From positions 1 to 33,657 of the forward strand of contig JALWEI010000024.1 of NCBI GenBank assembly GCA_027014125.1: a stretch of DNA of 33,657 nt, in the 5' to 3' direction. Under the pieces are notes generated by a model. The model did not search any database and was not told where the DNA came from. It saw only the letters and a list, made by a program, of their open reading frames with translations. Positions 1 to 33,657 of the stretch are shown here, piece by piece. Numbering within the stretch: the stretch's first letter is position 1; the number at the start of each line of letters is the position of its first letter. The translations under genes and the position numbers were made by a program. This DNA is from Acidilobaceae archaeon (lineage in GTDB: Archaea; Thermoproteota; Thermoprotei_A; Sulfolobales; Acidilobaceae).

Positions 1-114
1 GGGCCCCAACCCCCCCAGGGAGGGGCACCGGCCCCCGGGTGCACACCTCGCCCACCCCGGCTCCAGCCAGCTCCGCCAGACGGGGATAGCAGCCGCTGGG
101 CCGGGGGTAGCAGG
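1..114. other. GC-rich left edge, no gene assigned
   Basis: This stretch follows the 3' end of cca on the minus strand and is over 70 percent G+C by eye. A minus-strand frame stays open from the cca end to the window edge, so the start of a further downstream gene could lie here, but no family motif is visible and no start codon with a ribosome-binding site stands out. No tRNA-like arm or T-rich terminator is seen. Confidence 0.3.
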
Positions 115-1485
115 CTAGGAGGGAGGCCTCCCTCGAGTATATGCTAGCCTTATCCATGCAGGGGTCGGGTCTGATCCACGCTCTACCTCCCGCCCACACC
201 AACCCTCACACCCCGGCCCCGGGCAGGTGAATGCCCTAGAGACCCTCGCACCCCACGGGAGGGGGGCCATGCCCAGGGCCCTGCCTAGGGCCTCTAGGGC
301 GCTCCTGATCCTCCTCGGCCTAAAGCCATGCAGGAGCCCGTGCTGGGGCCACACCGAGCCCCCCTCCCTTAGCCTCTTCTCGATAAACCTGGAAACCCTC
401 TCCACGGAGGCCCATGCCTCAGGGCCCCGTAGGGCCTCTATCTCGGGGAGGGTTAGGGACTCGACTAGCACGTATGCAACCGCCCTAGAGCCCCCGTCCC
501 AGGAGAAGCCGTGGTGGAGCACCCTGAAGCCCGCCTCCCCCAGCTTGGTTGCAAGGAAGCTGGAGAGCCTTGCAAGCCTGCCCTCAACATCCTGCGGAGG
601 CTTAGTGTACATCGGCCCCTCAAGGCATACTCCCACGGCTGGGGCCCTCGACACTGGTGGCAGGGTGGGCTGGTGGGTGTGGAAGTACCACTCGCCCGGC
701 GCTTCAAGGTAGGTCCTGGCTGCTAGTATGAATGTTGCTAGGCTCCTCATAGTTACAGCGGCCCCCACGTTCCTCCCGGGATCCACGGGGTCTGGGATGA
801 CTAGCGGGGAGTCCCTGTACCTCCTGGCCAATGCCTCCGGGTCACCGGCCCCGTGGGGGTCTATTATGACCGGAGGCCTCCACCTGGAGGCCTCCTCGAG
901 CACGCCTCGGAACCCGTTGTACCCTATGGTTAGGACCTCGGCTAGGTAGCCGGAGAATCCTCCTCGAGCAGTCTCGGCCCCGTAGACCCCTATACCCTTG
1001 AGGAACGACTTGAGTAGCCTAACCTCGTCGGCGAGCCTGGGGTTGATCCTCTCCTTGACCCACCTAGTGTGGAAGGGGGTCCTCTCAACACCCCGGGCCT
1101 GGGAGGGGTCGCTTACAAGCTTGGCGGGCACGATATCGGCCTCCATCCCCATCATGGCCAGGGTCACGTAGGGGTGCTGGCTGTACTTTGATATGACTGG
1201 GAGCCCGTGGAGGCACGTGTATAGCAGGCTCCTTGCCCTCTCCTCTATCCAGGCATCATCGACCCCCTCGAGGAGGAGGAATACGTCTATCTCCCACTTG
1301 TCCGACAGCAGGGTCCCCTTAGCGAAGCTCCCCACCGCCTCAACCCTGCCCCCTACCCCTGCTACTGCCGGGCACGTGGACAGCCTTGTCTGGATTAGTC
1401 CGTAGAGGCGTGTTAGCATTGCAAGCTGGAACTGGGTGGGCCTCAGAGACTCGAGGACCCTATCCTCCACGCTCTCCCGCATCAT
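115..1485 (-). CDS. cca: CCA tRNA nucleotidyltransferase, archaeal class I
   Basis: Adds or repairs the 3'-terminal CCA of tRNAs from CTP and ATP without a nucleic acid template. The nucleotidyltransferase core is near the N-terminus: GSFAKGT at about residues 52-58, then EIDVFLL at 65-71 with the metal-binding E and D, and a third acidic residue in MEADIVPA near 113. This matches the acidic triad of the archaeal class I enzyme. The 456-residue length is usual for the family (about 430-460). The start is ATGATG at 1480-1485; either Met could be used. It lies 8 nt downstream of the thpR stop, so the two are probably co-transcribed; this cca-thpR neighbourhood recurs in archaea and suggests linked RNA 3'-end metabolism. 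Nothing in the sequence looks truncated. Confidence 0.95.
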   Translation of the reverse strand: MMRESVEDRVLESLRPTQFQLAMLTRLYGLIQTRLSTCPAVAGVGGRVEAVGSFAKGTLLSDKWEIDVFLLLEGVDDAWIEERARSLLYTCLHGLPVISKYSQHPYVTLAMMGMEADIVPAKLVSDPSQARGVERTPFHTRWVKERINPRLADEVRLLKSFLKGIGVYGAETARGGFSGYLAEVLTIGYNGFRGVLEEASRWRPPVIIDPHGAGDPEALARRYRDSPLVIPDPVDPGRNVGAAVTMRSLATFILAARTYLEAPGEWYFHTHQPTLPPVSRAPAVGVCLEGPMYTKPPQDVEGRLARLSSFLATKLGEAGFRVLHHGFSWDGGSRAVAYVLVESLTLPEIEALRGPEAWASVERVSRFIEKRLREGGSVWPQHGLLHGFRPRRIRSALEALGRALGMAPLPWGARVSRAFTCPGPGCEGWCGREVERGSDPTPAWIRLAYTRGRPPS

Positions 1486-1493
1486 GGGAGCCC

Positions 1494-2057
1494 CTACACA
1501 GTCTTAGCCTCGTAGAGGGTCTCATATATCGGGCCCGACCTTGTTAGCGTGCTCTTCTTAAGCCTCACAGACTCCACGGTCATCCAGCCGAAGTCATAGT
1601 CCCTATACTGCTCTATCAGCCTGGCTAGCGCGTGGATGTTCCTAGACCCCTTAACCCGTGCTATGGTGAGGTGGGGCTCGAAGCCCTTGGGATCAGGCTT
1701 CACCCCCAGGCCGCGGAGACCCTCCTCCAGCTTGTATCTAATGGCCTTGAGCTCCTCTGCACCCTCATCGACGCCGACCCAGACAACCCTAGGCCGGTAG
1801 GGCCCGGGGAAGGCCCCGAGTCCCTTAAAGTGTATCCTGAACCTCCTGGCCTCCAGGGGCTTCAGGACTGTCTCAACGATCTCGTCCACAAGACCCCGGT
1901 CGACCTCGCCTATGAAGCGGAGGGTTATATGGTAATTGTGGCTCTCCACCGGCTTCATTGGAACCCCAGTCGAGACTACAAGGTCCTTAACCCGGTCAAG
2001 CGCCTGGACTAGGAGCGGGTCCTCGACGTCGACTGCTATGAATATGCGTAGACGCAA
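1494..2057 (-). CDS. thpR: RNA 2',3'-cyclic phosphodiesterase (LigT/ThpR family)
   Basis: Member of the 2H phosphoesterase superfamily, which opens 2',3'-cyclic phosphates at RNA ends (and was first known as a 2'-5' RNA ligase). Both HxTx signatures are present: HITL within SHNYHITLRFIGEV near residue 40-50 and HLTIAR near residue 130. Length of about 187 residues is normal. I place the start at TTG 2057 because GGGGGTG stands six bases upstream and the protein then begins MRLRIFIAVDV, as is typical; an in-frame GTG at 2066 would add three residues. It sits between hisC and cca on the same strand, 8 nt before cca. Substrate in this organism is unknown. Confidence 0.9.
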   Translation of the reverse strand: MRLRIFIAVDVEDPLLVQALDRVKDLVVSTGVPMKPVESHNYHITLRFIGEVDRGLVDEIVETVLKPLEARRFRIHFKGLGAFPGPYRPRVVWVGVDEGAEELKAIRYKLEEGLRGLGVKPDPKGFEPHLTIARVKGSRNIHALARLIEQYRDYDFGWMTVESVRLKKSTLTRSGPIYETLYEAKTV

Positions 2058-2103
2058 CCAGCGCACCCCCAGGCCAAGGCACCCGCGGGGGCCCTCTAGG
2101 GGT

Positions 2104-2108
2104 AAAAA
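2104..2108 (-). terminator. Short T-run after hisC
   Basis: Directly after the hisC stop codon the minus strand reads TTTTT. Archaeal RNA polymerase terminates at T-runs without needing a hairpin, so this could partly separate hisC from thpR-cca. Five T is short; read-through is likely. Confidence 0.3.
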
Positions 2109-2109
2109 C

Positions 2110-3132
2110 CTAGCCGAGGACCTTGGCTAGGGCCCGGAGTAGGGCATCGTTATCCTGTGGCGCACCCACGGTGACCCTCATCATCGTCTCCCTAATGGGT
2201 GTCCTCTTCACATAGATCCCCAGCTCCTCTAGGACCCTGTACGGCCTCTCGATGGGTGTATCCACTAGCAGGAAGTTAGTCCTACTATTGTACACCCTCA
2301 GCCCCATTTCCTGCATAGCGTCCTTGAGCCTCCTCCTCTCGCCAGCCACCATGCCGACAAGGCTCCTCACATGCACTGGGTCTCCTGCAAGTACCTTGAT
2401 CGCCGCCAGGCCTGGGCGGGATACGGGGAAGGGGGCCACCGCCCTGAGGGTCCTGGCAACGCTCTCCTCCGCTATTATATAGCCTATCCTCATCCCGGCT
2501 AGGCTGAAGGCCTTGCTCATGGTCCTCAGGGAGACCAGGTTGGGGTGCGACCCGGTATAGCTGGCTACGCTCTCCCCGTCGAAGTCGTAGTACGCCTCAT
2601 CAACGACGACCGGGCCGCGGGCCTCCTCGGCTAGCTCCACGAGCCTCCTCGTCGAGAGTAGCCTGGAGCCCGTAGGGTTGTTGGGCACGTCTATGAATAT
2701 AGCCCCGCCCCTCCGGGCCTCCTCGAATAGCCTATCCTCGTCTATACCCCACCACTCACCCTCAACCATCGGTATGGATTCTACCCTTATACCAAGGGCC
2801 CTGGCTAGGTGGGGTGTCATAGAGTAGGTGTAGGCGGGCACGATGATCCTGTCCCACCTGCCCTTGAACAGGGCCAGGAGAGTGAGGATCCCATAGTCGC
2901 CACCCCCCGTCAGGGCCACCATGCCCGGGTCCACACCACTATACTCCGCCAGGGCCCTGCGCGCCTCCAGGATGAGGCGGGCCTCCGGGTACCTGTTCAC
3001 CCTCTCCAGCTCCCTCGCCATCTCCTCGAGAACACGCCTCGGAGGCGGTATGGGGGACTCGTTTAGATCCAGCCTGACGGCGCCCTGGGGATAGTCCCTG
3101 ATCGGATATTCCTCGAGCGGATCCACTATCAT
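2110..3132 (-). CDS. hisC: Histidinol-phosphate aminotransferase
   Basis: PLP enzyme (fold type I, class II aminotransferase) that converts imidazole-acetol phosphate plus glutamate to histidinol phosphate. Visible signatures are DLNESPIPPP near the N-terminus, the IFIDVPNNPTGS substrate/cofactor segment, VVVDEAYYDF, and the PLP lysine in TMSKAFSLAGMRIGY. I choose ATG 3132 (about 340 residues, MIVDPLEEYP) rather than ATG 3165: the only TATA box lies at about 3171-3178, just upstream of 3165, which would put transcription start near 3148, downstream of 3165. The gene is divergent from hisG, whereas in Sulfolobus hisC heads the same-direction operon. The specificity for histidinol phosphate is inferred mainly from context. 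Confidence 0.93.
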   Translation of the reverse strand: MIVDPLEEYPIRDYPQGAVRLDLNESPIPPPRRVLEEMARELERVNRYPEARLILEARRALAEYSGVDPGMVALTGGGDYGILTLLALFKGRWDRIIVPAYTYSMTPHLARALGIRVESIPMVEGEWWGIDEDRLFEEARRGGAIFIDVPNNPTGSRLLSTRRLVELAEEARGPVVVDEAYYDFDGESVASYTGSHPNLVSLRTMSKAFSLAGMRIGYIIAEESVARTLRAVAPFPVSRPGLAAIKVLAGDPVHVRSLVGMVAGERRRLKDAMQEMGLRVYNSRTNFLLVDTPIERPYRVLEELGIYVKRTPIRETMMRVTVGAPQDNDALLRALAKVLG

Positions 3133-3170
3133 CCCTGGCCCCACTGCCGGGACCGGCGGTAACATAAATG

Positions 3171-3178
3171 TTATAAAA
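3171..3178 (-). promoter_or_regulatory. TATA box of hisC
   Basis: The minus strand reads GTTTTATAA here, the only AT-rich element in the hisC-hisG gap facing left. Placing the transcription start about 26 nt downstream gives about 3148 and a leader of about 15 nt to ATG 3132. Confidence 0.5.
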
Positions 3179-3189
3179 CCTGATCCCCC

Positions 3190-3249
3190 GGTGCCACGCC
3201 GTGAGGTGGATGAGATGGCGCACCACAGGCATCATAGCGGCCTGGCACC
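3190..3249. other. 7-bp inverted repeat in hisC-hisG gap
   Basis: GGTGCCA at 3190-3196 is the exact inverse complement of TGGCACC at 3243-3249, enclosing about 46 nt with smaller possible pairings (CGCC 3197-3200 with a later GGCG). It sits between the two outward-facing TATA boxes. It could be an operator for a his regulator, or chance in GC-rich DNA. It is too short and lacks the arms of a tRNA. Confidence 0.25.
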
Positions 3250-3270
3250 CTCCCCCCTGCACGCTCCCCG

Positions 3271-3278
3271 CTATAAGC
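3271..3278 (+). promoter_or_regulatory. TATA box of the his operon
   Basis: CTATAAGC in GC-rich surroundings, 32 nt before the hisG ATG. Predicted transcription start is about 3300, so the leader is about 10 nt. This is the only evident promoter for the eight genes hisG to hisI. Confidence 0.55.
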
Positions 3279-3309
3279 CAGTTACGATGGACCCCGGGGG
3301 AGGGTTGTT

Positions 3310-4167
3310 ATGGCGATGGAGATCAAGATAGCGGTACCCAGCAAGGGGAGGCTGAGGGACCCCACCCTCAGGCTCCTCGCCTCCGCCGGCATGGAGCCCA
3401 CCTACGGCCCCGACAGGAGCCTGATAGTTCCCACGAGCCAGGAGGACGTGGGCCTAGTATACATTAGGCCAGAGGATGTACCGGCGATAGTATACTCCGG
3501 CGCCGCCACCCTCGGGATCACGGGGCTGGACTACGTAGAGGAGTCAGGGGTTTCAGTGGAGCCCTGCCTAAGGCTAGGCTACGGCAGGGCACGGCTAGTC
3601 CTCGCTGTACCCGAGGAGTCGCCCGTGGAGGGCCCCAGCGACCTCGACGGGGCCAGGGTGGCCACGAAGTTCGTCTCCATAGCGAGGAGGTACTTCGAGA
3701 GGCACGGGGTGGATCCTATAATATTCAGGATAAGCGGCTCCGCCGAGGCTATACCCAGGCTGGGGGCCGCGGATGCAATCATAGACGTTCTCTCAACCGG
3801 GACCACGATGAGGCTCCACAGGCTCAGGCCGGTAGACACGGTTATGGAGACCGAGGCCGTCCTAGTGGCAAGGTCCTGTAGGGGGGACGAGGCTGTAGAG
3901 AGGATAGTGGAGGCGATCAGGGGCGTAGTCAACGCCCGGGGGATGAGGATGGTTATGATGAACGTCCCCGGCAGCAGGCTCAAGGAGGTCCTAGAGGTCC
4001 TCCCGAGCATGAGCGGCCCGGCCATAACAAGGCTGGAGAGCAGGGAGGACATGTGGGAGGTCATAACAGCAGTACCAACAAGGATACTCTCCAAGGTGAT
4101 ATACGAGGCCAAGAAGAGGGGGGCCCGGGACATAGTGGTGCTCAGCCTGGAGAGGGTGATACCATGA
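3310..4167 (+). CDS. hisG: ATP phosphoribosyltransferase, long form
   Basis: Commits ATP and PRPP to histidine synthesis by forming N1-(5'-phosphoribosyl)-ATP. The N-terminus IKIAVPSKGRL is the family signature; the PRPP-binding segment is DAIIDVLSTGTTMR around residues 157-170. At 285 residues this is the long form, with a C-terminal regulatory (ACT-like) domain after about residue 210 that carries histidine feedback in characterised long HisG; no HisZ is therefore expected. ATG 3310 follows GGGGGAGGG; ATG 3316 is an alternative. First gene of the operon; its stop overlaps the hisA start as ATGA at 4164-4167. Confidence 0.96.
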   Translation: MAMEIKIAVPSKGRLRDPTLRLLASAGMEPTYGPDRSLIVPTSQEDVGLVYIRPEDVPAIVYSGAATLGITGLDYVEESGVSVEPCLRLGYGRARLVLAVPEESPVEGPSDLDGARVATKFVSIARRYFERHGVDPIIFRISGSAEAIPRLGAADAIIDVLSTGTTMRLHRLRPVDTVMETEAVLVARSCRGDEAVERIVEAIRGVVNARGMRMVMMNVPGSRLKEVLEVLPSMSGPAITRLESREDMWEVITAVPTRILSKVIYEAKKRGARDIVVLSLERVIP

Positions 4168-4871
4168 AGCTAGTACCCTCGATAGACCTTGACGGGCCCA
4201 GGGCAGTGAAGAGGGTAAGGGGCAAGCCGGGCACGGGCCTAGACCTGGGCGACCCGCGCCCCATCCTAGAGAGGATCGCCAACCTGGGCTTCAGGAAGGT
4301 ACACATAGTTGACCTCAGAGGCTCAGTAGAGGGCAGGCCGACTAAGTGGAGCCTAGACCTGGCCAGAGAGGCTAGGAGACTAGGCCTAGAGGCCAGGCTG
4401 GGCGGCGGTATCAGGAGCCTTGGGCATGCCAGGGAGGCGGCGAGGGCCGGGGCCAGCGAGGTGGTGCTAGGAACCCTCTGGGCCCTGAACCCAGAGGAGG
4501 CTGGTAGGATAGCAGCAGCTATCCCAGCCTGGGCGGCGGTAGAGGAGGGGCCCCATGGCGAGGCCATGATCAGGGGGTGGACCCAGGCCTCCGGGATAAG
4601 CGTGGCGAGGGCCCTGGGTATGGTAGAGGACCTAGGCTTCCGGGGGGTGCTCTACACCTACATCCCCGCGGAGGGCACCCTATCCGGGGTCCCCGTGGAT
4701 AGGATACGGGGAGTGAGGTCCTCGACGAGGCTGCTCCTAGCCTATGCAGGGGGAGTCTCAACCCCCAGGGACCTCGAGGTCCTCGAGGACCTAGGGGTGG
4801 ACGAGGTGGTGGTCGGGATGGCCCTGTACACGGGCTCTATACCGTGGGAGGTGGCCGCAGGGTATGCGTGA
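4164..4871 (+). CDS. hisA: ProFAR isomerase HisA, divergent crenarchaeal type
   Basis: Isomerises ProFAR to PRFAR, an Amadori rearrangement, on a (beta/alpha)8 barrel. It starts MKLVPSIDLDG with the conserved first-strand Asp8, and has the phosphate-binding LGGGIRS (79-85) and AYAGGVS (194-200). The other acids differ from the textbook pattern: the DGT Asp is Glu170 (PAEGTLSG), and by a rough count from the GW pair the strand-5 Asp aligns with Glu128. I recall a similar EGT in Sulfolobus HisA, so part of this may be lineage-typical. The 235-residue length is normal. The start is coupled to hisG (ATGA) and the end overlaps hisB by 8 nt. Confidence 0.88.
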   Translation: MKLVPSIDLDGPRAVKRVRGKPGTGLDLGDPRPILERIANLGFRKVHIVDLRGSVEGRPTKWSLDLAREARRLGLEARLGGGIRSLGHAREAARAGASEVVLGTLWALNPEEAGRIAAAIPAWAAVEEGPHGEAMIRGWTQASGISVARALGMVEDLGFRGVLYTYIPAEGTLSGVPVDRIRGVRSSTRLLLAYAGGVSTPRDLEVLEDLGVDEVVVGMALYTGSIPWEVAAGYA

Positions 4872-5436
4872 GGCTAGCCTAGCTAGGGAGACCCTCGAGA
4901 CGAGGGTTAAGGTGTGGGTCAACCTAGACGGCTCCAGGAGGGTAAGCGTGTCCACCGGGATAGGATTCCTAGACCACATGCTAGAGACCATGCTATACTA
5001 CGCCGGGTTCGATGCCAGGATCGAGGCCGAGGAGACCCGTAGCGTGGGCGGCCACCACGTGGCCGAGGACGTGGGCCTGGTGTTGGGTGATGCGATAAGG
5101 GAGGCACTAGGCCAGGGGGCCTACTCCAGGTTCGGCTACGCGATAGTACCTATGGATGAGGCCCTAGCCCTTGCTGCTGTAGACATCTCAGGCCGCCCTG
5201 TCCCCGTCGTCGAGAGGCTGGAGGGGGAAGTAGGTGGAGTACCCCTAGAGGATCTAGCACACATGGTCGAGGCACTGGCGTGGAGGCTAAAGGCCTCCAT
5301 ACACCTAATGGCACTACGCAGGGGGAACAGGCACCATACGATCGAGGCGATGTTCAAGGCCCTCGGCATGGCGTTGGGTATGGCGACGAGGCCCCGGGAG
5401 GGCACCGTGAGCCTGAAGGGAGTACTGGAGGGGTGA
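4864..5436 (+). CDS. hisB: Imidazoleglycerol-phosphate dehydratase
   Basis: Mn-dependent dehydration of imidazoleglycerol phosphate to imidazole-acetol phosphate. Signatures are TGIGFLDHML (31-40), the metal motif GGHHVAEDVG (62-71) and the second metal motif RHHTIEAMFKAL near the C-terminus. The length of 190 residues is that of the stand-alone dehydratase (HisBd), without the bacterial phosphatase half. Usually the first motif reads D-x-HH-T-x-ED; here the positions before HH are Gly-Gly and the Thr is Val, while the HH and E ligands are kept. Starts at ATG 4864, overlapping hisA by 8 nt; hisF follows after 6 nt. Confidence 0.95.
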   Translation: MREASLARETLETRVKVWVNLDGSRRVSVSTGIGFLDHMLETMLYYAGFDARIEAEETRSVGGHHVAEDVGLVLGDAIREALGQGAYSRFGYAIVPMDEALALAAVDISGRPVPVVERLEGEVGGVPLEDLAHMVEALAWRLKASIHLMALRRGNRHHTIEAMFKALGMALGMATRPREGTVSLKGVLEG

Positions 5437-5442
5437 TAGCGG

Positions 5443-6198
5443 GTGGCTGCGGTCAGGATCATACCATGCCTCGACGTCGATAAGGGTGTGGTTGTCAAGG
5501 GGATCAGGTTCCTAAACCTCCAGAAGAAGGGTGACCCGGTTGAGATGGCTAGCCGCTACGAGGAGCTGGGGGCCGACGAGCTAGTCTTCCTCGATATAAC
5601 CGCGACGGTGGAGGACAGGAGCCCCCTCTACAAGCTGGTCAAGGACGTGGCCTCGACCATAACAATACCCTTCACCGTCGGGGGCGGGGTTAGGAGTGTA
5701 GAGGATGTAGGGCGCCTGCTCGACTCCGGCGCTGACAAGGTGTCGATAAACACAACAGCCATACGCAGGCCGGAGGTGGTAGAGAAGGCGGCATGGGAGT
5801 ACGGTAGCCAGGCTATAGTAGTTGCGATAGACGCGAAGAGGGTAGGAGACTCCTGGGAAGTCTACGTGGCTGGTGGGAGAAAGCCCACAGGGGTAGATGC
5901 AATAGAGTGGGCAGTCAAAGCCCAGGAGCTTGGAGCCGGGGAGCTACTGGTCACGAGCATAGACATGGACGGCACTAGGGAGGGCTACGACCTCCAGCTG
6001 CTAAGGGCGATAACCAGTAGGGTCACCGTGCCGGTAATAGCGAGCGGCGGCGCCGGGAGGCTGGAGCACTTCTACGATGCCTACAAGGCCGGGGCCCACG
6101 CCCTCCTGGCGGCGGGCCTATTCCACGACGGGGTCCTCACCCCGCTCCAGGTTAAGAGGTTCCTAGCAGAGAAGGGCGTGGAGGTGAGGCTGGAGTGA
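5443..6198 (+). CDS. hisF: Imidazole glycerol phosphate synthase, cyclase subunit
   Basis: With HisH it closes the imidazole ring from PRFAR and ammonia, giving imidazoleglycerol phosphate and AICAR. Typical features: [11 protein letters not shown] with the catalytic Asp11-type residue, VVAIDAKRV with the second catalytic Asp (about 130), TVGGGVRS and [12 protein letters not shown], and ASGGAG for phosphate binding. The 251-residue length is normal. GTG 5443 is chosen because GGTGAT lies at 5432-5437 and the protein begins [12 protein letters not shown]. The stop overlaps the hisD start as GTGA at 6195-6198. AICAR made here feeds purine synthesis, relevant to the PRTase fused to HisI downstream. 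Confidence 0.97.
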
Positions 6199-7412
6199 AG
6201 CTGGTGAGACTCTCAACCCGGGCGGGCCTCGGCAAGGTTCTCGGTGAGATAGGGAGGAGGTGGAGCCTGGGGGATTACATAGAGAGGGTCAAGCCAATAG
6301 TGGCTGAGGTGGAGGCTCGGGGCTACCAGGCCGTGATGGACTACTCCCTCAAGCTGGACGGGGTAGCGCACCAGGACCCACTCATCACAAGGGACGAGGC
6401 ACACATGTATGAGGAGCCCCTAGACTACAAGCTACTAGAGGCTATAGACAAGGTGGTAGGAAGGGTAAGGGAGTACCACAAGGCCACGATGCCGACAGAA
6501 ACCGGGATCAAGGGCGCCAGACTCGCCTGGAAGCCGGTGGAGAGAGTGGCGATATACGTGCCCGGCGGCAGGAACCCCTACCCCTCAACCGCCATCATGA
6601 CAGTAGCCCCAGCCAGTGTGGCTGGTGTTAGGGGCATACATGTACTCACCCCACCCAGAAAGGGCAAGCTCAAGGCGGACCCCGCAGTAGTTGTAGCGGC
6701 ATTCAGATCCGGAGCCTCGGGCGTATACGCCGTCGGCGGCCCCCAGGCGGTGGCGGGCGTGGCCTATGGAGCCACCCCGCTGCCCAGGGTGGACCTGATA
6801 GCCGGGCCCGGCGGGCCCTACGTCCAGGCGGCCAAGGCCCTGGTCTACGGCGTGGTGGGTATAGACATGATAGCTGGTCCCACCGAGCTCTTCATAATAG
6901 CCAGCGGGGTGGAGCCGGGCAGGGTCGTATTGGAGGCCCTAGCCCAGGCTGAGCACGGGCCCTCCTCGACAGTAGTCATAGCGTCACCCGAGCCGGGCCT
7001 GCTTGATGGAGTGGAGTCGGTCTTGGCCGAGATGGGGGATGGCGAGGGCTTGGCCCCAGTCTTCCTGGTCGAGACCAGGAGCCTGGAGGAGGCGGCTGAG
7101 CTAGCTAGCCTCTACGCCCCGGAGCACCTCCAGGTTCTGGCCCCAGAGCCGGGTAGGATCGCTGAGATGGTGGGTAGCGCGGGCGCTATATCGCTGGGGG
7201 CGCCCACGGCTTACCTAGACTACGCCGCGGGGCCTAGCCATGTGCTCCCCACCAGCGGGGCGGCCAGGTGGAGGGGCGGTCTTAGCGTCTACGACTTCCT
7301 CAAGCCCGTCCCCGTGGTGGATGGTGTAGATGGGGACCTTGTTGATGCGGCCCGTGTACTGGCTATGTATGAAGGGTTCAAGATGCACCTTAGGAGCCTG
7401 GGTGGTGAGTGA
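6195..7412 (+). CDS. hisD: Histidinol dehydrogenase
   Basis: Zn-dependent, NAD-linked four-electron oxidation of histidinol to histidine, the last step. Characteristic segments: [15 protein letters not shown], the [11 protein letters not shown] segment carrying the Gln and His metal ligands, [29 protein letters not shown] with the Asp ligand, and a C-terminal His in EGFKMHLRS. 405 residues is slightly shorter than bacterial enzymes (about 430). In the [13 protein letters not shown] segment the usual Asn before HVLPT is Ser. GTG 6195 is fixed by the 4-nt overlap with the hisF stop; the end overlaps hisE. Confidence 0.96.
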
Positions 7413-7696
7413 TGGGGTTCAGCGTGCTGGACGAGGTGTATAGTATAATCCTGGACAGGCTGGAGTCCAAGCCCCAGGGGAGCTACACGTGGGAAACCGC
7501 CTCCCGGGGCGTTGACCATGTTGCTAGGAAGGTTGGCGAGGAGGCGGTGGAGCTGGTAGTTGAGGCGGTGAAGGGTGATAGAGATAGGATTGCGGAGGAG
7601 GCGGCGGACCTCCTCTACCACCTGCTCCTACTACTTGCAGTCACAGGCGTAACCCCTGATATGGTGGAGGAGGTGCTCAGGGGGAGGATGAAGTGA
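7409..7696 (+). CDS. hisE: Phosphoribosyl-ATP pyrophosphatase
   Basis: Second step: hydrolyses PR-ATP to PR-AMP and pyrophosphate. All-alpha MazG-like fold; the family signature is KVGEEAVELVVEAV with the metal-binding EE..E, then EEAADLLYHLLLLL with the E..D pair. At 95 residues it is a complete stand-alone HisE. Start is GTG 7409 (GTGA overlap with hisD) or ATG 7412 (TGATG overlap). In many bacteria HisE is fused behind HisI; here it is separate, and the HisI partner is instead a phosphoribosyltransferase two genes downstream. Overlaps hisH by GTGA at 7693-7696. Confidence 0.96.
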   Translation: MMGFSVLDEVYSIILDRLESKPQGSYTWETASRGVDHVARKVGEEAVELVVEAVKGDRDRIAEEAADLLYHLLLLLAVTGVTPDMVEEVLRGRMK

Positions 7697-8313
7697 CGGT
7701 GGAGGCTGTCATCTACAAGTATGGAGTAGGCAACGTCTACAGCGTCAAGTCAGGGCTGGAGAAGGCCGGGGCTAGGGCCAGGATAGTGGAGAGCCTCCGC
7801 GACATACCTAGCATGGACCTCCTCATACTCCCCGGCGTGGGGAGCATGCCAGCGGCCATGGCTAGGCTAGAGAAGGATCTAGACAGGATAATGAGGCACA
7901 TAGACTCTGGCAGGCCGGTGATGGGTATATGCCTCGGCCTCCAGCTGATGTATGAGGCAAGCACCGAGTTCGGGGTAACCAAGGGCCTCGGCCTCCTAGA
8001 GGGGATCGTAGACAAGATGCCGGTGAAGCCCCTCCCACACATAGGCTGGAGCCAGGTGGAGAGGGTTAGAGGCTCGGCCCTACTAGAGGGCCTGCCCGAC
8101 AGGTTCTACGCCTACTACGTCCACAGCTACGCCTCCATGGAGACTGGGAAGCCCTGGGTAAAGGCGATTACAAGGCTCGGGGACATCGAGTTCACGGCGG
8201 TGGTCGAGAAGCCGCCTGTGTACGGGACGCAATTCCACCCCGAGAGGAGCGGGGCCAACGGGCTCAGGGTACTCAGGAACCTGGTCGAGATCGCGGGTGG
8301 AAGAAGTGGCTAG
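7693..8313 (+). CDS. hisH: Imidazole glycerol phosphate synthase, glutaminase subunit
   Basis: Class I glutamine amidotransferase that releases ammonia for HisF. The nucleophile is the Cys in MGICLGLQLMYE (about residue 79), and the His-Glu pair is in TQFHPERSG near the C-terminus; LPGVGSM forms the oxyanion-strand region. 206 residues is normal. GTG 7693 shares GTGA with the hisE stop; GTG 7699 is possible. hisF and hisH are not adjacent here but belong to the same transcription unit, the order hisF-D-E-H being that known from Sulfolobus. Confidence 0.96.
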   Translation: MTVEAVIYKYGVGNVYSVKSGLEKAGARARIVESLRDIPSMDLLILPGVGSMPAAMARLEKDLDRIMRHIDSGRPVMGICLGLQLMYEASTEFGVTKGLGLLEGIVDKMPVKPLPHIGWSQVERVRGSALLEGLPDRFYAYYVHSYASMETGKPWVKAITRLGDIEFTAVVEKPPVYGTQFHPERSGANGLRVLRNLVEIAGGRSG

Positions 8314-9277
8314 GCTCCAGGCGCCCAAGAGCCCCCTGGATCTTATAGACTTCGAGAAGCAGGGAGGCCTAGTACCGGTGGTGGTCCAAGACGCGTCCAC
8401 CGGGAAGATACTGATGCTAGGGTACGCGAACAGGGAGGCGCTGAGGCTAACCCTGGAGACAGGGTATGCACACTTCTACTCTAGGAGCAGGCGCAGGCTA
8501 TGGATGAAGGGGGAAACCAGCGGCAACAGGGTTAAGGTCCTGAGGGTAGACTACGACTGCGACTCCGACACGGTACTATACCTAGCCGTCCCAGAGGGCC
8601 CTGTATGCCACACAGGCAAGTACAGCTGCTTCCACAACACGCTGCACGACTCCACCCTAGAGGAGATGTGGAACCTGATCGTGGACGCCTTCAGGCAGGC
8701 TAGGGTCGTGGAGAGGCCCGGCGAGGCCGGGCTGGACAAGTACCTCTACATAGTAAACCCGTTAACCGACAACATACCCCCACCTAGCCCCCTGCTCCAA
8801 TCACTCATTGCCGAGTACCTGGCATCGAAGGCAGGCGAGGGCCTCGATAAGGTGGTCTCCCCAGAGGTCCTAGGCCTGCCCATAGCCTCACTAGTGGCCC
8901 AGAAGCTGGGGCTCCCCCTAGCCATAGTCAGGGAGCGCCCCTTCCCCGCGGAGGGGTGGGTTGAGCCCTTCCAGTCGGGGTACAAGAAGGGTACACACTA
9001 CGTCTACGGGGTCAGTAGCGGGGAGAAGGTAGTCCTAGTCGATGATGCCGTGTCGACCGGGGGCGCGGCGGCCTCCATAATAGAGGCTCTCCGCAGGAAT
9101 GGGGTCAGGGTGGAGGCGGTGATGGCCTCTATAGCAAAGCCCCAGTACGGGGGCGTGGAGAGGCTTGAATCCATGGGGCTCCCCGTCTACAGGGCAGTAG
9201 ACGTCTACATAGAGGAGGACAGGATCAGGCTAGTCCAGCCCGAGGCGGGGTGGACAGTGGACCTCCCTAGAGGGTGA
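8297..9277 (+). CDS. hisI: HisI fused to an archaeal purine phosphoribosyltransferase
   Basis: Residues about 13-118 are phosphoribosyl-AMP cyclohydrolase (third histidine step): LMLGYANREAL, LWMKGETSGN, metal motif VDYDCDSD (D87, C88, D89) and zinc Cys104 and Cys111 in CHTGKYSCF are all present. From about residue 125 to 326 follows a type I phosphoribosyltransferase of the archaeal Hpt/Apt kind (compare the Methanocaldococcus hypoxanthine enzyme): YIVNPLTDNIP (151-161), SGYKKG (227-232), and the PRPP loop VLVDDAVSTGG (246-256) with the acidic pair and T-G-G intact. The usual ERGEG-like segment after the PRPP loop is replaced, so base preference is open. No stop or frameshift separates the halves. 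GTG 8297 or GTG 8306 starts it, overlapping hisH; the end overlaps the convergent DUF89 gene by 11 nt. The common partner of HisI is HisE; this fusion is one I do not know. Confidence 0.93.
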   Translation: MEEVARLQAPKSPLDLIDFEKQGGLVPVVVQDASTGKILMLGYANREALRLTLETGYAHFYSRSRRRLWMKGETSGNRVKVLRVDYDCDSDTVLYLAVPEGPVCHTGKYSCFHNTLHDSTLEEMWNLIVDAFRQARVVERPGEAGLDKYLYIVNPLTDNIPPPSPLLQSLIAEYLASKAGEGLDKVVSPEVLGLPIASLVAQKLGLPLAIVRERPFPAEGWVEPFQSGYKKGTHYVYGVSSGEKVVLVDDAVSTGGAAASIIEALRRNGVRVEAVMASIAKPQYGGVERLESMGLPVYRAVDVYIEEDRIRLVQPEAGWTVDLPRG

Positions 9278-10067
9278 ACCCGGCCACCACCAGTGGGGTG
9301 CCCCGGGCTACGCTATACTGCCTAGCTATGGGCCCACACTTCGCCCGGAGTAGGAAGACGATCCTCCACCTCCCGGGGTTCTCGGTGGCCGCCTCATAAT
9401 TGGCTATACCCTTAGAGAGGACCAGGTCGGACTCCATGAGGATCCTCCTGGCCATGGTGCTGGCCATAGGGTGGGGTGCCGGGTACCTGGACCCGGTGGA
9501 TACGAGCCTCACCCCCTCCACTCCTAGGCTTTCAACGAGCTCCCCTGCCTCCCTGTAAGTCACGTCGACCTCATATGGCTCCTCACGGGCTACTAGGGTA
9601 ACCTCATGCCCTCTCCGGGCCAGCCACCCGGCTACCGCGACGTCGATCACCGCCTCCCCAGCATTATCTAGGAGCAAGGCGATCCTGCGCGACCCCTCCA
9701 CAGCCTCTACCACAGGATCCACACCCGGGATCCAGACCACTCCCCTACCGGTGACCAGGTCCTCGAGGGTGTATTTGTGCCCCCTCATGCCCCAGTCCAC
9801 GCCGTTAGCCGTGGCCATGAGGCGGAGGGCGTGCTCATAATCCTGGGGCTCGAGGCCAGCAGCCAGCTCTTTAACCCCCCGGTTAAGCCTATCTTTCAGC
9901 CCCCTCAGGGGGTCCCCACCGCCAGCCAGCCTGGCATAGGTCTCCACGAAAGCCCTAGTCCTATCCCTAGCTATCATCACCCGGGCCTCATCACGGCCGA
10001 GCCCGGGGCGGGCGTGGAGTATACACTCGAGGCACTCTACAGGGTCCCAGGGCGTCTCCACGGGCAC
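9267..10067 (-). CDS. DUF89/ARMT1-like metal-dependent phosphatase
   Basis: Family of Mn/Ni-dependent phosphatases that remove phosphate from sugar phosphates and damaged metabolites. Seen here: LLLDNAGEAVIDVAVA with the acidic metal site, DLVLSKGIANYEA, and LLRAKCGPIARQ near the C-terminus, all hallmark segments; an N-terminal CLECIL Cys pair also fits. I put the start at GTG 10067 (about 266 residues) with GGGGTG upstream, because the shared TATA region (10112-10127) predicts transcription start near 10092; a GTG at 10109 would lie upstream of that. The gene runs into the his operon tail-to-tail. Since no histidinol-phosphate phosphatase is recognised nearby, it is a candidate for that step, but this is speculation from position only. 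Confidence 0.82.
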   Translation of the reverse strand: MPVETPWDPVECLECILHARPGLGRDEARVMIARDRTRAFVETYARLAGGGDPLRGLKDRLNRGVKELAAGLEPQDYEHALRLMATANGVDWGMRGHKYTLEDLVTGRGVVWIPGVDPVVEAVEGSRRIALLLDNAGEAVIDVAVAGWLARRGHEVTLVAREEPYEVDVTYREAGELVESLGVEGVRLVSTGSRYPAPHPMASTMARRILMESDLVLSKGIANYEAATENPGRWRIVFLLRAKCGPIARQYSVARGTPLVVAGFTL

Positions 10068-10111
10068 AATGCATACACCCCGGGTAGAGGAGCCCGGAAG
10101 GCGGATCACTT

Positions 10112-10127
10112 AGATATTTATATTATA
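10112..10127. promoter_or_regulatory. Shared AT-rich divergent promoter
   Basis: AGATATTTATATTATA is the only AT-rich block between the DUF89 gene (left) and the exported protein (right), and can be read as a TATA box on both strands. It predicts transcription starts near 10092 on the minus strand and near 10148 on the plus strand. Confidence 0.5.
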
Positions 10128-10160
10128 GACGCGAGTGGCATACACAGGTGCCGGGGAACC

Positions 10161-11105
10161 TTGTACTGGCTACTCCTGATACTCCTACTCTCACAGGCAC
10201 CCATCACCGTGAACATGGACCAGAGGCTAGTGGAGGGCAGGGTAGAGACCAGGGTCACGATAGAGATGCCCTCCAAGCTCATCTCGGGCAGGATGAGAGC
10301 CTGCCTAAACGGCTCCACCCTAACAATGGAGGGCTGGGCCCCCAAGCTCTATGGCGCAACGGTAGAGGTGAACATGACGATCCAGGGAGGAGAAGCTCGG
10401 GGCATAATCACGATAGACACGGGCATAACCCGGGCCGAGGCCCGGTACGCCCTAGCCACGATAAGCGGCGAGGAAGTCGTGGTGGAGGCAATTCTAGTTC
10501 CCCAAACCAGCGCAACCCCCGGGGTTGCCAGGAACCTGGAGGAGGCGCTGGAGTCCCTACCCCTGGTTAGGGATGCCCGGGTGGAGGAGGCCCAAAGGGG
10601 CTACAGGGCAACGGTCACCCTAGACATTAGCCTAGGGGAACTACTGGGCCCAGAAACACTAGCCGTCACGGGCCTCCTAGAGAGGACTGGCAACTACAGC
10701 TTGGTAGTGGAGGCTGACACCAGGATCAGGGTCAGACTACTCCTAGAGACGGTGGCGAGGAGCTGGCTTGAGGCGGTCGCCAGGGACAGCTGGATAGTTG
10801 ACCCCGTGATACAGGTGCTCGACCGGTCTAGGCAGGCGTGCATAAACATCGATATAGGCGGTATAGTGGTCGAGGCAACCCTACTCACATACCTGGGAGA
10901 GGACGTGCTACCACCAGCCCTCCTAGACTACCTAAACACAACGGATAAACTCCAAGAAGGGGCAACACCCACCCAGGACACGCCGGAGGGGGAACCCATA
11001 ATCGTTGAACCCGGCTACGGGATGATCCTAGCAGTATCCCTGATCACGCTAGCAATAACGGGAAAAATATTATGGAGATGGGCTAGGCTACCCCCGCAGG
11101 CCTAA
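10161..11105 (+). CDS. Exported single-anchor protein of unknown function
   Basis: Not assigned to a family. The protein begins with a hydrophobic signal segment (YWLLLILLLSQAP), has a mostly beta-rich, polar body with repeated short strands, and ends in a transmembrane helix (GMILAVSLITLAITGK) and a short basic tail: a surface protein anchored by its C-terminus. Upstream in-frame codons contain no ATG or GTG after the TATA box at 10115-10126, so TTG 10161 with GGTG at 10147-10150 is the likely start (314 residues). Architecture, TTG start and some segments resemble the 418-residue protein at 15538, at the far end of the oxidoreductase operon; they may be distant paralogues. Its last 18 nt overlap the convergent NrfD gene. 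Confidence 0.72.
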   Translation: MYWLLLILLLSQAPITVNMDQRLVEGRVETRVTIEMPSKLISGRMRACLNGSTLTMEGWAPKLYGATVEVNMTIQGGEARGIITIDTGITRAEARYALATISGEEVVVEAILVPQTSATPGVARNLEEALESLPLVRDARVEEAQRGYRATVTLDISLGELLGPETLAVTGLLERTGNYSLVVEADTRIRVRLLLETVARSWLEAVARDSWIVDPVIQVLDRSRQACINIDIGGIVVEATLLTYLGEDVLPPALLDYLNTTDKLQEGATPTQDTPEGEPIIVEPGYGMILAVSLITLAITGKILWRWARLPPQA

Positions 11106-12182
11106 CACGTCCAGAACCCTACTCCTATGGACGACTAGGAGGAGCCACACCCCCAGGCCACCAATGAAGGCCAGGGTCTCAGGGCTCACAACGTAGCCCC
11201 ATAGCCCAGCCTCGGCAGGGCCAGCATGGGCTAGGAGCATGTAGAAGGGGTTAACCTCGAGCCTAGTAGCCTGGGGCGCATAGTTGAAGGGCACTGCCAG
11301 GTACAGGGCAAGCCCTATTATCGCGAGGAGCCCGGCGGCGATGGGCCTGCTAGACGCTATAACCAGGGGGACCAGGACCCCTGTAACGGCGAAGCCCAGC
11401 CAGAACACGGGGGCAACTCTCCCGGCGACCACCTCCACCGCGGTAGCCTTGGCGTCGCCCCAGGCGGCCATGCCCACTAGGCTCCATCCCGCTATGAATG
11501 CAACGGCCAGCAGGGTGTACCTAAGCTCCTCGGCATAGTCCCTAAGTAGAGGTGTTGTAACTCCGGCGAGCCTGAGGGTTAGTATAGTAAAGCCGGATCC
11601 TATTGCGAACCCGAGGGCTACGAAGAGGATGGGGGCCATAGAGGCGTACCACGCTGGCACGGCAACGTTGACAGCATAAGCCATTCCAAGGTTAGCCTCT
11701 AGGAGGAGGCTGAAGGCCAGTGTGAGAGCGGCGATCCTCCTCGCCAGGGGCCCGCTGGCCCCCCTGAGGTGGACTAGCAGGGTGAAGGCTAGTAGGCCCC
11801 CGCCGTAGAGGAGGTAGAGTATGGCGTTCCAGGCTATCCTAGACTCGGGGTTGAGGCTGAGGTAGAAGTAGGGGGCCGCGGTGGGGTGGAGCACGTCGCT
11901 CAGCACCAGTATTATGCCTGGTACTAGCAGGGCTAGGCTGCTCCACGCCAGTAGCCCGGTGTGTGCCTCGGTCTCCTCATCGCCCCGGAGTAGCCTGATG
12001 GCCATGGAGTCGAAGACGCCGCCGCTGGCTAGGGCGAAGAATACGTAGCCCACCACCATCATGCCCCAGGGTATGAGGGCCTGCTCGCCGCCCTCTCCTG
12101 CCCTGTACAGTGTTATCCCCACGATGAAGAGGAAGGCTAGTATAATCCCGGTAATCGTTGTCGCGAGCCTGCCCAGACCCAT
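11088..12182 (-). CDS. NrfD/PsrC-type membrane subunit of Mo oxidoreductase
   Basis: Integral membrane subunit that exchanges electrons with the quinone pool. About ten hydrophobic segments are visible (roughly residues 6-26, 35-55, 77-97, 116-139, 150-173, 182-203, 219-241, 256-277, 281-302, 333-350), and the early SGGVFDSM segment is typical for NrfD/PsrC. 364 residues is within the family range. ATG 12182 is preceded by a perfect GGAGGTGATC at 12187-12196 that includes the stop codon of the upstream iron-sulfur gene, showing translational coupling. Third gene of the operon. Its 3' end overlaps the convergent exported-protein gene by 18 nt. Confidence 0.9.
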   Translation of the reverse strand: MGLGRLATTITGIILAFLFIVGITLYRAGEGGEQALIPWGMMVVGYVFFALASGGVFDSMAIRLLRGDEETEAHTGLLAWSSLALLVPGIILVLSDVLHPTAAPYFYLSLNPESRIAWNAILYLLYGGGLLAFTLLVHLRGASGPLARRIAALTLAFSLLLEANLGMAYAVNVAVPAWYASMAPILFVALGFAIGSGFTILTLRLAGVTTPLLRDYAEELRYTLLAVAFIAGWSLVGMAAWGDAKATAVEVVAGRVAPVFWLGFAVTGVLVPLVIASSRPIAAGLLAIIGLALYLAVPFNYAPQATRLEVNPFYMLLAHAGPAEAGLWGYVVSPETLAFIGGLGVWLLLVVHRSRVLDVLGLRG

Positions 12183-12186
12183 ACAC

Positions 12187-12196
12187 GATCACCTCC
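12187..12196 (-). promoter_or_regulatory. Perfect Shine-Dalgarno of nrfD-like gene
   Basis: Minus strand GGAGGTGATC, full complement to the expected archaeal 16S 3' end, 4 nt before ATG 12182 and spanning the TGA of the iron-sulfur subunit. It fixes both the start choice and the coupled translation. Confidence 0.8.
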
Positions 12197-12818
12197 TACC
12201 CTTAACCGGGAGTACATAGAGGATCTTCGGCTCCGTGCCTAGCGCCTCGAGGAGCCTAACAGCCCTCCCCTCAGAGGCCTCTAGAACCTCCTCCTCGTAG
12301 CCGAATAGCCTGGCGCCGAAGGCGCATGCCTCAACGCAGGCGGGGGTCCAGAGGCCATCTCCCCTCTTCCTGTGGCGGCAGAATGTACACTTATCCGGGT
12401 ACCCGGGCTGGAAGCCCTCCTCGCCGCTCAGGGGCTCCCCTGTTAGTGGCCTCCTGTAGATAGTCCTTGCCCCGTAGGGGCACGCCGCTATGCAGGCCCT
12501 GCACCCAACGCACTTATCATGATCCAGGGCCACCACTCCATCCTCGTCGACGTAGGTGGCCCCGGTTGGGCACACCATCTCGCAGGGCGGGTTATCGCAG
12601 TGCTGGCACTGTATGAATATGGGCGTATCGCCCGTGAGGCCGAGCTCCATGCCAGCGTACTCGGGCTTCGTCCTGGCATGGTAGACTGCGTCCTCGGGGA
12701 TCTCCACCCCGCCCCCTTGCTGCCTGGCGATATTCTCCCTTATGCACGCCACTACGCAGGCCATACATCCCACACAGCTATTCATATCAATCAGCATCAT
12801 GACCCTTCTCCTACCCAT
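12189..12818 (-). CDS. Four-cluster ferredoxin subunit (PsrB/DmsB/NrfC type)
   Basis: Electron-transfer subunit between the membrane anchor and the molybdenum subunit. Four cysteine groups expected for four [4Fe-4S] clusters are seen in order: CVGCMACVVAC, CQHCDNPPCEMVCP, CVGCRACIAACPYGA, and CTFCRHRKRGDG followed by CVEAC. 210 residues is typical. No signal peptide, as usual: it would be exported together with the Tat-bearing catalytic subunit. ATG 12818 (or GTG 12821) follows AGGAGGTGA at 12825-12833, which contains the stop of the catalytic gene. Second gene in the operon. Confidence 0.94.
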   Translation of the reverse strand: MGRRRVMMLIDMNSCVGCMACVVACIRENIARQQGGGVEIPEDAVYHARTKPEYAGMELGLTGDTPIFIQCQHCDNPPCEMVCPTGATYVDEDGVVALDHDKCVGCRACIAACPYGARTIYRRPLTGEPLSGEEGFQPGYPDKCTFCRHRKRGDGLWTPACVEACAFGARLFGYEEEVLEASEGRAVRLLEALGTEPKILYVLPVKGRR

Positions 12819-12824
12819 CACGGC

Positions 12825-12833
12825 TCACCTCCT
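12825..12833 (-). promoter_or_regulatory. Shine-Dalgarno of iron-sulfur subunit
   Basis: Minus strand AGGAGGTGA made of the last Arg codons and the stop codon of the catalytic gene; it positions ATG 12818 and couples the two genes. Confidence 0.75.
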
Positions 12834-15362
12834 CCTTATCCTAACCCTAACATCGTTCTGGATAGCCCTGCCACCCTCCTCCATGACCATGTCGCCTAGG
12901 CGGTGGAGCATGTTGGTGTTCAAGCCAGCACCAGAGGTCCTGTGGAAGAGGCGCAACCTCTCCTCCCCGCTCCTGTACCTCACTTTGATCCAGCCCCCCG
13001 CAGGGCCGGGGTTGGTGGCGTGGGGGGCCAGGACGACGGTTGGGTGTATATCCTCGGTGACCCTAGCCTTGGCTTCGAGCGACCCTCCAGGGCCCTCAAG
13101 CACTATCGTGTCTCCATCCCTTATCCCAAGCTTCTCCGCCTTGCCCCTATGTATCAGGACCCCATCCATCCTATCCCACTTTAGGGTGCTGTGGGTTAGC
13201 CTGGTGTACCTGATCCACATGTTGGTAGCAGTCATCCTGTGGCATATGTCGACCGCCACAGCCTCATCGTCGCCCAGGGGGCCTTGGCTCATCCAGGCAG
13301 GGGGTATCCAGGCTGGGAAGGGGTTGAAGCTGCTAGGCTTCCCCGCCTCACCCCTATACCTGGATAGGCCCTCCACGTTGAGGACCTCGATCTCCCCGGT
13401 AACAGTGTAGAGGGACTTGCCCTTGAGGGGGTGGTATATTGGGGACTTGTATAGGGTCGCCACGCCCCTCTCCAGTAGCCCTTCTGGGTCTATGCCCAGG
13501 TCCTCGGCCTGCTTCCTCCATATGTACTCGTGCTCTCCCAGCATCTCGTAGAGAGCAGAGTTGCCTGGGTCGAGCCTCTTGCCTAGCTCCTTGATTATCC
13601 ACCATGCGGGCCTCACATCATAGCCCGGGGGCGGGTCTATGGCCTTCTCAACCACGACCAGCTGGCCCGTGCCTGTCTTGCTCGGGGTGAAGAGTGTGGG
13701 TGATGATGTCTCGAAGAACATGGGTAGGGGTAGGATGAGGTCGGCGTATACGGCTGTCTCGTTGAAGACTGTATCCATCACGACGACATAGTCCAGCTTC
13801 TTCAGCGCCCTGATCACGTCGCTGGAGCCCTGCACGTGGGCTACTAGGTTCTGGTTGAATATGATCGCCATCCTGTAGCGGCGCGGCTTCTCCTCAAGGA
13901 TCGACCTTATGGCCAGCATGCTATAGCACTTGTGGTTAACGAAGGCAACCCCATGCTCCTCCCAGTACTTGTAGAGGGGCTCCCCCTGGGGCCCCAGGCC
14001 CTCTATCCCGAGGATCTTAAATGGTGACTTTATCTTGGGCTTCTTGTTCCATGCAACCCCTCCACGGGCCCCCACCGCTCCTAGCATAACGTTTACCAGG
14101 TGGATGACCCTGAATAGCATACCCTCGCTCTTATACCGTGTACCCTTATAACCTGGGTCTATGAAGGCCCGGGGAGCCTCGTATGCAAGGCTCCTCGCAA
14201 CCCATTCCAGCTCCTCAGCGGGGACTCCTGTGACCTCCTCAGCCCAGCCGGGCGTGTAGCTACTCACAGCCTCCTTGAGTAGCTGGAGAGCAGTCTTAGC
14301 TGTCCTCCCGCCTATGTTAACTTCGCCTAGGAGTGCTGGCCTCGTGGCCTCGGTCTTCCACTTGACCGCGCCATCCGCTTCATCCAGGACCTTGTAGGTC
14401 TTCTTTCCCTCCACCTTGGGGTTGTCGGCTAGCCCCACGGGCTCCAGCGTGTCGGTGTAGACCAGCATGGGGGCGTTGGTGTACCTCCTAAGGTAGTCCT
14501 CATCGTAGAGGCCGTCCCTTAGGATCACGTGTAGTATAGCCAGGGCGGCGGCCAGGTCGGTGCCCGGCGGGATCAGGTAGTACTTGTCCGCCAGCGCTGT
14601 TAGCCTTGAGCGCCTAACGTCGAAGGCTATGATCCTCATTCCTCTCTTTCGCCCCTCGGCGAACATCTTGGTCCAGGGTGCCGCTACGATCCCCTCGACC
14701 GGGTTCCTGCCCATGAATACTACCAGCCTGGCGTTCTCGTAGTCTGGCCTGAAGCCACTGGGCCCGATCAGCTTGCCGAACACCCACCAGGAGGCGTAGT
14801 CTATCGCAGTGTGGCAGGTGTCGCAGTGCTTGGTAACGTTGGGCACCCCCACTATATTCTTGAAGAACTCCTTTACAATGCCAGACTCGCAGCCCTGGTG
14901 AGAGAAGACTATAACCTCGCCCGGCTCGACCTCCCTCAACCAGGAGGCAAGCGTGTCTAGGGCCTCGCTCCAGCTGATCTCCCTGAAGGAGCCGGAGCCC
15001 CTCTCCCCCTCCCTTGCTAGGGGCGCCCTGATCCTCTCCTTGAGCGTGCGGGCCTCGAATATCGTGTGGGGCCTCCCGCAGCAGGCGTACTGGCTATCAT
15101 TGGCCCCATCAGTATTATAGATAACCGTAAGGATCCTGCCGCCATCCACCTTGACCTTGATGGGGCACTTCTGGCCGCATATGAAGCAGGCGCTCCTGTA
15201 GAGCCTAGCCCCGGCCCTCTCGCCCTGCTGTAGCCTGTATGTGGCCTGCCCTGGCTTGTGTGCTGGCTTCTCTATGAGGGTGTGTAGGGCTCCTCCTGGT
15301 ACTGTGGCTACCAGCCCCGATGCTATCGCTGCCTTGAGGAAGTCTCGCCTGGATATCTTCAT
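12825..15362 (-). CDS. Molybdopterin oxidoreductase, catalytic subunit (sulfur/polysulfide-reductase type)
   Basis: Large bis-MGD (Mo or W) enzyme of the DMSO-reductase superfamily. It opens with a Tat signal (SRRDFLKAAIASG), then a [4Fe-4S] motif Cys59-x2-Cys62-x3-Cys66-x27-Cys94. Residues 176-186 read VTKHCDTCHTA; Cys183 aligns with the metal-ligand Cys of the PsrA/PhsA/ArrA/SreA clade, with Cys180 a neighbour. MGRNPVEG and ILPLPMFFETSSP are further cofactor segments, and the C-terminal domain starts near RMTATNMW. Length 845 fits PsrA-like and archaeal sulfur reductase SreA, with arsenate and tetrathionate reductases as alternatives; the substrate cannot be decided here. First gene of the operon; the extracytoplasmic location follows from the Tat signal. 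Confidence 0.9.
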   Translation of the reverse strand: MKISRRDFLKAAIASGLVATVPGGALHTLIEKPAHKPGQATYRLQQGERAGARLYRSACFICGQKCPIKVKVDGGRILTVIYNTDGANDSQYACCGRPHTIFEARTLKERIRAPLAREGERGSGSFREISWSEALDTLASWLREVEPGEVIVFSHQGCESGIVKEFFKNIVGVPNVTKHCDTCHTAIDYASWWVFGKLIGPSGFRPDYENARLVVFMGRNPVEGIVAAPWTKMFAEGRKRGMRIIAFDVRRSRLTALADKYYLIPPGTDLAAALAILHVILRDGLYDEDYLRRYTNAPMLVYTDTLEPVGLADNPKVEGKKTYKVLDEADGAVKWKTEATRPALLGEVNIGGRTAKTALQLLKEAVSSYTPGWAEEVTGVPAEELEWVARSLAYEAPRAFIDPGYKGTRYKSEGMLFRVIHLVNVMLGAVGARGGVAWNKKPKIKSPFKILGIEGLGPQGEPLYKYWEEHGVAFVNHKCYSMLAIRSILEEKPRRYRMAIIFNQNLVAHVQGSSDVIRALKKLDYVVVMDTVFNETAVYADLILPLPMFFETSSPTLFTPSKTGTGQLVVVEKAIDPPPGYDVRPAWWIIKELGKRLDPGNSALYEMLGEHEYIWRKQAEDLGIDPEGLLERGVATLYKSPIYHPLKGKSLYTVTGEIEVLNVEGLSRYRGEAGKPSSFNPFPAWIPPAWMSQGPLGDDEAVAVDICHRMTATNMWIRYTRLTHSTLKWDRMDGVLIHRGKAEKLGIRDGDTIVLEGPGGSLEAKARVTEDIHPTVVLAPHATNPGPAGGWIKVRYRSGEERLRLFHRTSGAGLNTNMLHRLGDMVMEEGGRAIQNDVRVRIRRR

Positions 15363-15387
15363 TACACGCTACACCCATAAGCATATA

Positions 15388-15397
15388 TCTTTATATG
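15388..15397 (-). promoter_or_regulatory. TATA box of the oxidoreductase operon
   Basis: Minus strand CATATAAAGA within an AT-rich block. It predicts transcription start near 15366, giving an almost leaderless mRNA for ATG 15362, in contrast to the strong Shine-Dalgarno sequences of the two downstream genes. Confidence 0.5.
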
Positions 15398-15463
15398 TAA
15401 ATATAATCTGGGTTATCACGTACTTTGACAGAGACAAAAGGCGGCCGGCGCAATATACGATAA

Positions 15464-15475
15464 GAAATAATATAG
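15464..15475 (+). promoter_or_regulatory. Possible TATA box of exported protein gene
   Basis: GAAATAATATAG lies in the 175-nt gap between the oxidoreductase operon and the exported-protein gene, facing right. It would give a leader of about 40 nt; AT-rich sequence at 15504-15512 is an alternative closer to the TTG start. Confidence 0.3.
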
Positions 15476-15537
15476 GTAGTATCAACCCTATGGCTATACG
15501 AGTGAACACAAATACCTAGGGAGGGGCCTAGAGGGGA

Positions 15538-16794
15538 TTGAAGCGAGCAGAAACTGGCCCAGTGGCTATAACACTACTTGTACTCCTAGCAATACTGGCA
15601 CCGAACCCAGCCTCCGCGGAATCCAGCGGAGCAGTGGCTGTACTATACAGCAACGGCACGGTAACCCTCACTATCAAGGCCCTCATCAAGCCACTATCAA
15701 TCCCAGATAGTACGAGGATAATAGCGGAGGCCAGGGACGGCACCCTGATCAAGCAGAACATCAGCAACCCCCCGATAATACACTCGGGTAGGCTGAGCCT
15801 AGAGGCGTACACCTACAAGCAAGGCGACAAGCTAAGCGGCACACTATATGCAGAGGTGAAGGGTGGGGGAGCAAGCTTCCTAGGAGCATCAAGGATATAC
15901 ATAAACTTCACCGGAGAGGACACCGGGGATATGGTAGAGTCAATAGCAAGTATAGTACTCGAGGACACCAGTAGTAGCGCAGGAGAGCTCAGGAAGGCGT
16001 TATCCAGGATAGAGGGCAGGATAAGCGGGGTCAAGATCGAGGTACTCGAGGCCAAGTCCTACAGCGCCTCCCTCGAGGCCAAGGTCAAAGTGGAGGCAGG
16101 CAAGAATATAGCCCTGTCCACGGGGATACTAAACATCATCCCCCTCGACTTATCCACCCTACTACTCATAACAATATACAGCCCCCCACACGACTACCAG
16201 CTCACACTAACAGTCAAGCCAGGCGAACCCACACAATACCTGCTAGAGATACTACTAGAGGCAAACCTAGCCGAAACACTAAGATACATAGCAGAGATGA
16301 ACAGACCGCCACCAGGAGCGCTAGAGCGGGTAGCCAGCTCGGGCATACCCCAAGCCAGAATACTAGCGAAGGTAGATGAAGCAGTAGCCACCGGGCTAGA
16401 GGAGCTCGCCTCGAGAATAGAACAAGGCACAGGGGCCGCAATAAAAGTCATAGGCAGGACCGATTACACGATAGTCTTGAAACTTGAGAACATTAAGATA
16501 AAGGGGGCAGCCGACCCGCTGGAGACGCTGGCCACGCTTAGGGACATAATAGAGGGAGCCCTACGCTCGAGCCTAGGAGGCAACGTGGCAGAAAGGTTTC
16601 TCGACATGAATATCAGGCTAATCCCGGGAGACGATGGCATAACCGAGATACAGCCGGACTACACGACCTTCAGGAACCTAGACACAGTCAAGATAGAGTA
16701 CAGGAAAACGCTAGACACAACCCTGGGCGTGGCTATTAGCCTAGTAGCCATAGTAGCCATACTAGCACTCGCATGGAGACTTAAGCGACTGTAA
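15538..16794 (+). CDS. Exported single-anchor protein, possible paralogue
   Basis: Function not recognised. N-terminal signal peptide (ITLLVLLAILAPNPASA), a long extracytoplasmic body with alternating beta-rich and amphipathic helical stretches (the latter around residues 225-290), and a C-terminal helix (LGVAISLVAIVAILALAW) before a basic tail. An in-frame TAG at 15529-15531 excludes any longer form, so TTG 15538 with AGAGGGGA just upstream is the best start (418 residues). It diverges from the oxidoreductase operon; the protein at 10161, at the operon's other end, has the same layout and some similar segments. The pair may be surface or scaffold proteins associated with the respiratory complex, inferred from position only. 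Confidence 0.72.
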   Translation: MKRAETGPVAITLLVLLAILAPNPASAESSGAVAVLYSNGTVTLTIKALIKPLSIPDSTRIIAEARDGTLIKQNISNPPIIHSGRLSLEAYTYKQGDKLSGTLYAEVKGGGASFLGASRIYINFTGEDTGDMVESIASIVLEDTSSSAGELRKALSRIEGRISGVKIEVLEAKSYSASLEAKVKVEAGKNIALSTGILNIIPLDLSTLLLITIYSPPHDYQLTLTVKPGEPTQYLLEILLEANLAETLRYIAEMNRPPPGALERVASSGIPQARILAKVDEAVATGLEELASRIEQGTGAAIKVIGRTDYTIVLKLENIKIKGAADPLETLATLRDIIEGALRSSLGGNVAERFLDMNIRLIPGDDGITEIQPDYTTFRNLDTVKIEYRKTLDTTLGVAISLVAIVAILALAWRLKRL

Positions 16795-16884
16795 GACCAT
16801 TAGAAACCAGGAGGGTGGGGGATGGGGAGACGGGATTAGCACGACCCCCAGGGGGATGGTGGCACAGCCGAGCTCCGACCCCAC

Positions 16885-16893
16885 CAATAAAGG
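16885..16893 (+). promoter_or_regulatory. TATA box of alpha/beta hydrolase gene
   Basis: CAATAAAGG, predicting transcription start near 16915. This rules out an upstream in-frame ATG at 16856 and supports ATG 16943. Confidence 0.4.
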
Positions 16894-16942
16894 CTTTACC
16901 CCCCCGGGAGACACACCCACTGGATCCTGGGAGGCACGTATT

Positions 16943-17803
16943 ATGGCCAGGAGAAAGCTCCTAGTAGCGGTTCTCATCCTGGTATTCCTAGTTATCATAC
17001 CGCTGGGCGTCGCCTACTCCTCCCTACACCCCGAGAGGTGCCAGTCGAGTGCGACGCCCGAGAGCGTGGGTCTAGAGTATAGCACCTTCACCGTGAAGAC
17101 TAGGGATGGGGTTGAGATCAGCGGGTGGCATATACCCGGTGACGAGGATACCCTCTTCATAGTGATGCACGGCTACACGTCATGCAAGGCGGACGAGAGG
17201 CTACTGCGCCTCGCCAGGGAACTGAACAGCAGGGGCTACCCGGTAGTCATGTTCGACTTCAGGGGCCACGGCGAGAGCGGTGGCACGACAACCATAGGCC
17301 CGAGGGAGGTCCTAGACCTGGAGGCGGTGCTAGACTACGCCTCATCACTTGGCTACGAGGAGATCGTGCTAGTAGGCTACAGCATGGGCGCGGCGGTTGC
17401 CATAGTAGCCGGGTCCAGCGACGACCGGGTCTCGGCCATCGTCGCGGACAGCCCATACTATAGCCTAGACCAGGTTATACCGAGGTGGATAGGATCCCAG
17501 ACCCCCCTGCCAGCGGCCTACGGCTACCTCATAGGCCTCTACGGCGAGCTCCTGGCCGGGGTCGACACCAGCTTCGGCCCAGCCTATGTGGATAGGGTGG
17601 ATAAGCCTCTACTAGTATTCTACGGCGGGCTGGACCCGCTACTGACCCTCAACGAGGCGACGGAGATCGCGGGGAAGAGCCCATGCGGCAAGCTCGTCGC
17701 GGCCAGCGACGCGGGACACGTGGAGATAGCCGATCGCCTGGGCCTAGACAAGTACGTGGACGAGATAGAGTACATGGTGGACGAGGTGGAGTGCCCCGAA
17801 TGA
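16943..17803 (+). CDS. Membrane-tethered alpha/beta hydrolase
   Basis: Serine hydrolase of the alpha/beta fold with one N-terminal membrane segment (LLVAVLILVFLVIIPLGVAY), so the catalytic domain probably faces outside. Oxyanion motif MHGYTS, nucleophile elbow GYSMGAA, acid in YGGLDPLLTL and His in SDAGHVE make a complete catalytic triad. The fold resembles bacterial YqkD/BEM46-like anchored hydrolases; substrate unknown (ester, lipid or peptide). About 286 residues from ATG 16943. Its TGA overlaps the next start as ATGA at 17800-17803, so it is coupled to a small membrane protein. Confidence 0.83.
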   Translation: MARRKLLVAVLILVFLVIIPLGVAYSSLHPERCQSSATPESVGLEYSTFTVKTRDGVEISGWHIPGDEDTLFIVMHGYTSCKADERLLRLARELNSRGYPVVMFDFRGHGESGGTTTIGPREVLDLEAVLDYASSLGYEEIVLVGYSMGAAVAIVAGSSDDRVSAIVADSPYYSLDQVIPRWIGSQTPLPAAYGYLIGLYGELLAGVDTSFGPAYVDRVDKPLLVFYGGLDPLLTLNEATEIAGKSPCGKLVAASDAGHVEIADRLGLDKYVDEIEYMVDEVECPE

Positions 17804-18273
17804 CCTGTAGCACAGGCATCAAGACAGCAGGCACAATCATAACAGCCTCCCTACTATCACTAGGACTACTAGCCCTACTAAGCCAAGGCACAAGCCCCGC
17901 ATCGAGGCTACTAGCAGCTGCGCTAACAGTCATAGCCCTAGCCGGGGCGTACTACACACTAACCTCAACCCTATGGATGGCCCGGGGCCTAAACATGATT
18001 TGCAGTAGGTGCAGGCCCAGGATACACCCCTGGATACAGGCTGCATCATGCAGGGAGGGCGGGAGGATCCTATGCTACTCCAACGTGACAAAGAGCATCT
18101 ACACCGCGGAGGGCGAGGTGGAGGAGGCGGAGGGGATACCGGGGATGCACTGTGCATGGGCCATAGAGGCGGAGCCGGCGGGGGAGGATACGTATAGGGG
18201 CGTCTTCCTGGTCAGGGGTGGCAGGGTCTACAGGGTTAAGGGCCTGCTGAGGGTTAGCAGGATCCAGGATTAA
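17800..18273 (+). CDS. Small membrane protein, unknown
   Basis: Not recognised. Two hydrophobic segments (about residues 8-28 and 36-57) are followed by a soluble domain of about 100 residues with an early Cys pair, CSRC, a third Cys about 15 residues on (AASC), and further Cys residues in ILCYSN and GMHCAW. The start ATG 17800 is fixed by its ATGA overlap with the hydrolase gene. 157 residues. The coupling suggests a partner or accessory of the anchored hydrolase; the Cys residues could form disulfides or a metal site outside the cell. Confidence 0.65.
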   Translation: MTCSTGIKTAGTIITASLLSLGLLALLSQGTSPASRLLAAALTVIALAGAYYTLTSTLWMARGLNMICSRCRPRIHPWIQAASCREGGRILCYSNVTKSIYTAEGEVEEAEGIPGMHCAWAIEAEPAGEDTYRGVFLVRGGRVYRVKGLLRVSRIQD

Positions 18274-18300
18274 TACCAGCCCCGCCCACCCAAGCCAGCG

Positions 18301-19545
18301 GTGCCCAACGAGTTGCAGCCAGTAAAGGGAGCCAGCATAGTAGCTGCCGCCTACCTCCTGCTAATAACAATCCTGGTTCCCTACTCGCTATACACATACA
18401 CACCACACAAGGCCATGGTTCTAGAAGTCAACGGGGACCCAATCCTCTATAGCGGGGATTGGATCGTTGTCTCTAACATGTCGGGCACGTGGATAAAGGG
18501 CCCTGATGGATGGGTGAGGGAGGGGTATAGAGCAGTTGATGCATGCACTCTAGACGGTGTTCTGTATGTGCTGTCGAGCAGGGACCCCTACATAATCGTG
18601 TATCACAGTGACGGGGCCACAGCGTATAGCCTGCCCGCCAACATGCCGAGGCCCCGGGCTATAGCCTGCGGCCCCCCGGTGGCTGCCATAGGCGGGGACA
18701 GCGTGAGGGGTACCGTGCTATACATCATAGGGGATGACGTGGTCCATGCATACCCCCTACCCGGGGCCCCCCAGGGCTTCGAGGACCTGGGAGTCTACAA
18801 CTCCACTATCATAGCCGTGAAGGATAGCCTCCTCCTCGAGGCCAGGCCCCAGGAGGGTTACGTTAGGCTCCTGAACCTCACAACGCCAGAGTGGCGGGTT
18901 GATCTAGACCTTGTCCAGGGCGATCTCCTGCTGGGCTCACTTAGGAGGGATCCCTCAAGGCTAGCCCTCGTAGCCAAGTACCCGTCAATGGAGGTCCAAG
19001 CCCTGGAGGTCGTGGGTAGGGCAGCGATAATGGCGGCCCACACAGGGTGGGGGGATAGGATGCTATCCCTTGTCAGGCCCGCCGGCGCCTGGGCCCTCCT
19101 CGTGGAGTGGAGCCCCTCCAGGGTGTACAGGGCGGTCTCCACAGTTATGAGTGATGCCTACACGCTCACCGCGACCGGGTCCACTATGGGAGGCGTGTGG
19201 CAGGGGGGCCGTCTCCTGGGTGGGATGAAGGCGATCCTAGTGGAGTCCACCTCAGCAACCCCAGGCCTGGTGGGCGAGGGCTATAGGATCGTGGTTAACA
19301 TGGACAAGTACAAGGGGGCCCTCGTGGTCCACGGTGGGCTAGAGATCGAGCCCGTGGAGGCGGAGGCAAGCCCTGGGCTTGGCGATCCCCTGGCTGTTGC
19401 GGGTAAAGCCTGGGGTGGCGGGGAGAGGGTGGACGTCCCAGCCAGGGTTTATGGGGTTGATAGGGACCCTGTCTCCCTCTTCCTGGCGCTAGCGGCGCTC
19501 TCGATACCCTCGTGGCTGCTCATATCCAGGGTGCTCGAGGGCTAG
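18301..19545 (+). CDS. Large two-anchor extracytoplasmic protein, unknown
   Basis: No family recognised. An N-terminal membrane segment (IVAAAYLLLITILVPYSLY), a body of about 350 residues of short beta strands with repeated GD/WVV and ALVVEW-like stretches that suggest a beta-propeller-type fold, and a C-terminal segment (LFLALAALSIPSWLLI). Possible N-glycosylation sequons (NMS, NST, NLT) are visible. GTG 18301 is the likely start (414 residues), without a clear Shine-Dalgarno; TTG 18313 is possible. It lies 27 nt downstream of the small membrane protein and is probably in the same unit. Possibly a surface sensor or cell-envelope component. Confidence 0.65.
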   Translation: MPNELQPVKGASIVAAAYLLLITILVPYSLYTYTPHKAMVLEVNGDPILYSGDWIVVSNMSGTWIKGPDGWVREGYRAVDACTLDGVLYVLSSRDPYIIVYHSDGATAYSLPANMPRPRAIACGPPVAAIGGDSVRGTVLYIIGDDVVHAYPLPGAPQGFEDLGVYNSTIIAVKDSLLLEARPQEGYVRLLNLTTPEWRVDLDLVQGDLLLGSLRRDPSRLALVAKYPSMEVQALEVVGRAAIMAAHTGWGDRMLSLVRPAGAWALLVEWSPSRVYRAVSTVMSDAYTLTATGSTMGGVWQGGRLLGGMKAILVESTSATPGLVGEGYRIVVNMDKYKGALVVHGGLEIEPVEAEASPGLGDPLAVAGKAWGGGERVDVPARVYGVDRDPVSLFLALAALSIPSWLLISRVLEG

Positions 19546-19572
19546 TATGGGGCCCCTATATATCGAGAAACC

Positions 19573-19580
19573 CTAATATA
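19573..19580 (+). promoter_or_regulatory. TATA box of aldo/keto reductase gene
   Basis: TAATATAC, with a second AT-rich block CCTATATATCG at 19555-19565. The nearer one predicts transcription start near 19602 and a leader of about 16 nt. Confidence 0.45.
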
Positions 19581-19617
19581 CCCCCTGCCAGCCCAGGCAT
19601 GGGGCTAGGTGAAATGC

Positions 19618-20568
19618 ATGGAGTACACGACCCTAGGCACCACCGGCGTTAAGGTCTCTAGGATAGGACTGGGGGCATGGCAGTTCAGCCAGACCTGGGG
19701 CCTCACGGACTACGAGGCGGCCAAGTCGATCATAGCCAAGGCCCTAGAGTCGGGCATCAACCTGATAGACACCGCCATGGTGTACGGCAGGGGTATGAGC
19801 GAGGAGTTCGTCGGCAGGGCCCTAAAGGAGCTAGGCGTCAAGAGGGACGAGGTGGTTATAGCCACAAAGATACCCGGCGACTTCCTAGCGTACGACGACG
19901 TCTTCAAGGCGGTGGATAGGAGCCTGAAGAGGCTACAGGTGGACTACATAGACCTGATGCAGGTCCACTGGCCCCCATGCTGGCACAACCACCCCACATG
20001 CGAGTACATGAAGGCCCTCGAGAGGCTAGTCAACCTCGGCAGGATCAACTACATAGGACTAAGCGACTTCCCCGTAGAGCTAGTAGACGCGGCGAGGAGC
20101 TGCCTCTCCCGGGTAGACGTGGAGGTCCTACAAGTCCGCTACAACCTTGCCGAGAGGCAGGCGGAGAAGGAGCTAATACCCTACGCTGAGGAGAACGGCA
20201 TGAGCCTACTAGCCTGGAGCCCCCTAGCCAAGGGAGCCATACTGGGCAAGTACACCCTAGAGGAGGCCCAGAAGCTCCAGGACGTGAGGAGCGGAGACCC
20301 CCTCTACCACCCGGACAACTACCCCCAGGTACTACAGCTAGCCGCCAAGATAAAGGAGGTGGCCGAGAAGTACGGTAAGACCCCGGCCCAGGTAGCGCTA
20401 AACTGGCTAATCATGTACAGCGACACGGTGATACCAATACCCGGGGCCAAGAGGCCCGAGCAGGTGGAGGACAACGCTGGCGCGGTGGGATGGAGGCTTA
20501 GCTACGAGGACTGGCGCCTCCTAGACGAGGCTAGCCGGGGGCTGAGGATAACATACGTTACATGGTAG
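19618..20568 (+). CDS. Aldo/keto reductase
   Basis: NADP(H)-dependent reductase on a (beta/alpha)8 barrel. The catalytic tetrad is visible: Asp51 and Tyr56 (LIDTAMVYG), Lys84 (IATKIPG) and His117 (MQVHWP). The C-terminal GAKRPEQVEDN segment is the cofactor-phosphate site. ATG 19618 is preferred over GTG 19609 because GGTGA ends 5 nt before it; length 316. It stands alone, with its stop 4 nt from the end of the convergent MBL gene. The nearest families act on sugars or aliphatic aldehydes; the substrate is not deducible. Confidence 0.93.
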   Translation: MEYTTLGTTGVKVSRIGLGAWQFSQTWGLTDYEAAKSIIAKALESGINLIDTAMVYGRGMSEEFVGRALKELGVKRDEVVIATKIPGDFLAYDDVFKAVDRSLKRLQVDYIDLMQVHWPPCWHNHPTCEYMKALERLVNLGRINYIGLSDFPVELVDAARSCLSRVDVEVLQVRYNLAERQAEKELIPYAEENGMSLLAWSPLAKGAILGKYTLEEAQKLQDVRSGDPLYHPDNYPQVLQLAAKIKEVAEKYGKTPAQVALNWLIMYSDTVIPIPGAKRPEQVEDNAGAVGWRLSYEDWRLLDEASRGLRITYVTW

Positions 20569-20572
20569 GGGG

Positions 20573-21460
20573 CTAGCCGCGCCCCTTCAGGGCCTCCACG
20601 AGCCCCCATATGGTCCCCATATAGAACATTTGCGAGATGACGGGGTTACTACTCGAGTACAGCCTACTAGCGGTGGCGTCCCTGTCAGCCACGTACTCCG
20701 CAACCCTGGCCACGTCGCTGATCCCCTCACCCAGCGCCTCCTCGACTAGGCTCATCCACCTCCTCACCTGGTCGAGGTGGCCCCTAAGGTAGCTGGTAGC
20801 ATCGGTAAGGGTCCCGTAGTGGCCTGGAGCCGCCTCGGAGGGCGCCATCTTGATCATCTTCTCTACACTCTCTATATAGGCCTGGGGCTTGAAGGGCGGG
20901 GGCGTGCTGGGCAGGGCAACCCTCTCCCCCATGTACTCGATCACGATCCCAGCAGAGTCGCCTAGGAACATGAGGTCCCTGCCCTCCACGAGTATACTCA
21001 TATGGTGGCTGGCATGGCCGGGTGTGTGTATGAACCTGAGCCTAAGCCCACCGACCTCGAGGACCTCCCCGTCGCCTGCCTCCCTGACCAGGTGGCCTGG
21101 GGCGGGGCTAGGCTTCCCGTAGAGGTCCGCCACGGGGCCCAGGACCGCTCGGGAGGCCTCCCAGAGCTTATCCGGGTTAACTATATGCTTAGCGCCCCGA
21201 GGGTGCACTATTATCGTCGCCCCGGTCTCCCTAGCCAGGTCCGCGGCGGCCCCGGCGTGATCCAGGTGTATATGGGTCAGGATGATGTAGCTAGGCCTCA
21301 CATCCTCCTCCCGGAGGGCCTCCAGGACCCTATCCACAGTGCTCCGCGGCCCCGTGTCTATGAGAAGGGCTTCGCTGCCCTCTACTAGGAGGTAGGAGGC
21401 GATCAACCGCTCGCCAACAGGAGTCACATCTATAACCCGTAGCTTCAAGGCCACAGGCAC
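20573..21460 (-). CDS. Metallo-beta-lactamase-fold hydrolase
   Basis: Binuclear metal hydrolase of the glyoxalase-II-like type. The metal motif HIHLDH occurs at 63-68 (LTHIHLDHAG), with HTPGHASHH and MFLGDSAG supplying further ligands and APGHYG the last His. The N-terminus ASYLLVEGSEALLIDTG is typical. About 295 residues, longer than glyoxalase II by a helical C-terminal extension similar to that in LACTB2-like or RNase-type MBL proteins, but without a beta-CASP domain. GTG 21460 is the most upstream start; the TATA box GCTATAAC at 21488-21495 (minus) fits a short leader. Substrate unknown. Confidence 0.9.
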   Translation of the reverse strand: MPVALKLRVIDVTPVGERLIASYLLVEGSEALLIDTGPRSTVDRVLEALREEDVRPSYIILTHIHLDHAGAAADLARETGATIIVHPRGAKHIVNPDKLWEASRAVLGPVADLYGKPSPAPGHLVREAGDGEVLEVGGLRLRFIHTPGHASHHMSILVEGRDLMFLGDSAGIVIEYMGERVALPSTPPPFKPQAYIESVEKMIKMAPSEAAPGHYGTLTDATSYLRGHLDQVRRWMSLVEEALGEGISDVARVAEYVADRDATASRLYSSSNPVISQMFYMGTIWGLVEALKGRG

Positions 21461-21503
21461 CCCGCACTATGTATAGGGGCCTAGAGGGTTATAGCCTAAG
21501 CCA

Positions 21504-21541
21504 GTCTAGAGGATCGAACACCCCCGGGCGGGGGCCTAGAC
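21504..21541. other. Nested stem-loop in divergent promoter gap
   Basis: GTCTAG at 21504-21509 pairs exactly with CTAGAC at 21536-21541; inside it CCCCC at 21521-21525 pairs with GGGGG at 21530-21534 around a GGGC loop. It lies between the two outward-facing TATA boxes of the MBL gene and the Thr-rich protein gene, so it could be an operator or an RNA structure, but GC-rich intergenic DNA can form such pairings by chance. Confidence 0.3.
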
Positions 21542-21560
21542 TTAACACTGGCTCAACAAC

Positions 21561-21570
21561 AATATAGTAT
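21561..21570 (+). promoter_or_regulatory. TATA box of Thr-rich protein gene
   Basis: AATATAGTAT, predicting transcription start near 21590, which makes ATG 21594 nearly leaderless. Confidence 0.45.
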
Positions 21571-21593
21571 AGTTAGTATGGAGGCGACGCGGA

Positions 21594-22358
21594 ATGGATG
21601 CCAGGATAGCCTCACTGGCGGCTGCCCTTGTAATCATAGCCCTTATAGGACTCGCGATCCAGCTCGGCGGGGAGGAGCAGGCCACAGAAACCCAAGCCAC
21701 ACAAACCCCCATAACAGGCACAACGACAAGCCCAGCGACAAGCGGGAGCAAGGAGACCGGGCTGCCCTGGACAACCACCACAGTAATAACAGAGTCAGGG
21801 ACCACCACGACGACAACACTGACTAGGACCGGCCCTACGACCAGCCAGAGCCAGGAGGGAGAGGCGCAGGCCCCAAGCGAGGAGGTAGAGACCACTACAA
21901 CCACAACAACCACAACCACGGAGGCGCCCGGTGGGGGCCCTGGACAGCCTACAATAGTCCCCGGAGAGCCTGGGGCACCCAAGATGGGGGCAGTTAAGGT
22001 GAAGGTAGACAAGACCGTGAAGGCCGGGAAGGGATGGGTGACCGTAAAGACAGTTGCGTTAGAGCTCGACGAGAGGGAGGGAATGCTAACCGCCAACATA
22101 AGCCTAGCCCTGCCAGACCCATGCTGGAATACCAGGGCCAGCATGGAGGTTGAGGGCCCCAGCGCCACCATAACAGTGGTCACAGATAGGAACCCCAACG
22201 CGGTGTGCATACAGGTTATAAAGGACACCACGATAACAGTCAGGGCCCCAGCCGACACGATGCCCAGCAAGCTGAAGATCGTGGTAGTCATAGGAGGCGA
22301 GGCGAAGACAATAACCGTTGACGTAAACGAGTCATACCAGCCAAAGCAGGCACCCTAA
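21594..22358 (+). CDS. Thr-rich stalk surface protein
   Basis: Unrecognised extracytoplasmic protein. An N-terminal anchor or signal (LAAALVIIALIGLAIQLGG), a low-complexity stalk of about 100 residues rich in Thr, Ser and Pro including two runs of Thr (six and ten or more), a Gly/Pro hinge, and a C-terminal domain of about 120 residues of beta strands with two Cys (DPCWN and AVCIQ) that may form a disulfide. Thr-rich stalks in archaea are usually heavily O-glycosylated spacers that lift a domain away from the membrane. 254 residues from ATG 21594. The following small genes on the same strand may belong to the same unit. Confidence 0.8.
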   Translation: MDARIASLAAALVIIALIGLAIQLGGEEQATETQATQTPITGTTTSPATSGSKETGLPWTTTTVITESGTTTTTTLTRTGPTTSQSQEGEAQAPSEEVETTTTTTTTTTEAPGGGPGQPTIVPGEPGAPKMGAVKVKVDKTVKAGKGWVTVKTVALELDEREGMLTANISLALPDPCWNTRASMEVEGPSATITVVTDRNPNAVCIQVIKDTTITVRAPADTMPSKLKIVVVIGGEAKTITVDVNESYQPKQAP

Positions 22359-22419
22359 CATAGGAGCCTGGAACACACATTAACCCACCAATAGCAACAA
22401 GCCACACCGGGGGACTATA

Positions 22420-22743
22420 TTGGAGATGGAGAACAGGCTAGCAAGGATAGAGGAGAAGGTATCCAAGATAGAGGAGTGGATAGAGGAGGAACAGGGCATA
22501 CTAGACACGCTAGCAGTAGTCCTACTAAAGACCGCCTCAAGCGGGGACCCCAACCTACTAGAGGTCCTAGAAAACCTCCAAGACAAGGCTGGGTGCATAA
22601 CCTCAACCCCCCTAGAAGCCCCACAGGAGCCCCCCACCCTAACCCAGCTCCTCAGAATGCTCTCAGACCCTGAGGTTAGGCGTGGCCTCTACATTGCGCT
22701 AACACTAATGAAGAGGCTAGGAGCCTGCACAGGCAAGGGCTAG
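22420..22743 (+). CDS. Small DUF1641-like protein
   Basis: A 105-107 residue protein: a charged coiled coil at the N-terminus (RLARIEEKVSKIEEWIEEE) and a C-terminal segment LRMLSDPEVRRGLYIALTL, which resembles the conserved end of DUF1641 proteins (short helical proteins often near formate dehydrogenase or other redox genes). The match is by eye and weak. TTG 22420 lies behind GGGGG; ATG 22426 is an alternative. No enzymatic residues are evident; a peripheral adaptor is possible. Confidence 0.6.
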   Translation: MEMENRLARIEEKVSKIEEWIEEEQGILDTLAVVLLKTASSGDPNLLEVLENLQDKAGCITSTPLEAPQEPPTLTQLLRMLSDPEVRRGLYIALTLMKRLGACTGKG

Positions 22744-22787
22744 GAGATAAACCCCCTCGCCGCGAAAACCAGTCAAGGTGCCCCTAC

Positions 22788-23438
22788 TTGGAGGAGGCAA
22801 GGCTAGCCAAGGCCCTCGAGGGGCTGGCCCGCACGACACTCCTAAAAGCCTGGATAGACTTCTACGCCGGGGCATACGACTGGGCCCTCGAGAAGGCCTA
22901 CAGGGCAGCCGCCACGGTCCTAGCACCCCACACCCAGGAGCCCAGCCTATCCATGCAAGCCCTCAGGCAGGGTTGCAGCGAGGACCTAGCCCGCGAGTTG
23001 CAGGTCCTGGACTATAGGAGGAGGCTGGCCCAGAGCCCCCTCCTAAGGCTACTGCACGGGGAGGAGGAGGTCAGCCCCGGTAAGGGCGAGGCGCTGGACT
23101 CCATAGAAGTGGTGGTAAAGCTACTCGACTCGATAGGCTCATGCACCCCTGCCGGGGACCCGGCTGGGCAGGTCCTAGACCAGCTCCTCGACTATGGGGT
23201 TGCCTGGGGCGCCACGGTGCTCCTACAGGGCGATACAGCCTACATAATAAGGGACCAATACACTGGGACCCAGGTCAAGTCTAGGATAATGGACCCGAGC
23301 CTCCCGCTAGGCCCCAGCCTAGTGCTGCTGGCACCCGACGAGGCGGTGGCCCTACTCCACCTACCCCAGGGCAGGGGCCTCCTCGCTGGTGCGGAGGTCC
23401 TAACCGATAGGGCCGGCATAGCTCATATACTACTCTAG
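22788..23438 (+). CDS. Protein of unknown function, helical N-terminus
   Basis: 216 residues from TTG 22788 (GGTG at 22777-22780). The first half is helical with a motif GAYDWALEKAYRAAATVLA that recalls HEPN or PaREP1-type domains, but the HEPN RNase residues (Rx4-6H) are not seen. The second half (from about residue 130) is a small alpha/beta domain with VTLLQGDTAYII-like strands and an acidic LLAPDEAVALL stretch. No family assigned. It follows the DUF1641-like gene by 44 nt on the same strand, and overlaps the convergent fucose-isomerase-like gene by 9 nt. Confidence 0.6.
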   Translation: MEEARLAKALEGLARTTLLKAWIDFYAGAYDWALEKAYRAAATVLAPHTQEPSLSMQALRQGCSEDLARELQVLDYRRRLAQSPLLRLLHGEEEVSPGKGEALDSIEVVVKLLDSIGSCTPAGDPAGQVLDQLLDYGVAWGATVLLQGDTAYIIRDQYTGTQVKSRIMDPSLPLGPSLVLLAPDEAVALLHLPQGRGLLAGAEVLTDRAGIAHILL

Positions 23439-24632
23439 CCTGTAAAGCCCCAAGCCAAGCGACTCCACCGCCGCCCTAAGCCTATACCCCAGCCCCCCGC
23501 GGGCCACTGCATAATGGTTCCCAGTACCCCTCTCCACCAGAGCCAAGCCGGGGGCCTTGACCATGAGCTGGGTCTCACACTGCATCTCCAGCCCAGGCTC
23601 CGGGTCGAGGACCGGGGCCTCAAGCACTATGGCACCCCCGCCAGCAGGGTCTAGACGCAGGAGCGTGACCTCGTCCAGGCCAAGAACAGCCTCCACCGTG
23701 ACGCTCCCACCCGTTATAAAGTGCCTCCTAAGCCGGAACCTCCTAGCCATACTAAGCGGGGCACTACAATGGGCCAGGAGGAGCCTGTCCCTCCACGCCC
23801 CAGCTATATTAGCCTGCCAAGCCGGGGCCCCCTGAGCCTCGCTGGCCAGGAGGAGGCCCAGGGTTGCAGCGACATCTCCCTCACACCCAACGGTAACACC
23901 ACCAGCATGCTGTAGCGCGTGGGCAAGACAAGCGTTGGCACCGGTAAGGTGGAGGAACCTTATGCATGCTGGCGATACAGCCCTTGCACCACGGCTGCGG
24001 GCAGCCTCGAAAACGCTCCTAGCCACCGCTAGGCTCCTACCCGGCTCGCCAGGGGCTAGAGTAGCGTCCTCAGCCTTGGAGATGATCTCCTCCGCCTCCC
24101 TCCACCCGGCCTCCTTAACTGTGGACGCGAACTCGGCGGGGTCGAGCACCTCCACGGTGACAGAGAGCTTCTCCAAGAGCGGGGTGGGGTCGTGGATCAG
24201 CCACGGGCTCGGCTCCCCTATGAGGAGGAGCTTGGAGCCGTAAACCCTAGACGCGGCGGCCAGCCCGTGGAGAGCCTCGCCCAGCGTCTCGATAGCCCCA
24301 TCATCAAGGCCGGGGAGGGCTACAATGTGGGCCCTACCCCTAAGGAGGGGAGCCGCCTCGGCTAGGCTACTTATACTATTGGCCATAGGTATCCCAGCCG
24401 CAACCATCGGCCCCCTATGACTCTTGGAGGCCTCGAGAAGGATGTGCTCCGTACCCCCGGTGGCGAGCACAACCGCTAGGCCCCTACACCCACTGGGCAC
24501 CTCCCCGGGGCTAGTCGCTATGGACAACCTGGCATCAAGTCCACCCGCCGCCTTCTCGGCGGCCATCATCACCCTTGCTACATGCCTAGGATCATGCTTC
24601 TCGCTGGCCGCGACAACTATACAGAGGTCCAA
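23430..24632 (-). CDS. L-fucose/arabinose isomerase-like protein
   Basis: Resembles the archaeal L-fucose-isomerase-like family, which interconverts aldoses and ketoses with a divalent metal. Segments visible: CIRFLHLTGANACLAHAL, GCEGDVAATLGLLL with the Glu and Asp metal ligands, WQANIAG, LLLAHCSAPLS and GNHYAVARGG. 400 residues. The best start is TTG 24632 (MDLCIVVAASEKHDP), just after a GGG; TATA TATACATAAAC at about 24676-24686 (minus). No sugar kinase, aldolase or transporter lies nearby, so a sugar pathway cannot be inferred, and the protein may act on another substrate. Confidence 0.78.
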   Translation of the reverse strand: MDLCIVVAASEKHDPRHVARVMMAAEKAAGGLDARLSIATSPGEVPSGCRGLAVVLATGGTEHILLEASKSHRGPMVAAGIPMANSISSLAEAAPLLRGRAHIVALPGLDDGAIETLGEALHGLAAASRVYGSKLLLIGEPSPWLIHDPTPLLEKLSVTVEVLDPAEFASTVKEAGWREAEEIISKAEDATLAPGEPGRSLAVARSVFEAARSRGARAVSPACIRFLHLTGANACLAHALQHAGGVTVGCEGDVAATLGLLLASEAQGAPAWQANIAGAWRDRLLLAHCSAPLSMARRFRLRRHFITGGSVTVEAVLGLDEVTLLRLDPAGGGAIVLEAPVLDPEPGLEMQCETQLMVKAPGLALVERGTGNHYAVARGGLGYRLRAAVESLGLGLYRLE

Positions 24633-24675
24633 CCCTACAGGAACCCCCCAGGCTATGATCCTATGCCCCTAGGGG

Positions 24676-24686
24676 GTTTATGTATA
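24676..24686 (-). promoter_or_regulatory. TATA box of fucose-isomerase-like gene
   Basis: Minus strand TATACATAAAC, predicting transcription start near 24655 and a leader of about 23 nt to TTG 24632. Confidence 0.4.
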
Positions 24687-24807
24687 GCAGGGATATATTC
24701 TACACGCCCAAGCATGCGGGACCCCGGGTAGACCTAATATTGCCCCATAGCCAGTCTAACAAAACCCGGGAGGGAATAGCAGAGTAGGTCCTGGGGGTAG
24801 CGCTGGG

Positions 24808-25980
24808 ATGCCAGCCAACCTGACAGCGGAGGCGAAGGCCAAACTGGCTAAGTACAGCGAGGCCAAGACTATAGAGGAGAAGATCAAGGCACTAGAGGAG
24901 TTCCTATCAGTAGCGCCAAAGCACAAGGGAGCGGAGAACCTGCTACTATGGGCCAGGAGGAGGCTGGCTGAGCTAAGGGAGGAGCAGGAGGCCAGGAGGA
25001 GGAAGAAGGCGGGGGGCGGAGGGCCCAGGATATTCGTGGAGAGGGCAGGAGCAGGCCAGGCCGTGCTCCTAGGCCCACCCAACTCGGGGAAGAGCAGTAT
25101 CCTGGCAAGGCTAACCAATGCTAAGCCAGAGATAGCGCCCTACCCCTTCACCACCCAGCTCCCCATGCCAGGCATGCTAAGCTACGAGGACGTGCAGATA
25201 CAGCTAGTCGACACACCACCACTACTGCTAGACCAGCCGGACTCCCCGGTTAACAACAGGGTGCTCGGCGTCGCTAGGAACGCTAACATACTCATACTAG
25301 TCGTGGGCCTAGACGACCCAGACCCCGTGAGCACCGCTAGGAGGCTCCTCAGCCTACTCGAGGATAGGGGAATACTAGTCACCAGGGCCCGTGGCCTGGT
25401 TAGGGTGGTGAAGAGTAGGCAAGTCACCGGGATCAAGGTCCAGGGGACCGGGAGGATGATCGGGTTCACGGAGGACGACCTAAAGAGGCTCCTATCCAGC
25501 TATAGGATATACAACGCGGTGGTGGAGATCGAGGGCGAGGTTACCCTAGACGACGTGGAGGCGGCAATATTCCAGCAGAGGATCTACAAGCCCTCAATAA
25601 TGATACTAAACAAGGCCGACCTGCCCCACAACAGGGAGGCGGTCATAGGGGTAAGGAAGCTCCTGCCCAGCGACGTGCCCCTACTAGTCGCGTCAGCCAA
25701 GACCGGGAAGGGCCTGGAGGGCCTAGGGGAGACTCTATTCAAGATGCTCGGCGTAATCAGGGTCTACACCAAGCAGCCCAACAAGGAGCCCGACCCACAG
25801 CCCCTAATAATAGAGAAGGGCTCCACAGTGATAGAGGCGGCGAGGAGGATCCACAAGGACCTCGCCAGGAACTTCAAGTACGCCAGGGTGTGGGGGAAGA
25901 GCGCCAAGTACCCTGGCCAGAAGGTCGGGCCCGACCACGTGCTGGAGGATAAGGACCTAGTCGAGATACATACTAGGTAA
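24808..25980 (+). CDS. DRG/Obg-family GTPase with TGS domain
   Basis: Archaeal relative of developmentally regulated GTP-binding proteins, thought to act on the ribosome. An N-terminal helical, highly charged region (1-70) precedes the G domain: G1 GPPNSGKSS (89-97), G2 PYPFTT (111-116), G3 DTPP (135-138, usually DxPG), G4 NKAD (268-271), G5 SAK (296-298). An inserted helical S5D2L-like part lies at about 170-265. The TGS domain fills the C-terminus (about 317-390, ending DKDLVEIHTR). 390 residues is somewhat longer than typical (about 365). ATG 24808 follows GGGGGT. The next gene starts 13 nt after the stop. Confidence 0.93.
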   Translation: MPANLTAEAKAKLAKYSEAKTIEEKIKALEEFLSVAPKHKGAENLLLWARRRLAELREEQEARRRKKAGGGGPRIFVERAGAGQAVLLGPPNSGKSSILARLTNAKPEIAPYPFTTQLPMPGMLSYEDVQIQLVDTPPLLLDQPDSPVNNRVLGVARNANILILVVGLDDPDPVSTARRLLSLLEDRGILVTRARGLVRVVKSRQVTGIKVQGTGRMIGFTEDDLKRLLSSYRIYNAVVEIEGEVTLDDVEAAIFQQRIYKPSIMILNKADLPHNREAVIGVRKLLPSDVPLLVASAKTGKGLEGLGETLFKMLGVIRVYTKQPNKEPDPQPLIIEKGSTVIEAARRIHKDLARNFKYARVWGKSAKYPGQKVGPDHVLEDKDLVEIHTR

Positions 25981-25993
25981 GGGGTGTACCGGG

Positions 25994-26632
25994 CTGAACC
26001 TGGAAAGGGAGTTACTTTATGGAGTCGCCCTGGGGGTTTACGTCCTCATAGTCCTAGCACTAGGCTACCCGATCTACATGCTACTCAGGAGGAGGTACCC
26101 ACACAACGTGGCGATATACTTCGTCAGGAAGTACATACACATGGCCGGGGGAGGAGTGGTAGCCCTACTAGTCCCCCACCTATTCACAAGCCCAATAGTA
26201 CCAACCGTACTAAGCCTAGGCTTCACACTCCTCCTACTAGCAGCCAGGAGGCTCCGCCTCCTATACTGGTTCCAGACCGGGGAGAACGCCTACGAGGTAA
26301 ACTTCACAATAGCATGGGGCCTCAGCCTCTACGCAATCTGGACACTAACAGGGGACCCCAGGCTAGCCGTGGTCCCAGCACTCCTCATCTCATTCGGAGA
26401 CGGCATCACCGGGGTGGTCAGGAACCTCCTCTTCAAGAGGAGGACCAAACACTGGAGCGGGAACCTGGCAATGCTACCGGTCTCCATCGGCCTAGGCTAC
26501 GCCTACGGTGGCCCCCTAGGTGCGATCGCGGGGATCGTGGCTAGCCTGGTCGAGAGGCTGGAGGCCCCGCCGATCGATGACAACCTCATCATAGCAGCGG
26601 CCACGACACTGGTTATAATCCTCCTCCACTAG
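25994..26632 (+). CDS. Dolichol/phytol kinase-like membrane protein, CTG start
   Basis: Polytopic membrane protein of the SEC59/DGK1/VTE5-like CTP-dependent lipid kinase family. The signature near the C-terminal half is ISFGDGITGVVRNLLFKR followed by KHWSGNLAML, and VRKYIHMAGGG marks the early conserved segment. It likely phosphorylates a polyprenol such as dolichol or geranylgeraniol. The first ATG in frame (26078) lacks a ribosome-binding site and would remove the first membrane helix (LLYGVALGVYVLIVLALGY). There is no ATG, GTG or TTG between the upstream stop and 26078, but CTG 25994 sits 7 nt behind GGGGTG, so I place the start there (212 residues). It follows the DRG gene and ends in a CTAG shared with the convergent gene. 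Confidence 0.82.
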   Translation: MNLERELLYGVALGVYVLIVLALGYPIYMLLRRRYPHNVAIYFVRKYIHMAGGGVVALLVPHLFTSPIVPTVLSLGFTLLLLAARRLRLLYWFQTGENAYEVNFTIAWGLSLYAIWTLTGDPRLAVVPALLISFGDGITGVVRNLLFKRRTKHWSGNLAMLPVSIGLGYAYGGPLGAIAGIVASLVERLEAPPIDDNLIIAAATTLVIILLH

Positions 26633-27837
26633 CTGCTCAGCCTCATATCGTAGCCGCGGCTCCGCAGCTCCTCGAGAACCTCCTCCAGCGCCTCCCTCGA
26701 GGGGACCTCCACTATAATCTTTACCTTCGTGTGCCATGCGGGGGCCTTATAGTCTGTGCGCTCGTGGATCACGTCTATAATGTTCCCCCTCCTCGAAGCT
26801 ATAACGCCGGTGATCTCGTGCAGAGTCCCAGGGGTGTCGGGCACATAGCCCTCCAGCGACGCGATCCTACCCCTGCTACTGAGGCCCCTCAGCAGGATCC
26901 GGTACATCATGTTCAAGTCGATGTTACCACCGGAGACGACCACGACAGTGGGGCCGTCGGAGTCCACCTTCCTGGATAGCACCGCGGCAAGTGGCGCCGC
27001 GCCGGCGCCCTCGGCTAGGACCTTGCCCCTCTCCAGGAGGAGGTAGAGGGCCTCGGCTATCTCCTCCTCGGTGACAGTGACCACGTCGTCCACGAGGTCG
27101 CGTATAATGCTGAAGGTCAGGTCCCCCGGGGCCTTCACCGCCAGCCCATCGGCTATCGTGGGCTTAACCTCAACCCTAGCCGGCCGCCCCTCCCTTAGGG
27201 ACACCGTAACCTTGGGCGCGTTAGCCGGCTCCACGCCCACAATCCTCACATCAGGGTTCAGCCTCTTGGCGACAACCGCGATCCCGGATATAAGCCCGCC
27301 TCCCCCGATAGGGACGACGATCGACTTAACCCCGGGCAGGTCCTCGAGTACCTCGAAGGCTATAGTACCCTGGCCAGCCACTATCAGTGGGTCATTGAAT
27401 GGGTGTACGAGCTCGAAGCCTAGCTCCTCGGAGAGCCTAACAGCCTCCTCCCAGGCATCATCATACACCCTACCATGGAGGACAACCCTAGCCCCGTAGC
27501 CCCGGGTTGCCTCTACCTTCGAGATCGAAGCTGTCTCCGGCATCACAATCACGGCCTGCAAGCCATAGACGCTGGCGGCGTATGCCACCCCCTGGGCATG
27601 GTTCCCGGCTGAGGCTGCCACGACACCCTTGGCGTCGCGGAGGCGGGAGATCTTGAAGAGGGCGCCCCTAACCTTGAAGCTTCCGGTCTTCTGTAGATTC
27701 TCGTACTTAAGGTACACGTCGAAGCCCGCCATCCTGCTGAAGGTGGAGCTGTGGTCCAGCGGGGTCCTCCTAGCCCTGCCCCTGATTACGTTGCGTGCCT
27801 CCAGGCTAAGCCTGTAGATCTCGTCATGCACAGACAC
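26629..27837 (-). CDS. ilvA: Threonine dehydratase with ACT domain
   Basis: PLP-dependent beta-replacing/eliminating enzyme (fold type II) that deaminates threonine to 2-oxobutyrate, the first step to isoleucine; serine dehydratase or racemase activity is possible. Signatures: PLP lysine in TGSFKVRGA, ASAGNHAQGVA, the phosphate cup IGGGGLISG, VSGGNIDL. The C-terminal 75 residues form an ACT domain (ASLEGYVPDTPGTLHEI), the short single-ACT biodegradative/archaeal form, compatible with amino-acid regulation. Start GTG 27837 (GGGTGG just upstream) is preferred to the longer GTG/ATG options upstream because the TATA-like TTTTTAG lies near 27878. About 402 residues. The gene stands alone. Confidence 0.92.
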   Translation of the reverse strand: MSVHDEIYRLSLEARNVIRGRARRTPLDHSSTFSRMAGFDVYLKYENLQKTGSFKVRGALFKISRLRDAKGVVAASAGNHAQGVAYAASVYGLQAVIVMPETASISKVEATRGYGARVVLHGRVYDDAWEEAVRLSEELGFELVHPFNDPLIVAGQGTIAFEVLEDLPGVKSIVVPIGGGGLISGIAVVAKRLNPDVRIVGVEPANAPKVTVSLREGRPARVEVKPTIADGLAVKAPGDLTFSIIRDLVDDVVTVTEEEIAEALYLLLERGKVLAEGAGAAPLAAVLSRKVDSDGPTVVVVSGGNIDLNMMYRILLRGLSSRGRIASLEGYVPDTPGTLHEITGVIASRRGNIIDVIHERTDYKAPAWHTKVKIIVEVPSREALEEVLEELRSRGYDMRLSS

Positions 27838-27923
27838 GTATACCCACCGGATATAGTAGAGCATCGCGGGCAAACCCTAAAAACGCGCCCAGATACTGAT
27901 GATGGCCGGGCTCCTGGGTAGTG

Positions 27924-27932
27924 GATTTAAGT
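27924..27932 (+). promoter_or_regulatory. TATA box of aCPSF2 gene
   Basis: GATTTAAGT in the 158-nt divergent gap between threonine dehydratase and the RNase gene; it predicts a start near 27954 and a leader of about 42 nt. Confidence 0.4.
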
Positions 27933-27995
27933 GGCGCCACGCTACCTGGCTGTTGGACGGGATCATAGTGGTGTGCTAGGCGAGATGCGGGGAGT

Positions 27996-29264
27996 ATGGT
28001 GTTGGCAAGGATACGGGTGCTAGGCAGCGGCAGGGAGGTCGGCAGGGCAGCCATACTGGTGGAGAGCGACGGGCGCGGCCTCCTACTAGACTACGGGGTC
28101 AACTTCGACGAGATGGACAACCCGGTCTTCCCAGGCCACGTTAGGCCTAGGGACCTCGAGGCGGTTGTACTAACCCACAGCCACTTGGACCACATAGGAG
28201 CCGCCCCAGGCCTCTACGTGAGCATGGCCCCACCCCTATACGGCACCCCCCTAACCCTGGACGTCTCCAGGCTCCTCCTCTACGATATGATCAAGCTGAA
28301 CGGCCCAATGCTACCCTACGACGAGTACAGCGTGGACGAGATGCTGGGAGGCGCGACGAGCCTCGGCTACGGGGAGGAGGTAGAGGCCGGCCCCTTCCGC
28401 TTCAAGCTACTAGACAGCGGCCATATACCGGGGAGCGCCTCTGTCCTCGTCGAGGCCGGAGACTCCAGGATCCTATACACCAGCGACCTCAACAATATAC
28501 ACACGAAGCTGGTGGGGCCAGCAAAGCTAGACGGGGTCAAGGCCGATGTGGTGATAATAGAGTCGACCTACGGTGACTCCAACCACCCGCCCCGCGAGGA
28601 GACGGAGGACAGGTTCTACAGGTCAGTGAGGGAGGTCGTGGAGGCCGGGGGCACGGTGCTGGTCCCCTCATTCAGCGTCTCCCGTGGACAGGAGCTCATG
28701 GCCATCCTGGCGGAGAGGGGCTTCGAGTACCCCGTATGGGTTGATGGGATGATCAGGCAGGTGACAGAGCTTTACCTAGCCCACTCCGGCTACCTGGCCA
28801 GGCCAAGCCTCCTGGAGGAGGCTGCGATGGAGTACAGGATGGTCAGGGGCTGGCAGGATAGGAGGAGGGCCTACAAGAAGCCGGGCGTGATCATAGCTAG
28901 TAGCGGAATGATCAAGGGTGGCCCCAGCCTATACTACCTCAAGAAGATGGCTACCAGCGAGAGGAACGGCGTTTTCCTGGTAAGCTACCAGGCCCCGGGC
29001 ACCAACGGGAGGATGATCATAGAGAAGGGCGTCTACGGCGAGGAGGAGATACCTGTGAAGGCCAGGGTGGAGTGGTTCGACTTCTCCAGCCACATAGACC
29101 AGCGCGGGATACTGGAGGTCCTCAGGGGAATCATAGGCGTGTCCAAGGTAGTACTTGTGCACGGTGACCCCGAGGCGCAGGAGGCCCTGAGGGCTAGGAT
29201 AGAGGAGGAGCTGGGCCTGCCCGTGGAGACCCCGGGCCCCGGGGATACGGTGGAGGTGGAGTAG
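27996..29264 (+). CDS. aCPSF2-type beta-CASP ribonuclease
   Basis: Archaeal cleavage and polyadenylation specificity factor-like RNase (endo- and possibly 5'-3' exonuclease) of the metallo-beta-lactamase/beta-CASP family. The N-terminus ARIRVLGSGREVGRAAI is characteristic; the zinc motif is HSHLDHIG (61-68), with SGHIPGSAS and YTSDLNN giving further ligands, then the beta-CASP motif A ESTYGD, SFSVSRGQE, SSGMIKGGPS and the late SSHIDQRG and LVHGDPEA motifs. At 422 residues without N-terminal KH domains it is aCPSF2 rather than aCPSF1; aRNase J is less likely. Start ATG 27996 follows GGGGAG. Single gene. Confidence 0.9.
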   Translation: MVLARIRVLGSGREVGRAAILVESDGRGLLLDYGVNFDEMDNPVFPGHVRPRDLEAVVLTHSHLDHIGAAPGLYVSMAPPLYGTPLTLDVSRLLLYDMIKLNGPMLPYDEYSVDEMLGGATSLGYGEEVEAGPFRFKLLDSGHIPGSASVLVEAGDSRILYTSDLNNIHTKLVGPAKLDGVKADVVIIESTYGDSNHPPREETEDRFYRSVREVVEAGGTVLVPSFSVSRGQELMAILAERGFEYPVWVDGMIRQVTELYLAHSGYLARPSLLEEAAMEYRMVRGWQDRRRAYKKPGVIIASSGMIKGGPSLYYLKKMATSERNGVFLVSYQAPGTNGRMIIEKGVYGEEEIPVKARVEWFDFSSHIDQRGILEVLRGIIGVSKVVLVHGDPEAQEALRARIEEELGLPVETPGPGDTVEVE

Positions 29265-29312
29265 CCCCTCATATAACCCCCACCCCGGGCCCACTATCGT
29301 GGGTATAGGGCC

Positions 29313-30200
29313 TTGGCTAGGGTTAGAGAAGTCTGGATACCCTGTAGCGGCGCCCGGTGCCACGGCCTCCTCTACACTCCCCAGAACGGCGGCGGTGGCC
29401 CCGGCGTTGTCATGGCGATGGGCTTCGGCATGGTCAAGGAGGCGCACGCCGACGACTATGCAGGGTACTTCGCCGACCGTGGCATCACGGTGCTAGCCTT
29501 CGACTACAGGCGCTTCGGGAGGAGCGAGGGCGAGCCCAGGCAGGCGCTCTACCCCATGGACCAGGTCTCAGACTACAGGTGTGCCATCCACTGGCTCCGG
29601 GAGTCCGGGCTGGTGGACCCAGGCAGGTTGTGCGTGTGGGGCACAAGCTTCAGCGGCGGCCACGTGGTGACCCTACTAGCCTTCCCCCCATCAGGGGTCA
29701 AGTGCGGGGTGGCCCAGGTGCCTAACCTCTACAGCTACAAGACGGCGCTGAGCTACTTCGGCAGCTTGGAGCCGGTAATGATGCTAGCCGACCAGGGCCG
29801 GGGAGCTTGTTGTAGGGGCGAGCCAGGGTATATCAGTATAGTCTCGGAGGCGGGCGAGCCAGCGGTGCTCATGAGCGAGGAGGCCAGGAGCTACTATCTA
29901 GAGAAGGCCGCCCAGCTGGAGACGTTCAAGAACAGGGTAACGCTGGATAGCATAGATAGGATCCTAGCCTACAACCCTGGGGACTACGCTCCACTGGTAC
30001 GGAAACCACTACTCATGATCATCGCATCCAAGGACAAGACCACCCCACCCATGCAGGCCAGTGAGGCGGCCTCCAGGATGCCCGGGCCCGTGGAGCTAGT
30101 TGAGCTAGACGCCGGCCACTTCGACGTCTACAAGGAGCCACTACTCGATGAGGTGAGAAGGCTTGAGGCCGACTTCATACTACGCACCCTAGAGGGGTGA
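29313..30200 (+). CDS. Alpha/beta hydrolase (dienelactone-hydrolase-like)
   Basis: Cytoplasmic serine hydrolase. The core motifs are ITVLAFDYRRFGRSEG, the nucleophile elbow GTSFSGGHV, the acid in ASKDKTTPP and the His in DAGHFDVY, so the triad is complete. 295 residues from TTG 29313 (GGGTATAGGG upstream). The fold is close to the putative peptidase/dienelactone-hydrolase group (PRK-like DLH fold with inserted cap); the substrate is unknown. The next gene, an MBL hydrolase, begins only 7 nt downstream, so the two may act in one degradation or detoxification pathway. Confidence 0.85.
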   Translation: MARVREVWIPCSGARCHGLLYTPQNGGGGPGVVMAMGFGMVKEAHADDYAGYFADRGITVLAFDYRRFGRSEGEPRQALYPMDQVSDYRCAIHWLRESGLVDPGRLCVWGTSFSGGHVVTLLAFPPSGVKCGVAQVPNLYSYKTALSYFGSLEPVMMLADQGRGACCRGEPGYISIVSEAGEPAVLMSEEARSYYLEKAAQLETFKNRVTLDSIDRILAYNPGDYAPLVRKPLLMIIASKDKTTPPMQASEAASRMPGPVELVELDAGHFDVYKEPLLDEVRRLEADFILRTLEG

Positions 30201-30207
30201 CCCCATC

Positions 30208-31122
30208 ATGGAGTGGTACAGGATAGAGGATCTAGGTAACGGGGTCTACGCCTTCATAGACGTCGACGGCGGCTGGTTCAGGAGCAACTCTGTAGTAGTG
30301 GATATGGGGGGCTACACCCTGCTAATAGACACACAGTACAACGGGCCCAGGACGAGGAGCCTCCTAGAGGCTATAGACTCCCTAGGCCTCCCCCAGCCCT
30401 CGCTTGTGGTGAACACCCACCACCACGGCGACCATACCTTCGGCAACCACCTAATCAAGGCCCCTAAGATAATGCACAGGAAGGCGGCCGAGAGGCTGGA
30501 GGCGCTAGCCCCAATAGCCCCAGGGTTATACCAGCAACTATTCCCCCACCTAGACTTCACCGACTCCAAGTACACAAGGCCCGAAGTAGTGGTGGACAAC
30601 GGAATACTCATCCAGGGGGAGAGGGGCACGGCTAGGGTAACCTACGAGGGGCCCGCCCACACGGTGGGGGACCTGGTAGTCTGGCTAGACTGGGCCCGCA
30701 TCGCTGTGGTAGGGGACCTCGTATTCAACGGCGTAACGCCCCTGGCAATAGACGGGAGCGTGGCAGCTTGGGAGGAGAGGCTCAGGAGCCTCAGAGAGAG
30801 GCTGGAGGGCTGGACAATAATAGGGGGCCACGGCCCCCCAGCGGGCGTCGAGGTGGTAGATCTACTATCCAAGTACTTCCGCCACATCCTCGGCGCAACC
30901 CGTATGCTCGCCGAGGAGGGCCTAGAGGACCCCCTGGAGATAGCGCTCAAGGCAACCCCCGGCCCACTCCAGGGCTGGAGGGAGGAGGAGAGGCTGGTCC
31001 TCAACGTCGCCAGGGCGCTGATGGACCTCCAGGGAAGGCCGCCGGGGGAGCCGATGGGGGACCTGCCGGGGCTAGCCACGAAGCTTGTAGAGTACAGGAG
31101 GAGGGTAGGCACCAGGGCATAA
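30208..31122 (+). CDS. Metallo-beta-lactamase-fold hydrolase
   Basis: Dinuclear zinc (or iron) hydrolase. The motif HHHGDH at 71-76 gives HxHxDH (His71, His73, Asp75, His76); further ligands are GPAHTVGDL (His), VVGDLVFNG (Asp) and the C-terminal GGHGPP (His). 304 residues from ATG 30208. The layout resembles SoxH/quinoprotein-relay-type zinc hydrolases more than glyoxalase II. Located 7 nt after the alpha/beta hydrolase, in the same direction, and therefore probably co-transcribed. It differs clearly in sequence from the other MBL protein at 20573, so it is not a recent duplicate. Confidence 0.9.
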   Translation: MEWYRIEDLGNGVYAFIDVDGGWFRSNSVVVDMGGYTLLIDTQYNGPRTRSLLEAIDSLGLPQPSLVVNTHHHGDHTFGNHLIKAPKIMHRKAAERLEALAPIAPGLYQQLFPHLDFTDSKYTRPEVVVDNGILIQGERGTARVTYEGPAHTVGDLVVWLDWARIAVVGDLVFNGVTPLAIDGSVAAWEERLRSLRERLEGWTIIGGHGPPAGVEVVDLLSKYFRHILGATRMLAEEGLEDPLEIALKATPGPLQGWREEERLVLNVARALMDLQGRPPGEPMGDLPGLATKLVEYRRRVGTRA

Positions 31123-31158
31123 CGTGTATAGATTAAAATATATGAATAATACTATACG

Positions 31159-31168
31159 TATTAAATAC
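31159..31168 (+). promoter_or_regulatory. TATA box of hemerythrin gene
   Basis: TATTAAATAC at the end of an unusually AT-rich block (31127-31170). It predicts transcription start near 31190 and so excludes an upstream in-frame ATG at 31124 in favour of ATG 31205. Confidence 0.55.
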
Positions 31169-31204
31169 ACGGGGCCATTGGGCGGGCCCTGGAGAGCCTG
31201 GGCT

Positions 31205-32104
31205 ATGCTTAGGAGGCTCAGGAGGTGGCTCCTCCTAAGGGATCCAGATCTCAAGTACATAGTCCAGGTAGGGGTAGACAGTATACCGGAGGTGGAGGAC
31301 CCGGTAACCCCAAAGGCAAGCCTACTGGGAGCCGCTAGTAGCAGCTTGGACAGGGCCAGCCTATTCCTAGATAGCGAGGAGGCCCTCAGATACTTCATCC
31401 AGGGGATGGAGGAGAGGGTGGAATACACGGCCAGGCTACTAGGGGCCAAGGGAGGCCTAATACTACTCCTGGCCGCCTCGCCAAGGAAGCTGGAGGGGCC
31501 CTGGCTACTCGTAGTCGAGGGCGAGGAGGGCTGGATCTCGAGGCTCCTGGTATACAACGGGATTGTAACCGCCGCCCAGGCAGTAACCCCCACAGGCCCA
31601 GTCTATGGTAGGAGGGCTCTAAGCCTGATCGAGGACAGCCGCGGAGAGGCCAGGGTCGTGGCGATCAGGCTTAAGAAGAGGCTAGTAGAGTGGGATCCCG
31701 GGAGGCTGAGCGTATATGTCAGGGGAATAGACAGGCAGCACATGTTCCTGGTCGCCAACCTCAACATGCTATACCTAGGCCTGGTGGCGGGCGAGGACAG
31801 GGGCGCCATGGAGGAGGTGCTAGGAAACCTTGGAGAATACACTAGGTTCCACTTCAGGAGCGAGGAGAGGATCATGGACAAGTTCAGCTACCCCGAGGAG
31901 CTATTCTCCAGGCACAGGAGGGAGCACAGCGACTTCGTGGAGAAGGTGACAGGATTCACTGAGAAGTACAAGGCGGGGGAGGCGGAGATAACCCTAGACC
32001 TACTAGGCTTCCTAGCCGCCTGGTTGCAGGGCCACATAGCAGGCACAGACAGGAGGCTGGGCAAGTGGCTCAAGTACGAGGCCAGGGTGCCTATAGTAGA
32101 CTAG
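31205..32104 (+). CDS. Hemerythrin-domain protein with novel N-terminal domain
   Basis: The C-terminal part (about 170-295) is a bacteriohemerythrin-like four-helix bundle that binds O2 at a di-iron site. All seven expected ligands are there: His179 (IDRQHMF), His216 and Glu220 (FHFRSEE), His237 and His241 (HRREH), His277 (GHI) and Asp282. The first 165 residues are a separate alpha/beta domain with charged helices (LDSEEALRYFIQGMEERVEYT) and strands around LILLLAASPR and PWLLVVEGEEG, which I do not recognise. 299 residues from ATG 31205, chosen by the TATA position. Stands alone; its stop shares CTAG with the NikR-like gene. Possible oxygen sensing or storage. Confidence 0.85.
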   Translation: MLRRLRRWLLLRDPDLKYIVQVGVDSIPEVEDPVTPKASLLGAASSSLDRASLFLDSEEALRYFIQGMEERVEYTARLLGAKGGLILLLAASPRKLEGPWLLVVEGEEGWISRLLVYNGIVTAAQAVTPTGPVYGRRALSLIEDSRGEARVVAIRLKKRLVEWDPGRLSVYVRGIDRQHMFLVANLNMLYLGLVAGEDRGAMEEVLGNLGEYTRFHFRSEERIMDKFSYPEELFSRHRREHSDFVEKVTGFTEKYKAGEAEITLDLLGFLAAWLQGHIAGTDRRLGKWLKYEARVPIVD

Positions 32105-32490
32105 CCACCATCCCCGGGGAGGGGTATATACCTGGCCCTGCAACCAGCCTTCTCCAGATCCTGGTGCAGCCTAGTAATCCTGCTGGTATCACCCTCAACA
32201 ACCACGGCCTCCACGCACCTGTCCCCAGTATGGCTGTGGAACCTGGTTGATACTATGTCGCGGTACTCCTCCATAACCCTAGCCAGGGCCTCCTCGGAGC
32301 CGGAGCGGCAGGAGAGGATCATCACCCCGCTACACCTATGCGGCACCAGCAGGTGGCTGTAATCATCGAGGAAGGCCCTCACAGCCTGCTCCACAAGCCT
32401 ACTCCTATCCAGCCCAAGCCTCTCACTGAGCGAGTCCAGCTTGGAGGCAAGGTCCTCGGGCAGGCTAACGCCAAACCTCCTCCTAGCCAC
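32101..32490 (-). CDS. NikR-like ribbon-helix-helix regulator
   Basis: Metal-responsive repressor of the NikR type: an N-terminal ribbon-helix-helix (ARRRFGVSLPEDLASKL) that binds DNA as a dimer, and a C-terminal ACT-like domain. From canonical NikR one expects four ligands (His76, His87, His89, Cys95 of E. coli); here His85, His87 and Cys92 in TRFHSHTGDRCVE match three, with one residue less between His and Cys, while the position of His76 appears to be Glu or absent. The metal may therefore not be nickel. GTG 32490 is preferred because of GGGGTGG just upstream (129 residues). Downstream of, and overlapping by 8 nt, the ABC permease; an autoregulated metal-uptake operon is likely. Confidence 0.82.
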   Translation of the reverse strand: MARRRFGVSLPEDLASKLDSLSERLGLDRSRLVEQAVRAFLDDYSHLLVPHRCSGVMILSCRSGSEEALARVMEEYRDIVSTRFHSHTGDRCVEAVVVEGDTSRITRLHQDLEKAGCRARYIPLPGDGG

Positions 32491-33331
32491 CACGACCACC
32501 CCCTAGGAGCACTAGGCTATAGCCAGCCATCAGTATGAGCCCAGACACAGCGGCCGGGGGGAGGCCAGTAGCGCCGCCCAGGAGCAGGCCCCCCAGGCCT
32601 GCTATGAGCCCTACGAGGCCCCCGGCCAGGGTTGAAGGCCTAACACCCCTGCTCAGCGGCAGCACGAGGGCCCCGGGTATGAGGAGGAGGACATGCTCGA
32701 GTATGAAGCCCACCACCCCGATCAGGCCCACGGTGAGAACGGCTATGAGAGTATAGAGCACGCCATCGTACACCCACACCCTGGCCCCGCTCAGGGCGGC
32801 ATCGTCCCGGTCCACCCCTATATACGCCATAACATCACCGGCCCATAGCATTATCGTGAGCACCGTGAGCCCGAGGGCGAGGACCAGCATGGACTCCCGG
32901 GTGGAGGCGAGGAGTGGGTCCCCGATAATTATACCAGAGACCTGGACGCCCAGGCTAGAGGCAAGGTACAGGCCAGCAACCCCAAGGCTGGCAGTGAACC
33001 CGGCCAGGAGGCTGGCCGCAGTATCGGGATCAACCCCCCGGTAAACGGCGTAACCGGCGGTATAGATGAATGCCAACCCCATGACGAGGCCGGAAACCAC
33101 CGGGTCAAAGCCCCAGGCACCAAGCGTAGCCCCGAGGCTAGCGGCAGCGAGGGCAGCATGAGGCGCAGCCCCGGCCATGAAGAGGAGCCTCCTAGCATGG
33201 AGCAGCGGGCTCAGGGCTCCATACGCCAAGCCAGCCCCAGCCAGGGCCAGGACCCACTCCAAGGGGTAGAGGCTAACCACCGCCCCGGCCAGGGCCACCG
33301 CTGCTAGCGCGAGTACAGCGAGCACCCTCAT
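32483..33331 (-). CDS. ABC-3 family metal permease (ZnuB/MntB-like)
   Basis: Membrane permease of a zinc/manganese/iron-type ABC importer. About eight hydrophobic segments; the conserved FMAGAAPHAALAAASLG corresponds to the F.GDALSHA region of ZnuB, the LEHVLLLIPGALVLPLSRG segment is the coupling region, and GLPPAAVSGLIL the C-terminal helix. 282 residues is normal. ATG 33331 overlaps the ATPase stop as ATGA. A periplasmic-type metal-binding lipoprotein (ZnuA-like) would be expected beyond the right edge. The Zn, Mn, or Ni specificity cannot be read. Confidence 0.9.
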   Translation of the reverse strand: MRVLAVLALAAVALAGAVVSLYPLEWVLALAGAGLAYGALSPLLHARRLLFMAGAAPHAALAAASLGATLGAWGFDPVVSGLVMGLAFIYTAGYAVYRGVDPDTAASLLAGFTASLGVAGLYLASSLGVQVSGIIIGDPLLASTRESMLVLALGLTVLTIMLWAGDVMAYIGVDRDDAALSGARVWVYDGVLYTLIAVLTVGLIGVVGFILEHVLLLIPGALVLPLSRGVRPSTLAGGLVGLIAGLGGLLLGGATGLPPAAVSGLILMAGYSLVLLGGGRGG

Positions 33332-33657
33332 CCGTGGGCACCCTCCTCCCCAGCCAGCACGAGGCCCCTAGTGACGCTGGCCCCGTAGACCCTCTCAAGC
33401 ACCCGCTCCCTAAACACCTCGCCCGGAGGCCCCTGAGCCACCACACCCCTGTCGACTAGAACCATGTACTTGGTGTAGGGTAGGAGCAGGTTGGGCTCGT
33501 GACTAGCAACCACTACAAGCCTGTCCCTTGCCAACCCTGCTATCAGCCTAGCGAGACCCAGCCTCCCGGCAGGGTCTATGTTAGCCAGGGGCTCATCCAT
33601 CACTAGTAGCCTTGGCCCCGGGGCTATAGCACGGGCTATGAAGACCCTCTGGAGGGT
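33328..33657 (-). CDS. ABC transporter ATPase, partial
   Basis: Only the 3' part of an ATP-binding subunit: the frame is open to the window edge and begins with LQRVFIARAI (just after the ABC signature), followed by the Walker B LLVMDEPLANID, the H-loop ASHEPNLLLPYT and the C-terminal end VTRGLVLAGEEG. About 110 residues remain; the Walker A and signature motif lie outside. It would energise the permease encoded downstream (ATGA overlap). Confidence 0.9.
   Translation of the reverse strand, partial: TLQRVFIARAIAPGPRLLVMDEPLANIDPAGRLGLARLIAGLARDRLVVVASHEPNLLLPYTKYMVLVDRGVVAQGPPGEVFRERVLERVYGASVTRGLVLAGEEGAHG

Follow-up and report, generated by a model that had tools for sequence, protein, structure and literature searches.

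The closest described relatives of the regulator analysed here are the NikR proteins, such as those of P. horikoshii (2bj1) and E. coli (1q5v), in which a ribbon-helix-helix (RHH) domain precedes a NikR_C domain and nickel has four ligands: a His, both His residues of an HxH motif and a Cys. The regulators described below share the domain order and, in most members, the HxH and Cys residues, and they probably form the same tetramer. However, they lack the fourth His and carry an additional HxC element in the hinge between the two domains, and the protein at the centre of this analysis has the Cys one residue closer and scores under the four curated NikR cut-offs. The DNA sites differ as well. 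The E. coli NikR operator consists of 6-bp half-sites 22 bp apart, whereas the HxC clade has self-symmetric 8-bp palindromes, typified by TGTGCACA, about 32 bp apart.

Two other known systems are similar in function rather than ancestry. Zur, a member of the Fur family, resembles these regulators in the zinc-dependent repression of znu importer genes that we propose, but its Fur-type winged-helix fold is absent from the Pfam matches of our protein, which are to RHH and NikR_C only. The importer resembles ZnuABC and AztABC in combining an ABC-3 permease, an ATPase and a PF01297 binding protein; its best matches, AztB and AztC, are weak and fall far under the respective cut-offs (27.8 against 280 bits and 22.2 against 350 bits). 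Members of the NikR family also lie close to a ZnuA/ABC-3 unit at four loci of families f14 and f50 (L161-L163 and L167). Unlike the regulators described here, these proteins retain the fourth His, have H-x-K in place of H-x-H, lack HxC and fall off the HxC side of the tree, and exact TGTGCACA is absent from three of their four regions, with one copy in L161.

The best reading of the sequence comparisons is that the regulator is a NikR relative by descent and, by proposed function, an analogue of Zur with a relocated metal site. We found no account of such a regulator, of its operator or of NikR control of ABC-3 importers, nor of zinc-uptake control in Thermoproteota, in a literature survey that mostly left subscription papers outside its scope, and an earlier description is possible.

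A regulator gene at a split importer locus

The window, meaning the whole 33,657-nucleotide stretch that was analysed, is the entire contig C24 of a 1.82-Mb Acidilobaceae genome (47 contigs, 99.8% complete). Its right end carries three genes on one strand, the last of which runs off the contig (Table 1). The regulator frame of 132 codons matches RHH_3 (47.6 bits, 1.6e-12) followed by NikR_C (33.2 bits, cut-off 22), but it falls under the cut-off of all four curated NikR models that it matched (40.2/111, 31.7/83, 29/105 and 27.5/175.45 bits). Alignment with relatives suggests that translation starts at residue 4 (position 32490). The overlap with the permease gene is then 8 bp, compared with 17 bp from the first GTG. 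These matches agree with the sequence-only reading, which had described a NikR-like regulator overlapping an ABC-3 permease gene. A single-protein scan of the genome_contigs collection gave one relative.

Table 1. Features at the right end of the window.
Feature	Coordinates	Strand	Basis
HxC-type NikR-like regulator	32101..32499	-	RHH_3, RHH_1 and NikR_C matches; 72-protein HxC branch
Remaining NikR nickel ligands H88, H90, C95 (codons)	32215..32238	-	2bj1 alignment; conservation counts
E77 in place of fourth NikR ligand His	32269..32271	-	2bj1 alignment; E 48, D 9, His 0 in 65 HxC proteins
Proposed hinge metal site H49, H54, C56 (codons H49 to C56)	32332..32355	-	Conserved at importer loci; kept in 8/8 pocket-less proteins
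ABC-3 permease of importer	32483..33331	-	PF00950, 55.4 bits, cut-off 20.1
Importer ATPase, C-terminal part, runs off contig end	33328..33657	-	ABC ATPase models; N-terminus on contig C9

The permease protein finds its sole match in the genome at this locus. The binding-protein gene that the same reading had expected beyond the right edge was located on contig C9, where a ZnuA-type gene (L034, 418-1404) is the sole PF01297 match in the genome. Because the N-terminus of the ATPase is read on the other strand at the start of C9, the ZnuA gene is divergent from the ATPase-permease-regulator unit. The same divergent arrangement is present in L031, L035 and L036, where the gene order is complete. 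Permease, ATPase and PF01297 protein thus form one importer locus, which is split over C24 and C9 in the window's genome, with both the operator and the ZnuA gene on C9, and is complete in L031 (WAKG01000001, a Desulfurococcales MAG), whose regulator is 93% identical to that of the window.

A clade with an altered ligand set

Alignment with 2bj1 (E 4e-7) places the His of the QHEY motif opposite E77, so that the full NikR set of four ligands is not present in the window protein. H88, H90 and C95 are retained, with four residues between H90 and C95 versus five in 2bj1. The loss of this His and the shortened spacing had both been noticed from the sequence alone, but that reading did not see the hinge element that accompanies the lost ligand, the operator or the widespread clade. 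The element, H49-x4-H54-x-C56, lies between the DNA-binding and metal domains, right after the RHH domain. The corresponding residues in 2bj1 are Trp at the place of H49, and Glu and Val at those of H54 and C56.

Among 398 genomes of the phylum, 332 gave a regulator match at E 0.001 or better. We aligned 71 proteins, comprising those of the window and L031, one from each of 65 other genomes (E 6.3e-17 or better) and four second hits. H54-x-C56 is present in 65, and none of these has the fourth NikR His (Glu in 48, Asp in nine, another residue or a gap in eight). The remaining six all have the fourth His and all lack HxC. This mutual exclusion argues that the altered site is not a chance change. 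Of 30 weaker hits inspected, only L120 carries HxC. A tree of 134 NikR-like proteins (72 with HxC, 61 with the NikR His and one broken) was built by quick search on 119 columns, without the seven ligand columns. Many of its other forks are open, but all 72 HxC proteins fall on one side of a single branch (SH-aLRT 99), and the clade is well supported. Judged from the Thermoproteota sampled here, the HxC regulator probably arose once within the NikR family, a view that we hold jointly with, and as firmly as, the overall explanation given below. The idea that these are decayed NikR proteins was rejected, since the changes are common to one clade with invariant new residues.

Genes for an ABC-3 permease and ZnuA accompany the regulator at 47 of the 64 HxC loci outside the window; the other 17 lack this combination. 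Once L094 and L120 had revealed that the nickel pocket can be lost, weaker hits were followed up and yielded seven further importer loci (L149-L154 and L157), for a total of 54; L155 and L156, retrieved alongside them, encode four-ligand proteins. In all 54 the regulator gene lies 3′ of the permease gene on the same strand, overlapping it or at most 114 bp away under a first-start rule. The divergent gene encodes the ATPase in 31 loci and ZnuA in 21, while L043 has all genes on one strand and no ATPase was found at L064.

Conservation was counted in the 55 importer-locus proteins, including that of the window; L158-L163 and L167, whose NikR proteins are four-ligand or H-x-K, were left out by hand. 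H54 and C56 are present in all 55 and H49 in 52, compared with 47, 46 and 47 for H88, H90 and C95. The residues of the DNA-reading strand, R8-x-G10-x-S12, are near-invariant as well (53, 54 and 54). Eight of the regulators (L094, L149-L154 and L157; genera g25, g9, g21, family f2) have lost the nickel pocket, meaning both HxH His residues and the Cys, and five of these that were scanned give no NikR_C match in Pfam. All eight nonetheless keep H49, H54 and C56.

We place the working site in the hinge because eight members dispense with the pocket while H49, H54 and C56 are conserved, and we lean towards these residues forming the sensing site. They could instead form a structural site, and the eight pocket-less proteins could have lost metal sensing. 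In a related alternative, the regulator and operator are the same but the remnant pocket (H88, H90, C95 and E77) senses the metal and H49, H54 and C56 are structural. An acidic residue at position 77 in 57 of the 65 HxC proteins, which could serve as a ligand, and retention of HxH and Cys in about 46 of 55 are consistent with this arrangement. It is made unlikely, however, by the eight proteins that share the operator and keep the hinge residues after losing the pocket and, mostly, the acidic residue at 77. E77 as the main new ligand is disfavoured by the same loss. An AlphaFold prediction covering the window protein and that of L031 (mean pLDDT 67.1) was too poor for placing the hinge site.

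Paired palindromes at importer promoters

Of the 54 importer loci, L043 and L064 give no divergent intergenic region, the former with its genes on one strand and the latter without an ATPase found, which leaves 52. The palindrome TGTGCACA occurs exactly in 49 of these regions and is their commonest 8-mer, whereas random stretches of the same length from the same loci contained it in a mean of 1.2 and a maximum of 5 in 200 draws. Operator palindromes upstream of the operon, a search for which had been proposed from the window alone, are widespread, although the window's own sites on C9 are degenerate (TGTGCACG at L034 417-424 and CATGCACT at 385-392), with the same 32-bp spacing as in L031.

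At least two sites, each with no more than one mismatch, are present in 46 of the 52 regions. Among 61 successive spacings, 33 are 32-33 bp, ten are 31 or 34-35 bp, ten are 41-42 bp and eight are others. A pair spaced 31-35 bp is present in 42 regions. There, the A+T content is 69% in the spacer and 56% in the surrounding sequence, and in 26 of these regions the spacer includes a TATA-like hexamer. The operator pair is also found at all eight loci of pocket-less regulators. By contrast, exact TGTGCACA is absent from 12 of 13 fetched regions of non-HxC NikR genes beside ABC-3 or ZnuA genes, the exception being the L161 copy mentioned above.

A strict pair pattern searched across 80 genomes occurs at 35 places in 34 genomes, and its reversed control occurs once. 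Thirty-one places are HxC importer promoters, two precede an undescribed membrane protein and two are elsewhere. At the importer, the pattern gave no hit in 23 of the 54 HxC importer genomes covered by the search, including that of the window, and it gave none in 15 of 17 HxC genomes whose importers are unlinked to the regulator, but many genomes without the strict pair carry degenerate or differently spaced sites. It is likewise absent from nine genomes whose examined NikR proteins are not HxC. The two places elsewhere are G267:C1:748732, near genes for a ThiS-like protein and an amino-acid permease, and G067:C1:1591117, with a spacing of 30 and a gene resembling glycyl-tRNA synthetase. Both may be due to chance, as a letter-count estimate predicts about two in 80 genomes.

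The membrane protein, which carries the motif HGATPDEHTWP, has the operator pair at its start in G256 and G267, two genomes without an ABC-3 match. No Pfam family matches it above the cut-off (LysE 0.012, NicO 0.23), and it has no PDB match at E 1. The protein occurs in 17 of 80 genomes tested (five unlinked genomes of f1, six of f21, in G079 weakly, and six of f4), and is absent from all 43 tested genomes with a linked importer. The exclusion is incomplete, as G105 and G347 have both this protein and an unlinked ABC-3 gene. We regard the family as a candidate metal importer.

In the unlinked HxC genomes, an operator pair lies near the start of 15 of 17 importer units, comprising ten for the HGATPDEH protein and seven for ABC-3 from a total of 16 genomes; the units of G129 and G141 have no site. 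Here one site was allowed at most one mismatch and the other at most two, at a distance of 30-45 bp, and spacings are mostly 31-33 or 43 bp. In 300 draws of random windows from the same loci, the count averaged 0.7 and peaked at 4. The 17 units do not include G079, whose transporter matched only weakly, or the G347 ABC-3 gene, beside which no ATPase was found. The operator pair precedes none of the six HGATPDEH orthologues of f4, which all carry a GGGTAACCC-like palindrome instead, and the NikR proteins seen in that family (L129, L132, L135, L138, L140 and L142) all have four ligands.

These distributions bear on a further possibility, that a different regulator recognises TGTGCACA and the HxC protein has some other role. 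The motif and the protein are indeed linked by co-occurrence only. However, the motif follows the protein to unlinked importers, it is missing before the HGATPDEH orthologues in the six genomes showing only four-ligand NikR, and the DNA-reading strand is near-invariant, all of which makes a separate regulator very improbable. The HxC clade very likely acts on importer promoters through TGTGCACA, and the operator and its targets are well supported by computation. For some seventy genomes it is possible to name a clade of regulators together with the DNA site and the target importers.

Metal and proposed mechanism

Several features point to zinc, including the ZnuA and ABC-3 partners, the His and Cys residues that are candidate ligands, and three His residues that are invariant in all 55 binding proteins. 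ABC-3 importers carry zinc, manganese or iron, and the same regulator could accordingly respond to manganese or iron, with an importer of that kind. This seems quite unlikely, since manganese sites usually hold carboxylates, and the candidate ligands and the three binding-protein His residues fit zinc better. The sequence-only reading had left the choice among the three metals open. Sensing of a metal other than nickel is probable, and we infer that the metal is zinc with rather good confidence.

We favour, as the probable overall explanation, a metal-dependent repressor of a ZnuABC-type importer that is most likely zinc-responsive. The HxC regulator would assemble as a NikR-type tetramer whose RHH heads bind paired TGTGCACA palindromes, usually separated by roughly three helical turns and at times by roughly four. 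Heads bound over the promoter would block transcription, with repression favoured over activation. Zinc is predicted to bind the new hinge site, to which an acidic residue or a His at position 45 or 46, or else another chain, might add the missing ligand, and the bound metal would hold the heads in a set position against the core. Most members keep the old nickel pocket, which has lost its fourth His, but this pocket would be dispensable. When zinc is scarce, the repressor would release the DNA and the importer would be made.

A natural series, in which to study how a metal sensor changes its metal, runs from NikR with four ligands through HxC proteins that retain a remnant of the nickel pocket to proteins with HxC alone. 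There is perhaps an even chance that the whole of the following history is correct: a NikR was made into a zinc sensor by moving sensing to His and Cys residues of the hinge, the pocket was afterwards lost altogether in some lineages, and the regulator and operator also took over the HGATPDEH transporter, which replaces the linked ABC-3 importer elsewhere.

A suggestion that the importer may carry nickel found no support for the window. In this alternative, the protein would still regulate nickel import, with its set of ligands altered. The idea draws on NikR ancestry, on three of the four nickel ligands being kept and on PF00374 matches, the family of [NiFe]-hydrogenase, in most importer-locus genomes (47 of 53). 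The family also catches complex I subunits, and five of the six genomes without a match belong to the window's family. However, the regulator of the window adjoins ABC-3 and ZnuA genes rather than a nickel importer or enzyme, and searches of its genome gave no match to PF00374 or CbiM. Moreover, at least 29 of the 53 genomes also encode an intact four-ligand NikR. Thirty second-NikR loci were classified there, each from a different genome. Twenty-nine encode the complete set of four nickel ligands without HxC; the thirtieth (G036) is interrupted by an in-frame stop, and its genome has a single, marginal PF00374 match (6.9e-4). The pocket itself is lost in eight members. The nickel and cobalt transporters detected in archaea, in the parts of one survey available to us, are named as Cbi/NikMNQO, NikABCDE and NiCoT, none of which is ABC-3 (PMC2667541). 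A nickel-carrying importer was placed low mainly on the missing PF00374 and CbiM matches and the 29 intact second NikR proteins, and we consider a nickel regulator very unlikely.

NikR-like genes in these archaea need not be nickel regulators. Four-ligand NikR genes also adjoin ABC-3 and ZnuA genes in L158-L160, which is compatible with nickel and implies that the metal cannot be deduced from the partner genes by themselves. ABC-3 and ATPase matches likewise occur near the four-ligand NikR locus L176.

A motif-bearing membrane protein family and its probable operators

The HGATPDEHTWP motif marks an undescribed family of membrane proteins, for which a Pfam search gave nothing over the cut-off. 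In genomes of families f1 and f21 the gene is preceded by the HxC operator, built of paired TGTGCACA palindromes, and the family is a candidate metal importer. Six orthologues were counted in family f4 (L244, L245, L246, L249, L254 and L256). These lack TGTGCACA, and in all six a GGGTAACCC-like palindrome, probably the site of a different regulator, lies directly 5′ of the gene start.

Other NikR-like proteins and ABC-3 importers

At four loci in f50 and f14 genomes (L161-L163 and L167), NikR-like proteins encoded near ZnuA/ABC-3 genes keep the fourth His and carry H-x-K in place of H-x-H, perhaps a second metal change within the NikR family. ABC-3/ZnuA genes also adjoin four-ligand NikR at L158, L159 and L160, where the importers may carry nickel or there may have been a further change of function. 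In genome G036 an in-frame stop breaks the four-ligand NikR copy (L182), whereas the locus that holds the importer together with the HxC regulator (L054) seems intact.

Genes adjoining the regulator and importer

At five loci a single reading frame matches both ZnuA and the ABC-3 permease; the predicted product is a binding protein fused to its permease.

Coordinates of membrane protein, fusion and neighboring genes
Feature	Position	Strand	Basis
HGATPDEHTWP membrane protein	L229 4313-5272	-	motif
HGATPDEHTWP membrane protein	L231 4196-5125	-	motif
HGATPDEHTWP membrane protein	loci L241-L256		motif
ZnuA + ABC-3 permease	L043 6982-8679		matches in one frame
ZnuA + ABC-3 permease	L045 3430-5175		matches in one frame
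ZnuA + ABC-3 permease	L052 5455-7290		matches in one frame
ZnuA + ABC-3 permease	L064 5745-7619		matches in one frame
ZnuA + ABC-3 permease	L068 651-2363		matches in one frame
ZnuA-adjacent genes	contig C9, L034 1401-3942		CRISPR adaptation-like, by resemblance
Bacteriohemerythrin-domain protein	window 31124-32104	+	convergent to regulator; C-terminal domain match

The neighbors of ZnuA on contig C9 are presumably Cas4- and Cas1-like. In three f1 genomes whose HxC gene is unlinked to the importer (L038, L039 and L049), it follows a short gene that we take to resemble a DtxR-type winged-helix regulator. In the convergent neighbor of the regulator in the window, the C-terminal bacteriohemerythrin domain spans residues 188-317, and a Pfam search with the 190-residue N-terminal part gave no match. 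A bacteriohemerythrin-domain gene adjoins the regulator in the related locus L031 as well.
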